Shown here: positions 1 to 58,362 of the stretch, in pieces
How the letters are laid out: each line of letters opens with the position of its first letter
Numbering within the stretch: position 1 is the stretch's first letter
DNA from: Nitrospirota bacterium
GTDB lineage: Bacteria > Nitrospirota > JACRHJ01
Assembly (NCBI GenBank): GCA_021789495.1
Contig: JAJYJM010000004.1
Coordinates: 52,841 to 111,202, forward strand
Reading direction: 5' to 3'
DNA length: 58,362 nt
The notes under the pieces: model-generated
The model's input: only the letters and a program-made list of their open reading frames with translations
Told to the model about the DNA's origin: nothing
The model's database searches: none
Position numbers and translations under genes: made by a program

Positions 1-359
1 TCCAGTTCATGCATAAGCCTAAGCGCGCCCTGGGAATTTTCCACGGGCTGCAACGGGTGTATCAGGTCGAACCCCGGCATTCCCGCCGCCTCTTCGTTTA
101 CCTTCGGATTGTACTTCATCGTGCAGGAGCCGAGAGGATAGAAGTTGCAGTCAACACTGAAGTTTTTCCGGGAGAGGTTTATGAAATGCCGCACGACTTC
201 CGGCTCGGAAAGCTCCGGGAGCATGTGCGGGGCGCTTCGGATAAACTCAGGCGGGATAAGCTCGTCTGTCGGGCGAAGCGGCACGTCCGCTCCCGGCAGG
301 GAATATCCCTGCCTTCCGGGAGAACTTTTCTCGAAAATCAACAAGTTGTCCAATACCAT
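1..359 (-). CDS. gcvPB: Glycine dehydrogenase (decarboxylating) subunit 2, N-terminal part (cut by left edge)
   Basis: This is the P-protein beta subunit of the glycine cleavage system, the PLP enzyme that decarboxylates glycine and passes the aminomethyl group to lipoyl-GcvH in the cytoplasm. Only the first 119 residues lie in the window; the frame is open at base 1. The stretch [19 protein letters not shown], at about residues 70-88, is typical of the two-subunit (gcvPA/gcvPB) form. The PLP lysine lies outside the window. The start ATG at 359-357 is preceded by AGGGG (minus strand, 363-367) and by a TATAAT box (374-379) with no good -35 box. The gene diverges from the small exported gene at 528. 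Family assignment is firm; the rest of the operon cannot be seen. Confidence 0.9.
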
Positions 360-463
360 AGTCCCCTGATTTTATTATACTTTACCATCAATTCTTTTTT
401 ATAGTCAAATACAGTTTTATTTTTCTTGAAAATTTGCAAGCCGTCTGATATTCTTTCTGTGAT

Positions 464-490
464 TTCTGTCACAGAAACGCAGGTTATAAT
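464..490 (+). promoter_or_regulatory. Promoter -10 box with palindromic operator
   Basis: TATAAT at 485-490 lies 37 bases before the ATG at 528. The -35 position is poor. Just upstream is a perfect palindrome, TTCTGT-C-ACAGAA (464-476), preceded by another TTCTGT half-site at 455-460. A weak -35 next to a strong inverted repeat suggests control by a dimeric regulator, possibly an activator. The -10 box and palindrome are seen directly; regulation is inferred. Confidence 0.55.
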
Positions 491-527
491 TAACCGGGGG
501 GAAGTGAAAATTTTAAGGGAGGTGGAC

Positions 528-812
528 ATGAAAAAGGTTTTATTATCTTTGATAGCGGCATTATTTGTTTGCAGCATCGCAGCTTCCGCGTTTGCTGCCG
601 AGATGAGGGCGCAGGGTATGCTAAAGTCTGTGAACGCGGCAAAGGGCACGGTTGTCTTCTGCCCGAAAAACACCAATAAAAACATGACCTTGAAGGCTAC
701 CGCAGCGTTGATGAAGGGCTTCAAGCCTGGCGACCACGTCATCCTCACCTACGAAAACGGCACCGTGAAGATGGTCCGCAGGATGATTACAAAAGTCCCC
801 GTCGGTTGCTAA
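528..812 (+). CDS. Small exported protein, CusF-like/DUF1344-like size and pattern (unknown function)
   Basis: 94 residues. A signal peptide covers about residues 1-23 (Lys-Lys, a hydrophobic core, then Ala-Phe-Ala-Ala). The mature part of about 70 residues begins MRAQGMLKSVNAAKGTV and contains FKPGDHVILTYENG, a pattern of small periplasmic beta-barrel (OB-fold-like) proteins such as CusF or DUF1344. The Met and Trp copper ligands of CusF are not clearly present, so metal binding is not claimed. There is one mid-protein Cys and a C-terminal Cys. The start at 528 is chosen because AAGGGAGGT (515-523) lies just before it; the reading frame is open further upstream, but no signal there supports a start. 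It has its own promoter, an operator-like palindrome and a terminator, so it looks like a single-gene unit. The specific function is unknown. Confidence 0.75.
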   Translation: MKKVLLSLIAALFVCSIAASAFAAEMRAQGMLKSVNAAKGTVVFCPKNTNKNMTLKATAALMKGFKPGDHVILTYENGTVKMVRRMITKVPVGC

Positions 813-830
813 GACGCTAAAAACATTCAG

Positions 831-877
831 AAAAAGCCGGCGCGCTGTATTCCCCCCGACAGACCGCCGGCTTTTTT
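831..877 (+). terminator. Intrinsic terminator of the small exported gene
   Basis: The inverted repeat AAAAGCCGGCG...CGCCGGCTTTT (arms about 832-842 and 864-874) is followed by a T run, 20 bases after the stop at 812. It is a classic stem plus U-tract. Confidence 0.85.
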
Positions 878-914
878 GCGCCATAAGATAAATACCTGTT
901 TATTACCCCAAAAC

Positions 915-1162
915 ACTCTTTCCCCGCGCCCCCTTTTTACCCCGAAACCCGCCCGCGAAGGCCAATTTTTACCCCGTTTTCGATGCCGGGGAAAATTTGT
1001 GATTTTTACAGATTTTTACTCTAACAATCAACAGGTTCCGAATGCAATCGGAAATTACTACTGACAATGAATTTTCCCTATCGATTAGATTTACTATTGG
1101 GAGTTTGATTCGTGATATGAGTAAACCGCAAAAGCAGATTCTTCGCTTCGCTCAGAATGACA
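915..1162. repeat. Intergenic repeat element, copy A (second copy at 42850-43121)
   Basis: About 248 bp between the terminator at 877 and the gene ending at 1238. It aligns with 42850-43121 in three blocks in the same order: a GC-rich block (TTCCCCGCGCCC ... CGATGCCGGGG, 916-994), a central block (GAATTTTCCC ... AGATTTACTATTG, about 1071-1099), and the 26-bp hairpin repeat at the right end (1137-1162). Within copy A the string TTTTTACCCCG occurs twice; copy B has GGCCCG at both matching places. No protein is called here. Both strands look non-coding, although the plus frame shows a similar short peptide in both copies. Confidence 0.7.
1137..1162. repeat. Short dispersed hairpin repeat (GATTCTTCGC...AGAATGACA)
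   Basis: 26 bp with ATTCT/AGAAT arms. Further copies are at 32972-32997, 43096-43121 and, degenerate, at 35119-35145. All are intergenic. Here it forms the right end of the larger element A. Confidence 0.75.
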
Positions 1163-1171
1163 GCTTACCTT

Positions 1172-1209
1172 CACCCCTCTACCTCCGGGAGAGGGGCAGG
1201 GGGTGAGGG
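1172..1209. repeat. CTCTCCC-type palindromic repeat, divergent copy
   Basis: TCACCCCTCT...GGGTGAGGGA forms nested inverted repeats resembling the cassettes at 7304-7350 and 43816-43863. It lies just beyond the 3' end of the minus-strand gene ending at 1238. Confidence 0.55.
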
Positions 1210-1237
1210 ATTCCTCCGGGCGCAGCAACTCAAGCCC

Positions 1238-1633
1238 CTACTTTGCCGAATTCTTTCTGAGTTTCGATCCGGCGCGTTCAAGGGCCTTGCCGAAACTGTC
1301 GAGGGCCTTGCTCGTCTCTGCCTTCATTTTAACCCAGGACTCCTTGCCGTATTTTTCGCTCTTTGCGTTCAGGCGTTTAATGTCACTCGCGGCCTTGGCC
1401 CTGCTCTTCTCAAGCTCTATCTTCTGTTCACGGTAAATTTCCTCGCCCTGCCTCTTTGCCTTTTCGCTCCAGTCCATGAATTTTCTGTCGTATTCGTCAA
1501 ACCGCGCCTTGGACTTCCGTTGGAATTCGGCATTGTTGTTCTCGACATGCTTCGTCCTGGTTGCGGACGCGAAAGCTGCGGGGGACGCCGTAAATACAAT
1601 AAGTGAAATCATGGCCAGTGTCTTCTTAAACAT
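1238..1633 (-). CDS. Exported coiled-coil protein of unknown function
   Basis: 131 residues. The start at 1633 (MFKKTLAMISLIVFTAS) is chosen because AGGAGG lies 6 bases upstream; an ATG 18 bases earlier would place that Shine-Dalgarno inside the gene. The signal peptide is about residues 1-22, ending Ala-Phe-Ala-Ser-Ala. The remainder is highly charged (many K, E, R, A) with a heptad-like pattern, and should form one long helix or coiled coil. There are no cysteines or catalytic motifs. It follows mutS by 52 bases on the same strand and could share its transcript. A periplasmic structural or stress-related role is possible but not supported by any motif. Confidence 0.75.
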   Translation of the reverse strand: MFKKTLAMISLIVFTASPAAFASATRTKHVENNNAEFQRKSKARFDEYDRKFMDWSEKAKRQGEEIYREQKIELEKSRAKAASDIKRLNAKSEKYGKESWVKMKAETSKALDSFGKALERAGSKLRKNSAK

Positions 1634-1685
1634 AAACGCCTCCTTTTCCAAGACATGAGAAGCATATCAACCGGCAGGAGAAGAT

Positions 1686-4304
1686 TCAACCTCCGGTATC
1701 ATTCTTTTCCTTCAGCTTCATCGCGCGTTCCTTAAGCTCCGACAATTGCTTCAGCGCCTGCATCGGCGTCAGATTAACAATATCCACCCCGGCGAGTTCG
1801 TCCGCGAGGGCATAATCGACCACAGGCGAGAAGAGGTCCGCCTGGCCCGCCTTCCCGTTGTCTTTGTGCGGGTGCGTCTCGGACTTGTCGTGAGACTTCT
1901 TCTCAAGGTCGCACAGTATCTCCTTCGCGCGCGAGACGACCTCACCCGGAAGACCGGCAAGGCGCGCAACCTGTATGCCGTAACTACGGTCCGTCCCGCC
2001 CTCTATTATCTTGCGCAGGAAAACAATCTCGTCCTTGTACTCCTTCACGGAGACGTTGAAGTTCCCGGCGCAAGCGAGAGTCGAAGCAAGCGTTGTAAGC
2101 TCGTGGTAGTGCGTCGCGAAAAGCGTCCTCGCGCGGATGTTCTCGTGGATGAACTCGGCCACGGCCCAGGCTATGGACAGGCCGTCGAACGTGGATGTCC
2201 CCCGGCCAATCTCGTCGAGGATCACGAGGCTTTTCGCCGTCGCATTGTTCAGGATATTCGCGGTCTCGTTCATCTCCACCATGAACGTGCTCTGACCGCG
2301 AGAGATGTTGTCGCTAGCCCCGACGCGGGTGAATATCCTGTCGGAAATCCCAAGCCTTGCCGACGCCGCCGGGACGAAAGAGCCGGCCTGCGCCATGAGG
2401 AGAATAAGCGCGACCTGGCGCATGTAAGTGGACTTCCCGGCCATGTTCGGCCCGGTGATTATGGCGAGTTTCGTCCCGGAGTCGAGTCTGCAATCGTTCG
2501 GCACGAACTTCTCGCGTCCGACCATCTCCTCTACGACCGGATGCCTTCCCTCGCGTATCTCGATTACCTCGCCGCCGTCCATCTCGGGGCGCACGTAGCC
2601 GCGGGATACGGCAGCCTCCGCGAGGGACGCCAGGACATCCATCTCGGCGATTACTTCCGCCGTCGCCTGAACAGCTGCGGCATAAAGCGCCGCCTGCTCC
2701 CGAAGCTCGGCGAATAGTCTCGCCTCAAGCTCAAGCATCCGCTCCCCGGCGCCCAGGACTTTTTCTTCGTATTCCTTAAGCTCCGGCGTGATGTATCTTT
2801 CCGCGTTGACGAGCGTCTGTTTGCGGATGAAGTAATCCGGGACCTTCGCTATGTGTGCGCGCGTGATTTCTATGTAATAGCCGAAGACCTTGTTATATCG
2901 TACCTTAAGCGTATCTATCCCGGTCTTCGCCCGCTCTTCGGCCTCGATGCCCGCGATTATTCCCCTGCCGTCGGAGAAATATTCCCGAAGCTTGTCGAGC
3001 TCCGGGTTGTATCCCGTCTTTATCACGCCACCGTCCTTGAGCGTCGGAGGCGGCTCGTCGGAAAGGGCCTCTTCAAGCAGGGCGCGAAGCTCGCGGTTAT
3101 CGGAAAATACCGATTTCAATTCGCTCAGCCGGAGCGCGCCGGATTCCGCTATCGCCTCCCGCACCTTCGGCAGGGCGTCAAGCGAATTGCGGAGATTCGC
3201 CATATCCCTCGGCCCTGCGACGCCGGAGCATATCCTGCCCATCAGGCGCTCAAGGTCGGAAATCCCGCGAAGCGAATCCCGCAGGACGTCTCGCATGGAG
3301 AAATTGTCCGCAAGCTCGGCGACGGCCTCATACCGAAGGTTAATCGAGTGCAGGTCCATGAGCGGCCTGACAAGCCAGGAAGAAAGCCGCCTGCCGCCCA
3401 TCGACGTAACCGTCCTGTTGAGGCAATTAAGGAGCGTGCCTTCCCTGCCGGAAGGGCTGTCGATGACTTCGAGGTTCTTGAGCGCAACCTCGTCGAGCAT
3501 CATGTACGACGCCGGGTTGTGCGCCCGGACTTTCCTGATGTTCTTAAGCGACTTCGCCTGAGTCTCGGAAAGGAACATGAATGCGGCGGATGCCGCGGCC
3601 AGGGCGGCGCTCATCCCTGCCACTCCGAAGCCGACCAGGGAGTTGACGCCGAAATGCTCAAGGAGTTTTTGCTCGCCGTCGCCGGCGTCGAATTGCCAGT
3701 CGTCGGAGAGGTCGATGCGTTCCTTATACCGCTTGCAGATTTCCGACAGCGGCTCCTTATCCGCCGAGCTTTTGGGCAGGAGTATCTCGGAGGGCGCTAT
3801 GCGCTCAATCTCTCCAAAAAGCTTTTCCTGTTCGCTTTCGGCAAACTCCGCGAGATAGAACTCGCCAGTGGAAATATCAATGAACGCGAGGCCGATTTTC
3901 TTCTTATACGGTGCAATAGAAAGGAGGAAATTGTTCTCGGAGGGCGTGAGGAGATTGTCCTCAAGCAGCGTGCCGGGCGTGATTACGCGGATGACCTCGC
4001 GCTTGACGATACCCTTTGCTTGCCTTGGGTCTTCCACCTGCTCGCAGACCGCGACCTTGAACCCGCGCTTGATGAGCTTCGCTATGTATGCGTCGGCGGC
4101 ATGATACGGCACGCCGCACAGTGGAACCGGCTCGTCGGAATTCTTATTGCGAGTGGTAAGGGCAATTTCCAGGACTTTCGAGGCCTTGATTGCGTCTTCC
4201 CCGAACATCTCGTAGAAGTCGCCCATGCGGAAGAAGAGTATCTCGCCCTGATGCTTTTTTTTTATTTCCCTGTACTGCCGCATCAGCGGCGTGTCGAGCG
4301 ACAA
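1686..4304 (-). CDS. mutS: DNA mismatch repair protein MutS
   Basis: 872 residues, normal length for MutS1. It recognises mismatches and small loops and starts methyl- or nick-directed repair. The N-terminal mismatch-binding domain carries the Phe-x-Glu motif in GDFYEMFGEDA (about residues 28-38). The C-terminal ATPase has Walker A GPNMAGKSTY (about residue 616) and Walker B/signature VILDEIGRGTSTFDG. A C-terminal helix-turn-helix dimerisation region follows. Translation starts with TTG at 4304-4302, supported by GGAGG six bases upstream that overlaps the stop of the HIT gene, so the two are probably coupled. It is the last gene of the CBS-tsaE-nadK-udg-hit-mutS unit. No mutL is in the window. 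Confidence 0.97.
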   Translation of the reverse strand: MSLDTPLMRQYREIKKKHQGEILFFRMGDFYEMFGEDAIKASKVLEIALTTRNKNSDEPVPLCGVPYHAADAYIAKLIKRGFKVAVCEQVEDPRQAKGIVKREVIRVITPGTLLEDNLLTPSENNFLLSIAPYKKKIGLAFIDISTGEFYLAEFAESEQEKLFGEIERIAPSEILLPKSSADKEPLSEICKRYKERIDLSDDWQFDAGDGEQKLLEHFGVNSLVGFGVAGMSAALAAASAAFMFLSETQAKSLKNIRKVRAHNPASYMMLDEVALKNLEVIDSPSGREGTLLNCLNRTVTSMGGRRLSSWLVRPLMDLHSINLRYEAVAELADNFSMRDVLRDSLRGISDLERLMGRICSGVAGPRDMANLRNSLDALPKVREAIAESGALRLSELKSVFSDNRELRALLEEALSDEPPPTLKDGGVIKTGYNPELDKLREYFSDGRGIIAGIEAEERAKTGIDTLKVRYNKVFGYYIEITRAHIAKVPDYFIRKQTLVNAERYITPELKEYEEKVLGAGERMLELEARLFAELREQAALYAAAVQATAEVIAEMDVLASLAEAAVSRGYVRPEMDGGEVIEIREGRHPVVEEMVGREKFVPNDCRLDSGTKLAIITGPNMAGKSTYMRQVALILLMAQAGSFVPAASARLGISDRIFTRVGASDNISRGQSTFMVEMNETANILNNATAKSLVILDEIGRGTSTFDGLSIAWAVAEFIHENIRARTLFATHYHELTTLASTLACAGNFNVSVKEYKDEIVFLRKIIEGGTDRSYGIQVARLAGLPGEVVSRAKEILCDLEKKSHDKSETHPHKDNGKAGQADLFSPVVDYALADELAGVDIVNLTPMQALKQLSELKERAMKLKEKNDTGG

Positions 4305-4314
4305 GAAAGACCTC

Positions 4315-4803
4315 CTACAGCTTCAGCTTCTCAAATCCCGGCAACAATTGTTCAAACGTCTCCGTGAGGTGCTGGGGCATGATGCGGGTGTCCTCGACGA
4401 CGGACATGAAGTTCGTGTCTCCGGCCCAGCGCGGGACGATGTGGAAGTGCAGGTGCTCCTTTATGCCCGCGCCCGCGGCCTCGCCGACATTCAGGCCGAC
4501 ATTGAAGCCCTGCGCGTGCATGGCCTCCTTTATTATCCGGCAGCACTCGCGTGTAAGGACCATCGCCTCGGCAAGGACGGAATCCGAGAAATCCTCCAGA
4601 ACCTCCGCGTGTTTATACGGGATGACCATCAGGTGGCCGTTGTTGTAGGGGTAGCGGTTCATAATGACGAAGTTCTCGCGGCCACGGTAGAGGATGTAGT
4701 TCTCCCTGTCCTTGTCCTCGGCGGGCATGGTGCAGAAGATGCAGCAGTCCGGCTTCTCGCCAAGGATATATTCCAGCCTCCAGGGCGCCCAGAGTCTCTT
4801 CAC
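4315..4803 (-). CDS. HIT-family nucleotide hydrolase/transferase (Ap4A phosphorylase-like)
   Basis: 162 residues. HIT proteins hydrolyse or transfer nucleotides from dinucleoside polyphosphates or nucleotide conjugates. The His triad is visible in EHLHFHIVPRW near residue 110, and NRYPYNNGHLMVIP is the conserved substrate-binding segment. An N-terminal CIFC motif resembles the zinc-binding Cys pair of HIT branches related to Ap4A phosphorylase. The start is GTG at 4803-4801, immediately after the glycosylase stop codon, with GGGGAGG five bases upstream. Overlapping signals place it in the operon with uracil-DNA glycosylase and mutS. The exact substrate is unknown. Confidence 0.9.
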   Translation of the reverse strand: MKRLWAPWRLEYILGEKPDCCIFCTMPAEDKDRENYILYRGRENFVIMNRYPYNNGHLMVIPYKHAEVLEDFSDSVLAEAMVLTRECCRIIKEAMHAQGFNVGLNVGEAAGAGIKEHLHFHIVPRWAGDTNFMSVVEDTRIMPQHLTETFEQLLPGFEKLKL

Positions 4804-5529
4804 TTAATCCTCCCCGTTATACTCCGCCATGAGTTTCTGCACGTCCGCCCACACGAGCTTCTTGTCGCCTGGGTTCCGCAGGAGATATGCGGGATGAAAG
4901 GTCGGTATAAGCCTTATCCCCTCGTATTCGCGCCAATTACCGCGTAGCAAGCTTATCGGCTCCTTGGTCTTGAGCAGCGTCTGCGTAGCAAACTTTCCCA
5001 ATGTGCAAATAAATTTTGGAGCTATAAGTTGAAGTTGTTTCTTAAGGAACGGCTCGCAGGCCGCTATCTCGCCTTCTTCGGGATTTCTGTTCTCCGGCGG
5101 GCGGCACTTCACGACGTTTGCGATATATACGCCGCTTCTTTCGAGCTTCATGCCCTTCTCGATTATGTCGGTCAGGAGCTGTCCTGCCCGGCCCACGAAC
5201 GGCTCGCCCTTTATGTCCTCGTCCCGTCCCGGCCCCTCGCCGACAAATACCAGTTTCGCATCGGGATTGCCCGCTCCGAAGACGATATTAGTCCTGCCGT
5301 TGCAGAGCTTGCAGCGTTTGCAGTCCCCGATAAAATCCCGGAGGGCGTCCAGGGTATGAACATCGCCGAGGCCGGGGTATGCTTCACCCCTCTGCTTCAT
5401 TCCCGCCCACCGGAAGCTCTCCGGCCCCCAGATTTCCATCACGCCCGCATCGCGCAGGTATTCGGCATACCCGGCGAGCGGCGCGGCAGGAGAGGCCGGT
5501 TGACCGGCGGCGGTTTTTTTGACCCTCAT
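4804..5529 (-). CDS. Uracil-DNA glycosylase, family 4 (Fe-S type)
   Basis: 241 residues from the chosen start. It removes uracil from DNA. Motif 1 is [12 protein letters not shown] and motif 2 is [16 protein letters not shown] and two further downstream cysteines supply the 4Fe-4S ligands typical of family 4. The ATG at 5529-5527 overlaps the nadK stop as ATGA, so it is preferred to the ATG at 5541, which has no Shine-Dalgarno. The N-terminal 20 residues are Ala/Pro rich and contain the palindrome GCCGGTTGACCGGC (5495-5508) in frame, apparently a repeat inserted in a tolerant extension. It sits between nadK and the HIT gene in a repair-linked operon. Confidence 0.93.
5495..5508. repeat. GCCGGTYGACCGGC palindrome inside the uracil-DNA glycosylase gene
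   Basis: GCCGGTTGACCGGC, a near-perfect 14-bp palindrome followed by GGCGG. It is read in frame within the N-terminal extension of the glycosylase. Family members lie in six other genes (20942, 27326, 34319, 37066, 39888, 57030). Confidence 0.65.
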
Positions 5530-6392
5530 CTCTCGCCCCATTTCAGCTTCGTCCTGAGCATGTGGTAGTAGTCCTCCTGCGGGCTCATCACCATATAAAT
5601 CCTGTGAGAGGCGACCTTCGCCTCAACGACATCATCCGGTTTCAGCAGGAAACCCACCTGGCCGTCCAGCGTAAGGTAGACGTCCTCCGTCTCGGAGCGG
5701 ATCGCGGCCTCGAACACTACCGTGTCCGGGAGTATCAGGGGCCGGTTCGTAAGCGTGTGCGGACAGATGGGCGTAATCCCAAGGCAGCTTAAAGACGGGT
5801 GCACAATCGGGCCGTTCGCGCTCAGGGAGTAGCCCGTCGAGCCTGTGGGCGTATATACTATCAGTCCGTCAGCCCGGAAGGTGGTAAGAAATTTCCCGTC
5901 GATGAACGTGTCGAGGTCGATTATCCTTGCGAGCGCGCCCTTGTTTATTACCATGTCGTTTAAGACATGATTCGACGAGATTGCCTTCCCGCCGCGTTTT
6001 ATGGAGACCAGGAGCATTATCCTCTCCTGGACGTTGTACTGCCCGGTGATGACGGTCTCCATTGTCGCGTAGACCTGCTCTACCGGGACGGTGGTCAGGA
6101 ATCCAAGCGTGCCGAGGTTTACGCCGATTATGGGCGTTCCCCTCTCCGCGACAAGGCGCGCCACGGAAAGCAGAGTCCCGTCGCCGCCGAAGACCACCAC
6201 CGCGTCGGAACGCTCCGGCACATCCTCCTTCCGGACTCCCGGAAGCCCAAGGTGCGCGGCGGTTCCATTGTCGAATACGGTCTCGATGGAGCACCCGTCC
6301 AGCCAGGTCTTGAGCTTCCCTGCAAGCTCCCAGGCCGGGGCGTTGTCGTGCTTGCAGATTATCCCGATTCTCTTGATTACCGGGGCGGGCAT
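5526..6392 (-). CDS. nadK: NAD kinase
   Basis: 288 residues, normal length. It phosphorylates NAD to NADP. The diagnostic GGDGT motif lies in VVFGGDGTLL (about residues 68-77), and the second conserved block is HVLNDMVINKG (Asn-Asp of the NE/D motif). The glycine-rich TPTGSTGYSLSANGPI forms the substrate loop. The gene begins 16 bases inside tsaE and ends overlapping the glycosylase start (ATGA), both typical of translational coupling. No regulatory domain is fused. Confidence 0.96.
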   Translation of the reverse strand: MPAPVIKRIGIICKHDNAPAWELAGKLKTWLDGCSIETVFDNGTAAHLGLPGVRKEDVPERSDAVVVFGGDGTLLSVARLVAERGTPIIGVNLGTLGFLTTVPVEQVYATMETVITGQYNVQERIMLLVSIKRGGKAISSNHVLNDMVINKGALARIIDLDTFIDGKFLTTFRADGLIVYTPTGSTGYSLSANGPIVHPSLSCLGITPICPHTLTNRPLILPDTVVFEAAIRSETEDVYLTLDGQVGFLLKPDDVVEAKVASHRIYMVMSPQEDYYHMLRTKLKWGER

Positions 6393-6841
6393 ATGGCCTC
6401 CAGGAACCTCTCATATTCCGGGACTGTGGCGGTAACGGTAATCTGCCGCGTGTCCCCGCCAAGATGCTCGAAAACGATTTCCAGCCGCTCGGCGGGAAGC
6501 TCGTCTCCCGCGCGCTCCGGCCACTCCACCATCGCCGTCCCCTCGCCCACAAGCTCCCGGAACCCTATGTCGCCAAGGTCGCCTGGGCCGCTCAAGCGGT
6601 ATAAGTCTATGTGGTAGAGCGTTATTCTTCCGTGATATTCGTTGACGATGGCGAAGCTTGGGCTGGTCGCCGTCTCTTCGGAACCTGTCCCTTCCGCGGC
6701 TCCCTGGACGAACGTCGTCTTGCCCGCGCCGAGTTCCCCTTTAAGGCAGATGAAATCTCCGGAGCGAAGCAGGCGGCCAAGCCTCGCTCCCGCATCCCTC
6801 GTCTCCTGCGCGGAGCGGCTTGTAAAGGAGCAGGCCCGCAC
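6377..6841 (-). CDS. tsaE: tRNA threonylcarbamoyladenosine biosynthesis ATPase TsaE
   Basis: 154 residues. It is the ATPase of the TsaB-TsaD-TsaE complex that makes t6A37 in tRNAs reading ANN codons. Walker A is GELGAGKTTF (about residues 36-45); TSPSFAIVNEY and HIDLYRL are family hallmarks; VEWPERA is the conserved C-terminal motif. The start is GTG at 6841-6839 with GGGAGA six bases upstream, just after the CBS gene stop. Its partner tsaB is also in the window, at 41203-41877, in a separate unit. Confidence 0.95.
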   Translation of the reverse strand: MRACSFTSRSAQETRDAGARLGRLLRSGDFICLKGELGAGKTTFVQGAAEGTGSEETATSPSFAIVNEYHGRITLYHIDLYRLSGPGDLGDIGFRELVGEGTAMVEWPERAGDELPAERLEIVFEHLGGDTRQITVTATVPEYERFLEAICPPR

Positions 6842-6844
6842 GTC

Positions 6845-7297
6845 TTATCTCCCGGAGAAGGCCTTCAGCACGTCTTCCTTCCCGACAATGCCTACGAGTT
6901 TTTTACCGGACATTACCGGCAGGAGATGTATGTCTTTCTCCGTCATTATGGTGGCGATTTCGGAAAGGGCCGTGTCCTCGCCTATCGTCACGACGTGCGG
7001 GTTGCATATGTCCCCCACCTTCGTCCCCACCATCTTTTTCAGGTCGTCCTCGAACCTCTTCGAGCTCTCAAGGTATATGAAGGCGTCGAATATCTGCACG
7101 ACCGTCGGGATGTGAAGGCGTTTCTCGCGGTTTATGAGGTCGTGCTCCGTGACGATGCCCACAAGCTCCCCGGCGTCGTCAACGACGGGCGCGCCGGAGA
7201 TGTGGTGCTCGATTAAGAGCCTCGCCAGTTCCTCGACGGTAGTCCTTGGGCCCACGGTAATCACATCGCGGGTCATTACATCCTTTGCGGTAAGCAT
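6845..7297 (-). CDS. Tandem CBS-domain protein
   Basis: 150 residues comprising two CBS motifs (about residues 1-60 and 85-145): VMTRDVITVGPRTTVEELARLL, then HVVTIGEDTALSEIATIM. CBS pairs bind adenine nucleotides and act as energy or redox sensors; no catalytic domain is fused. The start at 7297 (MLTAKDVMTRDVI) is chosen over an upstream ATG at 7366 because the 23 extra residues are just a translated intergenic repeat. The Shine-Dalgarno GGGAGAGGG is supplied by the end of that repeat. It is the first gene of the CBS-tsaE-nadK-udg-hit-mutS unit. Confidence 0.88.
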   Translation of the reverse strand: MLTAKDVMTRDVITVGPRTTVEELARLLIEHHISGAPVVDDAGELVGIVTEHDLINREKRLHIPTVVQIFDAFIYLESSKRFEDDLKKMVGTKVGDICNPHVVTIGEDTALSEIATIMTEKDIHLLPVMSGKKLVGIVGKEDVLKAFSGR

Positions 7298-7303
7298 GGA
7301 TAA

Positions 7304-7350
7304 ACCCTCTCCCGGCCTTAAGGCCACCCTCTCCCACGGGGGGCGAGGGT
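7304..7350 (-). repeat. Two-hairpin palindromic cassette supplying the RBS of the CBS gene
   Basis: 47 bp. On the minus strand it reads ACCCTCGCCCCCCGTGGGAG (hairpin 1), then GGCCTTAAGGCC (hairpin 2), then GGGAGAGGGT, six bases before the ATG at 7297. It matches the cassette before glnB (43816-43863) at both ends and in layout. The terminal GGGAGAGGG is the only credible Shine-Dalgarno for the CBS gene. The SD could pair with the upstream CCCTC of hairpin 1, so translation might depend on folding (inference). Confidence 0.75.
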
Positions 7351-7414
7351 AAAAAGGTATTGCCATTATCAGGTTAATTTTAAAATATCACAGGGAAGGG
7401 AAGCTATCAAGGGA

Positions 7415-7457
7415 AATAAAAAGGCGGGAAACCGGTTCAAATTATCGGGTTCCCGCC
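7415..7457 (-). terminator. Intrinsic terminator of the minor pilin operon
   Basis: On the minus strand GGCGGGAACCC...GGTTTCCCGCC is followed by TTTTTAT, 21 bases after the PilX-like stop at 7478. Stem arms are about 7446-7457 and 7423-7433. Confidence 0.85.
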
Positions 7458-7477
7458 GCAACCTGCCGTTAAACGCG

Positions 7478-8977
7478 TCAATAAGCGGTTTTCTTCTCCC
7501 AGGAGAGCCTCTTGTTTATGGATGCCTTACCCGTTACGTACTTGCTTATGGCGTCCGGGCTGTAAAGGATAGACCCGGTGCCGGCGCCGAACTGATTCAC
7601 ATTGGCTATTAGAGTACCGAGGGATATGATATCCCCATATATATTGACGTTGCCTGCTATCTTGTTTATATTATCGGCTATTATAACTCCTTTGAAGTTA
7701 CCGCCGGTTATGTTTCCGAGGTTTTCCGGGGCGGCCCCGGGAGGGTTACCGTTAAAATCATTAGTATGCCAGGATGGATCACTCGTATACAGCGAATTAC
7801 TGCTGTCGAGCCTGCCGTCGTAATATGACATCAAGCTACTAAGTTTATAATTGGGGTTCGGTTGGCCAGTCGTCGGGTCCGTGGGGCAGGACACCCTCCA
7901 TGCATCAGGGACATAGTTGGGGTTATGGACAAGGAGCAGACCGTTGCCGCTGAGTTGCGAGCCTCCGTATCCCTGATCGCCGTAATTTTCCTGTATGTAA
8001 AATATCCCGCCGCTTGCAAGGTCGCCGGATGTGGGGACCTGCCCTCCTTGATAAACCTTTGCGGTCGAGAGTATTGCGTACAAATCCGGAGTTATCCAGC
8101 CAAAGTTCGAGTCATAATATAAACTTGTGTCAGACAATCCGAACGCCTGGGGAAGGTCACCTATAAAATTAGTGGTAGTTGGATCCGGTAAGGTTGTAGT
8201 ATTGGTGAAAGTGCCGGTTGAACCTTCTGATGTAGCGCTGCCTTGAATCGTGCTTGTCCCCTGGGAATCAATACCCGGCAGCGGCGTCTCGCCTGAGCCT
8301 GAAACCGGGTTGCCGTTTTCGTCGTAGGTGAGCCCGCTGACGGTCATGTGGCCGGTAAGCGTAATACCGCTGTTCGCCGTAATCGCGCCCTTGATGGCAT
8401 TCCCTATCGGTATGACATATTTTGTGACCTGCTCCTCTATTTTGCAATTGGAGTTATTGGGGCCGTACGCGGTAACGTCCATGATAAGCACGGGATAGCC
8501 TTTGTTCGGCGGACAGTCTTTGTAACCGAACCCCGTGTCGAAGGTGTATACGGGATAGTGGGTTATGTCACCCGGGTCGGTTAAGGGGACTCCGGAGCTT
8601 GTGGAATTATTTTTGAAGGAAATTGTCGCCGTATAATTATATCCGGTTCCGGCAATGTTTCCGGAAAGGGTCTGCGTCCAGCTGTGATTGCTCGGCTGGT
8701 ATCCGTAAGTGGGATCGGAGGTTGACGGGATTCCCGCGCCCGTCGGGCCGGGTGCCGTAAGCTCGAGCTTGCCGGAAGTCGAATTCAGAAAAACGGTCGC
8801 GGCGGCAAGCCCCGCCTCCGCCGCATACTGGGACGCCATGGAAGAACGCTCGTTTCCCGCAATCTTTATGTCTATGTTGCTGAGGATCAGCGATGCAAAC
8901 CCCAGCAGCATCAGGATGGTCAGCATCATCAGGGCCGTAATCAGCGCCGCCCCTCTTTCATTATCGAGCTTCTTCAT
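7478..8977 (-). CDS. PilX-like minor pilin/pilus assembly protein
   Basis: 499 residues. The N-terminus NERGAALITALMMLTILMLLGFASLI followed by AGNERSSMASQYAAEAGL matches the PilX N-terminal domain. The hydrophobic helix (about 9-32) resembles a pilin stem but follows Gly-Ala-Ala rather than the usual Gly-Phe-Thr-Leu-Ile-Glu. The remaining roughly 440 residues are Gly/Ser/Asn/Thr rich and look like an extracellular beta-rich domain of unknown type, containing a GFGYKDCPPNKGYP segment. It is the last gene of fimT-pilV-pilW-pilX, 14 bases after pilW, with AAGGAGGG as Shine-Dalgarno. Minor pilins of this type prime pilus assembly and may contribute to surface contact. At 499 residues it is much longer than Pseudomonas PilX (about 195). 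Confidence 0.85.
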   Translation of the reverse strand: MKKLDNERGAALITALMMLTILMLLGFASLILSNIDIKIAGNERSSMASQYAAEAGLAAATVFLNSTSGKLELTAPGPTGAGIPSTSDPTYGYQPSNHSWTQTLSGNIAGTGYNYTATISFKNNSTSSGVPLTDPGDITHYPVYTFDTGFGYKDCPPNKGYPVLIMDVTAYGPNNSNCKIEEQVTKYVIPIGNAIKGAITANSGITLTGHMTVSGLTYDENGNPVSGSGETPLPGIDSQGTSTIQGSATSEGSTGTFTNTTTLPDPTTTNFIGDLPQAFGLSDTSLYYDSNFGWITPDLYAILSTAKVYQGGQVPTSGDLASGGIFYIQENYGDQGYGGSQLSGNGLLLVHNPNYVPDAWRVSCPTDPTTGQPNPNYKLSSLMSYYDGRLDSSNSLYTSDPSWHTNDFNGNPPGAAPENLGNITGGNFKGVIIADNINKIAGNVNIYGDIISLGTLIANVNQFGAGTGSILYSPDAISKYVTGKASINKRLSWEKKTAY

Positions 8978-8991
8978 ATCACGCCCTCCTT

Positions 8992-11900
8992 CTAATGCGT
9001 CACGAGGTAGTAACTGGGTGTCATTGTCAGGTTCCCGGCTTTATCGGCAGCCTCGAAATTAAAGACGTAACTGTGGACGCCACTTTGGGGCGTTACGGTC
9101 CATGTATAAACTCCCCCGTTAATAGGGTTCGCAGTCACTCCGCCCGTATAAGCATTGTTATCGTACAGCTTTACAGTGGCTGGATTAACCCCGGAACCCG
9201 CGTCGGTAACGGTGGCCGAAATCGTAAGCGTCGTATTCTTCGGAACAGTGCTGGGGCTGGCCGAGTTGGTGCTTGGAGAACTCAACACGTTATTGGTCGG
9301 CCACGAGACCGTTACGGAGCTCACCGTCGGCGGCGTAATATCGCCCACGTTGAAGGTTACAGGCGTCGCGTTGCCGATCATGGACTTGCCGGAGCAGGAG
9401 ACGGTTGTAGCGGTCGCCGATACGGTATGGCTGGTATTGTCATCGCCGTTCGGAATATTCCACACGTAGCTCCAGGAATTTACGGAGCCGGTTGCGGCGG
9501 TAGGCGTGCCGCCGTCGATGGAGACGGTAACTCCGCCCACAGCGTCTCCGTCTGTTCCGGTGGTTATGCCAATAGTCGCCTGCGCGTTAGAGGGAGGCCC
9601 GATATACCATGACGTAGCCACCGGATTGGTCATGGCATTTATGGTGCACGATACGGCGCTTGTCGTGTCGACGTAGAAGGTCTCCTGGACCGTGGTTGAC
9701 CTGCCGTTGGTCGAGGTCGCATATACATAGATTGTATACGATTTACATGCCACCGGGGGCGTTACCGGAATGGCCTGTTCATAGTAGCCGTCGGCTGAGT
9801 TATACGGACAGGGCGTCCAGTTGATGTTGTCATACGATGCCTGCACGCCGGTATTCGAGTTTATAGTCCCGCCGTTGGGATTAGCCTCAATTTGAAGCGT
9901 AGTGCTCCCGGTTACAACAGTGCCGGAGGCCGGCGACACGATACTGACTGACGGGAGGCCGCCCGAAGCGTTATTGACAGTTACGGAGATTGACGAGGAA
10001 GTGGCGCTTGTGCTGTTGTATGTCGCCGTGGCGGATATCGGAACAGAAGAGTTGTTCGTAGTATGAGTGGTATCCCAGGAATATTCGTAATAGCCGTCGT
10101 TGCTGTTATACGTGCAGGGATAACTTGTGCCGCCGATGTTTGCCGATACGGTTATTCCGCCTGCGGGCGCACCGGTCGCGGAGGCCTGGACCTGCACTAT
10201 CTGGGTTCCGGATACCGTGGCGCCGGAGGCCGGCGACACTATGGACGCCGCCACGCTTGTTGTTGTCCCGCTGCCGCTGACGGTGAACGTAATGGAAGTC
10301 GTCGCGGAGTGGTAGTCGGCGGTCGTGGCCACGGCGGTCAGCGTATGGGTGCCGTTGGTGTATATCGAGGGGTAAAGGGTAAAAGTCCAGAGGTTGTTAC
10401 CCGCGTTAGTGGGGGTCTGATAACCACCACTGTCTACACTCACCATGACATTTGAAATACTGGAGCCGGTAGAGGTGGCGGAAATCGTGGCGGTCGTGGG
10501 CGCGGTGATGGTGCTCCCGCTTGTCGGCGAGGTTATGTTTACGGAAACGGTGGTGGCCGTGTTGCCGCCGCTGCCGAGCTGGTCGTAAGTATATGTCACT
10601 TCAGGCGAGCTGGGAGCGGGCCAGAGGGTAACGTTGCTGTTATTGTCCTTTGCGACCAGGAAATACCATATCCTGGAATTGTCGAACGCGGGTATGGGCC
10701 TTTTGATGCTGACGCCGCTGCTGTTGGTAAAAGACGTCTCATACTGCACGTAATCGCCTGTGTTTGCCGGAATGGTCGTGATGCAGGTGTAACCGCCGGG
10801 GTTAGTGCTTGATTTAAGGTTGAGGCTATCCGGCGCTGTGCCGATGGACGGCGGCGAGGTGATATTCCTTGCGGTAACGGCATAGAACAGATGCACATAC
10901 TTTATCCCCGCCAGGTTTGGCGAGGTATCCGTAACGTACGAGCTTACGTCCGTCGTCTGGTCGGGCTGAGCGGCCAGATAGCCCAACTGCGTTTCGGCGA
11001 ATGTCCCCTGCAGAGGCTGACTTTGTGTTACGTCCATGAAAGTCGGCCCCGTGGCCTGGACGACATTATAAATCACCGGGGCGCATCCGGCTAAGGTCGG
11101 GTCGGACAAGAGATAACTGTTGGCGTAAGAACTGTAGTAGAAGAGCCCGTAATTAAAGGTTATGGTGACGAGCGCGTTGCGCATGTCGTCGCTTGAGGTC
11201 ACGGTGCCGTCGGCGTTCTGCCAGGTGAACTGCATCGGGACGGTTTCTTCCGAGCCCATGCCACCTGTAGTTTGGGGAATATAGACCGGCGTATTCATGG
11301 TGAAGGGTATGTATGTATTGGGCGATACGCCGCTGCCGCTGTAAACCTGGACCCATTTATTCAGGGTTGTATCGTAAATGGAGATGCCTGTAAGCTTGGC
11401 GTTTGTCTCGGTGCCGCCGCCCTGCCAGGTAAGCGTCACACCGTCGAGTTCCGCCTGATGCGCGCTTGTGTTGCTGGCGTCAAAAATCAGCGTATTATGA
11501 TATACGCCCCTGGAAACGGTTATGTTCGTGCTCGGGGTATCCAGCGCGTTTGTCGAGTTGACGGCGTTCGGGTCGTAAAGCACCTGGCCCGGATAGGCGG
11601 TAAGGGTGACTATCGAGGTGGCATTGCTCAACCCGGGGACGGGAAGATTGCAGTCCGTCGTCCTTACGGAATAGCCGTATACACCGCCGTCGCCGCCGGG
11701 CGATTGTATATAAGTTGTATCAGAATAGACGTTATCTGTGCCGGGCGATTTGAAGTCCGTCTTGATCGGCGTGCTGCCGTTGTCCGAGCGATAGATGTTA
11801 TAGCCGGTAACGTCCGGATACTGTGATAGTGTTGACGGGTCATGCCAGCCCAGGTTTACCTTATCTGCGCAGTACGACATTGAGTATTGGTCCACTGGCG

Positions 11901-13803
11901 GGGCCGGCGGTTCTCCATATAGTGCGGAGCTGCACGGCTCGGAACACGCGGGCGACGATGCCCCCTGAATATTAACACTTTCTACGGGAGTGGTATTGTA
12001 GATATTGCACTTGTTGTATGAAAATGCGGAGTAGTAGTAGCAGTTATTATTGGCAAGGCCGTTATCTTTATATGTGCAGGACTGCCCGGCGGCGGAAGAG
12101 TAGTCGTTGAGCACGCGGGTGCCGTCGCTCGGCGACGCAGGATAACCGGCTGTAGACCTCTGTATCACAACACCCTGAAAATCCGGGTCGCCGGTCGGGT
12201 TGGTCCAGGAAAGATCTACCACATTAGACCCAGGAATACCGACGAGGCCTGTCGGCGGCGGAGGAGGCGTACCGTTGGTAGGCCTGGTCGTCTCGTTCGC
12301 TATAGGGTAACTTATCGTATGGGGCGCGCCGCTGTTGTCGGTATAAGTCCCGCCGTATAACGTGAAATACTGGGCGGCGGAATAAGGAACATAGGGAGGG
12401 GTATTGGAAATCGGGCCTGTGGCGGGTTGCGTGCAGTTTAAGCCGCAAACCGCGTATTCATATATGGTGCATCCCTGGAGGCCGGAATCCGTAAACTGCC
12501 AGTGGCCGCTTACCTGCTTTACCGGATTCGTAGCGCTGTCCGCGCGATATGTCTCCGGGATCGGATAGCTGAAAGCAGGCGGACTGCTCGGATTGGGAAT
12601 CGGCATCCTGTATACCCTGTAGCTCGTCACCTGATCGTTGGGAGGATTGCTGTTCCATGTAAGGGTTACCACGCCGTCGCCCGGCCCGGCAGAGGCCGTA
12701 ACGGTCGGCGCGCTGGGCGGATTCTCATTCGGAGTAGTATCGTTGGTGCCGACGCCCGGCGTCATAACGCCGGTATAAACTTCCGGCGCCATGGCACTGA
12801 TAAGGCCGCTGGTATTGTTCGCGGTGATGGTAATATAATATTGTGTGCCGACATTCATGGTATCGCTGGAAGGAGGGAGCGTATATGTGCAAATGCCGCC
12901 GCTCGAAGCCGTGCCTACATCAACCTTATGGTCGTATATGCCGGTGGACTCGCCGTAAAATATTGTATATCCGGCAAGGTCAACCTCCTTGTTTGCGTTC
13001 CACTGAACTATCAGTTCGGTGCAGATATGCGGATCGCTCACATAGAGTCCCGTAGGACTCGCAGGGGGGTAAGCGTCGACGATATGCCCTGCGATGCCAA
13101 GGTTCACGGGCGTAACATCAGTCGAAAGACTGAACGACCTTAAACCATTTGATATAAATTGCGCAAGGGACGTCTGCCCGGTGGCGGTAACCGTGATTTT
13201 TCTTACGGTTCCAACGTTTTGCGAGGACAATGAAGTGATTTCGTTATCGCTTGCGTCGTAATACTGAAAATGCAGGTTGCTGATGTCCCTTGCCAGCACA
13301 ACGTTCGATCCGGCCGGCATAAACCTGTTATTAGGGGTTGTGTTGAATTCTTCGAAATTGGCAAGTATTTCGTCGTTGGCTTTGTCCAGATATATCTGCA
13401 CCCGCCTTTCCCTGTTGTATCCCGTGCCGACAACATATGCCGGGTCGTCGTCCCAATATGTAAAGCATATCGAGCTGGCGCTGGAGACTATGCTGTTATC
13501 CTGCGGGGTGTTGTCAAACGAGCCCCTCCTGTAAACCAGGCCGTCAACAATAGTGCTGTTATTCGCCAGGACGTTGTTCCAGCTGCCCTGTAAACCGGCG
13601 TTCACCATCATTTTCGTTATCGAATCAAGCGCGGTGCGGACATTCTGCTGCATATCGGAGGACGCCTTAATAGAAAGGTTCGATTCGTTCATTGTCTCAT
13701 AGACGCCAAATATAGCGGCTATAATAATCAGGCTTATAGCCATGGCAATCATAAGCTCTATAAGAGTAAAACCTCTTTTATTAAAACCTCTCCGGGTAGA
13801 CAT
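8992..13803 (-). CDS. Giant PilW-like minor pilin with Fn3 and Ig-like repeats
   Basis: 1603 residues. The N-terminus KRGFTLIELMIAMAISLIII is a type III prepilin signal, with cleavage after the Gly and Glu at position +5, followed by a PilW-like domain to about residue 240 (DMQQNVRTALDSITKMM). Beyond that are at least four fibronectin type III-like modules (about 245-340, 365-460, 520-620, 640-740; for example VVTLTWNSNPPNDQVTSYRV). A beta-rich middle part (about 740-1080) follows, then at least five bacterial Ig-like modules (VNITSPTSGSTI, ASIVSPASGATV, VSIVSPASGTVV and others) to the C-terminus. Normal PilW is about 300 residues, so about 1300 residues are added. The architecture suggests a pilus-tip adhesin or stalk. 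Codons are Ser/Thr/Asn rich. It lies between pilV and pilX under the sigma-54 promoter at 14918-14932. Confidence 0.88.
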   Translation of the reverse strand: MSTRRGFNKRGFTLIELMIAMAISLIIIAAIFGVYETMNESNLSIKASSDMQQNVRTALDSITKMMVNAGLQGSWNNVLANNSTIVDGLVYRRGSFDNTPQDNSIVSSASSICFTYWDDDPAYVVGTGYNRERRVQIYLDKANDEILANFEEFNTTPNNRFMPAGSNVVLARDISNLHFQYYDASDNEITSLSSQNVGTVRKITVTATGQTSLAQFISNGLRSFSLSTDVTPVNLGIAGHIVDAYPPASPTGLYVSDPHICTELIVQWNANKEVDLAGYTIFYGESTGIYDHKVDVGTASSGGICTYTLPPSSDTMNVGTQYYITITANNTSGLISAMAPEVYTGVMTPGVGTNDTTPNENPPSAPTVTASAGPGDGVVTLTWNSNPPNDQVTSYRVYRMPIPNPSSPPAFSYPIPETYRADSATNPVKQVSGHWQFTDSGLQGCTIYEYAVCGLNCTQPATGPISNTPPYVPYSAAQYFTLYGGTYTDNSGAPHTISYPIANETTRPTNGTPPPPPTGLVGIPGSNVVDLSWTNPTGDPDFQGVVIQRSTAGYPASPSDGTRVLNDYSSAAGQSCTYKDNGLANNNCYYYSAFSYNKCNIYNTTPVESVNIQGASSPACSEPCSSALYGEPPAPPVDQYSMSYCADKVNLGWHDPSTLSQYPDVTGYNIYRSDNGSTPIKTDFKSPGTDNVYSDTTYIQSPGGDGGVYGYSVRTTDCNLPVPGLSNATSIVTLTAYPGQVLYDPNAVNSTNALDTPSTNITVSRGVYHNTLIFDASNTSAHQAELDGVTLTWQGGGTETNAKLTGISIYDTTLNKWVQVYSGSGVSPNTYIPFTMNTPVYIPQTTGGMGSEETVPMQFTWQNADGTVTSSDDMRNALVTITFNYGLFYYSSYANSYLLSDPTLAGCAPVIYNVVQATGPTFMDVTQSQPLQGTFAETQLGYLAAQPDQTTDVSSYVTDTSPNLAGIKYVHLFYAVTARNITSPPSIGTAPDSLNLKSSTNPGGYTCITTIPANTGDYVQYETSFTNSSGVSIKRPIPAFDNSRIWYFLVAKDNNSNVTLWPAPSSPEVTYTYDQLGSGGNTATTVSVNITSPTSGSTITAPTTATISATSTGSSISNVMVSVDSGGYQTPTNAGNNLWTFTLYPSIYTNGTHTLTAVATTADYHSATTSITFTVSGSGTTTSVAASIVSPASGATVSGTQIVQVQASATGAPAGGITVSANIGGTSYPCTYNSNDGYYEYSWDTTHTTNNSSVPISATATYNSTSATSSSISVTVNNASGGLPSVSIVSPASGTVVTGSTTLQIEANPNGGTINSNTGVQASYDNINWTPCPYNSADGYYEQAIPVTPPVACKSYTIYVYATSTNGRSTTVQETFYVDTTSAVSCTINAMTNPVATSWYIGPPSNAQATIGITTGTDGDAVGGVTVSIDGGTPTAATGSVNSWSYVWNIPNGDDNTSHTVSATATTVSCSGKSMIGNATPVTFNVGDITPPTVSSVTVSWPTNNVLSSPSTNSASPSTVPKNTTLTISATVTDAGSGVNPATVKLYDNNAYTGGVTANPINGGVYTWTVTPQSGVHSYVFNFEAADKAGNLTMTPSYYLVTH

Positions 13804-13815
13804 GACTTTCCTCCC

Positions 13816-14268
13816 TTAAGACATATCAAAATAAGACGTGAACGATACGGTATGAGGATGGCTGGTGGTAGTCCAGTTTACATAGACTCTTACTGTGGAG
13901 AGACCCGATGAGGGCGTATTGTCCGTGTATTGGGCGTTCAGGTAATATTTTCTCGGCCCTACAGTTACCGGCTGTCTTGCATAAGCGGCAGATGTAAAAG
14001 CGCTCCCATAAACATAAACCGTATTGGTCCCGTCCGTGACCGTACCGGAAGTCATGTTGTCCATAGCAGTCCGATAAGACCGGTTATTCATATCCTCCAG
14101 GAGCCGCTTCGCAATATTGTCGGCTACTGTAATATCTCTCCCGGCGACGCTGCCGTAAACGGCTATACTGATAAGCTGCAGGAGCGCAACCAGACCTATC
14201 ACAAGTATGACGGAGGCTATCAGCACCTCTATCAGCGTAAATCCTTCATTTCCGATATTGTTTTTCAT
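13816..14268 (-). CDS. PilV-like minor pilin
   Basis: 150 residues from the chosen start at 14268 (MKNNIGNEGFTLIEVLIAS). This gives the short leader typical of type IV prepilins and begins 4 bases after the fimT stop. An ATG at 14304 inside fimT would add 12 residues with no better Shine-Dalgarno. The N-terminal signal NEGFTLIEV is followed by a roughly 20-residue hydrophobic helix (LIASVILVIGLVALLQLISIAVYG), as in PilV/GspI. The C-terminal domain of about 110 residues includes an RRLLEDM-type segment and a final beta-strand region. It should be processed by a prepilin peptidase, which is not in this window. Confidence 0.85.
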   Translation of the reverse strand: MKNNIGNEGFTLIEVLIASVILVIGLVALLQLISIAVYGSVAGRDITVADNIAKRLLEDMNNRSYRTAMDNMTSGTVTDGTNTVYVYGSAFTSAAYARQPVTVGPRKYYLNAQYTDNTPSSGLSTVRVYVNWTTTSHPHTVSFTSYFDMS

Positions 14269-14272
14269 TTTG

Positions 14273-14890
14273 TCATTTCCAGCTTCCGGGTTGAGATGAG
14301 TCATGCTGCCAGGTCTTTATAAAACCGGTAAGACCGGTAACGGTTATGGCCCTGTTCCGGTCATATCTGTTTGTAGACAGGTCTTCCTGCGGTATAAGAT
14401 AAACCGCGCCGTCGTACAGGGCGGTCCCGTCCGGCAAAAATTTTTCATAATGCTGGCCATTGAATGCCGCGTTGGAAGCCCCTCCGGTCTGAAGAATCGA
14501 GCTATAGGGGCCAAACGTGACGTTGTAACCGAAGACAACCGTCCTCACGGCCATATAATTATTTGAATTGTCCACGAGCTGCACGGTCTTGACGAGAGTG
14601 GCGCCGCCGGGAGGGCTGGCAGGATTAAAGCTGTTGCTCGGATCCCTGTATATGCTGTAGGAATTGCCTGCAATATTGAATTGCACTTCCCAGGGGATGT
14701 TTTCGGATATGGACCTCAACCTTGCATACTGCAGGTCGTCAGAGAGCTGGAATATAGCCTGATTCACCCTTAATTTCGGGATCCATGTGTAATAGGCCGG
14801 GACGGCAATCGTTGTCAGCACTCCAATAATCGCCACCACAACCATCAGTTCCAGCAGGGTTACGCCCCGTTTATCCCTCAGAAGCCTCAT
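14273..14890 (-). CDS. FimT/GspH-type minor pilin
   Basis: 205 residues. The start at 14890 (MRLLRDKRGVTLLELMVVV) is chosen because GGAGG lies 7 bases upstream; an upstream ATG at 14917 would overlap the likely transcription start. The prepilin signal KRGVTLLELM leads to the hydrophobic helix VVVAIIGVLTTIAVPAYYTW, then the GspH/FimT signature LSDDLQYARLRSISENIPWEVQF. It is the first gene of the minor pilin operon, immediately behind a sigma-54 promoter and the pilR-like gene. FimT/GspH pilins belong to the initiation complex at the pilus tip, and FimT of some species binds DNA for uptake. DNA binding here is not shown. Confidence 0.88.
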   Translation of the reverse strand: MRLLRDKRGVTLLELMVVVAIIGVLTTIAVPAYYTWIPKLRVNQAIFQLSDDLQYARLRSISENIPWEVQFNIAGNSYSIYRDPSNSFNPASPPGGATLVKTVQLVDNSNNYMAVRTVVFGYNVTFGPYSSILQTGGASNAAFNGQHYEKFLPDGTALYDGAVYLIPQEDLSTNRYDRNRAITVTGLTGFIKTWQHDSSQPGSWK

Positions 14891-14917
14891 ACTGATCCTC
14901 CTGTCAATCCTGAACAA

Positions 14918-14932
14918 GCAAAAAAAATGCCA
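14918..14932 (-). promoter_or_regulatory. Sigma-54 (-24/-12) promoter of the minor pilin operon
   Basis: On the minus strand TGGCATTTTTTTTGC has GG and GC separated by exactly 10 bases, as required for sigma-54. Transcription would start near 14906, giving a leader of about 15 bases that contains the fimT Shine-Dalgarno. The activator gene (sigma-54 response regulator, 15039-16397) is directly upstream. Confidence 0.75.
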
Positions 14933-14955
14933 CTCCGTATAAGAACTGGAGCGGC
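14920..14955 (-). terminator. Intrinsic terminator of the pilS/pilR-like operon, overlapping the sigma-54 promoter
   Basis: On the minus strand GCCGCTCC-(11)-GGAGTGGC is followed by ATTTTTTTT. Arms are 14948-14955 and 14929-14936, and the eight T are 14920-14927. The GTGGC arm and the T run are at the same time the -24 element and spacer of the sigma-54 promoter. Confidence 0.75.
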
Positions 14956-15019
14956 TTAATTTTATTGGTTTTTTTCAGTATTGTTCAATTAATTTTTGTT
15001 AATAATATGTAATTTCCTT

Positions 15020-15031
15020 CACAGGGTTGTG
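15020..15031. promoter_or_regulatory. Candidate upstream activator site (CACA-GGGT-TGTG)
   Basis: A perfect inverted repeat, CACA/TGTG with a 4-base centre, lies about 90 bases upstream of the sigma-54 -24 box and just after the activator gene's stop codon. That distance suits an enhancer-binding protein. There is only one copy, so the assignment is tentative. Confidence 0.35.
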
Positions 15032-15038
15032 TAAGCGG

Positions 15039-16397
15039 CTACCCAATGCCGTAGTCTTTTATCTTTGTCAGTAGGGTCTTGTAGCTCACGCCGAGAAGCT
15101 CGCAGGCCCGGCTTTTGTTGCCTCCGGAGGCGGCAAGCGCGCCCTTTATCGCCTCTATCTCCGCCGCCCTTGCGGCAATCGAGGCGGTTCTCTGGAGACC
15201 GCCGGACGACTCGTCTTCCACGGCCTTTCGGGCAAGGCCTGGGAAATCCGGGCCTATCTCGCCTCCGTCCGCGATTATGACCGCCCTCTCCATGCAGTTG
15301 GCAAGCTCCCGCACGTTTCCCTTCCACTCCATGCCAAAGAGCGCTTCAAGGGCTTCGTCCGAGATGGTAAACGGCCCTTTCTTGAGTTCCGCCGCGTACT
15401 TCTCGATGAAATATTCCGCCAGAATACGGATGTCCTCGCGCCTCTCGCGCAGAGGCGGGATGCGCAAAGGGAACACGTTCAGGCGGTAATATAGGTCCTC
15501 CCTGAAATTTCCTTCCCGGACGGCTCTTTCAAGGTCGCGGTTGCTTGCGGCGACGACACGCACGTCCACGGAAAAAGGCTCCGCCCCCCCGACGCGTTCT
15601 ATCATCTCGCCCTGGAGTGCCCGGAGAAGCTTGGCCTGGAGCGCCAAGGCCATATCTCCTATCTCGTCCAGGAAAAGCGTCCCCTTGTCCGCAAGCTCGA
15701 ATTTGCCGAGCCTCCTGGCTTCGGCCCCGGTGAACGAGCCTTTTTCGTGCCCGAAGAGCTCCGATTCGAGCAAATCTCTTGGGATTGCCGCGCAGTTTAC
15801 CGCCACGAACGGGCCGTCCTTTCTGGGCGAGAGATAGTGCAGGGCCTTTGCGAAAAGCTCCTTGCCGGTGCCGGACTCGCCGGTTATCAGGACGGTCGCT
15901 CTTGTGGGCGCGGCTTTTTTAAGGAGTTCCAGCGCGTCCGAAAGCGCCCTGCTCTTCCCGATTATCATCGGGAATGAAAGCTCCCGGGCGAATTCCTCTT
16001 TAAGCACCAGGTTCTCTGCGGCAAGCTTACCGCTTTGAAGAGCCTTTTCCACGAGCGCCAGCATGTGCGATGTATCGAACGGTTTTGTCAGGAAGTCGTA
16101 GGCCCCGGCCTTTACCGCCTCCACAGCAGTCTCTATGCTGCCGAACGCGGTCATCATTATAACCGGCACCAGGGGCCTTTTTTCCTTGAGGGCGCGCAAC
16201 ACCTGAAGGCCGTTCATGCCCGGAAGCTTAAGATCCGTCAGGACGAGGTCCGCGCCGTTATGGAGGAATTTTGAAATCCCATCTTCGCCGGTCCCGGAAG
16301 TAAGCGCGCTGTAGCCCTCGGCCTCGAATGTCCGGGCCAGCATCTCCGCCATTGACTTTTTGTCCTCTATTATCAGTATCCTGAACTTCTCAGCCAT
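15039..16397 (-). CDS. Sigma-54-dependent response regulator (PilR/NtrC type)
   Basis: 452 residues in three domains. The receiver domain (about 5-120) has the acidic pair ED near residue 11, phospho-acceptor Asp in VLTDLKLPGMNG (about residue 55) and Lys in FLTKPFD. The AAA+ domain (about 140-375) has Walker A GESGTGKE, the sigma-54 contact loop in HEKGSFTGA (GSFTGA, a common variant of GAFTGA) and Walker B TLFLDEIGDM. A Fis-type HTH follows (about 405-450, NKSRACELLGVSYKTLLTKI). It lies 7 bases after the histidine kinase gene and directly upstream of a sigma-54 promoter and minor pilin genes, so it most likely controls those pilins, as PilR does. It could have other targets. Confidence 0.93.
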   Translation of the reverse strand: MAEKFRILIIEDKKSMAEMLARTFEAEGYSALTSGTGEDGISKFLHNGADLVLTDLKLPGMNGLQVLRALKEKRPLVPVIMMTAFGSIETAVEAVKAGAYDFLTKPFDTSHMLALVEKALQSGKLAAENLVLKEEFARELSFPMIIGKSRALSDALELLKKAAPTRATVLITGESGTGKELFAKALHYLSPRKDGPFVAVNCAAIPRDLLESELFGHEKGSFTGAEARRLGKFELADKGTLFLDEIGDMALALQAKLLRALQGEMIERVGGAEPFSVDVRVVAASNRDLERAVREGNFREDLYYRLNVFPLRIPPLRERREDIRILAEYFIEKYAAELKKGPFTISDEALEALFGMEWKGNVRELANCMERAVIIADGGEIGPDFPGLARKAVEDESSGGLQRTASIAARAAEIEAIKGALAASGGNKSRACELLGVSYKTLLTKIKDYGIG

Positions 16398-16404
16398 CGC
16401 CTCT

Positions 16405-18237
16405 TCAATGAGCCTTTACCGGGAGATATATCGAAAATACTGCGCCGCCGCTCCCGGACATAGACGCCGTAACCCTGCCGCCGTGATAGACTATTATTTT
16501 CTGGACGAGGGACAGCCCAAGCCCCGTGCCGTGCGGCTTCGTCGTGAAGAAAGGGGTAAAAATTTTCCCAGCCGAGGACGGGTCGATTCCCGGCCCGGTA
16601 TCACGGAAATCCAGCCTGACGAACTTCCTGTCGGACGCCTCAGGCCCGTCGCCTTTCTCCACCTCTGCGGCTATTGTAAGACTCCCTTCACCATCCATAG
16701 CTTCGTACGCGTTCTTTATCAGGTTTATGAACGCCTGCCGAAGGAGGACTGAGTCGCCCTCGATTGCCGGGAGGTTTTCGTCAAAAAGCGCCTGCCGCTT
16801 TATTTTGCCGCCGTCGTTTCCAAGCGCACGGAAGGATTCCTCAATAAGCCCGCCCAAGTCCACCCGTGTTACGTTAAGCTCCGTAGGCTGGGAAAAATGG
16901 AGAAATTCACGTATAATCTCATCCATCCCCTTTATCTCCTGGCGGATGCTTTCTGCCGCTTCGAGAGATGAGGAATCCCTGGAGCTTCTTGCCAGAAAAT
17001 CCGCGTATCCGGATATGACGCCCATAGGGTTCCGAAGCTCGTGCGCTATCCCCGCGGACATCTCCCCCATGAACGCTATCCTCTCCTTTAATTCCATCAT
17101 CTCCCTAAGCTCTTTTACCTCGGTGATGTCGGTGAATACGAGCACCGCGCCGTCCGGGCGGCCTTCCCGCAATAGCGGAGAAATCCCGGCGCCTATCCAG
17201 CGCTTTCCGGCAGGTGTGCTTATTTCTCCTTCGGACCTGTTCTGGGCCAGCCCCTTCCTTACGGCCTTTTCCACCAGCTCCGAGAGCCAGCTTCCTGCTC
17301 CGAACAATTCAGGACAGGCATTTCCCGGCAGGGCGTTCTCGTTCTTCGCGAGTATTGTCCCGGCGGCTTCGTTGACGGTCAGCACCATACCCCCGGGGTC
17401 GAACGTGATAACGCCGCTCTGGATGTTTTTAAGGATGGTCTCGCTCATGCTCTCTACGCTGCGCGCGCGTTCCTCGGCCATGTTCTTAAGCTCGTTTAAC
17501 TCTTTTTCCTTTTCTTTCAGTGAGGCTATCGTAAGCTGAAACGTGTCTATTACAAATGATATGTCGTCACGGTTCTGCGGGTTTACGCCCACCGGCGCGC
17601 CCCTTGCCATCTGAAGTAACTTCCTGCGCGAGCCGGCCATTGTCCTGATAACATACAATACTGCGATAAGCAGGAAGCCTATCGACATGGACTTCAAGAT
17701 AAAATAAGTCGTCCCCTGCTGTGTAAGGTCTTCGATATAACCTGCGTCGAGCGCGGCTTCCCCGACGGCAATAATCCTGCCCATCGGGTCCTTTACCGGG
17801 AAATAGACCGAACGAAGCCTCGATTTCTTGTTCCTGTAAATCGATGAGATTTTCACGTTGCCGCTCTCGGCAAGGTTGAACTCCTGCCCGGTAATGCCCC
17901 GGAGCATGAATTGCTCGCCGCCATGTCTCTTCCCGGAGGCGTCAATTATCACGCCCCGACGCCGGTCGAGGATTACCAGGCTCGAAAGGGATTCCTGCTG
18001 CATCAGCGAGTTTAAGTAACGCGGGTTGTTAAGGGACCCAGGATAGTGGTCGCGGATTTCCCTTGAGACTATGTCCGAGACGTTCAGGAGCCTCTTGTCC
18101 ATCTCGTGATCGAGGTATTTCCTCGTCTTGTAGATGAGCGAGAGGCTGCTGATGGTCAAAACCGCGAGCAGCACCGCGAAGAAGAGCGTCGCGGCTTTTA
18201 GAATACCCTCGAATGGGAAACCGTTGTTTGATTCCAT
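16405..18237 (-). CDS. Membrane sensor histidine kinase (PilS-like partner of the sigma-54 regulator)
   Basis: 610 residues from ATG 18237; an in-frame GTG at 18264 would add 9 residues and start within a repeat. Transmembrane helix 1 is about residues 13-35 and helix 2 about 180-200, bounding an extracytoplasmic sensor domain of about 140 residues. Then come a linker, a PAS domain (NIQSGVITFDPGGMVLTVNEAAG, about 275-380), HisKA with the phospho-acceptor His in AGIAHELRNPMG, and HATPase_c with N-box NLIKNAYEAM, G1 DTGPGI and G2 GTGLGL. Classic PilS has six membrane helices; this one has two and a large periplasmic sensor, so its signal probably differs. It is cotranscribed with the regulator gene. 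Confidence 0.92.
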   Translation of the reverse strand: MESNNGFPFEGILKAATLFFAVLLAVLTISSLSLIYKTRKYLDHEMDKRLLNVSDIVSREIRDHYPGSLNNPRYLNSLMQQESLSSLVILDRRRGVIIDASGKRHGGEQFMLRGITGQEFNLAESGNVKISSIYRNKKSRLRSVYFPVKDPMGRIIAVGEAALDAGYIEDLTQQGTTYFILKSMSIGFLLIAVLYVIRTMAGSRRKLLQMARGAPVGVNPQNRDDISFVIDTFQLTIASLKEKEKELNELKNMAEERARSVESMSETILKNIQSGVITFDPGGMVLTVNEAAGTILAKNENALPGNACPELFGAGSWLSELVEKAVRKGLAQNRSEGEISTPAGKRWIGAGISPLLREGRPDGAVLVFTDITEVKELREMMELKERIAFMGEMSAGIAHELRNPMGVISGYADFLARSSRDSSSLEAAESIRQEIKGMDEIIREFLHFSQPTELNVTRVDLGGLIEESFRALGNDGGKIKRQALFDENLPAIEGDSVLLRQAFINLIKNAYEAMDGEGSLTIAAEVEKGDGPEASDRKFVRLDFRDTGPGIDPSSAGKIFTPFFTTKPHGTGLGLSLVQKIIVYHGGRVTASMSGSGGAVFSIYLPVKAH

Positions 18238-18259
18238 AATGCTAAGAGTTTCAAAGTTT

Positions 18260-18331
18260 GTCACCCCCGTGAAAACGGGGGCCCAGTGACGTTGAAAGTC
18301 TCTGGATTCCCGCTTTCGCGGGAATGACGGC
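18260..18331. repeat. Two adjacent hairpin repeats (CCCCCGT/ACGGGGG and dRS3-like ATTCCC-N8-GGGAAT)
   Basis: Hairpin 1 (GTCACCCCCGT...ACGGGGGCCCAG, 18260-18286) recurs, degenerate, at 43418-43450. Hairpin 2 is ATTCCCGCTTTCGCGGGAAT (18306-18325), repeated exactly at 45418-45437 and with a different loop at 43201-43225. They fill the gap between the SPFH gene (starting at 19131, ending at 18355) and the histidine kinase. No T run follows, so they are poor intrinsic terminators. Confidence 0.8.
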
Positions 18332-18354
18332 TATTATTGGCGTATCAGTCTTTT

Positions 18355-19131
18355 TTATTTCTCCTTCTGAAGCCCTTTTATGATGGGCGACAGAAGGTCT
18401 ATCGGCAAGGGCAATATCAGCGTGGAGTTCTTGTCTCCCGAAACCGTAAGCACCGTCTGCAGGAATCTCAGTTGAAGCGCGGCGGGCTCAGTCTGGATAA
18501 TCCTCGCCGCGTCCGCCAGCTTCTGCGCGGCCTGGAATTCGCCTTCCGCGTTGATAACCTTCGCCCGGCGCTCCCTCTCCGCCTCGGCCTGCCTTGCTAT
18601 GGCCCTCTGCATGCTCTCCGGAAGATCCACGTTCTTTACCTCGACGTTCGTCACCTTTATACCCCAGGGCTCCGTCTGCTGGTCGATTATCTTCTGGAGC
18701 TCCATGTTCAGCTCGTCCCGTTTGCTTAACAGGTCGTCGAGATTGGACTGGCCAAGTATGCTCCGGAGCGTTGTCTGGGCAATCTGCGAGGTCGCAAAGT
18801 AGAAGTCCTCCACCTCGATTATCGCCCTGCGTGGATCCATTACCTTGAAATAGATTACCGCGCCCACTTTTACCGTTACGTTATCCCTAGTTATAACGTC
18901 CTGCGAAGGCACATCCATAGTTACGGTCCTGAGGCTTACGCGCGTCGCCTTCTGGACAATCGGCAGTACGATTATTATCCCCGGCCCCTTCACGCCGTGC
19001 TCCGGGTCTACGCGCCCAAGCGTAAAGAGGACCGCCCTCTCATACTCCTTCAGGATTTTTATTGCGTTAACCAGTATCAGGACAACTACAACTACGGCTA
19101 TCGCGAAACCTGATATTCCGTACCCGAACAT
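18355..19131 (-). CDS. SPFH/stomatin-like membrane protein (slipin)
   Basis: 258 residues. An N-terminal membrane segment (about 5-27, [17 protein letters not shown]) is followed by the SPFH/band-7 domain (about 28-190, [13 protein letters not shown] ... [10 protein letters not shown]), then an Ala/Glu-rich helix ([19 protein letters not shown]) used for oligomerisation. It is typical slipin length. Bacterial slipins sit next to NfeD proteases in a conserved pair, seen here with 13 bases between them. It should form membrane microdomain-like oligomers and may be a substrate or partner of NfeD. AAAGGAGG precedes the ATG. It is the last gene of the long unit starting at the GH57 gene. Confidence 0.93.
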
Positions 19132-19144
19132 GGCCGCCTCCTTT

Positions 19145-20479
19145 TCAACGTTTTCCCACCTTAAGCCGGAGTCCCGTTACCTCCAGCACCCTGACGTTTT
19201 CACCAGCCGAAATTTGATCTTCCGAAACCGCGCGCCAGTGCGCGCCCTGAAGAAACACGTCTCCCTCGCCGCCCGCGGGAATATCCGTCCGCGCCTGGGC
19301 CGCCATCCCGACAAGCGATTCGCCGCCCGTGGTATGCCCGTAGCGCCGGGATTTAAGCCCCACCCGCACCAGTATGAAGAAAAACCCGGAAATAACGAGC
19401 ACCGACGGCAGCAGCACCTTGAGCGAAATGCGCATGTAAGGTGACGACGAGTCGATTAACATAAGAGAGCCGAGCAGGAGCGATATTACCCCGCCCAGGG
19501 TAAGCATTCCGTAACTGGGTATTTTTATCTCGGCCACGAACATGACTATGCCAAGAAAGATAAGCAGAAAACCGGCGTAGTTCACGGGCAGGGTAGAAAA
19601 TGCGTAGAATGCGAGAATAAGGGATATGCCGCCTATGACGCCCGGAAGGATAAGGCCGGGGTTGGACAACTCGAAGAATATCCCTATAATCCCCAACAGC
19701 ATCAGCACGTAGGCGATGTTCGGGTCGGTGATGACCGAAAGAATCCTGAGCCTCGCGCCAGGCTCGATATATTCCACATGCGCGTTCTTCGTATGCAGGA
19801 TTACCATTCCGACGGCCGTCAGAACCTGACGCCCGTCCACTTCCTTAAGCAAATCCGGCAGGTTGTCCGCGGCTATATCCGCCACGTGCATTTTTACCGC
19901 GTCCTCCTCTGAAATGGACACACTCTTGCGGACGGCGTCTTCCGCCCAGTCCGCATTCCTGCCGTAACGGTCGGCAAGGCTGCGGATGAACGCCGCCGCG
20001 TCGTTCTCCACCTTCTTCGCCATCACGCCGGTGATGTTCGCTCCGCCCATTCCAACCGGGTGGGCCGCTCCGATGTTCGTTCCAGGCGCCATCGCGGCGA
20101 CCGGAGACGCGAAGAATATGAACGTCCCAGCCGATGCCGCGCGCGCCCCGGACGGCGCGACATATGTAATCACGGGGACGGGAGAGGCAAGGATGGCCTT
20201 GACAATCTTTCTCATGGAGCTTTCCAGACCGCCGGGGGTGTCGAGCATTATCACCAGCGCCTCAGCATTGCTTTTTGAGGCGTCTTTTATGGCGTTATCC
20301 ACAAATTCCGCCGCTACGGGGCTTATGACGCCGTCCAGCCTGGCCACCTTTACAAGCGGCACAGAAATCTTATTGTAGCCGCCCGATTTATCGGGCGATT
20401 TTAACGGCGTGGCCGCATTTGCCAGGGCCGCCATGAACAAGAATACCAGAAATAATAAGCAAACAGTAATTTTTTTCAT
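19145..20479 (-). CDS. NfeD-family membrane serine protease (ClpP-class, 1510-N type)
   Basis: 444 residues. The signal peptide or first helix is about 1-22. The ClpP-like protease domain (about 40-240) has the oxyanion-hole segment [11 protein letters not shown], nucleophile Ser in [10 protein letters not shown], and Lys in [13 protein letters not shown] as the general base of a Ser-Lys dyad. Four or five membrane helices follow (about 250-370), then a C-terminal OB-fold NfeD domain ([30 protein letters not shown]). In archaea the homologue cleaves stomatin's C-terminus, and the next gene here is a stomatin. The start ATG overlaps the SurA-like stop by 4 bases (ATGA). Confidence 0.93.
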
Positions 20480-21159
20480 GGATTGATTATTATATCCGCC
20501 TTTGACTTCAAATCCCGGAGATAGTCCTCAAGCTTCCGGTTCGTCTCGCGCTCCGTGAGAAGACTTTTTATTGCAGGCTCCGCATCTTCAAATTTTTTTC
20601 CCCCGAAATCCTTTTTATGCCGTTCGTAATATTTCTTCTCCTCGTCGGGTGTTATCCGGACAAAGGCCTTTATCCTCCTGTCAATGTATTTTACCACGAG
20701 AAGCTGGTCCCGAAGGTTATTTTTTAGCTCGCTCTTCGTTATCTCCTCATTGTCGAGCGCCGCCCGGAATGTCTTCTCATCCGGGTACCCGGCCTTTACC
20801 TGTCTATAAGCGTCTTCCACCTCCCCGGGCTTGACGGTCGCAAGATTGAACTTGCGCGCCTCGTCGATGAGGAGCGCCCGGTCTATAAGCGAATCCAGCG
20901 CCTTTTTCCTGGCCGACGCGGCAGAGGCCGATATGCCGACAGCCGGTTTACCGGTTTCGGGCGTCCCTTCGGTCTTCTCGACCTCCACCGCGCGGTCAAC
21001 GTCGCTTTCGGTAATGACATGGTCGTTCACTACCGCCACGACCTTGTCCAGGACATAGGCGGAGCATATTGATATGCCATCTCCCCCGCCCCTCTCCCAT
21101 GGAAGTGCGAGGAATGAAAATATTATTGAAAAAATCAGGATGGCTAAAATCTTTCTCAT
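20476..21159 (-). CDS. SurA N-terminal-domain periplasmic chaperone (no PPIase domain)
   Basis: 227 residues from ATG 21159 (MRKILAILIFSIIFSFLA), preceded by GAAGGA. A much longer open frame upstream overlaps the omp85 end and is not used. After the signal peptide comes VLDKVVAVVNDHVITESDVDRAV, the SurA N-domain hallmark, and a helical C-terminal part. The parvulin domains of E. coli SurA are absent, so this should be a chaperone only. Two repeat-derived stretches are translated: residues around LPWERGGGDG just after the signal helix (21081-21112) and ETGKPAVG (20942-20955). Adjacency to omp85 and tamB supports a role in outer membrane protein delivery. Confidence 0.85.
   Translation of the reverse strand: MRKILAILIFSIIFSFLALPWERGGGDGISICSAYVLDKVVAVVNDHVITESDVDRAVEVEKTEGTPETGKPAVGISASAASARKKALDSLIDRALLIDEARKFNLATVKPGEVEDAYRQVKAGYPDEKTFRAALDNEEITKSELKNNLRDQLLVVKYIDRRIKAFVRITPDEEKKYYERHKKDFGGKKFEDAEPAIKSLLTERETNRKLEDYLRDLKSKADIIINP
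20942..20955. repeat. GCCGGTYKACCGG-type palindrome in the SurA-like gene
   Basis: GCCGGTTTACCGGT, read in frame in a region where SurA N-domains vary in length, between the first helix and SARKKALDSLIDRAL. Confidence 0.5.
21081..21112. repeat. CTCTCCC-type palindromic repeat (partial) in the SurA-like gene
   Basis: CTCCCCC...CCTCTCCCATGGAAGTGCGAGG matches the hairpin-1 half of the copy at 43133-43185. It is read in frame as LPWERGGGDG right after the hydrophobic core of the signal peptide. Confidence 0.55.
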
Positions 21160-21178
21160 AAAAATCCTTCGTGTCTTT

Positions 21179-23995
21179 TCAGAACGCCTGCCCAAGAGTA
21201 AAATGCAGTTCGCCAATGGACTCGCCGGGCCGCCTGTTAAGTTTGAAACCGTAGTCCAGCCTAAGCGGGCCGACGGGGGTCTCATACCGCAGGCCAAGTC
21301 CGGCCCCATATCGCAGGCCGTTTGCGCCGGTATTTGTAAAACCGCTTCCGGATTCCGTTATCGGGCTTCCATTTGCGAGAGCGGCGGCAGAGACGTTCTT
21401 GTTTAAAAGCCATGCGTTTCCGGCGTCCAGGAATGTTACGAGGCCGAAATTATACGGGAGCGGGAAACGTATTTCGGCGTTGAAGATCGCCATCGAGTCC
21501 CCGCCGACGGGATTGCCGAAGCTGTCAAGCGGGGCGACGCTTTCGTAGCTGTACCCGCGCAGGCTGGACGCTCCGCCAAGGAAGAACCTTTCGGATATGG
21601 GTATATTAAATTTCCCGCCAAACGAGCTTTCTATGCCCCCGCGCGCGGAGAATGCGCCGATTATTCCCTTATAAAGCGGGTAGTACCAGCTTGTCTGGGC
21701 AGTGGCCTTGAACATGTCCACGGTAGAGCCGAAGAACGTGCTGGCGTATTTCAGTATCAGGGCGTGAACGGAGCCTTTCGTGGGGTTGAACGGATTGTCC
21801 CGGAAATCGAAAATCACCGACGGAGTAATGCTGGCGAGGTTCGACTTGTTTTTGTCCTCCGGCGCAAGCGCCGCCCCCGCCTTTATATCGCCGAACTTTA
21901 TTTTCTCATACTGGTAATTCAGCGATGTCGTGACATGCTTTCCGAAGGTTTTGTCGAAGCCGGTGATGCCGATTAAGTCCCGGATATGATAATTCGGCTT
22001 GTCGGCGTCGAGGTATACAAGGCTTGTCCGGTATTTCAGGTTCAGTCCCATGAACCACGGCCAGTTGTACGTCGCGATCGCCTTTGTCTCCTTGAAGCTC
22101 GCATCGCCCCTGAGCGATATGGAATGGCCGAGTCCGAAGAGATTTATATATCCCACCTGCGCGAAACCGCGGATCCTGTCCCAGTCCCCATAGCCCGCGC
22201 CGAACTCTACCCTGCCCGCATCACGCTCCCGGACGCTCACCAGCAGGTCTTTGGAAACTCCGGCCTCTTCCGGCGCCAAGGGCTTTATCCGGACCTGGCT
22301 GAAGAATCCCAGACTGTACAGTCTCTGCTGGCTCATGAGTATCTTTTCGTAATCGAACGGCTCGCCTGTCTTCACGAGCATTTCCCGAAGGATTGTCCTG
22401 TCCCTCGTAGCCACGTTCCCGCGAAGGATTATCCTCCCGATTTTTACCGGAGAGCCCTGGCTGATAACGTAAAAGAGGTTTACTCCCCGGCCTCCGTCGA
22501 TAAACTCGCGCTTTGTGTCTATGGTCGCGCGGATATACCCGGCCTTTGAGAAAAGGCTTATGACGCTGCTTTCGTCGTCCTTTATTAACTGCGGGTCGAA
22601 AGGTTCGCCGAGCTTCTGCTTTATCGCAGCTTCTATTTTTTCCCTGGGCACCCCCTCGCCGTCTACGATATTTCGGGATAATACGTAAGTCATCGGGCCT
22701 TCGATAATATCGAACGTCACGTCGGCCTTTTTGTCCCTGTCGTAAAATCTAATCGGTTCCGGCTTGATTAGCGCCTTAAGGAAGCCTTTCGATTCGTAAA
22801 GGTTTTTTATCCTCTGCGCATCCTGTCTTACGGCCTCGTCTGTTACCCGCTCCTTTATAATCAGTCCGGAACCCTGGAGCGCCATTACCTTTCTTATCCG
22901 GCCAGCCTTGACAGCCTTGTTGCCTTTTAAATATACATGTTCGAGGGCGGTCCTCGGCCCTTCGGTTATGGAAAACGTGACGTTTGCCACCGGAGGCTTC
23001 GCGGTTTCCTCCATAGTAGATTTTACCTGGGCGAAATAGAACCCTTCTTTCTTGTAATAACCCTGAAGCTTGTCGAGGTTCTCCGAGACGCTGTCCTCGC
23101 TTACGTCCCTGTCCTCCCAGAACGTGAGGATTTTTTTAAGCTCTTTCTTTGATAAGGTGCGGTTCCCCTTGAAACTAACCTTCAGCTTCAGCCCGGCATT
23201 TATCTTGAAAACAACCACTGCCGCGCCCGGCGAAACCGCCGTCCTTTGTTCCACGTCCGCTTTGACGTAATCCTTCTTTACGTAATAATCCGTCAGACGC
23301 GTAACCGCATCGTTGAGCTTGCCCTTGACGAGCCTTTCCCCTTTTTTTATACCGGCTTTCGCGGCTGTTTCGTCAAGTCTTTTCTCCGGCAGGGCAAGGG
23401 CACCCTTGAAGTCCACCGCGCTGATTATCGTCGGCTGCCCTTCGTCAACCTGCACGACAAGGTCTCCGGTCGAGGGGCTTGTTTCCTTGATTTTTATAAG
23501 CGCGGCAGCGTCGGGAAACCCCTCGTCGCGGTAAAATTTAAGCACGGCGTTCCTGGTTGCGCGAAGCTTGAACGGATCCACAAAATCGCCTTCCTTGAGC
23601 GTCATCCTCGATATTATTTTCCCCCCTGAGAGCTCCTTATTGCCCTTGATTTCGACCCCGGATATCAGCATCTTCGGTATGAGGTGAAACGTTACCACCG
23701 TACCCTGCGGGGTGTCCCTGCCCTCGGCTATTATGTTTTTGAAAAGCCCCTTCAGGTAGAGGAGCTTGATGGAATCGCGTATCAGCCTTGGGGACAGCGG
23801 ACCGCCTTTTTTTATCTCCACGAGCTGGTATACGTCGGAAGGCAGGATTCCGGGATAATCGAATATTATATCCGCAACCCTGGGCTGAGCGCCGGCCGGA
23901 TTTGCCTTTTGCGCACCCTGGACATCGGCGCATGCAAGGGACGGCAGAAAGAATAGAAAAAAGAAAACGAACAGGATAAATTTTTTTCTCGTCAT
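21179..23995 (-). CDS. Omp85-family outer membrane assembly protein with seven POTRA domains (BamA/TamA-like)
   Basis: 938 residues. The signal peptide is about 1-24. Seven consecutive POTRA-like modules cover about 35-610, recognisable by repeats such as ISGVEIKGNKELSGGKI, KVSFKGNRTLSKKEL, EHVYLKGNKAVKAG and IGRIILRGNVATRDRT. The 16-strand barrel (about 620-938) has the lid-loop motif GGASSLRGYSY (the VRGF/Y equivalent) and the expected C-terminal Phe. E. coli BamA has five POTRAs and TamA three, so it is long. The 4-base overlap with tamB upstream and the SurA-like gene downstream suggest either a TamA role or the main Bam insertase; the sequence cannot decide between these. Confidence 0.93.
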   Translation of the reverse strand: MTRKKFILFVFFFLFFLPSLACADVQGAQKANPAGAQPRVADIIFDYPGILPSDVYQLVEIKKGGPLSPRLIRDSIKLLYLKGLFKNIIAEGRDTPQGTVVTFHLIPKMLISGVEIKGNKELSGGKIISRMTLKEGDFVDPFKLRATRNAVLKFYRDEGFPDAAALIKIKETSPSTGDLVVQVDEGQPTIISAVDFKGALALPEKRLDETAAKAGIKKGERLVKGKLNDAVTRLTDYYVKKDYVKADVEQRTAVSPGAAVVVFKINAGLKLKVSFKGNRTLSKKELKKILTFWEDRDVSEDSVSENLDKLQGYYKKEGFYFAQVKSTMEETAKPPVANVTFSITEGPRTALEHVYLKGNKAVKAGRIRKVMALQGSGLIIKERVTDEAVRQDAQRIKNLYESKGFLKALIKPEPIRFYDRDKKADVTFDIIEGPMTYVLSRNIVDGEGVPREKIEAAIKQKLGEPFDPQLIKDDESSVISLFSKAGYIRATIDTKREFIDGGRGVNLFYVISQGSPVKIGRIILRGNVATRDRTILREMLVKTGEPFDYEKILMSQQRLYSLGFFSQVRIKPLAPEEAGVSKDLLVSVRERDAGRVEFGAGYGDWDRIRGFAQVGYINLFGLGHSISLRGDASFKETKAIATYNWPWFMGLNLKYRTSLVYLDADKPNYHIRDLIGITGFDKTFGKHVTTSLNYQYEKIKFGDIKAGAALAPEDKNKSNLASITPSVIFDFRDNPFNPTKGSVHALILKYASTFFGSTVDMFKATAQTSWYYPLYKGIIGAFSARGGIESSFGGKFNIPISERFFLGGASSLRGYSYESVAPLDSFGNPVGGDSMAIFNAEIRFPLPYNFGLVTFLDAGNAWLLNKNVSAAALANGSPITESGSGFTNTGANGLRYGAGLGLRYETPVGPLRLDYGFKLNRRPGESIGELHFTLGQAF

Positions 23996-26900
23996 TTAAA
24001 CTCGAACCTGAACTTAAGGTCTCCGCCGTAGTGACCAAGTTCGTCCCGTTCGCCGACAAGGGAAAGGTTCCTGTTGAATATATATTCAAGTTTTACGTAC
24101 TGGTCTTCGGTCGTGCCGATATTAGAGGAATACGTCAGGTAGAGTTTGTCGGAGAAAAGGCCCTTGCCCACGGTAAGCCTCGGCCCGCTGGATACGCCGG
24201 AACTCGTCATGTAAGGGTCTATCTGGAAGCGGTCGAAACCGGTAATCATCTTGACGCGGCTTTCCACGGCGTCCTGGATCTGTCCCGTCACAAAGCCCGC
24301 GGCCTCGCCCGTCGTAATGGCCGCCTCGTGCCCCTTCAGCTCGTCGGAGGTTCTCCCAAGCGCCAGCAGCGTTATGACGTCGCCTTCCTCGAGCGGCGGG
24401 TCGGAAACGAGGTCTACGTTTACCCTCTCAATCGTCCCCGTGAGCGTCATCGTTATCGTGTAGTCTTTTACCGTGGTCTCGGCGGTAAGGTCGATAAGCG
24501 GGTTGAACTTGTTGGGGTCGGCAAATTCCAGCACGGCGTTTTTCAGGGTGAACTCGTTGTTCCTGAAATACACCTTGCCTCTTCCGGCCTCCAGCCTGCC
24601 TATCAGCACCGGATTCCCGATTGTCCCGCGCACATAAACGTCCGCCGAGACAGGCACCTTCGCCAGGTTATTGTCTATCTCTATGGTATCAGCTGCGGTG
24701 ACGTGTATGTCGAGCAACACGGCCTTAAGACCGCCGGGTTTTGAAGGCGCGGGCAGGTTCCTTTTCTTCCGTATCTGCACGAGCCGGCTCTTCCAGTCGG
24801 TCCTTTTCGCATACCGCGCCTTGCGAATCAAAACATTTCCGCCAGCATTCATCATCCCGCCCGCGCCTTCAAATTTTATGGATGCGTCGATGACGGGCGT
24901 AAGACCTTCTATCGTTTTTACGCCTATATTTTTCGCCGTTATATCGAACCCGAAGTTGTCTATATTCCAGCCCTTGAGGTTCCCGTCGCCCCTTGCGGAG
25001 ATTGTCCCGCCGCCGAAATCGGCCCCGAACTTCGTCAGGCGGAATACCGAACCGTCTATAAGCGCCTCGGCGTTTATCTTATCGAACCTCTGCGGGAGCT
25101 CCCGCACCTTGAGTCCGCCGTCCGCTACTGTTACGACTCCGGAGACATTCGGGTTTTTGAGGCCGCCTTTCACGTGTATGTCCGCCCGGACTCGTCCGCT
25201 AATGTAATCCACGTCTTCTTTAAATATCGGCTTGAACACATCGAGACTTGCATCCACCCGTATTTTCGCGTCCACATTGTCAACACCGGCGGAGACTCCG
25301 GAGGCTGAAACCGAAAGATTGTCTCCACGCATGTCGAAAGACTTCAGGTCGAGTTTTTCGCCCCGATATGCGGCGCGTATGTCCCCGGCATTTGAAAGCT
25401 TCCTGCCCAGGACAATCGCGTCTACTTTTTTTAAATCGAGCTGCGCGGACGTAAGCGACGGATTTGAAAGCTCGCCCTCGCCGGTGATTGCGCCCGTCGA
25501 GACAATCGAGACGTCCTTCGGCATCCCCTTGTATACAAGGCGAATGAACGGCTCCAGCCTGCCGCCGTTAAAGACAAGGCTTCCGTTCCACCTGTAAGGC
25601 TTAGACAGGCCGAGTGTCCCCGCGAAAGAGACCTTCCTGCCAAGCGCCGTTCCGTCGAGTTTAATGTTATCCTTCCGGAGCCTGGCCTCAAGTTTGCCGT
25701 GGCCGAGGTCAACATCGCCGAAGCTGAGTTTCAGCGTGCTTACGTCCGCGTCTATCGACGGGTTGTCGAACGTCCCGTTGCCGTTTACGGAGAACGAGGC
25801 GCTGCCATTTACCGGGGCGCCGGTATCGGAAAGAACCTTCAGGGCCGCAAGGCTGAACCTCGCCGAAGAGGCCTTGCCCTGGAAGGTATTATTAAAACCT
25901 ATCGCCCCGGATGCCGTAACGACGTCATGGCCAAGCACGGCGATTACCTTCGGGAAACTGATTCCCTTTTCGGTAAGCCTTGCCGTTACAATGCCCTTGT
26001 CCAGCGGCTGGCCGTATACGTCTCCCGCACCCGTAACAAGCCTGGCGTCTCCGTTGAATTTACTGGTGGTGCCGGAGAAATTCATCACGCCTTCGGCAGT
26101 CAGGTTGACAGGTATGTCTTTATAAAATATTGCGATGATTTCTCTTGCGTCAACCTTGCGGACGGAGAGCCTCGCCTTGAAATAAGGGTTGTCAACCCTC
26201 CCGCCGTTGCCGTCGAAGAAGACCGTCCCGTCAAGGACAAGGCTGCCGCCTCCCTTGCGCACCATGAAGTTGCTGAACGACAGCTGCCAGTCCTTGAGCT
26301 TTACGTCTCCCTTGGCCTCCGGGAACGGAATCCCATTGGCGGAGGCGTCGGTAATCCTCGCCTTTCCGGTAATAGTGGGCCTCAATATGTTACCATGCAT
26401 GTAGGCGCTTAAGTCAAGCTTTCCGTGAGCGTCCGAATATCCTATAAGTTTAGATACGTCCGTTACGTCGCCCGAATGCGCCTTTATGGATATATCGGAA
26501 TCGCCGTCGTATCCCACGACACCGGCGAACGAAACAGCCGTATTTTTGGACCACACATAGCCCTGGTCTATCCGTATCATCCCGCCGCCCATGCGGAAAA
26601 CCGCCTTCGCCTGCTCTACCTCATCCAGCTCTTCGCTCACGCCTCTTCTATCGTGCGGCCCTTCGTATTTTATAGCCGAAACACTGCCGGAAGCGGTAAT
26701 GTCCGAGCCTTTAAACCCCGTGCCGGAAATGTTCACATCGCCGTTTACCACATACCAGGGTATAAACTTAAGCTTCGGGCTCAAGGCCGTATAGTCTCCG
26801 CTTACGAGATCCTTCAGGTTCCACTGCGATCGAAACGACGGCCTTCCTCCGGAAAAATCCACCAGGACGGATCCCTTTATTCTCCCGCCGAGAAGCCTGC

Positions 26901-27921
26901 TCCTAAGCCCCGGCATGGAAAGCCGGCCCTTATCGAATACTACACTGGAATAAATGTCGTCTATCCTGACCCCGCGGTACGCGCCTTTCTTCAAGGAAAA
27001 TTCGCCCGCCCCGGAAAGCTGAGGATAGGTTCCGCTCAGGCTCCCGGAAAGGCTCGCAAGGCCCTGGGGCGGGTTTTTTATAAGGCCGAGCCTGCCCAAA
27101 ACCGACAGGTCTGCGCGGGACGAAAATTTCACGTCAAGCTCCGGTCTCCTTGCAAGCGATACCCGGCCGGAAACTTCCACCCTTGCCCCGTTTGAATCAA
27201 GCCTAACGCCCCGGAGATTAATCCTTCCGTCCGCATATTCCGCATCGCCTTCGAGGTCCGCCCGGACGGCGGGACGGCCTTCCGTCTTTACGGAAATGCC
27301 CTTCAGGTTGAAGCCCGCCCAGTAGTCGGTTGAACCGGCAGACCGGCTTCCATCCACGCCGCCGACAGTCCGCCTGCCGTTTATGCGGAAATCCACCCCG
27401 GCGTCAGAGACCGAGACGAATATTTTTTTCGCCGCGTCGGAATAAGAGCCGCGCGCGTCCAGCAGGACGATTTCATGCAACTCCACCTTATACGTCCCGC
27501 GCTCCGGTTTCTTCCTGAGAAGCTCGTTAATCTTATCCCGGAGCGGGTCGATGTCGAGGCTGCCGTCCGGGAGCCTCGCGACATTCAGCGAAGCCCCGTA
27601 TACAAGTATCCGGCGTATGTTGATGCGCCTGTTTAAAAGCGAGCCGATGCTTATGTAGGCCCGTATCTTTTCGGCGCCGACGGAGCGCGCGGGGTTCTTC
27701 GGGTCCCATCCGCTTACGGCGGGTTTTTCGATGTCCATATAAGCCGGGAAGAAGTTAAAGACAAGCCTGTCCATCCCGATATTCATGCCGAGCTCACGCC
27801 CGGCCCGCTCAATGACGTACGACTTTATCTTCCCGGAAAAATATCTCCCCCTCGTAAACAGGTTAATTCCCCCGACAAGCAGGGCAAGGGCAAGGAGTAT
27901 TAGTAACGCTCGCTTTTTCAA
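23992..27921 (-). CDS. tamB: TamB/AsmA-like translocation and assembly module protein
   Basis: 1309 residues. An N-terminal signal-anchor helix (about 2-22) precedes a long periplasmic body of repeating beta strands (AsmA-like start DRLVFNFFPAYMDIEKP; then many SGxxxVxGxxS-type repeats) that builds a hydrophobic groove spanning the envelope. The C-terminal DUF490 domain is clear: FRNNEFTLKNAVLEFADPNKFNPLIDL, then DPPLEEGDVITLLALGRT. Such proteins carry phospholipid to, or help insert proteins in, the outer membrane. The length is normal. Residues around VGGVDGSRSAGSTDYW (27326-27351) correspond to a palindromic repeat read in frame. It overlaps omp85 by 4 bases and follows glnD by 11. Confidence 0.93.
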   Translation of the reverse strand: MKKRALLILLALALLVGGINLFTRGRYFSGKIKSYVIERAGRELGMNIGMDRLVFNFFPAYMDIEKPAVSGWDPKNPARSVGAEKIRAYISIGSLLNRRINIRRILVYGASLNVARLPDGSLDIDPLRDKINELLRKKPERGTYKVELHEIVLLDARGSYSDAAKKIFVSVSDAGVDFRINGRRTVGGVDGSRSAGSTDYWAGFNLKGISVKTEGRPAVRADLEGDAEYADGRINLRGVRLDSNGARVEVSGRVSLARRPELDVKFSSRADLSVLGRLGLIKNPPQGLASLSGSLSGTYPQLSGAGEFSLKKGAYRGVRIDDIYSSVVFDKGRLSMPGLRSRLLGGRIKGSVLVDFSGGRPSFRSQWNLKDLVSGDYTALSPKLKFIPWYVVNGDVNISGTGFKGSDITASGSVSAIKYEGPHDRRGVSEELDEVEQAKAVFRMGGGMIRIDQGYVWSKNTAVSFAGVVGYDGDSDISIKAHSGDVTDVSKLIGYSDAHGKLDLSAYMHGNILRPTITGKARITDASANGIPFPEAKGDVKLKDWQLSFSNFMVRKGGGSLVLDGTVFFDGNGGRVDNPYFKARLSVRKVDAREIIAIFYKDIPVNLTAEGVMNFSGTTSKFNGDARLVTGAGDVYGQPLDKGIVTARLTEKGISFPKVIAVLGHDVVTASGAIGFNNTFQGKASSARFSLAALKVLSDTGAPVNGSASFSVNGNGTFDNPSIDADVSTLKLSFGDVDLGHGKLEARLRKDNIKLDGTALGRKVSFAGTLGLSKPYRWNGSLVFNGGRLEPFIRLVYKGMPKDVSIVSTGAITGEGELSNPSLTSAQLDLKKVDAIVLGRKLSNAGDIRAAYRGEKLDLKSFDMRGDNLSVSASGVSAGVDNVDAKIRVDASLDVFKPIFKEDVDYISGRVRADIHVKGGLKNPNVSGVVTVADGGLKVRELPQRFDKINAEALIDGSVFRLTKFGADFGGGTISARGDGNLKGWNIDNFGFDITAKNIGVKTIEGLTPVIDASIKFEGAGGMMNAGGNVLIRKARYAKRTDWKSRLVQIRKKRNLPAPSKPGGLKAVLLDIHVTAADTIEIDNNLAKVPVSADVYVRGTIGNPVLIGRLEAGRGKVYFRNNEFTLKNAVLEFADPNKFNPLIDLTAETTVKDYTITMTLTGTIERVNVDLVSDPPLEEGDVITLLALGRTSDELKGHEAAITTGEAAGFVTGQIQDAVESRVKMITGFDRFQIDPYMTSSGVSSGPRLTVGKGLFSDKLYLTYSSNIGTTEDQYVKLEYIFNRNLSLVGERDELGHYGGDLKFRFEFK
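27326..27351. repeat. GTCGGTTGAACCGGC-type palindrome in tamB
   Basis: GTCGGTTGAACCGGC followed by AGACCGGC, a degenerate member of the GCCGGTCGACCGGC family. It is read in frame in a Gly/Ser-rich loop between two beta-strand blocks. Confidence 0.45.
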
Positions 27922-27932
27922 GCCTGATCCTC

Positions 27933-30551
27933 TTACGTCACCGCTCTCTGAAGGGCGGCCTTCAGCGCCGCGATGCGGTCGTGGTCTTCCAGTTTCTGCC
28001 TGAATATGTCCGTTACATAGAACACGTCCACAATCTGGTCTACCTCCGTATCAACCTTTGCGGAAGATATGTGGCAACCCTGGTTGTAGAGCTCCCTCGT
28101 AATGTCGTACAGAAGGCCTATCCTGTCAGGCGCGAAGACTTCGATAACCGTGAACCTGTCCGACGCCTCGTTGTCAACCTCCACCCGGACAGGCACATCC
28201 TTAAGGGACGTCCTCCTGGGATAGGCGGGAGACCCCGGCAGAATATCCTTCACCCTCGCCTGGCCGCGAAGCAGGCTGGTCAGGCTCTGCTTCACGTCTT
28301 CCCATAGTTTTTCGTCGCGCACGGGTTTTTTATTGCAGTCCGTAACCTGAAGCGTATCGATTATTACGCCGTTTCTGCCTGTGAATATCTGTGCGGAGAG
28401 GATATTGAGTCCTTTGGATGCAAGCCCTCCGGCGGTGAGATAAAGCAGGCCCATCACGTCGTGCAGTATCACCGCAAGGTCCGTATATCCCCGCTCGTCG
28501 TGGCGGTGGTCGAGGATAATGTCGCTGCCCCTTATACCCCTTGAAAGCCCGAAATGCCTGAGCGCGGTCTCGACCGGGATTGCCGTAACGTAATTCGGCG
28601 GCAGGTTGTCCAGGAATTTCGCTATATCGCCCGGCTTGCCGACGCCTCTTGACACAGCCTCGTCGATAATATTTTTCCGAAGCCTCAGGAAGCGCTCTTT
28701 CTCGAATGCAAGCGAGGATACCTCGTCTCTCAGGAATGCCGCGGCGCTTTCGTGCAGTTCTTTCAGGAGCATCATCTTCCAGTCGTTGAACATCTCCGGG
28801 CCGACGGCTGATACGTCCGCATAGGTCAAAACGTAGAGCATGTCGAGCAGCTCCGGGGAACCCACTATCCGACAGAATTTCTCGATTACCTTCCTGTCGG
28901 AAAGTTCCCTTCTCTGTGAGACGTGATCCATCAGGAGGTGGTTGCGCACAAGGAATTCCACCTTCTCCGCCCGCTCCTCCGGCATCCCCATCCTTGCCGC
29001 CGCGCGCCTGGCGAGGATGGCGCCCGTCTCCGCATGTCCCCTGCCCTTAGCCTTGCCGCAGTCGTGCAGAAGCGCCGCGAGCATCAGAACCTGTTTGTCG
29101 TTTACACGCCTGAATGCTTCCAGGAATTCCGGGTACGACAATCCGCTGCCTGTGTTAAGCTCCTGTATCTTCCTGACGGCAAGAAGGGAATGTTCGTCCA
29201 CCGTGTATTTGTGGTAGAGGTCGTGCTGGACAAGCGCCGATACAGCCCCGAACTCCGGCAGGAACCTCCCCAATACCTTCATGCCGTGCATCTCCCGAAG
29301 GGTCTCGTGGAGACTGTCCACCCTCCCAAGCATCTCCAGGAAAAGCGCCCCGGCCTCAGCCGAATCGCGCGTCTTTCTTATCTTCAGGCCGGGCGTGTCG
29401 GCTATGGCCTTTTTAAGCTGCCCGCTCATGGAGATATTCCTGGCCCGGCAGTGCGAAAATGCGGAGATGACAATATCGGGCTTTAGGGCTATATCCTTTT
29501 GGGCGTCTCCGGAGTAGCAGAGGACCCGCCCCATCACGAAGAAATTCCCGTCAAGTTCTTTCTTTGCCGGCGGGAAAAAAAACCACCACTTCTTTTTCTT
29601 TTCAATAGACCGCTCGATTATTTCGAGGGATATTTCGCGCACGCCTCTCGCCCGCAGGTAATATGCGCGCATGAAATTCTCAGCCGCAAACGACGCCTCT
29701 CCCCGGTACCCGAAATCCCTCGCCGCCTCCTCCTGCATCTCGAACGTCAGCACGTCCTGTCTGTGGCCGGCCTTGAAGTGCAGCTCGTTCCTGAGCCGCA
29801 GGAGATAGTCCCGGCATCCCTTAAGCCTGCGGTATTCCCGGTCTCCTATTATCCCCTTTTCGTGTATACCTTCGAGGCTGCCAACGTCGTGCTTCATGTG
29901 CGCTATCCAGAGCGCCGCGTGGATGTCCCTTAAGCCTCCCGCGCCCTCCTTTACGTTAGGCTCCCTCAGGAATATGCTGTCGCCGTATTTCCTGTGCCTG
30001 CTGATTCGCTCCGAGAGCTTCTCACGGACGTATTCCTCGGATTTCCTGCGGTTAATTGCGGCGGCTGTTTTATGCCTGAAATCCCCGAACACCCGGCTCT
30101 CGCCGGTTATCATCCGCGCCTCCATGAGCGAGGTCATTATCGTGACGTCACCTTTCATCAGGGCGGCGCAGTCGCTTGCGCTTCTTACGCTGTAGCCGAT
30201 GTTAAGCCCAAGGTCCCAGAGAAGGTGCAGGGAGCGCGACGGTATTTCGTCGCCGCCGGCCTTGTCGCCAAGGAACATGATGTCTATGTCCGAGTGCGGG
30301 TTCAGTTCTCCGCGCCCGTATCCGCCAACCGCAGCCAGCGCCCAGCCGGAATTCTCCGGGGCAACCCCAACTTCCCCGCATATCATTGCGAAGGCGGACG
30401 CAAGAAGCCTGTCCGTGCAGCCGGTTATCTCCCTCACGACGGCAAGCCCGCCCGCCCCGCCGAAGTGGGATTCCCTTGCGCCGGCTATCTCCAAGGCGAA
30501 ATCTTTTCTGGCCGTCTCTATCCAGGACGATACTGCCGGGGCGGTCTTCAT
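27933..30551 (-). CDS. glnD: PII uridylyltransferase/uridylyl-removing enzyme
   Basis: 872 residues, normal length. It senses glutamine and adds UMP to, or removes it from, PII (GlnB). The nucleotidyltransferase domain has GGYGRGELNPHSDIDIMFL (about residues 75-95). The HD domain has LHDCGKAKGRGHAETGA (about 490-506), giving uridylyl-removing activity. Two C-terminal ACT domains (about 687-760 and 800-870, VIEVFAPDRIGLLYDITREL) bind glutamine. The target GlnB, with its Tyr51, and AmtB are at 43473-45197, so a full nitrogen-signalling set lies within 16 kb. It is cotranscribed with the DUF1844 gene upstream and tamB downstream, an unusual company. Confidence 0.96.
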   Translation of the reverse strand: MKTAPAVSSWIETARKDFALEIAGARESHFGGAGGLAVVREITGCTDRLLASAFAMICGEVGVAPENSGWALAAVGGYGRGELNPHSDIDIMFLGDKAGGDEIPSRSLHLLWDLGLNIGYSVRSASDCAALMKGDVTIMTSLMEARMITGESRVFGDFRHKTAAAINRRKSEEYVREKLSERISRHRKYGDSIFLREPNVKEGAGGLRDIHAALWIAHMKHDVGSLEGIHEKGIIGDREYRRLKGCRDYLLRLRNELHFKAGHRQDVLTFEMQEEAARDFGYRGEASFAAENFMRAYYLRARGVREISLEIIERSIEKKKKWWFFFPPAKKELDGNFFVMGRVLCYSGDAQKDIALKPDIVISAFSHCRARNISMSGQLKKAIADTPGLKIRKTRDSAEAGALFLEMLGRVDSLHETLREMHGMKVLGRFLPEFGAVSALVQHDLYHKYTVDEHSLLAVRKIQELNTGSGLSYPEFLEAFRRVNDKQVLMLAALLHDCGKAKGRGHAETGAILARRAAARMGMPEERAEKVEFLVRNHLLMDHVSQRRELSDRKVIEKFCRIVGSPELLDMLYVLTYADVSAVGPEMFNDWKMMLLKELHESAAAFLRDEVSSLAFEKERFLRLRKNIIDEAVSRGVGKPGDIAKFLDNLPPNYVTAIPVETALRHFGLSRGIRGSDIILDHRHDERGYTDLAVILHDVMGLLYLTAGGLASKGLNILSAQIFTGRNGVIIDTLQVTDCNKKPVRDEKLWEDVKQSLTSLLRGQARVKDILPGSPAYPRRTSLKDVPVRVEVDNEASDRFTVIEVFAPDRIGLLYDITRELYNQGCHISSAKVDTEVDQIVDVFYVTDIFRQKLEDHDRIAALKAALQRAVT

Positions 30552-30555
30552 CCTG

Positions 30556-30942
30556 CTATTTCTTCTCCGCCTCCCGGACGTATCTCATCCGGAGGTTGTA
30601 AAGCAGCGTCTGCATCATGTGCGCCTCTTCGGCAGTCAGGTTCCCCTTTGTCTTCTCTTCCAGGAGCGCAATCAGGTCTATCATCTGCTTCGCTCCGGCA
30701 ATGTCCTTGAGGCCGTCCGGCTGGTCCGGGGCGACTTTCTCGCCCAGGTACATAAGCGCGGACGCCCCAAGCGAGCCTACGAATGCTATAAAATCCACAG
30801 GCGGCAGTTCTTCCGGATGTTCGTGAAAGCCGGTCGCATCGTCCGGCATGGGTTCTTTATTATCCTGCGCCTCCCGAACCTGCTCGCCCTCCTGGTTGAG
30901 AATTCTTTTGTCCCTTACCTCGAATTTTTCTTCCTCGGCCAT
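30556..30942 (-). CDS. DUF1844 protein
   Basis: 128 residues. An acidic, disordered-looking N-terminal part (1-45) precedes the DUF1844 core PPVDFIAFVGSLGASALMYLGE ... LKDIAGAKQMIDLIALLEEKTKGNLTAEE. The family is helical and of unknown function; the conserved DFxxFVxSLxxxAxxxLG segment is seen. It starts 8 bases after the GH57 stop and ends 4 bases before glnD, so the three are translated from one message. There is no signal peptide, so it is probably cytoplasmic. Confidence 0.88.
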   Translation of the reverse strand: MAEEEKFEVRDKRILNQEGEQVREAQDNKEPMPDDATGFHEHPEELPPVDFIAFVGSLGASALMYLGEKVAPDQPDGLKDIAGAKQMIDLIALLEEKTKGNLTAEEAHMMQTLLYNLRMRYVREAEKK

Positions 30943-30950
30943 AATGCCTC

Positions 30951-32687
30951 CTAATCCTTATGCTCCACGCCCTTCCACCATCCCGGCTCCACGTCCGGGA
31001 AAATATCGTCCCTCTCCTTCGTCATCCCAAGAAACTCCCACTCGCCCTGCGCGACTTTCTCTCCGCGCCCGTACTTCTCGGCCATCTCCGCCAGCCTGTT
31101 GAACGTGGAGAAGTGTTCCGTGAAGCGCATCTCGGCATAGTCCCTTGCGCTCCAGGTGCTGATGAGGAACTGCCAGTCGGAGCTTTGCAGCAGCAGGAGT
31201 TCCCGCGCCGTCTGCCCAAGTATGTCGCTTAAGTTTTCGTCCCCTTTGCCGGAGAACTCGCGCGCGAGCGACACCATCCTCGTCTCCGCCTCGTAGATAT
31301 GCTTCCATGTCCAGGCCGTCCATTCGTTGAGCCATATGTAATGGAACCCGCCCTCGCCCCACGAGCCTTCCGGTAGCGAGACCATCTGTCCGCTCTTTTT
31401 GGCGGAGACATACTCGCCGCCGGTAACAAGCTCGACTTCGCCGTCCTGGGCGAAATTCCTTATCACGTGGTAGAGCCATTCCGGTCCTTCGAACCACCAG
31501 TGCCCGAAAAGCTCGGCGTCGTACGGGGCCGTCAGGATGCCGGGCGATTTTTTGTTTTTCAGATGCTCCGCAAGCGCGGCCTTCGCCATCTCCTTGAAGT
31601 GATACGCCTGCTCCGGGATAAACTTCCCCGCCGCCTCCGGCCTGTAATTTGTCTTCTCGGCCAGGTCGGCCTTGATGTCCGTAACGCTCCAGTACCTAAG
31701 TCCGCCGGGAAAGCGTTTCTTGTGAAAATCGAGGTAATGCTCGTTCCCCGGATAGCCGTGCTCTCCACTCCATACCTGGAGGCCGGTCTTCGGGTCCCGC
31801 GTGAGTATCGCAACCGGCCTCTTGCCGGGTTTCGCGCCGACGAAATATACGTCGTACGGCGATTTCTCCGGGTCGAGCGGGCGCGGGGTGAAACCCTTCT
31901 CGAACTGCCCCCAGAGCCTCTCAAGCGCCTCATACCTGTCGAGGTAAACGCCTATGGGCTTCCCGCCTTCCAGCATGTGCGAATCCACAATGAAATACCG
32001 GATTCCGTTCTCGCTCAGGAATTCCTCGACGCCCTTGCGCTCATACGGCTCAAGGCCCGGCGCGGGCACGGGCGGAGACCACTTGTATCCCGGCCTGTAC
32101 GCGCACTCCGGGAGCCAGATGCCCCTGGGTTTTCTCCCGTAGTTCCTGCGGTAGGACGCGACGGCCTGCTTCACCTGAGCCTGTATACTTTCGTCGCGGG
32201 ATAAAAGCGGGAAATACCCGTGCGTCGCGCCGCAGGTGATAATCTCGATGTGCCCCTGCCTCTGTAAGTCCGCAAAGGCCCTGACAATATCGCGCTTGTA
32301 CTTGTTGTTGAAAGAGTCCAGGGCGCCGCCGTAGAACTCCTCCCACATCCTCGAAACCTTCAAAAGAGCAGGTTCCCTTGTGGCCTTGAATTCCACGGAA
32401 TCCGCCCTTGCAGCCGCTATTTTGTTCTCAAGATAGGCCGTGAATTCCTCGTGGAATGCGGGACTTTTGAGCTGCTCCGTCAGGACGGGGGTGATGCCCA
32501 GTGTTATTTTCGGCGATATGCCTTCGTCCACCAGCCGCCCGATGACGTTCAAAAGCGGGATGTAGGTCTCCGCCGCGGCCTCGTTCAGCCAGTCGGTTCC
32601 GTGCGGCCATCTGCCGTGGGAAAGGACATACGGGAGATGAGAGTGCAAAACGAACGTGAAGCTTCCCAGTTTTTTTCGGGCGGCCAC
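30951..32687 (-). CDS. GH57 1,4-alpha-glucan branching enzyme (DUF1957 type)
   Basis: 578 residues. It makes alpha-1,6 branches in glycogen-like glucans. The GH57 first motif is HSHLPYVLSHGRWPHGTDWLNEA (His and Tyr visible near residues 15-25). The catalytic Glu is in GIWLPECAYRPGYKW (about residue 192) and the acid Asp in TAPYDAELFGHWWFEGPEW (about 390), in line with TK1436-type branching enzymes. A C-terminal helical DUF1957 domain follows, near the normal length of 520-560. The start is GTG 32687 with AAAGGTG upstream. It heads the long unit to the SPFH gene. A second GH57 enzyme, a glucanotransferase, lies at the right end of the window, suggesting a GH57-based glycogen pathway. Confidence 0.93.
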   Translation of the reverse strand: MAARKKLGSFTFVLHSHLPYVLSHGRWPHGTDWLNEAAAETYIPLLNVIGRLVDEGISPKITLGITPVLTEQLKSPAFHEEFTAYLENKIAAARADSVEFKATREPALLKVSRMWEEFYGGALDSFNNKYKRDIVRAFADLQRQGHIEIITCGATHGYFPLLSRDESIQAQVKQAVASYRRNYGRKPRGIWLPECAYRPGYKWSPPVPAPGLEPYERKGVEEFLSENGIRYFIVDSHMLEGGKPIGVYLDRYEALERLWGQFEKGFTPRPLDPEKSPYDVYFVGAKPGKRPVAILTRDPKTGLQVWSGEHGYPGNEHYLDFHKKRFPGGLRYWSVTDIKADLAEKTNYRPEAAGKFIPEQAYHFKEMAKAALAEHLKNKKSPGILTAPYDAELFGHWWFEGPEWLYHVIRNFAQDGEVELVTGGEYVSAKKSGQMVSLPEGSWGEGGFHYIWLNEWTAWTWKHIYEAETRMVSLAREFSGKGDENLSDILGQTARELLLLQSSDWQFLISTWSARDYAEMRFTEHFSTFNRLAEMAEKYGRGEKVAQGEWEFLGMTKERDDIFPDVEPGWWKGVEHKD

Positions 32688-32790
32688 TTTTCACCTTTGG
32701 ATAAGTTGTTAAAAAAACAGGATTTTGAAGCTTTTATTTTCGCACAAAAGGGGGGATTTATCAAGCGGAAAAGGGGATTTTAGGCGGCCC

Positions 32791-32964
32791 TCAATCCTCT
32801 ACTATCGCCCCGGAGGGGCAGGACTCCATGCAGGAGGCGCACTCGATACATTTTCCGGGTATTATCCTGAATGCGGCGCCGGAGGGTTCGATGGCGTCGC
32901 TCGGGCACTCTTCCCTGCACGCCCCACAGGCGATACATTCATCTTGCAGAATAATAAAAGGCAT
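32791..32964 (-). CDS. Small 2[4Fe-4S] ferredoxin
   Basis: 57 residues. Two classic CxxCxxCxxxCP clusters, CIACGACREECP and CIECASCMESCP, form a bacterial-type dicluster ferredoxin. It is a soluble electron carrier; its partner is not evident from the neighbours. ATG 32964 is the only sensible start; no strong Shine-Dalgarno precedes it, and a 26-bp hairpin repeat (32972-32997) begins 8 bases upstream. It lies between frr and the GH57 gene on the same strand, 103 bases before the latter, so it could be transcribed with either. Confidence 0.9.
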   Translation of the reverse strand: MPFIILQDECIACGACREECPSDAIEPSGAAFRIIPGKCIECASCMESCPSGAIVED

Positions 32965-32971
32965 AAAAGCA

Positions 32972-32997
32972 GATTCTTCGCTGCGCTCAGAATGACA
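32972..32997. repeat. Short dispersed hairpin repeat directly before the ferredoxin gene
   Basis: GATTCTTCGCTGCGCTCAGA... differs from the copy at 1137-1162 by one base. It occupies the position where a ribosome binding site or promoter of the ferredoxin gene would be expected. Confidence 0.75.
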
Positions 32998-33014
32998 ATG
33001 GTTTGGGCTGGCGA

Positions 33015-33038
33015 CCGGCAGGATTTAAATCTTGCCGG
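33015..33038. terminator. Perfect-arm hairpin after frr (possible terminator or operator)
   Basis: CCGGCAGGATTT/AAATCTTGCCGG: 12-base arms with one G-T pair and no loop spacer, 14 bases after the frr stop. No T run follows, so it may be a processing or mRNA-end structure, or a protein-binding palindrome, rather than an intrinsic terminator. Confidence 0.4.
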
Positions 33039-33051
33039 CACATGGCCATGA

Positions 33052-33609
33052 TCAGACTTCCATTATTTCCTTTTCCTTGTGCGCAAGGGCCTCGTCAAGG
33101 CGATGGATGAAATCGTCCGTCATCTTCTGGACTTCCTGTTCGCTCTTCTTTAAGTCGTCCTCAGTTATTTTCTTGTCCCTCTCGGCCTTTTTAAGGGCTT
33201 CGTTCGCGTCCCGACGGATGTTCCGTATGATAACCTTCGAGTCCTCGGCCATCTTTTTGGCCTTCTTCACAAGCTCTTTCCTGCGCTCCTCGGTAAGCGG
33301 CGGCACGATAAGCCGGAGCACCTTCCCGTCGTTTACGGGGTTTATGCCGATGTCCGATTTCTGAATGGCCTTCTCGATAACGGGTAGCATCTTGGATTCC
33401 CACGAGGCGATGGCTATTGTGCGCGCATCCGGGAGGGAGAGAGTCGCCACCTGACTCAGAGTGGAAGGCGTCCCGTAATAATCCACCTTTACATCGTCGA
33501 GGAGCGAAAGAGAAGCCCTGCCTGTACGGATGGTGGAGAACTCGTGCTTCACGGAGTCGATGGCGGACTTCATGTGTTCTTCGGCCTTTTTCTTTATCTC
33601 CGGTATCAC
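33052..33609 (-). CDS. frr: Ribosome recycling factor
   Basis: 185 residues, exactly family length. With EF-G it splits post-termination ribosomes. Conserved stretches are [22 protein letters not shown] and [30 protein letters not shown] 33609-33607 is the start, overlapping the pyrH stop as GTGA. It is the last gene of rpsB-tsf-pyrH-frr. In many bacteria uppS and cdsA follow directly; here they form a separate unit at 52.7-54.4 kb. Confidence 0.97.
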
Positions 33610-34418
33610 TTTTTGCCCCCCTTCACCCTCACTATAGTGCCCACCCTGCCGCCCTCGAGGGCTTTTTTAATGTTGCCGGGTTTTTTAAGGTTAAAGACGA
33701 TTATAGGGAGATCGTTGTCCATGCAGAGGGATATTGCGGTGGCGTCCATGACCTTAAGCCCCTTCTGAAGGACTTCGAGGTAATCCAATTCGTCGTATTT
33801 TTTCGCTGTCTTGTCCACCACCGGGTCGGCGGTATATATGCCGTCCACCTTGGTCGCCTTGAGTATGACCTCAGCGCCTATTTCCATCGCCCTGAGGGCA
33901 GCTGCGGTGTCCGTCGTGAAATACGGGTTACCGGTGCCGGCGGCGAATATCACGACCCGTTTCTTTTCCAGGTGTCTTACGGCGCGCCTCCGGATATAAG
34001 GCTCGGCAAGCTCCTTCATCTCTATCGCGGACTGCACGCGGGTGCTGATTCCGTGCTTTTCGAGGATATTCTGGAGGGCCAGGGCGTTCAGGACGGTCGC
34101 CAGCATCCCCATGTAGTCGGCGGAAGTCCTTTCCATGCCCGAAGCGGAGGCCGCGACGCCGCGAAAGATATTCCCGCCGCCGATTACCACGGCCATCTCA
34201 AGGCCGCCGTCTCTGACGGCCTCTTTAATCTCGCACGAGATCTCCTCGACTACTTCCGGGTCGATACCGTAGGGTTTATTACCCATCAGCGCCTCGCCGG
34301 AGAGCTTCAGGAGGACGCGCCGGTACCGACGGTCTACCGGTCGCCGCCGGGGGGCCGGCTGCCGACGGTCGACCGTCTTATTTTTTAAGCTGCTCGGCGA
34401 CTTCCGCGGCAAAGTCAC
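33606..34418 (-). CDS. pyrH: Uridylate kinase with repeat-derived N-terminal extension
   Basis: Up to 270 residues; the family is about 240. UMP kinase makes UDP for RNA and DNA. The conserved core starts at [15 protein letters not shown] and continues with [14 protein letters not shown] and [17 protein letters not shown]. Before the core there is no ATG, GTG or TTG outside the tsf gene; the first usable in-frame start is GTG 34418, 41 bases inside the tsf 3' end. The 23 or more extra residues (about [17 protein letters not shown]) come from a cluster of GACGGTCGACCGTC-type palindromes (34319-34377). The real start may be this GTG or a non-standard codon. Function is certain; the start is not. 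Confidence 0.9.
34319..34377. repeat. Cluster of GRCGGTCKACCG palindromes at the tsf-pyrH junction
   Basis: Contains GACGGTCGACCGTC (perfect palindrome, 34364-34377), GACGGTCTACCGGT (34328-34341) and a GCCGGTACC half. The segment 34328-34352 matches 57030-57054 in the GH57 gene with about three differences, showing that the repeat unit is longer than the 14-bp core. It begins one base before the tsf stop codon. Confidence 0.7.
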
Positions 34419-35034
34419 AGCTCCTCTTCTGAAGGCCCTCGCCCAACTGGTAGCGGACGAAACGCCGCACGGTTATGTTCTCGCCAATCTTGGCAATCTT
34501 CTCCGTGATGATGTCGGAGACCTTCTTCCTGCCGTCCGGGTCTTTTACGAATATCTGGTCCATCAGGCAGACGTCGCCGTAGAACTTCTCTATCTTGCCC
34601 TCGATTATCTTGTCAAGAATCTTCTCAGGCTTCCCGGACTGCCTCGCCTGGTCTTTGTATATCTCTTTCTCGCGCTCAAGCTCGGCGGGATCCACCTCTT
34701 CACGCCGTACGCACCTGGGGCTCGCCGCCGCGATATGCATGGTGATGTCCTTGACAAGGTTCTGGAACTCCGGCGTCTTTGCGACGAAGTCCGTCTCGCA
34801 GTTCACCTCCAGCAGGACGCCGATTTTGCCGCCCATGTGGATATACGAGCCGACGAGTCCCTCGGACGTTATGCGGTCGGATTTCTTCGCGGCGGCGGAC
34901 AGGCCCTTCTTGCGGAGGTAGTCTATCGCCTTTTCCATGTCCCCGCCAGTCTCGGTCAGGGCCTTCTTGCAGTCCATCATCCCCGCGCCGGTCTTTTCCC
35001 TCAGGTCCTTTACGTCTGCTGCCGAAATCGCCAT
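34378..35034 (-). CDS. tsf: Elongation factor Ts
   Basis: 218 residues from ATG 35034 ([26 protein letters not shown]). It is the nucleotide exchange factor for EF-Tu. The N-terminal UBA-like domain has the signature [16 protein letters not shown]; the core has [12 protein letters not shown], the contact motif for EF-Tu. It is shorter than the E. coli protein (283) and resembles the one-core-subdomain forms. GGAGG lies 12 bases upstream. An upstream ATG at 35112 would add residues from the intergenic repeat and is not used. It follows rpsB by 125 bases. Confidence 0.96.
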
Positions 35035-35118
35035 CTCTGAATATTCCTCCAAATCTTTATAGATGTCGTCCCGACCGAAGCGGAGGGACCCACAGTTGAA
35101 TTTAAAATTCACAAAGTA

Positions 35119-35145
35119 GATTCCTCGGCCCAGCTCGGAATGACA
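35119..35145. repeat. Degenerate short hairpin repeat between rpsB and tsf
   Basis: GATTCCTCGG...CTCGGAATGACA, related to the repeat at 1137-1162, in the rpsB-tsf gap. Apart from this repeat the gap holds only the tsf ribosome binding site. Confidence 0.55.
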
Positions 35146-35159
35146 GGCATAATCTAAAA

Positions 35160-35981
35160 TTACGCGAAGCTCCCGGTGTCGCCCGGCTCTGCGGCGGTAT
35201 CGGACTCCTGCGCGGCGGGGATTTCATCAGGCTTTTCGCCGGTCGTCTCTTCCGACGCCGCCATGGACGCGGTCACGCGGCCTTCCACCTTGTCCCTGCG
35301 CCTCTGCCGGCCTTCCATAACGGCGTCGGCAATCTTCGTGGCGATAAGCTTTATCGCGCGGATGGCGTCGTCGTTTCCGGGGATTACGTAGTCTATGACA
35401 TCCGGGTCGCAGTTTGTGTCCACTATGCCCACGACGGGGATGCCGAGGCGCCTTGCCTCCATGACGGCTATGGCCTCCTTGCGCGGGTCTACCACGAACA
35501 CCGCGCCGGGAAGAGCAGGCATGTCCTTTATGCCGCCCAGGTTCTTAAGGAGCTGCTGGCGCTTCTTCTCAAGGGAGGATACCTCCTTCTTGCTTATCTT
35601 TTCGTAGGTGCCGTCCTCCTTCATCCGCTCAAGCTTCCTGAGCTTATCTATGCCCTTCCTGAGCGTCTCGAAGTTCGTCAGCATACCGCCCAGCCAGCGC
35701 TGGTTAACGTAATACTGGCCGCACCTCCCCGCCTCTTCCGCGACGGAGTCCTGCGCCTGTTTCTTTGTGCCGACGAAAAGGACGGGCTTTCCATTAGCCG
35801 CCGTGTCTGACACGAAATTATACGCCTCCTTGAACTTCCGAAGCGTTTTCTGAAGGTCGATTATATAAATCCCGTTTCGCTCCCCGAAGATATACTTCTT
35901 CATCCTGGGGTTCCATCTCTTCGCCTGGTGGCCGAAATGCACCCCGGCCTCAAGCAGCTCCTTCATCGTAATCACCGCCAC
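35160..35981 (-). CDS. rpsB: 30S ribosomal protein S2
   Basis: 273 residues from GTG 35981 ([19 protein letters not shown]), with GGAGGT six bases upstream; an ATG at 36011 is not supported. Signatures are [38 protein letters not shown] and [12 protein letters not shown]. The first about 235 residues are the normal S2 fold; the last about 40 are an acidic, Ser/Thr/Ala-rich tail, a common extra. It heads the rpsB-tsf-pyrH-frr unit, with a strong promoter at 36158-36186 and a long leader. Confidence 0.97.
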
Positions 35982-36152
35982 TTCACACCTCCGCTTGGTT
36001 GTTTCCTCCACCCCGGAATCTAAAGGAACCTCCGCCGAAAACCCGATAAACCGGGCTTGCGCGCCGAAGCACCCCCCTTAGTTGTGAAGCCGGCCACCCG
36101 GCCCGGGGTGTGCGAGATAAAATATCCGGCTATGGAATCCTGCCGGAAAACC
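35982..36152 (-). promoter_or_regulatory. Long rpsB leader (candidate S2 autoregulatory region)
   Basis: About 170 bases of untranslated leader follow the promoter. They contain several GC-rich inverted segments (CCGGGCCGGGTGGCCGG; CCCGG-TTTAT-CGGG followed by TTTTC, 36035-36055). Leaders of rpsB often bind S2 for feedback control. I cannot match a specific known motif here, so this is inference. Confidence 0.35.
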
Positions 36153-36157
36153 TGCAA

Positions 36158-36186
36158 TTTATAGCATAAAACACCCAACTATGCAA
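36158..36186 (-). promoter_or_regulatory. Sigma-70-type promoter of rpsB-tsf-pyrH-frr
   Basis: Minus strand: TTGCAT (-35, 36181-36186), a 17-base spacer, then TATAAA (-10, 36158-36163). Box match and spacing are close to optimal. It lies just past the 3' end of the DUF1571 gene. Confidence 0.8.
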
Positions 36187-36194
36187 GGAGTTTT

Positions 36195-36908
36195 TCAGAA
36201 ATGATAGCCCTTGTATCCCTCCGTAAACTCCGCGTTCTTCAGGCCGGGATTGATTTTCAAATCGCTGTAGCCGTAGCCCTCCAGGAAGCGGCCTTTCGGC
36301 CCGAAGACCTTGATTTTTATAGGAAGGCCAAGACCTTCGTCCACCCATAGCTCCATCTTCGGGGCATAGTAGCCTCTTTCAGGCATCTCCATTAAGATAT
36401 GCCGGGCCCTGCGCCCATAGACTTCGTCCTCGCCGAGGGACTTAAGCTTTAATACACCTTTCTCCCCGGCCCGCTTAAAGTTACTTTCGACTATCTCGAT
36501 GAGCCTGCCTATACCCACGTCGGTGATGGGATGGCGGTTCCCTCTCATCGCAATAGCGCCCGTCGGTTTCATGTGCAGAGTAATGAAACCTATCAGTCCG
36601 CCTTCGTGTCCGATGACCTTGCCGCCGTTCGCGCCTCTGACGTATAGCGCCTCCCTGCCCGCGTGCGGCCCCGGCGGCAGCCATTTCATGTATATTTTAA
36701 AAGGTTTTTTGAACTTCAGCAGTATCTTCTCCCTTGGCAGGACGCTTCCGTTTACCCGCTCCTGTTTGTAGAATATCGCCGTATAATCGTCCGCCTTCGC
36801 GTATGCGGCGCTCATGCCGGCGATGATTTTCGCCGGGTTTTCGGCCTTGGCCTGCGCGGATACGGCAAGACAGAGAAAAAAAACCGTTAAAATGGTTTTA
36901 CCCGTCAT
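36195..36908 (-). CDS. Exported DUF1571 (LolA-like fold) protein
   Basis: 237 residues. The signal peptide is about 1-22 (LTVFFLCLAVSAQAKA). The body shows the DUF1571 pattern DDYTAIFYKQERVNGSVLPREKILLKFKKPFKIYMKW, and later MELWVDEGLGLPIKIKVFGPKG, resembling LolA/LolB lipoprotein carriers in strand order. It is probably periplasmic; the exact role is unknown. It has no close partner: its 3' end abuts the rpsB promoter and its 5' end faces the divergent MBL hydrolase gene. No clear promoter was seen in the 30 bases between. Confidence 0.82.
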   Translation of the reverse strand: MTGKTILTVFFLCLAVSAQAKAENPAKIIAGMSAAYAKADDYTAIFYKQERVNGSVLPREKILLKFKKPFKIYMKWLPPGPHAGREALYVRGANGGKVIGHEGGLIGFITLHMKPTGAIAMRGNRHPITDVGIGRLIEIVESNFKRAGEKGVLKLKSLGEDEVYGRRARHILMEMPERGYYAPKMELWVDEGLGLPIKIKVFGPKGRFLEGYGYSDLKINPGLKNAEFTEGYKGYHF

Positions 36909-36938
36909 GTTTTAATAGTAGCACATCCTGCACAATTC

Positions 36939-36968
36939 TTGACTTTCCCCGCCTCCCTGTGCTATTTA
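36939..36968 (+). promoter_or_regulatory. Promoter of the MBL-fold hydrolase gene
   Basis: TTGACT (36939-36944), an 18-base spacer, then TATTTA (36963-36968). Transcription would start near 36975. The -35 TTG is in frame with the gene and could be mistaken for its start codon. Confidence 0.65.
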
Positions 36969-36998
36969 TTGCAAGTCGTTATCGAAGGGAGGAATGCC

Positions 36999-37823
36999 AT
37001 AAGCATCAGGGTCTGCACACTGGCCTCCGGGAGCAAGGGAAACTGTATATACGTCGAAACCGTGGGCCGGTCCAACGGCAATGCCCGAAGCCGGTCTACC
37101 GGCGGCAGCACGAAAATCCTTGTGGACGCCGGCCTTTCCCTGCGGGAGACCAAGACCAGGCTGAAGGCCATAGGCGTCAGCCCGGAAGAGATCTCCGCCG
37201 TAATAATCAGCCACGACCACCGGGACCACGTCCAGGGCCTGGGCCCGCTCGCGCGCGGCCTGGGCATCCCCGTTTATATCACCGAAAAGACCTGGAAGAT
37301 TGTTCACCCCTGGCAGGGCAACATATGCAGGATAGTCGAGTTCGAGGCCGGGACGGTGTTCGAGGTCGGCGGCATAACCGTCGAGCCTTTTTCAACCCCG
37401 CACGACGCGGCGGACCCCGTAGGCTTCTGCTTTTACGCCGGGAACGTGAAGATGGGCCTGGCGACCGACCTCGGCTATGCGACGGGCCTTGTCACCGAGC
37501 GCCTGAAGGGCTGCAACCTGCTGCTCCTTGAATCCAACCACGACCCTGTCATGCTGAAAGACGGCCCGTATCCCTGGCCGCTCAAGCAGCGCGTCGCCGG
37601 AAAGGAAGGACACCTCTCGAACGAAGACTCCGCGGCTCTCCTCTCCACGCTAATCCACTCAGGGTTGAAAAATGTGACGCTGGCCCACATAAGCCGGACC
37701 AATAACCTGCCCAGGCTTGCATATCAATGCGCAAGGGAAGCACTTGTGCGGTGTTCGTGCGAGGGAGAAATAGGAATAGGCGTGGCGGGGCAGGACAGCG
37801 TCGGCGAGATGATGGAGGGCTAA
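36999..37823 (+). CDS. MBL-fold metallo-hydrolase (YycJ/WalJ family), probable AUA start
   Basis: 274 residues counted from the ATA at 36999. YycJ-family enzymes are metallo-beta-lactamase-fold nucleases. The start VCTLASGSKGNCIYVE is the family signature; the metal site is SHDHRDHVQGLG, with a later ESNHDPVMLKDGPYPWPLKQRV and the C-terminal LAHISRTNN. No ATG, GTG or TTG lies between the probable transcription start (about 36975) and the conserved domain; GGGAGG (36987-36992) is correctly spaced for ATA 36999. About 14 residues (GRSNGNARSRSTGG) between two core strands come from a double palindromic repeat (37066-37103). The stop overlaps that of the convergent regulator gene. Confidence 0.87.
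   Translation: MSIRVCTLASGSKGNCIYVETVGRSNGNARSRSTGGSTKILVDAGLSLRETKTRLKAIGVSPEEISAVIISHDHRDHVQGLGPLARGLGIPVYITEKTWKIVHPWQGNICRIVEFEAGTVFEVGGITVEPFSTPHDAADPVGFCFYAGNVKMGLATDLGYATGLVTERLKGCNLLLLESNHDPVMLKDGPYPWPLKQRVAGKEGHLSNEDSAALLSTLIHSGLKNVTLAHISRTNNLPRLAYQCAREALVRCSCEGEIGIGVAGQDSVGEMMEG
37066..37103. repeat. Two GCCGGT...ACCGGC palindromes inside the MBL hydrolase gene
   Basis: GCCGGTCCAACGGC (37066-37079) and GCCGGTCTACCGGC (37090-37103), ten bases apart. They are translated in frame as a Gly/Ser/Arg insertion where family members have a tight beta-turn. Confidence 0.65.
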
Positions 37824-39061
37824 GCGTCTTCGACGCGTTCAACGACCATCTCCACCTCTCCGTCCGGCCCCATGATGGGGTCGGCATACACCATGAAATC
37901 CTGCCCGTCTGCCGAAATCTTCCTTGAAACGGCCTTTTTCGTCCGGACGGCCTCGCGTACGGGGCAGTTTTGCATCGGCTCCTTCATGCTGCAAAGGACC
38001 CAGCTGCACTTCTGCCCGACAATCTCCTTAACTTTGAACTTCACCCACTTTGCGATAGCCTCGTTGGCCATTATTATCGTATGGTCGGTATCCTGGATGT
38101 TTATCCTGTACGGCATGGCGTCGAGCACGGTCTGCCACTGGGCCTGGAACGCGGCCAGGACGGCGCTCAAGCTGTCATTGTCAACGGAGAGCGCAAGGCT
38201 GTTTGCGAAGCTCGAGATAAGCTTTATGTCCGAGGAGTTATAGTCCCTGCTTTCCGCCGAGAAAACTGACAGCACTCCGCGAACCACCCCCTTTACAATC
38301 AGAGGCGCGGCTATTCCGGACTTTATCCCGTGCAGCCTTATCTCTTCAGGGACAAGAAACCTCCTTTCTTCGGCGAAGTTCCTTACCACGGCGGGCTTTT
38401 TTATCTCGGAGACATACGAGACAAGACCCACGTTCCTTGACATGCCGCAGGTCTTGAGTTCATCGGCTTTCCCGCCGCCGACTGCCGCGACATACAGCTT
38501 TCCGCCGTCATGGCCCGATACCTTAAGCGCCGACGCCATTCCGCCCATGCTGTTCATAACTATCTCAAGGGCGGACCTGTATCTCTCATCCGGAGGCTTG
38601 ATGGCCAGGAGCGCGGCGGAAAAGGCGTTAAGCGCAAAGAATTCCCTGTTCTGATGCACTACCTCGCGGGTCAACTTCTGAAGCTCCTGCTCTGTGGGCA
38701 TCAAGTCCAGCGCCTTGTTTATGGCGGAAAAGAGTTTCTGGGACTCGAAGGGTTTCTTCAGGTAATCGGACGCTCCTCCCTTCATAACATCCACGGCAAT
38801 CGCCTCGTCTCCCCTGCCGGATATGGCTATAATTCTTGAGGACGGAGAAGACCTTTTAAGGCTGATGAGGAGCTCCATGCCGAATATGTCGGGGAGCATC
38901 AGGTCCTGGATGATAACGGATGGCTTGAACGAAGCGGCTTTATTGATGCCTTCCGCGCCGCTGAAGGCTATCTGGGTTTCAAAACCTTTTTTGGCCAGCA
39001 GAAGCCCCAGGAGGTTTGCGAATTCTTCGTCGTCGTCGATTACAAGGACTTTCTCGGGCAT
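37820..39061 (-). CDS. Response regulator with GAF and PAS domains (no known output domain)
   Basis: 413 residues from ATG 39061 (MPEKVLVIDDDEEF), preceded by AAGGAAAG. The receiver domain (about 1-120) has VIDDDEE, acceptor Asp in VIIQDLMLPDIFG (about residue 53) and Lys in YLKKPFES. A GAF domain (about 150-285) follows, then a PAS domain (about 305-410) with a Cys-rich loop (GQKCSWVLCSMKEPMQNCPV) seen in many redox- or haem-linked PAS modules. There is no kinase, GGDEF or DNA-binding domain, so output must be by protein contact. No cognate kinase is adjacent. It is convergent with the MBL gene, the two stops overlapping in CTAA. Confidence 0.88.
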   Translation of the reverse strand: MPEKVLVIDDDEEFANLLGLLLAKKGFETQIAFSGAEGINKAASFKPSVIIQDLMLPDIFGMELLISLKRSSPSSRIIAISGRGDEAIAVDVMKGGASDYLKKPFESQKLFSAINKALDLMPTEQELQKLTREVVHQNREFFALNAFSAALLAIKPPDERYRSALEIVMNSMGGMASALKVSGHDGGKLYVAAVGGGKADELKTCGMSRNVGLVSYVSEIKKPAVVRNFAEERRFLVPEEIRLHGIKSGIAAPLIVKGVVRGVLSVFSAESRDYNSSDIKLISSFANSLALSVDNDSLSAVLAAFQAQWQTVLDAMPYRINIQDTDHTIIMANEAIAKWVKFKVKEIVGQKCSWVLCSMKEPMQNCPVREAVRTKKAVSRKISADGQDFMVYADPIMGPDGEVEMVVERVEDA

Positions 39062-39131
39062 ATGTCTTTCCTTTTTAATACTTGAAAGCCAGTATATTTG
39101 ATATTCAAAAAAAAGCAAGATTAAATTTGGA

Positions 39132-41201
<2,070 letters not shown>

Positions 41202-41202
41202 A

Positions 41203-41877
41203 CTATTTTTCTTCCGCGTCAGACTTGCGGATGTAGAATGGCACAAGGGTCATGGGGTCCGATGTATTGCCCGCCGTGATTTCCTTAAGGCCACGGAAGG
41301 CCACAGCCGCGCCGGACGGGTAGCCGTATGCCTTCGGCGCGAAGAACGCCTGGCAGCAGAGCCGCTCGCCGAGTAAATCCCGGTAGACGTACGCCCCCTC
41401 GCCCACAAATACCGTCGGCTCCTCTATGATGTCCGCAAGTTTGTCCGGCGTAATAACCGTCGGCGGCAGGACAGTCCTTCTCGACGTATCGACCGCCTTG
41501 TAAATCGCGCAGTAGACCATCTTCTTGCGCGCATCCAGCACCGGCGCGATTTGGTGCCGGCAGTAAGGCAGGTTGTCCGCGAGGGCGTCGAGGCTATTCA
41601 CCGCCGCGACGGGCTTCCCCGAAGCATACGCCATCGCCTTCACCGCCGCAAGGCCTATGCGAAGCCCAGTGAACGAGCCGGGGCCTATGCTCACGGCAAA
41701 ACCGCCGATGTCGTCAAGCGTCAGGCGCGCGGACTTGAGCAGCGTGTCGATATGCTCCATCAGCCGCTCGGAGTGGGTCAAAGAAATATTTGTCCGCATC
41801 TCGGCTATGAGCGTGTCGTCTTCCACAATCCCAACCGCGCCCATCGTCGTAGAGGTGTCAAGTCCAAGGACTTTCAT
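41203..41877 (-). CDS. tsaB: tRNA threonylcarbamoyladenosine biosynthesis protein TsaB
   Basis: 224 residues. It is the TsaD partner in t6A synthesis. The N-terminal ASKHA-type strand is VLGLDTSTTMGAVGIVED; GGFAVSIGPGSFTGLRIGLAAVKAMA is the family signature. It lies tail to tail with ligA, one base apart. ATG 41877 has no strong Shine-Dalgarno. A palindrome (41884-41895) lies just upstream. It works with TsaE, encoded at 6377-6841. Confidence 0.95.
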   Translation of the reverse strand: MKVLGLDTSTTMGAVGIVEDDTLIAEMRTNISLTHSERLMEHIDTLLKSARLTLDDIGGFAVSIGPGSFTGLRIGLAAVKAMAYASGKPVAAVNSLDALADNLPYCRHQIAPVLDARKKMVYCAIYKAVDTSRRTVLPPTVITPDKLADIIEEPTVFVGEGAYVYRDLLGERLCCQAFFAPKAYGYPSGAAVAFRGLKEITAGNTSDPMTLVPFYIRKSDAEEK

Positions 41878-41883
41878 TAATGG

Positions 41884-41895
41884 AAGAATATTCTT
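41884..41895. promoter_or_regulatory. Palindrome AAGAATATTCTT before tsaB
   Basis: A perfect 12-bp palindrome, seven bases upstream of the tsaB ATG, followed by a T run on the plus strand. It could be an operator or part of the promoter. The rest of the gap to 42003 shows nothing recognisable. Confidence 0.3.
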
Positions 41896-42002
41896 TTTTC
41901 AATGGAATTTCAAACGAAAACGTCGGGGCATGATTCCGGGGCATTTATCAGGCTGGCGGCGCGCTTGCGGATGCTTACGGATGGGGCCTCGGAGGGCCGT
42001 TT

Positions 42003-42380
42003 TCACGCCGCCGCCCTGCCCCGCAGGATGTCCTTGTGGCTCCCGATATAATCCTTTATAGCTACAGCAGTATTGTGCTCTATTGATCCCTGGTCGTAAA
42101 GCAGGGTCACGGGCCTCTGCTCGGATTTCTCAAGGATTTTAACGAGTTGCGGAATTTTCTCATCCAACTCCCCGAAATATCCGCACTCGAATTCCGGCCA
42201 TCTCTCAGGCTTTCCGGAGAACCACGCCTGGCTGCCTTCCCCCGGGGCAATGTCCTTAAGCCAGAGGTCTATGCAGCCCTCCTCGTGCTCTATGTTCTTC
42301 GGCCAGCGCCGCTCCACGTAAATCCTGAAACCGTCGGTTTCTTCAATCTTTTCGCCAATTTTCTTTATCCTGATGTCCAT
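42003..42380 (-). CDS. DUF488-family protein, divergent paralogue
   Basis: 125 residues. It resembles the neighbouring DUF488 gene throughout: DGFRIYVERRWPKN, DLWLKDIAPGEGSQAWFSGKPERWPEF, RPVTLLYDQGSIEHNTAVAIKDYI. The usual LVDMLWPRG motif is changed to VERRWPKN, so function may have shifted. DUF488 proteins are small cytoplasmic proteins of unknown function. It starts 23 bases after the upstream paralogue on the same strand. A tandem duplication followed by divergence is likely. Confidence 0.85.
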   Translation of the reverse strand: MDIRIKKIGEKIEETDGFRIYVERRWPKNIEHEEGCIDLWLKDIAPGEGSQAWFSGKPERWPEFECGYFGELDEKIPQLVKILEKSEQRPVTLLYDQGSIEHNTAVAIKDYIGSHKDILRGRAAA

Positions 42381-42403
42381 CGAAACCTCTTGTCGGCCAC
42401 GCT

Positions 42404-42775
42404 TCAGGCCGCCCGTGCGGCTTCCGTTAATTTCTTCTCAAGGTACTCCTTCAGCGCAGCGGCGTTGTTAAGTTCTTGTTCTTTCGAGGAAAAAAGAAGC
42501 GTCACGGGCCGCCTTCCCGCCTCTTGCAATATGCGCTCAACGGCCTCCCTGTTCGCGTCTAACTCCTCGAAATAATGGGATTTAAACTCCTCCCAGCGCT
42601 CCGGGTCGTGAGAGAACCACCTGCGCAGGCCATCCGAAGGCGCGATCTCCTTTAACCATAAGTCAACACTCAGTTTTTCCTTTGAAATCCCTCTCGGCCA
42701 GAGCATGTCAACCAGTATCCTGAAACCGTCCGCCCTCGAAGGCGGGTCATATGTTCTTTTCGTTTTAATCTTCAT
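42404..42775 (-). CDS. DUF488-family protein, canonical paralogue
   Basis: 123 residues with the full DUF488 pattern: [48 protein letters not shown] and [25 protein letters not shown]. Function is unknown. It is the first of a two-gene unit. The start at 42775 lies at the edge of the repeat-rich gap; a run of A/T bases (42785-42805) could hold its promoter. Confidence 0.87.
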
Positions 42776-42849
42776 AGTTACACCTTCTTATATAAAATAT
42801 AGCAGATAAATGGTTGTTTGTTCATTGTCCCGGAAAACCGGAAATCACA

Positions 42850-43121
42850 CCTTCCCCGCGCCCGGTTTTTGGCCCGGAACCCGCCCGCAGAGGCCAATTT
42901 CAGGCCCGTTTCCGATGCCGGGGGAAAATTCGGGAATTTACAAAAATAATTCAAAGTTGGCGAGGAGTTATCGTAGCTCATAGTAAATTCTCCTGAGAAC
43001 GAACTTTCCCGACCAATGAGATTTACTATTGATGTTCGGCTCGATATTATAAGTAAAACACATCGCCATTTCCGAGACCTTTAAAGTCAACTGTGGATTC
43101 TTCGCTTCGCTCGGAATGACA
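42850..43121. repeat. Intergenic repeat element, copy B (first copy at 915-1162)
   Basis: Matches copy A block by block: TTCCCCGCGCCC...CGATGCCGGGGG (42854-42923), GAACTTTCCC...GAGATTTACTATTG (about 43001-43030), and the 26-bp hairpin repeat at its end (43096-43121). It is about 270 bp. Spacer sequences between blocks differ. Confidence 0.7.
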
Positions 43122-43132
43122 GGCAAGAGCGA

Positions 43133-43185
43133 ACCCTCTCCCGGCGCGAAACCTGCGCCGCCCTCTCCCATGAAAGGGCGAGGGG
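43133..43185 (-). repeat. Two-hairpin palindromic cassette, intergenic copy
   Basis: Same layout as 7304-7350 and 43816-43863: ACCCTCTCCC, then GGCGC-(7)-GCGCC, then CCCTCTCCC...GGGCGAGGGG. Hairpin 2 differs in loop but keeps its pairing. No start codon follows, so this copy has no ribosome-binding role. Confidence 0.7.
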
Positions 43186-43200
43186 AAGAAAAGTCGCTGG

Positions 43201-43225
43201 ATTCCCGATTAAGGCATTCGGGAAT
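43201..43225. repeat. dRS3-like hairpin with variant loop
   Basis: ATTCCCGA-(9)-TCGGGAAT. Arms are the same as the ATTCCC-N8-GGGAAT copies at 18306 and 45418, but the loop is different. Confidence 0.65.
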
Positions 43226-43239
43226 GACGAGCATGATGC

Positions 43240-43348
43240 GGACGCGGGAATGGTAATGCCGGGCGCAATGAACTTAAGCCCCTGCAATGGCGGGCGGGAC
43301 GGACGCGGGAATGGTAATGCCGGGCGCAATAAACTTAAGCCCCTGCAA
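43240..43348. repeat. Direct repeat, two 48-bp units 61 bp apart
   Basis: Units 43240-43287 and 43301-43348 are identical except for one base (GCAATG versus GCAATA) and end CTTAAGCCCCTGCAA. Both begin near GGACGCGGGAATG, which resembles half of a dRS3 arm. No gene lies in 42776-43472; the whole gap is repeats. Confidence 0.8.
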
Positions 43349-43417
43349 CACGGGACACTGGGGCGGCATGATGCGGCGCGGGAATGACGGGCATGGGGCG
43401 GGGCGGCGTTCATGTCC

Positions 43418-43450
43418 GTCACCCCCGGACACCTTTAAACGGGGGCCCAG
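43418..43450. repeat. GTCACCCCCG...CGGGGGCCCAG hairpin repeat after glnB
   Basis: A copy of the 18260-18286 hairpin with a longer, altered centre, lying 23 bases beyond the glnB stop. It could mark the mRNA end but lacks a T run. Confidence 0.55.
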
Positions 43451-43472
43451 CGCCTTTCGTAGGGGCCGCCGG

Positions 43473-43871
<399 letters not shown>

Positions 43872-45197
43872 TTATTCTTCGAATATGTATCCGGACTCGC
43901 CGTGCTGGCTGTAGTCCAGGCCCGCCGCCTCGTCTTCCTCGCTTACCCTGAGGCCCATTACCGCGTCCATTACCTTCAAGATTATGCTCGTGCCGACGAA
44001 GGAGTATATTATGCTTGCGGCTACGGCAATCGCCTGGATACCGAGCTGCCTGGGGTTCCCGTAGAACAGGCCGTTTCCGCCGGCTGAGTTCACCGCGACC
44101 GTCGCAAACAGGCCCGTCGCCAGGGCGCCCCATGTCCCGCCGACTCCGTGCACGCCGACTACGTCGAGCGAGTCGTCATAGCCGAATTTCGGCTTCAGGG
44201 ATACCGCAGTGTAGCATAGCACGCCCGCGACAGCGCCGATTATCATCGAGGCCATGGGCGTAACGAAGCCCGACGCCGGGGTTATGGCGACAAGACCCGC
44301 GACGGCGCCGGAAGCCGCGCCAAGGACCGTCGGCTTGCCCCTGTGCATCCATTCCGCGAACATCCACGCAAGCGCCGCCGCCGCAGTGGCGAGGTGCGTC
44401 ACGACGAACGCAGTCCCGGCAAGGCCGCCGGACGTTACCGCGCTCCCGGCGTTGAACCCGAACCAGCCGAACCACAGAAGCGCCGCGCCCAGGACGGTCA
44501 TGGTGAGGTTGTGCGGCGGCATCGGCGTCCTCGGGTAGCCCTTCCTTTTGCCCATCATAAGCGCAGCCGCGAACGCCGCGACGCCGGAGCTTATGTGCAC
44601 GACCGTGCCGCCCGCGAAATCGAGCGCGCCGAGGTTGTGTATCCAGCCGCCCATGCCCCATACCCAGTGCGCGATGGGGTCATAAATGAATGTGCACCAT
44701 ATGAGCGTGAAGACGAGAAACGTCTTGAACTTGAAACGCTCCGCCACCGCGCCCGTGATGAGCGCAGGGGTGATGACGGCGAACATCATCTGGAAGACCA
44801 TGTAGACCTGGTGCGGAATTGTCGCCGCGTAGTCCGGGTTCGGGTTCTGGCCGACGTGGTTCAGGCCGAACCAGGAGAGGTCCCCGATTATATGATGAAA
44901 GTCCGGGCCGAAGGCGAGGGAGTAGCCCCAGAGCGCCCACTGCACCGACACCAGCGCGACGATTATGAAGCTCTGCATGATCGTGCCCAGCACGTTCTTC
45001 CTGCGCACCATGCCGCCGTAGAAAAGGGCCAGGCCGGGCGTCATGAGCATGACGAGCGCCGATGATATAAGCACCCACGCGGTGTCTCCGGAATCGACCT
45101 TCGGGGCCGGGGCCGTAGCCGCCACGGCAACGCCGGCAAAGCCCAATACCAGCAGGGCGACGGTCATTAAACCTGCAAGCTTCTTGATGCTCTTCAC
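43872..45197 (-). CDS. amtB: Ammonium transporter
   Basis: 441 residues from GTG 45197 (MKSIKKLAGLMTVALLVLG), with AAGGAGG upstream. It has a cleavable signal sequence (about 1-25) and then 11 membrane helices. The twin pore histidines are in GGTVVHISSGVA and VVGVHGVGGTWGA, and the signature DFAGGTVVHISSG is seen. The C-terminal tail carries the GlnK-contact region (MGLRVSEEDEAAGLDYSQHGESGY). It is paired with glnB in the usual amtB-glnK style, here in reversed order. A candidate sigma-54 promoter (45243-45258) fits nitrogen-limited expression. Confidence 0.96.
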   Translation of the reverse strand: MKSIKKLAGLMTVALLVLGFAGVAVAATAPAPKVDSGDTAWVLISSALVMLMTPGLALFYGGMVRRKNVLGTIMQSFIIVALVSVQWALWGYSLAFGPDFHHIIGDLSWFGLNHVGQNPNPDYAATIPHQVYMVFQMMFAVITPALITGAVAERFKFKTFLVFTLIWCTFIYDPIAHWVWGMGGWIHNLGALDFAGGTVVHISSGVAAFAAALMMGKRKGYPRTPMPPHNLTMTVLGAALLWFGWFGFNAGSAVTSGGLAGTAFVVTHLATAAAALAWMFAEWMHRGKPTVLGAASGAVAGLVAITPASGFVTPMASMIIGAVAGVLCYTAVSLKPKFGYDDSLDVVGVHGVGGTWGALATGLFATVAVNSAGGNGLFYGNPRQLGIQAIAVAASIIYSFVGTSIILKVMDAVMGLRVSEEDEAAGLDYSQHGESGYIFEE

Positions 45198-45242
45198 GTT
45201 ATTATTCCTCCTTTTTGAGTGGAAACTGTTCGGTATTTGCAT

Positions 45243-45258
45243 TACAAAGTCCGTGCCA
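45243..45258 (-). promoter_or_regulatory. Candidate sigma-54 promoter of amtB-glnB
   Basis: Minus strand TGGCACGGACTTTGTA: a perfect -24 element (TGGCACG), and TTGTA at the correct -12 distance in place of TTGCA. The one mismatch is in the GC pair. Transcription would start near 45231. I found no clear NtrC-type GCAC...GTGC pair upstream at consensus spacing. Confidence 0.5.
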
Positions 45259-45417
45259 GGAGGAGAGAAATGCGGCGGCGGATTACTTAACCGAATGTGA
45301 AATAAGGATAATAAGACATTTTTGCAGGACTTCAAAATTGTATTACATTTTTGTGTCGGTGCGTATAAAATAGGCAGGAAGGCACGGGGTGCACATTAAA
45401 TATGCAGAAGTCCCTGG

Positions 45418-45437
45418 ATTCCCGCTTTCGCGGGAAT
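45418..45437. repeat. dRS3-like hairpin, exact copy
   Basis: ATTCCCGCTTTCGCGGGAAT, identical to 18306-18325 and flanked by the same CTGG/GACGG bases. It lies in the 276-bp gap between amtB and the SMR gene, about 36 bases beyond the latter's stop. The rest of the gap holds the amtB promoter region. Confidence 0.85.
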
Positions 45438-45473
45438 GACGGCATCCGTCAAGCTTTGACTGGTTCCCTATGT

Positions 45474-45800
45474 CTAATGGGCCGCGCTCCCCGCCTGGAT
45501 TACCGCGCCGCCGAAGACAATAATCGCAAGGCCAAGCCATGTAGTAAGCGGTATGGTCTCCCTGAAGATAAAGCGTCCGGCCAGGATACTTACCACAGCG
45601 AAGACGGCGACATATACGCCCAGGAGCTTGGAGAAATCCCACCGTACCGTGTTCACTACCACGCCGTAGGAGCCGAGCATCAGGAAGCCCGTCAGGATGA
45701 ACCATATTATGCTGCCGCGAAGCCCTTTCCTGATTACGGCGTCCCCGCCCACCTCAAGCACGGCTGCGGCAATGAATATTACCCAGGCAAAAGCTGTCAT
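45474..45800 (-). CDS. Small multidrug resistance (SMR/DMT) family transporter
   Basis: 108 residues from ATG 45800 (MTAFAWVIFIAAAVLEVGGDAVIRKGL), preceded by GGAAAGGA. This is the right length for SMR proteins. Four membrane helices fill the protein (about 2-20, 28-48, 56-74, 82-102). A membrane-embedded Glu in helix 1 (AAAVLEVGGDA) matches the proton/substrate Glu14 of EmrE. SMR dimers export cationic compounds or guanidinium; the substrate is unknown. It is transcribed alone, away from the YHS gene. Confidence 0.82.
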   Translation of the reverse strand: MTAFAWVIFIAAAVLEVGGDAVIRKGLRGSIIWFILTGFLMLGSYGVVVNTVRWDFSKLLGVYVAVFAVVSILAGRFIFRETIPLTTWLGLAIIVFGGAVIQAGSAAH

Positions 45801-45916
45801 CGGTATCCTTTCCCCCGCTATTTTCCAGTTCCTTAATGCGCCCCTCAGCATATTAACTTACCCAGGAATCTCAAGTCAAGCGGATTGGGGGCCTTGAATT
45901 GCAACTTTCCTTTTTA

Positions 45917-45925
45917 TGCTATAAT
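45917..45925 (+). promoter_or_regulatory. Extended -10 promoter of the YHS gene
   Basis: TGCTATAAT (TG-n-TATAAT), with only a loosely placed TTGCAA upstream; 32 bases before the ATG at 45958. Confidence 0.6.
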
Positions 45926-45957
45926 GTTTTTATAGGCATAAAAATTGGGAGGTGGAG

Positions 45958-46137
45958 ATGAAAACCGACCCGGTATGCGGAATGGACGTGAAGGAAGACA
46001 GCCAGTACAACACGCTTCACGGCGGGAAGAAGATGTATTTCTGCAGCAGGGACTGCCAGCAGAAGTTCATCAAGAACCCGGACCAGTACATCGCCAAGAG
46101 CAAGGAAAGCTCGGAAAAGGGCAAGAGGGCTGCTTAA
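45958..46137 (+). CDS. Small YHS-domain protein
   Basis: 59 residues. The YHS pattern DPVCGMDVKEDSQYNTLHGGKKMYFCSRDCQQKFIKNPDQY is complete, including CGM and FCSxxC, a likely metal (Cu or other transition metal) site. It is the same module found at the N-terminus of copper ATPases, but free-standing here. ATG 45958 follows GGGAGG by 5 bases. A basic, Lys/Ser-rich tail ends the protein. An own promoter and terminator make it a single-gene unit. Copper or mercury handling is suggested only by the family. Confidence 0.88.
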   Translation: MKTDPVCGMDVKEDSQYNTLHGGKKMYFCSRDCQQKFIKNPDQYIAKSKESSEKGKRAA

Positions 46138-46187
46138 GGTATCCGGCCCTGTCGGTCATGCGGGGCCATCCGCCCGCCTTTAGAAGT

Positions 46188-46676
46188 TCAGTCTCCTGCC
46201 GTTGTAGGATGTATTGAAACGCCGCCGCCGCGCGGCGTTTTTCTTTTTCCCGCCCAGGATATGAACCCGGTAACGACTATCGCCAGGGCTGAGGTGGCGG
46301 AGTCCAGGACGACGTCGGATACCTCCGCGCCCCTGCCGCCCGCAAGATACTGGTGGATCTCGTCGCTCGAAGCCCAGAGCGCGCATATCAGCAGAACCGT
46401 AAGGCCCGCCTTCACCATGCCAAGGCGCGAGCCCTTCAAGACGGCCCTGTACCACAGGACGGCGAGGACGGCGTAGATGAAGACGTGCGCCGACTTCCGG
46501 ACGACAAGGTCCGCCGTGTTCAGGAAGGAGGTGTCGTAGTTGTAGCCTATGAAGTCGAGCATGCGGCCAATAATGGGCTTCGTTAACGCGGAGCCGAAAT
46601 AGTGGGTGGACAGCGTAAACATGACGGCCATCCAGAGAAGTGCGGGAACGTAGGGTTTTATTTTTGACGTGTTCAA
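46188..46676 (-). CDS. VanZ-like membrane protein
   Basis: 162 residues, starting with TTG 46676-46674, which overlaps the TGA of the PilZ gene (TTGA), so translation is probably coupled. The VanZ-like pattern is seen in ALLWMAVMFTLST, RKSAHVFIYAVLAVLWYR and ASSDEIHQYLAGGRGAEVSDVVLDSATSALA, with four membrane helices. The acidic DEIHQ...R..E..D motif is the family hallmark. Function is unclear; VanZ gives low-level teicoplanin resistance in enterococci. The last about 20 residues overlap the YHS gene's terminator hairpin. Longer in-frame sequence upstream of the TTG is the wrong-frame reading of the PilZ gene. Confidence 0.85.
   Translation of the reverse strand: MNTSKIKPYVPALLWMAVMFTLSTHYFGSALTKPIIGRMLDFIGYNYDTSFLNTADLVVRKSAHVFIYAVLAVLWYRAVLKGSRLGMVKAGLTVLLICALWASSDEIHQYLAGGRGAEVSDVVLDSATSALAIVVTGFISWAGKRKTPRGGGVSIHPTTAGD
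46216..46248 (+). terminator. Intrinsic terminator of the YHS gene, inside the 3' end of the vanZ-like gene
   Basis: AAACGCCGC...GCGGCGTTTTTCTTTTT on the plus strand, about 80 bases after the YHS stop. The stem is eight or more GC-rich pairs with a long T run. It overlaps the coding end of the convergent vanZ-like gene. Confidence 0.75.
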
Positions 46677-47365
46677 CGCCTTGTCTTCCTCGCTATGAAG
46701 CCTTCGATACTGTCGGGGCTTCCTTCCTTGAAATCCGTAAATTTCACCCCGTACCTCATCATATCCGTCCTGCTCGGAGCAATCCTCATGATCTCCGCTC
46801 TTGCCGCAACCCTGTTGAATTCCGACGCGCCGGGAATAAAGAACGACACCTCTATGCCTTCCCCGACGCTCAAGACCCTGTTGCACTCGAACAGCAGTCC
46901 GGTCGTGCTCACGTCCACGGTATTGGCGAGGAAGAACTCGTCCCCCAGCCTGCCGCCTATCTTTACCTTGACAAGTATCCTTATCGACTGCCTTACGGGG
47001 ATGCCGAGGAGTTTCGCTATCTTCTCCGCCAGCTCGTGCTTGTCTATCGGCTTCTTTACGAAGTCGTTCGCCCCGGCCTCGCTGCAACGGCGAATCTCGT
47101 CGGCGTCATTAAGGAGCGTTACGAGGATAATCGAGACGTTCCGAAGTTCCGGGTCTTTGCGGATTGTCCTGCAGACCTCGTCGCCGCCAAGTCCCGGCAT
47201 GTGGAGGTCCATAATTATTATATCCGCTTTTTCGTTTTTGTGCACCTCCAGGGCCTCGCGGCCACTTGTGGCGGTAAGAATCTGGAAAATGTCCCGCTCC
47301 AGCAGACCTACCTGGCGTTCAAGGATCGAGCGGACGCTTTCAACAATCAGTACCTTTTTTTTCAT
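46673..47365 (-). CDS. Response regulator with C-terminal PilZ domain (c-di-GMP binding)
   Basis: 230 residues. Receiver domain (1-118): LIVESVR takes the place of the usual DD pair, acceptor Asp in IIIMDLHMPGLGG (about residue 52), Lys in FVKKPID. PilZ domain (about 122-228): RQSIR (RxxxR) and DVSTTG (D/NxSxxG), both c-di-GMP contact motifs. It could link phosphorylation and c-di-GMP, for example in motility or pilus control; pilins lie 32 kb away. The start at 47365 lies 26 bases inside proS. Its stop overlaps the start of the vanZ-like gene. Confidence 0.9.
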   Translation of the reverse strand: MKKKVLIVESVRSILERQVGLLERDIFQILTATSGREALEVHKNEKADIIIMDLHMPGLGGDEVCRTIRKDPELRNVSIILVTLLNDADEIRRCSEAGANDFVKKPIDKHELAEKIAKLLGIPVRQSIRILVKVKIGGRLGDEFFLANTVDVSTTGLLFECNRVLSVGEGIEVSFFIPGASEFNRVAARAEIMRIAPSRTDMMRYGVKFTDFKEGSPDSIEGFIARKTRR

Positions 47366-49148
47366 TTATTATCTCTCCGGTCTTGCGTGCGGCTTCCGAC
47401 ACCCTTACCCTCAGAGCCTCCCCGGCGCTTCTACTCTTTACCTCCACAAGCCCATCCTTCAGATTCTTCTCCCCCACGACGACGCTGACCGGGAACCCTA
47501 TAAGGTCGGCGTCCTTGAACTTGAACCCGGCGCGCAGTTCGCGGTCGTCCAGGATTACCTCAACCCCGGCCTTCTTAAGCGCATTATAAATCTCCGTCGC
47601 CGCGTCCATGACGCCTTTGTCGTTGACGTTAAGCGGCAGGACGATTACCTCGAAAGGCGCAATCGGCGCGGGCCAGATGATGCCGTTTTTGTCGTTGTTC
47701 TGCTCTATGGCCGCCGCCGCCGTCCGGCTAACTCCTATGCCGTAGCAGCCCATAATCATCGGCTTATCGTCACCGTTGTCGTCCTTGTAAGTGCATTTCA
47801 TCGCCTCGGAGTATTTCGTCCCAAGCATGAAAATGTGCCCGACCTCGATGCCCTTGAAAATCTCTATCTTCCCGGTGCCGCATTTCGGGCACGGGTCACC
47901 GGAGACGATTTTTCGGAGGTCTAAAAATGCCTCTTTGCCCTGTGCAGCCAAATATCCGATACCCAATTGTATAGCGAAATCTTTAATATTAACGTTTGGT
48001 AAATGCGTATCTGCTTCATTCCCTCCCGTAATAAAATTTTTCATACCCAAAACGGCCTTGTCCGCGATAATCGGCACGTCTTTAGGAAGCCCAACAGGCC
48101 CGGCAAAACCGGAAGGAGCACCCGTAACCCTTTCCACCGTCTCATTGTCTGCAAGAGCGACTTCGGAAAATCCTGATGATTCTAAGAACCTGTTAAGTTT
48201 TATTTCGTTAACCTCGTGGTCGCCCCTGACGAGAATCGCTAAGGACTTACTGCCAATGGCACTCTTATATATCAGCGTCTTGACTATCTTCTTCAGTGGC
48301 ACATGCAGATATTCCGCGACCTCCTCGACGGTCTTCTTGCCGGGAGTATGAACTTTCTCTATCGGCAGTTCGACTTCCTCTTCCTCGAGCATCTCGCGCG
48401 GCAGACGGCTCTTGTCCACAATCTCCGGCTCCCTGCACTCCGCCTTCTCCACGTTCGCGGCGTAGTCGCATGAATCGCACGACGCGATGAAGTCCTCGCC
48501 CGTCTCGGCAAGCACCATGAACTCGTGGGAGAAGCTCCCGCCGATGTTCCCGGTATCCGCCTCGACCGCGCGGAAGTTCAGCCCGCAACGGGTAAATATC
48601 CGTTTATACGTCTCGTACATGTTCCAGTATTCGGCTTCCGCAGACGCCGTGTCCTTGTGGAAGCTGTATGCGTCCTTCATTATGAATTCGCGCCCGCGCA
48701 TGAGGCCGAACCGCGGACGGATTTCGTCTCTGAACTTCGTCTGAATCTGGTAGAGGTTCATCGGCAGCTGACGATATGATTTAACCTCCCTGCGCACGAG
48801 GTCTGTTATTACCTCCTCGGCGGTCGGGGCGATACAGAACTCGCGGTCGTGCCGGTCTTTCAGGCGGAGCAGTTCCTTGCCGTAGTAGTCCCACCTGCCG
48901 GATTCCTTCCAGAGCTCGGACGGCTGGACGGCGGGTAGCATGACCTCCTGCGCGCCCGCCCTGTCCATCTCCTGGCGGACGATTTCGGCGACCTTCCGGA
49001 CGGTGCGCCATCCGAGCGGCAGGTAGTCGTATATCCCCGCCGCGACCTTCCGTATCATCCCCGCGCGCACCATGAGCCTGTGCGAGATTACTTCCGCCTC
49101 GGCGGGGTCATCCTTCAGTGTAGGTATAAGGAGTTTGGAATAGAGCAT
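47340..49148 (-). CDS. proS: Prolyl-tRNA synthetase (prokaryote type with editing domain)
   Basis: 602 residues, slightly longer than E. coli ProS (572). Class II motifs 1-3 are RAGMIRKVAAGIYDYLPLGW, FRDEIRPRFGLMRGREF and GCYGIGVSR. The INS/YbaK-like editing domain that clears Ala-tRNAPro lies between motifs 2 and 3 (about residues 230-410, LAILVRGDHEVNEIKLNRF), and a C-terminal anticodon-binding domain ends the protein. Bases 47941-48300, within the editing domain, have about 45% GC against 55-63% nearby and use A/T-ending codons, suggesting a replaced segment. One base separates it from ispG. Confidence 0.97.
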   Translation of the reverse strand: MLYSKLLIPTLKDDPAEAEVISHRLMVRAGMIRKVAAGIYDYLPLGWRTVRKVAEIVRQEMDRAGAQEVMLPAVQPSELWKESGRWDYYGKELLRLKDRHDREFCIAPTAEEVITDLVRREVKSYRQLPMNLYQIQTKFRDEIRPRFGLMRGREFIMKDAYSFHKDTASAEAEYWNMYETYKRIFTRCGLNFRAVEADTGNIGGSFSHEFMVLAETGEDFIASCDSCDYAANVEKAECREPEIVDKSRLPREMLEEEEVELPIEKVHTPGKKTVEEVAEYLHVPLKKIVKTLIYKSAIGSKSLAILVRGDHEVNEIKLNRFLESSGFSEVALADNETVERVTGAPSGFAGPVGLPKDVPIIADKAVLGMKNFITGGNEADTHLPNVNIKDFAIQLGIGYLAAQGKEAFLDLRKIVSGDPCPKCGTGKIEIFKGIEVGHIFMLGTKYSEAMKCTYKDDNGDDKPMIMGCYGIGVSRTAAAAIEQNNDKNGIIWPAPIAPFEVIVLPLNVNDKGVMDAATEIYNALKKAGVEVILDDRELRAGFKFKDADLIGFPVSVVVGEKNLKDGLVEVKSRSAGEALRVRVSEAARKTGEIINEKKGTDC

Positions 49149-49149
49149 G

Positions 49150-50214
49150 TTACTGTCTCGCCGCCTCCTCGACTTCGCTCACGAGGGCGTCGGCAAGTTC
49201 GTCCTCTTTAAGCTTCTTTATTATCTCGCCTTTCCGGAAGAGAAGCCCGCGTCCCCTGCCGCCCGCTATGCCCATGTCCGCCTGTGCCGCCTCACCGGGG
49301 CCGTTCACTATGCATCCCATGACGGCGACATCGAACGGCCTGGTTACATGGGAGAGCCGCCGCTCCACTTCCTGCGCAAGGCCGATTACGTCTATCTGCG
49401 TCCTGCCGCAGGTGGGGCAGGAGATTATGTTCACGCCGCGCTGACGAAGGTGCAGCGCTTTCAGCATCTCCCAGGCCGCCCGCACCTCCTCTACCGGATT
49501 GGCCGTGAGCGAGACGCGCATCGTGTCTCCTATGCCTTCCGCGAGGAGGATTCCGAGGCCGACGGAGGACTTCACCGTGCCGGAGAAGAGCGTCCCGGCC
49601 TCCGTGACGCCGATATGCAGGGGATATTTCGCCGCCTTAGACATCAGCCTGTACGCGTCAACGGTAGTCGGCACGTCGGATGCCTTTATGGATATTTTCA
49701 TGTCGAGGAAGTTCAGGTCTTCCAGTATCCGCACGTGTCTCATGGCGGACTCGACAAGCGCCTCAGGCGTCGGCTTCCCATATTTCTTGAGAAGGTCTTT
49801 CTCGAGAGAGCCGGAATTTACGCCGATGCGTATGGGAACTCCGCGCTCCTTCGCGGCCTTGACAAGCTCCTTGACCTTATTCTTCCCGCCGATGTTGCCG
49901 GGGTTGATACGAAGGCCGTCCACGCCCCTATCGATTGCCGTCAGGGCCAGGCGATGGTCGAAGTGAACGTCCGCGACGAGCGGTATGGAGATGGCCTTCT
50001 TTATCTTATCGAGCGACTTCGCCGCGTCCATGTCGAGAAGCGCCACCCGCACGACCTCGCAGCCGGCCCTCGCCAGCTCGTTAATCTGCCTTACCGTGGC
50101 CTTCACGTCGCGCGTGTCGGTATTCGTCATGGACTGGACGACGACAGGCGCGCCGCCGCCTATCGGCACGCCGCCAAGGGTTATGCGGCGGGTCTTCCTG
50201 CGGGTGATTTTCAT
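49150..50214 (-). CDS. ispG: 4-hydroxy-3-methylbut-2-enyl-diphosphate synthase (flavodoxin/ferredoxin)
   Basis: 354 residues. It is an MEP-pathway 4Fe-4S enzyme making HMBPP. The TIM-barrel start is VVVQSMTNTDTRDVKATVRQI; cluster ligands are SCPTCGRTQ and MGCIVNGPGEA. It follows rseP by 4 bases and is followed by proS. Together with dxr two genes upstream it gives two steps of the same pathway in one operon, feeding UppS for undecaprenyl phosphate. The small ferredoxin at 32791 could be an electron donor (speculative). Confidence 0.97.
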   Translation of the reverse strand: MKITRRKTRRITLGGVPIGGGAPVVVQSMTNTDTRDVKATVRQINELARAGCEVVRVALLDMDAAKSLDKIKKAISIPLVADVHFDHRLALTAIDRGVDGLRINPGNIGGKNKVKELVKAAKERGVPIRIGVNSGSLEKDLLKKYGKPTPEALVESAMRHVRILEDLNFLDMKISIKASDVPTTVDAYRLMSKAAKYPLHIGVTEAGTLFSGTVKSSVGLGILLAEGIGDTMRVSLTANPVEEVRAAWEMLKALHLRQRGVNIISCPTCGRTQIDVIGLAQEVERRLSHVTRPFDVAVMGCIVNGPGEAAQADMGIAGGRGRGLLFRKGEIIKKLKEDELADALVSEVEEAARQ

Positions 50215-50218
50215 ATAG

Positions 50219-51574
50219 CTATTTCCACGTCGGGTAGAATCCCAGCCATCGCATTATGTCGTTGTAGGACGCAAACAATAAAAGGGCGATAAGCATGAGC
50301 AGCCCTATCTGCTGGGCGATTTCTCGCTTGCGCATCGAGAGCGGCCTGCCCTGTATCGCCTCTATCCCCAGGAACATCAGGTGCCCGCCGTCGAGGATGG
50401 GCACGGGGAAGAGGTTTATTACGCCGAGATTCACGCTAAGGAGCGCTATGAATATTATGTAGTCTCCGATTCCCTGCCTGGCCTGCCTCGCGGACAACTG
50501 GATTATTCCTCCCGGCCCGCCCACCTGGCTTGCGTCCTCCCTGCCGCCTATCAGCCTGGCGAGAAACTTGACAGTCATGCTGGTCATCATGTAGGTGCGC
50601 TCGTATGCGAGCTTTAAGGACTCAATCGGCCCGTAGGCCATGTTGACCTCGTCGGAGCCCATCTCGACGCCTATGACGCCGTAGGGCTTTTTACCCGGTT
50701 TTGCCTTGCTCAGGGTCGGCGTGATGTTGACGGAAAAGAGCCTCCCCTGCCTATCGATGGTAAAGTTCATCGGCCTGCCGGGATTCACCCGTATCATGTC
50801 GGCCATGTCCATCCAGGAGCCGACGGCGTGCCCGTTAACCGCAACGATGCGGTCCTTGGTCTTTATCCCGGCCATGTCAGCCGGTGAGCGGGACATTACC
50901 GCGCCGACGATTACGGAACCCATGAGACCGGCGTCCCCCTGCCCGTTGACGGCGACAGGGGTCGCTTTCATATCCAGAAGTCTTCCGTCCCTGCGCACGG
51001 AGAACACAATTTGACGCCCCGGATGGGCCTTTATGTATTCCGAGACCTCCTCCCACACGTCCATATATTCGCCGTTTACCTTTTCTATGACGTCTCCGGC
51101 CTTAAATCCCGCCGCCTGCGCCGGACTGCCCTTTACGACATCGGCCACCTTCGCAATCGCCGTGGGAAAACCTGTCAGAAACAGGATGTAGCAGAGAAAT
51201 ACCGCCAGGAGGATATTGAAGAAAGGCCCGGCGAAGATAATGGCCGCGCGCTTCCAGAGCGACTGCTCCGTGAAGGAGCGCTCTTTTTCCTCCGGAGAAA
51301 GCTCCTGCGTCTCCTCGTCCTCGCCCAGCATCTTGACGTATCCGCCGAGCGGGATGGCGGAGATCACGTATTCCGTCTCGCCTATATTCCAGCCGACGAG
51401 CTTCTTCCCGAAGCCCAGGGAGAACTTCTGAACCGCTACCCCGGAGAGCTTGGCCACAAGGAAGTGTCCCATCTCGTGCGCGAATATGAGAAGACCCAGC
51501 GCCACCACCGCGGCAAGAAGACCGAATACCGAGGGGAATATGCCGGCTGCGGCCTCAAAAAGCGTGTTATGCAA
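50219..51574 (-). CDS. rseP: Site-2 protease RseP (RIP metalloprotease)
   Basis: 451 residues, normal length. It cleaves membrane-spanning anti-sigma factors and signal peptides. Zinc motif HEMGH (H33, E34, H37) is in the first membrane helix; the third ligand is in NLFPVPILDGGHL. Two tandem PDZ domains lie between (about 120-200 and 205-290, AQAAGFKAGDVIEKVNGE and ADMAGIKTKDRIVAVNG). The start is TTG 51574-51572 with GGAGG upstream. It sits in the conserved cdsA-dxr-rseP order. No rseA or rpoE is in the window. Confidence 0.96.
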   Translation of the reverse strand: MHNTLFEAAAGIFPSVFGLLAAVVALGLLIFAHEMGHFLVAKLSGVAVQKFSLGFGKKLVGWNIGETEYVISAIPLGGYVKMLGEDEETQELSPEEKERSFTEQSLWKRAAIIFAGPFFNILLAVFLCYILFLTGFPTAIAKVADVVKGSPAQAAGFKAGDVIEKVNGEYMDVWEEVSEYIKAHPGRQIVFSVRRDGRLLDMKATPVAVNGQGDAGLMGSVIVGAVMSRSPADMAGIKTKDRIVAVNGHAVGSWMDMADMIRVNPGRPMNFTIDRQGRLFSVNITPTLSKAKPGKKPYGVIGVEMGSDEVNMAYGPIESLKLAYERTYMMTSMTVKFLARLIGGREDASQVGGPGGIIQLSARQARQGIGDYIIFIALLSVNLGVINLFPVPILDGGHLMFLGIEAIQGRPLSMRKREIAQQIGLLMLIALLLFASYNDIMRWLGFYPTWK

Positions 51575-51586
51575 ATTGCCTCCTTA

Positions 51587-52732
51587 TCATTTCGCCAGCC
51601 TCGCCGCGGCAACCCTCGCCCACTTGTCCGCCGAAAGCACCTCTTCCACGGACGAAGGCTTCCAGGGCTTATGTCCGTCCATGACTGCCCGAATAACAGC
51701 CGGGATGTCCATGAAACCGATTTTTTCGTCGAGGAAGGCCTGCACGGCGACTTCGTTCGCTGCGTTCAAGACTGCCGGCATCGTCCCGCCCGCGTCGAGC
51801 GCATCGAACGCGTACGAGAGGCAGGGGAATTTTTGCAGATCCGGCTCCGTGAACGTAAGGCGCCCGACCTTAGAGAGGTCGAGGCCGGGTATGTTCTTCT
51901 TCAGCCTTCCGGGATAGCCGAGCGCGTACGAGATAGGCCCGCGCATGTCCGGGACGCCGAGCTGGGCTATTACGGAGCCGTCTATGAACTCGGCCATGGA
52001 GTGTATGATGCTCTGGGGATGGACGAGCACGGATATCCTCTCAGGCCCGACGTCGAACAGCCACCTTGCCTCTATAACTTCAAGACCCTTGTTCATAAGC
52101 GTCGCGGAGTCTATGGTTATCTTTCTGCCCATCTCCCAGTTCGGGTGCTTCAGGGCGTCCGCGGGCTTCACTCCCTTAAGCCTCTCCGCCGGGTATTCCC
52201 GGAAAGGCCCGCCGGAAGCCGTGAGCGTCAGGCGCGCGAGGTCGTTTTTCCTGTGGCCCTTCATGGACTGAAAGATGGCCGAGTGCTCGCTGTCCACCGG
52301 CAGGAGTTTTACGCCGTTGCGCTTTACCGCGTCTATCACCAGCGAACCGGCGCAGACGAGCGTTTCCTTGTTCGCAAGCGCGATGTCCTTGCCGGACTCT
52401 ATCGCGGCCATCGTGGGGACAAGGCCCGCCGCGCCGACTATGCTCGAAACTACCATGTCCACGCCGTCGAGCGACGCCGCCTCCACAAGACCCTCGACGC
52501 CGTGCAGGACGCGGACGCCTCCGCCGAGGCGCTTCCTGAGAGTATCGGCGGCCTTCTTGTCCCGCACCGTAACAATCTCCGGGGAGAACTCCCGCGCCTG
52601 GGCCTCCACCAATTCCACGTTCGCGCCGCAGGAGAGCGCCATGACACGAAACCTCTCCGGGAACCGGCGCGCGACGTCGAGCGTGTTTACGCCTATGGAG
52701 CCTGTGCATCCGAGTATGGATAGATTCTTCAT
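51587..52732 (-). CDS. dxr: 1-deoxy-D-xylulose-5-phosphate reductoisomerase
   Basis: 381 residues from ATG 52732, overlapping the cdsA stop as ATGA. It is the committed MEP step. The NADPH-binding start is [17 protein letters not shown]. Metal and substrate motifs are [13 protein letters not shown] (Asp and Glu ligands), [10 protein letters not shown] and [25 protein letters not shown]. The length is near normal (about 390). A much longer open frame running into cdsA on the same strand is accidental. Confidence 0.97.
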
Positions 52733-53589
52733 TTCAGCGATATGGCCTTTGCGGAGAGTTCGACCAGGGTGTAGTAGTAAAGCGCCGGGGCGTTCAGGAG
52801 CATGCTGTCCACCCTGTCGAGGAATCCGCCGTGCCCCGGGAATATCCCGCCGGAGTCCTTCGTCCTTGCGCTCCTCTTTATCATGGACTCGGCAAGGTCC
52901 CCCACCTGCCCGACAATCCCCAGGACTATACCAAGCCCTATGGCGTCGTGCAGAGGGAGCGCGCGGTAAAACCACGCCCGGCAGACGAGCGACATGCCGA
53001 CGCCCGCCAGGAGGCCGCCGACGGCGCCCTCCCAGGACTTCTTCGGGCTTATCTTCTGATAAAGCTTTTTCCTGCCGAAGCGGCTCCCGATGTAATACGC
53101 CCCGGTATCCGTCGCCCATGTGACGGCAAAGAGGAAGAAGACGAGCTCGCGCCCGTCCACATCGGGCGTCTTCCAGGCGCGGAGCAGTATCGCGTAGGCG
53201 GAGAGCCATGCGACGTAGACCACGCCGGTAAAGGTAATGGCGACGTCCACCAGCGCGCCGTTTATGTCCTTGCGGGAAAACAGCCTGAATAGAAGCGCCA
53301 CGACGAACGCGAACGCGACCATTACATCCGGGGAGAATACCGTCGCGTACGGCCAGTCGGGGATCTCCGCCCCGACGTAGAACCCGCTCATTACCAGCGC
53401 GCCTACCAACATCCCTACGAGCGTCTGGGGCCTGTAGCCGCTGTTCTTGAACATCCTGTAGAACTCGTAGAGGCCGACCATGACGCCTGAGAGCGTCAGG
53501 AAGAAGAACGCCAGCGGCCCCGCGTACTGCACGACGAGGAATAGCAGCGGGATCGCAAAAACTGCCGTCAGAACCCTTTTGTAGCCCAT
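52729..53589 (-). CDS. cdsA: Phosphatidate cytidylyltransferase
   Basis: 286 residues, eight or so membrane helices. It makes CDP-diacylglycerol for phospholipid synthesis. The C-terminal signature [24 protein letters not shown] (Lys, Asp, Gly-His-Gly-Gly, Asp-Arg-x-Asp) is complete, preceded by [37 protein letters not shown]. The ATG directly follows the uppS stop. Neighbour order uppS-cdsA-dxr-rseP is the common bacterial arrangement. Confidence 0.96.
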
Positions 53590-54381
53590 TTAACTCCCCA
53601 GTTGCTCGGATGTCTTCCCAAAACGCCTCTGCCTTCTCTGGTAGTCGAGTATGGCGACCAAGAGGTCTTTCTCCGTGAAGTCCGGCCAGAGGGCCTCAGC
53701 GAAATAAAGCTCCGCATACGCCATCTGCCAGAGCAGGAAGTTCGATACCCTCTGCTCGCCCGACGTCCTGATGACGAGGTCGAGCTCCGGCATACCCCTT
53801 GTATCGAGATACCCTGAGAATGTCCGCTCGTCCAGGGCGGACGGCTCCATCCTGCCGGCGTTTATGTCCGCAGCAATCTTTTTCGCCGCCTCGATTATCT
53901 CCCGCCTCCCGCCGTAAGAGAGCGCAAGGTCGAGCACCATGCCGGTATTTCCGGCGGTCTCCGCCTTCGCCTTGTCAAGCCAGGCGCGCGCCTCAGGCGG
54001 GAGGTCTTCCACGCGCCCGATTGTCGAGAAGCGGATGTTCTCCCTCTTCATAAGCGAAAGCTCCTGCCTCAGGTAGAGCGTAAGGAGAGACATCAAAAAG
54101 GACACCTCGAGCGGCGGCCTCTTCCAGTTCTCCGTGGAGAAGGCGTAGAGCGTGAGCGCCGGGACGCCGAGCCTCGCGCAGGTCTCAACCACCTCGTGCA
54201 CGACCTCCATTCCCTTTTTATGGCCCGCAATCCTCGGAAGCCCGCGCCTCGCGGCCCACCTGCCGTTGCCGTCCATTATTATCGCCATGTGCCTGGGCAG
54301 GCGCAGAGGGTCCACCAGCGCCCGAAGCTCGGCGACGCTCAAATCCGCATAGTCTTTTATATGTGTCAGCGTATGTTCCAA
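53590..54381 (-). CDS. uppS: Undecaprenyl diphosphate synthase (cis-prenyltransferase)
   Basis: 263 residues. It makes the C55 lipid carrier for peptidoglycan and O-antigen. The catalytic Asp is in [12 protein letters not shown], followed by [24 protein letters not shown] and [21 protein letters not shown] are further conserved blocks. It starts with TTG 54381-54379, whose Shine-Dalgarno overlaps the stop of the FG-GAP gene; no in-frame ATG precedes the conserved core in a better position. Confidence 0.95.
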
Positions 54382-54383
54382 AA

Positions 54384-56243
54384 CTACCTCTGCGGAATCT
54401 TGTATAACAGGAACTTTGCGCGGCTCGAAAGACCGCTTGTCATGGACGACACTCCGCCCATCGGGTTAAGCTTCGACTTGTGCTCCAACTCGAAGGTCGG
54501 GTCCGTGATTACGGCAATCTCCTGCCTGCCGTCGTTAAGCGCGTCGCCTATGTAAATGTCGGCCAGGTATCCCCCGATTTTCTTTACGCTCCATTTCTGC
54601 CGGAGGCCCTTGCCGTCCCAGACGAAGGAATATATCTCCGCGCCGCTGTAGCCATGCCAGCGCCGGATGATGTTCGTCGCGGCGTTGTTCTTGGTTATTA
54701 TAACTTCCTTTTCGCCGTCCGGAGCGGTGCGGACAATGACCTTGCCCTTGACCTTGCCGCGGTCGTCCGCGCCGGTGAGCAGCATGCCCTTTCTCTTTAC
54801 CTCGAAGAAATTGTCGTACCCGCCGTAGCGCTCGCTGCTCTCCCAGAGCTTCTTCCCGGCGTGGTCGAGCACCTCCACGTAGTCGTCGTCGTTCACCCAC
54901 ACGTAAAGCGGCTCCTTTACAACCTTGCCGTTCTTGTCTTTCCGGGACGCTTCCAGTATCGCAAAGCCGTACGGGTCCTGTATCCTCGACGGCAGTCTGA
55001 ACCTGCCTTTCCTCACGAGCCTGCCCTTCTTCCAGACTGACTGGTAGATAATCCCGGAGTAAGGCGAGTCCATGCCGACGCTGGTGGTAAGGAGCTTCTT
55101 TCCCCCGCCGGGCATATCCAGCACGCGGAAGAGAACGGGCGAGGGGCCGTATACCCTCCTGAAGTCTTTCCCGTCGTATTTTATGACGTAGGACTGCGCG
55201 CGTCCCTGGCCGAAGGCCGTTACGTATATCTCGTCTTTTCCGTCTTTGTCGATGTCCGCGCATTCGACGTCGAGCTGCATGGCGGGATGCGCCTCCGGCT
55301 CGCGCCAGATCTCATGCAGTACGCCCTTTTCGAGCCTGTAGACGATTATCCTGTCGCCAGTGGATATTGCAAGCTCGGTCTTGCCGTCTCCCATTATGTT
55401 CCCGGCGGCCATGTGTTTCGCCCTGTAGGGGAGTTCGTCCATGTGGAAGAAATCCCGCCGCTCTTCTATGACGAGCGGGATGTTCATCTCCTCCGCTTTG
55501 TAGACGCTGCTCGTCGAGTCAACAAGCGAGGACAGGCTCTCAAGCGCCGTCCCGTCCGAGGCGTAAAGGGCCATATCGACGGTTGTCCTGTCCGGCCTTT
55601 TCGTCGGCGATGTCGAAAGCGTTACGACATCCTCGGCGCCGCTTGTCTTTGCGAGCGCGGTTATGTCGCCATTCGCGGCGGGCTTCGGGAGTTCCTTGAC
55701 GCCCAGCATATCGAACCGCCCGGAGCCGCGAAGGATATGGAGGAGCCTGTCTTTTACGGGTTCATTCGCGTCGCCCCCCGAGACGAAAAGGAGCTTCGTT
55801 TTCCTGGTGGACAGGCGGGCGATGTCGCCCGGTATTATTCGTGTGACAAGGAGCTTTTTTATACTGCCGGAGGCTTCATGGGCGCCCAGCTTGTCCACGA
55901 CAAAGCTCCCCAGCGAGATTTCCCGGTAGCCGAGTATCGCCTTGGTTACGGGGTGGAATATGGGCCTGCCGGGACGGAAGAGGTATACCTCCATGCCCTT
56001 GACGAGGCCCTGTTGACCGCCTATGTCCACTGTTACGGTCTTTTCGTCCGCGGCGGTTACCTTGCCCTCGGCGCGCGGGAAATGCTTCAACACTTCCCCG
56101 GCCATCCGGTCGATGGTGCCGACGCTCGTCGTGGCCGCGAATACTCCGGGCGCCGCCATTGCCTGCACGGCACAAACAGGCAGAAGAGAAAACGCCGCCA
56201 TGATAATGATAAACACCGCCGGAACAGCGAAAGACTTTTTCAT
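54384..56243 (-). CDS. Exported FG-GAP/VCBS beta-propeller protein
   Basis: 619 residues. A signal peptide (about 1-30) precedes a small domain with GKVTAADEKTVTVDIGGQQGLVKGMEVYLFRPG (about 60-130) resembling the C-terminal domain of flagellar FlgT or other SH3-like periplasmic modules. Then comes a propeller-like part with VCBS/FG-GAP blades: AAGNIMGDGKTELAIST, ADIDKDGKDEIYVTAFG, YIGDALNDGRQEIAVITD. Such domains usually bind calcium and proteins or sugars. Function is unknown. It is the first gene of the uppS-cdsA-dxr-rseP unit, so a link to envelope synthesis is possible; this position is normally taken by frr. Confidence 0.83.
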   Translation of the reverse strand: MKKSFAVPAVFIIIMAAFSLLPVCAVQAMAAPGVFAATTSVGTIDRMAGEVLKHFPRAEGKVTAADEKTVTVDIGGQQGLVKGMEVYLFRPGRPIFHPVTKAILGYREISLGSFVVDKLGAHEASGSIKKLLVTRIIPGDIARLSTRKTKLLFVSGGDANEPVKDRLLHILRGSGRFDMLGVKELPKPAANGDITALAKTSGAEDVVTLSTSPTKRPDRTTVDMALYASDGTALESLSSLVDSTSSVYKAEEMNIPLVIEERRDFFHMDELPYRAKHMAAGNIMGDGKTELAISTGDRIIVYRLEKGVLHEIWREPEAHPAMQLDVECADIDKDGKDEIYVTAFGQGRAQSYVIKYDGKDFRRVYGPSPVLFRVLDMPGGGKKLLTTSVGMDSPYSGIIYQSVWKKGRLVRKGRFRLPSRIQDPYGFAILEASRKDKNGKVVKEPLYVWVNDDDYVEVLDHAGKKLWESSERYGGYDNFFEVKRKGMLLTGADDRGKVKGKVIVRTAPDGEKEVIITKNNAATNIIRRWHGYSGAEIYSFVWDGKGLRQKWSVKKIGGYLADIYIGDALNDGRQEIAVITDPTFELEHKSKLNPMGGVSSMTSGLSSRAKFLLYKIPQR

Positions 56244-56298
56244 AAAACCCTCATTATCTCAAAAACTGTTGGGCGCAATTTTACCCAAAACCCGCGGA

Positions 56299-56320
56299 CG
56301 CGATAAATCGCGCCCCTACA
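56299..56320. repeat. CGCGAT-AA-ATCGCG hairpin supplying the stop codon of the GH57 gene
   Basis: On the minus strand TGTAGGGGCGCGATTTATCG: the TAG stop of the GH57 gene (56316-56318) is the TAG of this sequence, followed by a 14-bp palindrome (56299-56312). One copy only in this window. The rest of the 72-base gap to the FG-GAP gene shows only that gene's upstream region. Confidence 0.45.
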
Positions 56321-58362
56321 AACGCCCCTCCTGCCTTCTCTCCAGCTTCAATTTTATCGAAATCTGCACGTCCGCGCCGGGCGGGAGAGTCAGCCGCCAG
56401 ACGGGGACAACGCTCTCGCACTGGAATACCCGTTCGTACCCGGATTCGGACTGCGATACCGTCTCGACCGGGAAACGCCAGAGCGCCGCCTTCTCGCCAA
56501 ACGAAAGCGTCATGGCATACTTCAGCCACTCGTCCACCATCCGGACTTCCTGCACGTTATTGAGTTCTCCCGCGCTTGCGAAGTTATTCGCCTTCAGGGA
56601 GTGTCCCGCTATCTCGAAATACCTGTCCGGGGAGTTCCCGGCAAGGAGCGAGAAATTGAACTCCACGCCGAACGCCGTGTTGATTTCCTCTTTCCCCTCG
56701 TTCCTTAGGACATACCCGGCATTAAACCCGCTCTCTCCGTCTCGAACTGTTACGGTCTTTTTTACGGACACCCTCTGTCCCCGCACCTCTCCCGCGCGGG
56801 ATAGGGCAACGGAAACCTTGTCGCCCGACTTCTTCACCTTCGACGAATACGGCCCGTTTGCAAAACCGCCAGCCTCCCTGTGCGAGGCTTTCCTGAACGC
56901 CTCGAAGTCCATGTCACCTTCCAGGAAGTGGTCTATAAGAGACGCCTTCCTGTACCAGTCGTAGTGCAGGTAGGAGGAAAGCCCTTCTTCCTTCGCGCCA
57001 ACCCTCTCGTGTATCGTCGCCGCGCCGCCGCCGGTCGACCGGTCGCCGCCGGGATTTTCCGCCTGCGCTCCGGCGAGTTTCCTGTGATATGCCTCCGGAC
57101 GCCGGGCGAGCGTGTTCATCATGTTCATGGCTATGGGGCGGTAGTCCAGCTCGTATATCGCGCCGCCCTCGCCGGGGTCTATGAAAACGGCAACGTCCCT
57201 GTTGGCTATCATCACCTCGTCCACGAGGTCGACGTCAAGGTCGGCGGTCTCGACGGAGAAGGATTCACCCTCTCCCCGGCCCTCTCCCGTCGAGGGAGAG
57301 GGGGAAACATTCTTACCCTCACCCCTTAGTGGGAGAGGGTGGGGCGCAGCGCCGGAAGAGGGTTCCGCAGAGCGCCGGGTGGGGGCATCAGCCGCCGCTT
57401 CCGCTTTTATGAGGTGCCGGTAGACCGCGTCCCGAAGGTGCGGGAGATAGAGTCCGCCGAAGACGCCGTGCCAGTATGCGTCGTTGCACTGTCCGCGCCA
57501 GAGGTCGTCGAAAACGCCGTCATCCGCCGATGGGCCATACGCGCGGTGGAGTTTGCCGCTTACCTGCAACATACGCTTGTGCATGGCGTTCGCCTCCGGA
57601 TATTTCGAGAGGAAGTTCCGGAAGAAGCCGCCCTTTACGAACAGCCTTTTTATGTCGTACCCCGGCTGTGTCTTAAGCTCGTTTATGAAGTCCTCATACT
57701 CCGCCGTCGCCGCCGCCGGAAGGGACCACTCCCCCATCTCCATGTATGAGCACGTCGGGAGATATACCCTGCCCCTTGGGCCTTCGGAGTCGATATATTC
57801 GCTGAACGTCGAGGGTTCTATCCAGTCGGAGTTGTCCTCAAGCGCCTTGATGAACCTGCGCATCCAGCCGTCTTCGTATACCCACTTATGAGTTCCCGGC
57901 CAGACGCCGAACTTCTCCCCGTCGTCCGCCATGACGGAGAGGGTCTTCTCACCCGCGTCCGGCATGGCGCGCCAATGCTCAAGCGTTTCTTGAGGCTCCC
58001 TGAACGGAATCGTATATCTTAACCTCTCGCTTCCGGGGAAGACCTTTACCGTCTTTCCCTGCTCCTCGGTTATGAAATAACCTGTAAGCTCGGAGTCCCT
58101 GAGGCCCGACATCTTGAAGTGGAAGTCGTCCACGACGACATATTCCACGCCCGCGTCGTGCAGCGCGGCGGGCAGGTGGGGCTCCCACACCCTCTCGGCA
58201 AGCCATATCCCCCTGGGCCTTTTGCCGAAATGCTCCAGGACGAACTTCGACATCTTCTCTATCTGCCCAAGCTTGTCCTCGTCCGGGAGCAGGGCGAGTA
58301 TAGGCTCGTAGAACCCGCCGCCCATGACCTCCGCCTGCCCCCTCTCGACCATCGAGGCGACC
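56316..58362 (-). CDS. GH57 4-alpha-glucanotransferase with DUF1925/DUF1926 domains (N-terminus cut by right edge)
   Basis: 682 residues visible. The frame continues past the edge, and about 70 residues are missing by comparison with Thermococcus litoralis enzyme spacing. The catalytic Glu is in GIWLAERVWEP and the acid/base Asp 91 residues later in MADDGEKFGVWPG, the spacing of E123/D214 in that enzyme. The DUF1925 linker (QCNDAYWHGVFGGLYLPHLR) and the beta-rich DUF1926 domain follow. It transfers alpha-1,4-glucan chains in glycogen turnover. Two insertions are made of repeat DNA: about 40 residues including PHPLPLRGEG and SPSTGEGRGEGE (57267-57363), and PGGDRSTGGG (57030-57055), both between conserved blocks. 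It complements the branching enzyme at 30951-32687. Confidence 0.92.
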   Translation of the reverse strand, partial: VASMVERGQAEVMGGGFYEPILALLPDEDKLGQIEKMSKFVLEHFGKRPRGIWLAERVWEPHLPAALHDAGVEYVVVDDFHFKMSGLRDSELTGYFITEEQGKTVKVFPGSERLRYTIPFREPQETLEHWRAMPDAGEKTLSVMADDGEKFGVWPGTHKWVYEDGWMRRFIKALEDNSDWIEPSTFSEYIDSEGPRGRVYLPTCSYMEMGEWSLPAAATAEYEDFINELKTQPGYDIKRLFVKGGFFRNFLSKYPEANAMHKRMLQVSGKLHRAYGPSADDGVFDDLWRGQCNDAYWHGVFGGLYLPHLRDAVYRHLIKAEAAADAPTRRSAEPSSGAAPHPLPLRGEGKNVSPSPSTGEGRGEGESFSVETADLDVDLVDEVMIANRDVAVFIDPGEGGAIYELDYRPIAMNMMNTLARRPEAYHRKLAGAQAENPGGDRSTGGGAATIHERVGAKEEGLSSYLHYDWYRKASLIDHFLEGDMDFEAFRKASHREAGGFANGPYSSKVKKSGDKVSVALSRAGEVRGQRVSVKKTVTVRDGESGFNAGYVLRNEGKEEINTAFGVEFNFSLLAGNSPDRYFEIAGHSLKANNFASAGELNNVQEVRMVDEWLKYAMTLSFGEKAALWRFPVETVSQSESGYERVFQCESVVPVWRLTLPPGADVQISIKLKLERRQEGRL
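57030..57055. repeat. GCCGGTCGACCGGT palindrome with GC-rich tail in the GH57 gene
   Basis: GCCGGTCGACCGGT plus CGCCGCCGGG. The first 25 bases match 34328-34352 at the tsf-pyrH junction with about three differences. It is read in frame as PGGDRSTGGG between AYHRKL and TIHERVGAKEEGL. Confidence 0.7.
57267..57363. repeat. Two CTCTCCC-type palindromic cassettes read in frame in the GH57 gene
   Basis: 57267-57304 is a short copy without hairpin 2. 57315-57363 is a full cassette in the orientation opposite to the one before glnB, with ACCCTC...GAGAGGGT, GGCGCAGCGCC and a final GAGGGT. Together they encode about 32 residues at the DUF1925/DUF1926 boundary without a stop codon or frameshift. Confidence 0.75.

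Follow-up and report, generated by a model that had tools for sequence, protein, structure and literature searches.

A dispersed triplex-type repeat of Nitrospirota whose purine arm is the putative Shine-Dalgarno sequence of a few genes

Relation to known triplex-motif repeats

The TM_ECO/PIT elements described by Holder et al. (2015; PMC4666352), who cite Hoyne et al., include TM_ECO, the intrastrand triplex motif of E. coli, in which a Y block CCCTC[TG]CCC is followed by an R1 block GGGAGAGGG, a second loop of TTA or CCG, and an R2 block GGGTGAGGG. Triplex motifs are defined there by the block order Y-R-R, by stems of 6-15 nt and by at most one mismatched triad, with loops limited to 1-6 nt (ITxF) or 0-10 nt (Hoyne) (PMC4666352). 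TM_ECO was reported to form a triplex in vitro and to be linked to genome instability, and no preferred distance to ORFs was seen in E. coli (PMC4666352). In Enterobacter sp. 638, repeats of the form CCCTCTCCCXX(X)GGGAGAGGG were described as presumed terminators at 3' ends (PMC2869309).

We analysed a window, the whole of a 58,362-nt stretch of Nitrospirota DNA (contig JAJYJM010000004.1), in which a preliminary description had noted the same cassette immediately 5' of two genes, one encoding a CBS-domain protein (ATG 7297) and the other glnB (ATG 43811). Both cassettes are present, with a length of 48-49 bp, and both gene names hold: the 6845-7297 product is assigned a CBS domain (PF00571, E=9e-34) and the glnB product is assigned to P-II (PF00543, E=2e-31). 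The features at the CBS gene are as follows.

6845-7297, minus strand: CBS-domain protein gene, ATG 7297
7304-7350, minus strand: whole cassette at the CBS gene (Y, loop 1, R1, hairpin 2, R2)
7349-7341, minus strand: Y block CCCTCGCCC, partner of R1 with one G/A mismatch
Between Y and R1, minus strand: loop 1, CCCGT
7335-7327, minus strand: R1 block GGGAGAGGG
7325-7314, minus strand: hairpin 2, GGCCTTAAGGCC, in the second loop
7313-7305, minus strand: R2 block GGGAGAGGG, putative SD of the CBS gene, dG with the anti-SD -8.2 kcal/mol
7382-7410, minus strand: promoter-like TTGATA-17-TATTTT 5' of the CBS gene, kept in three species including a cassette-free one

Read along the minus strand, this leader has the order CCCTCGCCC-CCCGT-GGGAGAGGG-T-GGCCTTAAGGCC-GGGAGAGGG-T-TTATCC-ATG, with a spacing of 7 nt between the final G of R2 and the ATG. 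The second cassette occupies the gap between amtB and glnB.

43473-43811, minus strand: glnB (P-II), ATG 43811
43816-43863, minus strand: whole cassette in the amtB-glnB gap
43862-43855, minus strand: Y block CCCTCCCC
Between Y and R1, minus strand: loop 1, ACTCGT
43848-43840, minus strand: R1 block GGGGGAGGG
43838-43826, minus strand: hairpin 2, GGCGCAAAGCGCC
43825-43817, minus strand: R2 block GGGAGAGGG, putative SD of glnB, dG -8.2 kcal/mol
43872-45242, minus strand: amtB ammonium transporter gene, adjoining the glnB cassette on its 5' side

Here the order on the minus strand is CCCTCCCC-ACTCGT-GGGGGAGGG-T-GGCGCAAAGCGCC-GGGAGAGGG-T-TCCT-ATG, and 5 nt separate the last G of R2 from the ATG. 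The preliminary description gave this spacing as 5-6 bases. As had been described, the R2 arm GGGAGAGGG is the only Shine-Dalgarno (SD) sequence of either gene.

The cassette has the same Y (CCCTC[TG]CCC), R1 (GGGAGAGGG) and R2 (GGGTGAGGG or GGGAGAGGG) as TM_ECO/PIT, in the same order. Like those elements it is dispersed, found on both strands and present in inverted pairs of two loop-2 types. It also appears to be mostly intergenic and without a fixed distance from ORFs: its distances are spread and ATG triplets near it are distributed flat, but 17 of the 104 full copies that we collected as loci from six genomes overlap predicted ORFs. The main difference is loop 2, which is TTA or CCG in TM_ECO/PIT and mostly a 12-14 nt hairpin in Nitrospirota (TGGCC..GGCC, TGGCGC..GCGCC); copies from one genome, G005 (ACCCTCTCCCTTCAATGGGAGAGGGTGGCCCGAAGGGCCGGGTGAGGG), have all three blocks in common with TM_ECO. 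Only the cassette combines amplification in one Nitrospirota family with some coding copies and the apparent use of R2 as an SD at a few genes. Measured against the published definition, the CBS copy has Y-R-R blocks (CCCTCGCCC / GGGAGAGGG / GGGAGAGGG) with one G-A mismatch, and the glnB copy has them with one mismatched triad. An inverted short-loop partner of A/B type, which makes a pair of two loop-2 types, lies on the 5' side of 30 of the 104 copies, on the 3' side of 4, and on the same strand in 1. Loop 1 measures 5-6 nt, and the self-complementary loop 2, with 13 nt (CBS) or 14 nt (glnB), exceeds the published limits, so we call the cassette a TM_ECO variant and not a strict member. Judged by its sequence, it is a hairpin-loop form of a known kind of triplex-motif repeat, closely related to TM_ECO/PIT. 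The view that it would be a new kind of part is therefore not sustained, since this Y-R-R repeat was already known (PMC4666352).

Two other kinds of repeat are comparable in part. The Enterobacter sp. 638 repeats share the Y-R1 hairpin and occur in about 100 dispersed copies; the passages that describe them mention no second purine arm or hairpin 2, which the cassette has (PMC2869309). Pneumococcal BOX elements (PMC3049150) are likewise dispersed, are transcribed as 5' or 3' additions to operons and sometimes lie in coding sequences. Their sequence is unrelated, however, and BOX ORFs are without good SD candidates, whereas the cassette supplies an SD.

Copies of the cassette and their position relative to genes

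The plan of the cassette is Y-R-hairpin-R, that is CCCTCNCCC / GGGAGAGGG / GGCC..GGCC / GGGAGAGGG. The window contains 19 occurrences of the motif GGGAGAGGGT with at most one mismatch, where 4.8 would be expected and 0 of 100 shuffles reach 19, and the whole cassette has about 22 copies in the 2.08-Mb genome of the window (53 contigs). The cassette is therefore not a product of chance. A covariance model run on four same-genus genomes and one same-family genome found many more copies, and the Y-R1-hairpin-R2 plan is common to all 104 copies of the set, which occur in both orientations. Amplification of the exact hairpin-loop pattern is confined to family f1 (61 matches in six genomes); outside it, 6 other genomes of a 390-genome phylum sample have one or two matches each. 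Together with the cassette-free orthologous sites described below, these copies, about 22 in one genome and 104 in six, support a dispersed, inserted repeat, in keeping with the earlier suggestion of a mobile one. The window itself contains two further copies, neither of which serves as a leader.

43133-43185, minus strand: third copy (intergenic), hairpin 2 GGCGCAGGTTTCGCGCC; next predicted start about 750 nt away
57315-57363, plus strand: fourth copy, with an inverted type-B partner at 57267-57303

Some copies belong to larger units. A right flank of about 120-470 nt with 70-97% identity is common to many copies (L149-L170 in G002; L032, L037, L038, L041, L050 and L051 in G000), which makes the cassette at the same time the left end portion of a longer, apparently non-coding, dispersed repeat; for this, Rfam gave no match in the two loci scanned. 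In G005, about 20 nearly identical copies (L186-L204, L224, L225) differ mostly in hairpin 2, which points to a recent burst accompanied by paired changes in this hairpin. A short-loop triplex-type motif, CCCCTCTACCTCCGGGAGAGGGGCAGGGGGTGAGGG, lies within the first 1.3 kb of the window, at 1172-1209.

If the cassette were a ready-made leader, as had been proposed, its copies should stand before start codons, and random placement relative to starts had been named beforehand as the contrary outcome. In the six genomes, 46 of the 104 copies have a downstream gene start on the same strand. R2 lies 4-9 nt before a predicted start in five copies, which represent four independent sites. Three of these are clear and one, L045 with a TTG start, is uncertain, as are single start assignments, because genes were called by a simple score of codon usage for which the window served as training set. 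The other downstream starts spread to more than 200 nt from R2, at 1-3 per 10-nt bin as far as 80 nt; at the mirror position, on the Y side, there are 33 starts, none within 19 nt. ATG triplets in successive 6-nt bins after R2 number 6, 8, 6, 9, 12, 5 and 7, a flat distribution. Neither gene calling around the 104 copies nor this ATG histogram gave a significant peak at SD distance, and consistent placement before start codons was not found among the 104 copies; the slight surplus of starts 4-9 nt after R2 could reflect a weak but genuine preference. The outcome is thus close to random placement, in agreement with the lack of a preferred distance reported for E. coli, and we reject a general leader function of the cassette. 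Because most copies lie away from starts, a leader position looks like an occasional insertion accident and not like a purpose-built regulatory switch.

The 17 copies that overlap predicted coding sequences include two pairs at matching places in two species each (L040:1500-1547 with L222:1048-1096, and L036:1501-1549 with L178:738-786), so in-gene copies persist. The window has such a case in its GH57 4-alpha-glucanotransferase gene (56316-58352), which holds the repeat pair 57267-57363 (minus strand) in frame, within its linker. The insertion amounts to about 40 residues between two domains and is absent from the G002-G005 orthologues; the G001 orthologue has a different insertion at that site. 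This in-frame pair resembles the palindromic elements found in coding genes of Rickettsia.

Filled and empty sites at the CBS and glnB genes

At the CBS gene, the cassette of G000 and G002 sits between the same conserved promoter-like element and the same ATG; G004 has no cassette and reads ttaacaacttacGGAGattctgcccATG. At glnB, the cassette is found only in the window's species among the same-genus orthologues compared; G001-G003 are cassette-free, with sequences such as gattaGGAGgcgtcgttccATG and an SD such as GGAG shortly 5' of the ATG. More distant members of the phylum have both genes without the cassette, from which it follows that the filled state is derived. Since same-genus cassette-free orthologues of both genes have an ordinary SD, the repeats were inserted and the ribosome-binding site (RBS) was taken over. 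No transposase or target-site duplication was identified for the cassette, so insertion is read solely from the empty sites. A further takeover event is probable, from sequence comparison, at a macB-like permease gene of G001, where the cassette ends 9 nt 5' of the ATG; four other same-genus orthologues lack it, with a gap sequence that is different or absent. This gap (L237-L242) has a differing sequence in nearly every species and other repeats in several, and may be a hot spot for repeat insertion.

Predicted SD strength and exposure at the filled sites are in line with those at the empty ones. Pairing of the SD with the anti-SD has an energy of -8.2 kcal/mol at the filled sites, compared with -6.6 to -10.3 at the empty ones and a median of -6.2 for 38 window genes, and predicted SD exposure is 0.27-0.42 at filled sites versus 0.33-0.69 in cassette-free orthologues. 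From these leaders we infer that ribosomes would use R2 at both the CBS gene and glnB. Insertions near starts presumably survive only where R2 can serve in this way, and they were possibly joined through GGAG microhomology between R2 and the old SD. Taken together, the comparisons of filled and empty sites lend good support to exaptation of the repeat as an RBS at a few genes.

The CBS leader matches at 107 of 110 positions between two species, against 78% identity at their third codon positions. The entire leader, with its promoter, is therefore under constraint and might as such be regulatory. The conserved stretch takes in part of the promoter, and a special role of the cassette therefore does not follow.

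Pairing within the cassette and competing explanations

We consider it likely that the cassette is a dispersed triplex-type repeat that was inserted at a few genes, where R2 replaced the native SD, and that it does no switching. The preliminary description had suggested instead that it could switch RBS access. On this reading Y would pair with either R1, which leaves the SD open, or R2, which closes it, and the cassette would be a portable translational regulator of the CBS gene and glnB. R1 and R2 are nearly identical, which makes either pairing possible in the CBS copy; the minimum free energy (MFE) fold of that leader in a 71-nt context closes R2; and the leader is strongly conserved in two species. 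Against this, 58 of 91 copies have a Y-R1 pair at position 6 of Y but only 24 a Y-R2 pair, and in the 13 copies of C-G form Y has C and R1 always G, whereas R2 has A or T save for one C. Y thus covaries with R1 and not with R2. Consistent with this, the Y-R1 stem of the glnB copy is perfect and its Y-R2 pairing mismatched, so that its Y cannot pair R2 as well as R1. Predicted ground states differ between the CBS and glnB leaders, the state of one leader varies with its context, and cassette-free orthologues have the same level of SD exposure. No conserved alternative pairing over the SD was found, most copies are not leaders, and Rfam gave no match to the cassette up to E=0.1, so that we reject a riboswitch or other known RNA family. 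Covariation and the exposure at empty sites speak against Y-R2 switching; that the cassette acts as a switch is unlikely, and as a portable regulator of both genes very unlikely. We infer that the structure of the cassette has no switching role.

Hairpin 2 gives evidence of a different kind. As had been seen from the first two copies, its arms changed together: 174 of 184 pairs are Watson-Crick over 39 distinct versions of variable sequence, and the fourth position of the stem is paired in 36 of these versions, where shuffling leads one to expect 17. These pairs were recounted on extracted cores, as the automatic RNAalifold alignment was poor in hairpin 1. Even the near-identical G005 copies show paired changes (GGCCC/GGGCC, GGCGC/GCGCC, GGTCC/GGACC). 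Such covariation could come from selection for RNA pairing in transcripts, whether for protein binding or for an RNA fold, and both the excess at pair 4 and the G005 changes agree with this. However, templating by DNA hairpins (quasi-palindrome correction) or selection on a cruciform yields the same pattern, and the repeat stands in both orientations relative to genes. Mismatches of G-T (2 of 184) and A-C (3 of 184) are about equally rare, so neither strand is favoured as RNA, and DNA and RNA pairing are not distinguished by these counts. We therefore reject hairpin-2 covariation as proof of RNA function and regard selection on RNA as quite improbable. A function of the cassette as DNA, with an intrastrand triplex or cruciform acting in replication, recombination or transcription and with the position and SD use at CBS and glnB incidental, is a serious possibility that we hold at somewhat less than an even chance. 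It would be consistent with the shared architecture of TM_ECO and its reported in vitro triplex and genome instability (PMC4666352), with the occurrence of both orientations and in-gene copies, and with the common R2 variant GGGTGAGGG, which disrupts pairing with Y yet still gives a permitted T-A-T triad. Loop 2 (13-14 nt) is over the published limits, though the hairpin joins its ends. Such a function could exist alongside takeover of the SD and would not be a rival to exaptation at those few sites. An origin as a REP/REPIN moved by a RAYT transposase would agree with a short, palindromic, dispersed repeat that is frequently found in inverted pairs, and with the Y1_Tnp genes of G000, G003 and G005. 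GTAG/CGTC REPs (PMC3733652) are likewise short palindromes with compensatory stem changes and frequent dimers, but they have one stem plus a tag, whereas the cassette has three blocks, no tag and no RAYT link that we found. No GTAG or CGTC tag is conserved at the stem foot in the flanks of collected copies, G001, G002 and G004 have no Y1_Tnp gene, no cassette copies flank the G000 Y1_Tnp locus, and a scan with the cassette model gave none at the loci of G003 and G005. On the missing tag and the lack of a flanking transposase we reject this origin as very unlikely.

The explanation that we prefer is thus SD takeover by a repeat. On this view the cassette is a copy of a dispersed, non-autonomous three-block repeat (Y-R1-R2), closely related to TM_ECO/PIT, whose second loop has grown into a self-complementary hairpin in one Nitrospirota family. 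Its copies enter intergenic DNA and sometimes genes, and many of them form an inverted pair with a motif of the classical type B. At CBS, glnB and probably the macB-like permease gene of G001, a copy landed against the start codon and the native SD was lost. Translation would then start from the purine arm R2, GGGAGAGGG, which is SD-like by chance, and the Y-R1 hairpin and hairpin 2 would form an inert or mildly structural leader upstream. A stronger version, in which the purine arm is a recurrent SD donor, GGAG microhomology guides insertion or recombination, and native RBSs are repeatedly converted, we think unlikely. If true, it would place translation of CBS, glnB and the macB-like permease under a foldable, triplex-capable leader.

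These findings do not establish a new regulatory mechanism. Comparison of filled with empty relatives shows that a dispersed repeat replaced the RBS of conserved genes, among them that of the nitrogen regulator glnB, and that the predicted strength did not suffer; it provides a clean natural case of repeat exaptation at the level of translation. It also adds a hairpin-loop variant from Nitrospirota to the triplex-motif repeats, which had been described mainly in E. coli and other bacteria.

Follow-up and report, generated by a model that had tools for sequence, protein, structure and literature searches.

Rickettsia and Wolbachia offer the best-known examples of palindromic repeats lying in frame within genes, and small populations may account for their spread in these hosts. 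Such repeats have been described in other bacteria as well (PMC2229807). The Rickettsia palindromic elements (RPEs), which are ~105-146 bp long and have terminal inverted repeats, are found in frame in conserved protein genes (Ogata et al. 2000, reviewed in PMC2229807), and translation and activity have been demonstrated for an RPE-bearing guanylate kinase (PMC2229807). In many bacteria, intragenic REPs tagged with GTAG or CGTC typically encode 20-30 residues (Di Nocera et al. 2013, PMC3733652). E. coli K-12 MG1655 has 23 copies of a G/C-rich intrastrand triplex motif (TM, ITxF database), all of them intergenic (Holder et al. 2015, PMC4666352). The E. coli TM forms an intrastrand triplex in vitro, and CCCTCTCCCTGTGGGAGAGGGCCGGGGTGAGGGC is an example of a type B TM (PMC4666352). 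Palindromes of Enterobacter sp. 638 have the pattern CCCTCTCCCXX(X)GGGAGAGGG (PMC2869309). We found no description of a TM in coding sequence in the open-access papers searched.

Here, we analysed a 58,362-nt stretch of DNA (the window) from the 2.08-Mb Nitrospirota assembly G000, together with four congeners (G001 to G004) and a sister genus (G005). All genomes compared are metagenome assemblies, and the named relatives are Nitrospirae metagenome bins. We consider it very probable that a dispersed, inverted-dimer palindromic repeat, one unit of which fits the TM, lies in frame in the linker of a GH57 gene of the window and is tolerated there as a disordered loop. The features of the locus are listed below.

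56316..58361, minus strand: GH57 4-alpha-glucanotransferase/alpha-amylase gene; open frame of 681 codons and a stop, 5' end missing at the contig end
57030..57043, no strand assigned: second palindrome, a GCCGGTCGACCGGT copy, in frame in a loop of the GH57 protein; enriched in the genus, an insertion relative to G002, pLDDT <50 at residues 436-443
57264..57366, minus strand: composite palindromic repeat of 103 bp with terminal inverted repeats, in frame with the gene; from the sequence, similar builds elsewhere in the genus and the RNA fold
57268..57302, minus strand: unit with the canonical triplex-motif pattern CCCTCTCCC TCGAC GGGAGAGGG CC GGGGAGAGGG; exact canonical match at G000:C22:110108-110142
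57270..57362, minus strand: codons of residues 334-364, a long stretch with pLDDT <50 in the AlphaFold2 model
57303..57314, no strand assigned: spacer separating the two inverted units, from the sequence
57315..57363, plus strand: second, inverted unit, comprising the hairpin ACCCTCACCCCTTAGTGGGAGAGGGT, then a GGCGC..GCGCC stem and the arm GGAAGAGGGT; from the sequence, with other copies likewise arranged
57367..57385, minus strand: further inserted or diverged linker, CACCCGGCGCTCTGCGG on the gene strand, missing in congeners G002 and G004

The composite palindrome and its family

The initial annotation had placed two repeat units at 57267-57363 within the coding region. Both are present there, inside the 681-codon frame, and read PHPLPLRGEGKNVSPSPSTGEGRGEGE without a stop. 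They had been described as lying head to tail, which needs correction: judged by the sequence, the other copies in the genus and the RNA fold, the two units are inverted and form one composite. On the plus strand, the composite starts with TTCACCCTCTCCCCGGCCCTCTCCC and finishes with GCGCCGGAAGAGGGTTCC, and its terminal inverted repeats are TTCACCCTCTCCC ... GAAGAGGGTTCC. Folded as RNA, the 103-bp composite (-57.7 kcal/mol, z -3.0) has three hairpins besides an outer stem. No known RNA family or tRNA was detected within the window. The linker sequence that follows at 57367-57385 is perhaps a decayed partial repeat unit.

The annotation had missed that one unit fits the triplex-motif family and that inserts of this kind are a genus-wide habit. 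Positions 57268-57302 match the TM pattern exactly, with CCCTC(T/G)CCC, a short loop, GGGAGAGGG, a short spacer and GGGG(T/A)GAGGG, and the second unit is a TM variant with a longer spacer. The Nitrospirota repeat resembles the TM and the Enterobacter sp. 638 palindromes in having a pyrimidine arm, a short loop, a purine arm, a short spacer and a second purine arm. Inverted pairs are a further shared feature, and an association with a transposase was not found. Unlike the TM, the Nitrospirota composite has a build of its own, in which the last purine arm often follows a GGCC or GGCGC stem. It also departs from the intergenic-only location of the E. coli MG1655 TM, which is a habit reported for that motif and no part of its structural definition, both in the window copy and in several other copies that lie in frame inside conserved genes.

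The hairpin pattern, allowing up to three mismatches, was matched three times in the window compared to 0.04 expected, and there were 54 hairpins in the G000 genome compared to none with a reversed control pattern. The GH57 repeat units are therefore not a chance occurrence. The hairpin core was present in 34, 59, 21 and 31 copies in the four congeners (59 in G002) and in 102 copies in the sister genus; the reversed control gave 0-3 matches. The canonical full motif was found in 35 of 99 Nitrospirota genomes and in none of the controls. About one fifth to one quarter of the examined repeat clusters were internal to genes, a figure that refers to fetched stretches (28 clusters in G000 and 20 in G002) chosen partly by the strict hairpin pattern, with the surrounding genes scored by a simple codon-usage caller that favours in-frame cases. 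Two degenerate 'internal' matches in the window, at 21091 and 56786, were left out of the insert count. At another locus (L071:2507-2545), the final purine arm GGGAGAGGGTG lies directly 5' of an ATG, where the repeat copy may act as a ribosome binding site, a role that the initial annotation had put forward for other copies.

The GH57 protein and its linker in relatives

Profile searches of the window GH57 protein returned PF03065, PF09094 and PF09095, all above cut-off. The composite falls between PF09094 (residues 245-322) and PF09095 (374-667), in agreement with its earlier placement at the boundary of DUF1925 and DUF1926. The nearest solved structure is the Thermococcus litoralis 4-alpha-glucanotransferase (1k1x/1k1w). 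Comparison with the four congeners gave dN/dS values of 0.140-0.165 (about 0.15, n=4 comparisons), and the residues aligned to what we take, from general knowledge of GH57, to be the catalytic Glu and Asp were conserved in all 55 sequences (the window protein and 54 homologues). Because of this constraint and conservation, the gene looks functional rather than decaying.

A structure prediction had been proposed as a check on whether the insert is a surface loop. The AlphaFold2 model (m1a2957e31b3e) has a mean pLDDT of 88.6, and only two stretches fall below 50: residues 334-364, which are the insert, and residues 436-443, at the second repeat. The low confidence at 334-364 suggests that the insert is best seen as a disordered surface loop. 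The palindromic repeat thus appears to encode a floppy extra loop of ~34 residues in the predicted GH57 protein. The predicted peptide includes, within residues 331-370, NVSPSPSTGEGR, and we infer that it is translated with the rest of the protein.

Alignment with homologues, another proposed check, supported a clean insertion. The site is empty in congeners G002, G003 and G004 and in the sister genus, and the window protein is 34-38 residues longer than those of congeners without the insert. The initial annotation was thus right that the addition causes no stop or frameshift, and its estimate of about 32 residues was too low. The remaining congener, G001, has an in-frame insert in the equivalent linker, which is a diverged pair of palindromes strongly unlike the G000 insert in sequence. 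The linker measures 50-52 residues only in the window protein and in G001, compared to 10-35 in the remainder of the 55 aligned sequences. The same residues were not seen in distant genera, and the one homologue among the 54 with a comparable linker length is this congener. In a species tree built from five concatenated proteins with the inserts removed, G000 grouped with G002 (88/93) and G001 with G003 (100/99). A single insertion shared by G000 and G001 is not supported by this tree. As G000 and G001 are not sister species, the insert was probably either gained more than once (two gains) or gained once and lost several times.

Two GH57 homologues from other, more distantly related Nitrospirota (L100 and L116) have other, Gly/Lys-rich expansions in the equivalent linker. 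These suggest that the site is tolerant of length change in general.

Inserts in other genes and a second palindrome family

In-frame TM inserts were also found in rsmG, murQ, fmt, mutL and a TMEM260-like gene of G000 and in moeA, kdsA, rsmD and a queE-like gene of G002 (Pfam or NCBIfam assignments). The repeat thus seems to have entered at least nine other conserved genes of the genus without breaking them. Orthologue alignments were made for four of these. The inserts in murQ and moeA are clean, each in a single species. In kdsA, G002 has a dimer, G000 and G004 each have a short remnant, and G003 and G005 have no insert. In fmt, the insert is full in G000, a larger array in G001, a short remnant in G002 and G003, and absent from G004 and G005. 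The G001 array, in the methionyl-tRNA formyltransferase orthologue (L178, L182), is in frame and reads VSPSPLTSEGKILSPSPLTSEGKIPSPSPLRGGRGEG. In several other genes, the repeat supplies the final codons. In two species, a copy runs over the end of what seems, from its similar length and position, to be the same gene (L055:2526-2584 and L082:2550-2614), and the repeat-encoded last codons of this gene in G000 give the tail PSPPSPLPVAGEG.

In its behaviour the repeat resembles RPEs, as the initial annotation had proposed for an intergenic-type palindrome in frame in a gene. The four-congener comparison, the functional signature of the gene, the predicted disorder and the nine other genes all support that likeness. 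The composite is 103 bp long, compared to about 100 for RPEs, has terminal inverted repeats, and its family lies both in frame in unrelated conserved genes and between genes. In contrast to RPEs, the host is a Nitrospirota, apparently free-living, and the translation of the insert is a prediction from sequence. The repeat would work like an RPE while probably being another sequence family, and we compare the two by description rather than filing it as an RPE. The GTAG- and CGTC-tagged REPs likewise occur as short palindromes and inverted dimers within genes, whereas the window element, on inspection of its sequence, ends without a GTAG or CGTC tag, and no REP-associated tyrosine transposase (RAYT) was found in G000. 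In-frame palindromes are hence of a known kind. What sets the present case apart is its lineage, a repeat family that had been reported to be intergenic, and close relatives in which empty, full and trimmed states can be compared.

The search for a mobilising or autonomous element covered Y1_Tnp. The sole Y1_Tnp in G000 is of the IS200 type (score 107.6, cut-off 55) and scores below the cut-off for RAYT (25.3, cut-off 80). It has no flanking repeat and is absent from repeat-rich congeners; G002, with 59 hairpins, has no Y1_Tnp. A REP-associated transposase was thus rejected as the mover. No target-site duplication was seen by eye at the moeA, murQ and kdsA junctions.

The GH57 protein had also been said to contain an insertion from a second repeat family at 57030, which was borne out. 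The palindrome GCCGGTCGACCGGC, at up to two mismatches, has 212 copies in G000 compared to 37 for the reversed control, and the 57030 copy is a short in-frame insertion relative to G002. Enrichment over the reversed control is ~3-6-fold in all five species of the genus and is not seen in the sister genus (74 compared to 146 for the control). At up to one mismatch, all nine copies in the window and the fetched G000 stretches lie within predicted genes. The copies examined (window 5495-5508, 37066-37103, 39888-39901 and 57030-57043; L059:83; L064:742, 1237 and 1553; L072:2221) are all inside predicted genes, many of them in loops of variable length. The copies in ligA (39888) and in a metallo-beta-lactamase-fold gene (37066-37103), names that we presume from the translations, are at loops of variable length among congeners, as is a copy in the gene beside fmt, read as rsmB. 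GCCGGTCGACCGGC might be an iterated palindrome of the HIP1 kind, or else a short repeat that is coding.

Tolerated insertion and its significance

We propose that a repeat copy entered the GH57 gene in frame, at the linker of the helical DUF1925 and the beta-sandwich DUF1926. The arms of the repeat carry few stop codons in most frames and encode a similar Pro/Ser/Gly/Glu-rich peptide on either strand. In the translations, PSP or PLP is followed by GEG or GRG whichever strand is read, because the repeat is palindromic. As the repeat is poor in stops and its peptide similar from both strands, in-frame insertions into loops may be tolerated: one that keeps the frame in a surface loop would add a disordered segment and persist, and those that break the frame or the fold would presumably be purged by selection. 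Units would afterwards be gained, lost or trimmed at these permissive sites. Unusual openness of the repeat was rejected as the whole explanation, since 3.3 of 6 frames are open in the dimers, a modest excess over random window stretches (2.9) and shuffles (2.3).

An alternative is that selection favours the added linker segment, which might for instance be a flexible spacer by which domain motion or oligomerisation is tuned. The in-frame insert at the same linker in the non-sister congener G001 and the in-frame kdsA remnant that species have in common would both fit such a role. We regard it as unlikely, as the sister species G002 lacks the insert, as do G003 and G004, the G000 and G001 sequences differ strongly, and unrelated proteins receive inserts. 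That the protein lacks the element because it is lost during expression, whether by excision from the RNA, by protein splicing or by a ribosome that bypasses it, is very improbable. The RNA of the element does fold strongly (z -3.0), and its closed structure with several branches might be expected of a hairpin that is skipped. However, the inserts found in conserved genes are all in frame and free of stops, which removal or bypass would make needless; this is suggestive, given that the caller favours in-frame cases. Moreover, no split genes were found at tight intergenic copies, where the ten flanking proteins tested have complete or near-complete Pfam domains with one exception cut by a contig end. 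Decay or misassembly of the GH57 gene, with a frame open by luck, is likewise very improbable even though the contig ends inside the gene ~1 kb upstream of the insert, given the purifying selection and conserved catalytic residues, the confident model for the rest of the protein, and comparable inserts in independent assemblies and genes.

Tolerated in-frame insertion draws on what the analysis shows of the repeat family and its copy number, its in-frame position, the empty congener sites, its recurrence, the conserved gene function and the predicted disorder. That tolerance is the cause of its position we infer, as we do the manner of movement and the physical formation of a triplex.

Conserved genes of an uncultured lineage, apparently a free-living one, thus contain a repeat that had been described as intergenic and associated with genome instability. 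Its presence in empty, full and trimmed states among orthologues offers a natural comparison for how non-coding repeats turn into protein. The proteins with inserts can serve as test cases, with activity measurable in the presence and absence of the insert, and annotators gain a concrete source of low-complexity PSP/GEG-type segments. More tentatively, the genus may harbour two unrelated protein-coding palindrome families, the triplex-type dimer and the short GCCGGTCGACCGGC, which would relocate or arise anew within coding sequence and lengthen or shorten by whole in-frame units at the same loops (fmt, kdsA and GH57). If so, both families would continually supply a free-living bacterium with disordered protein segments.
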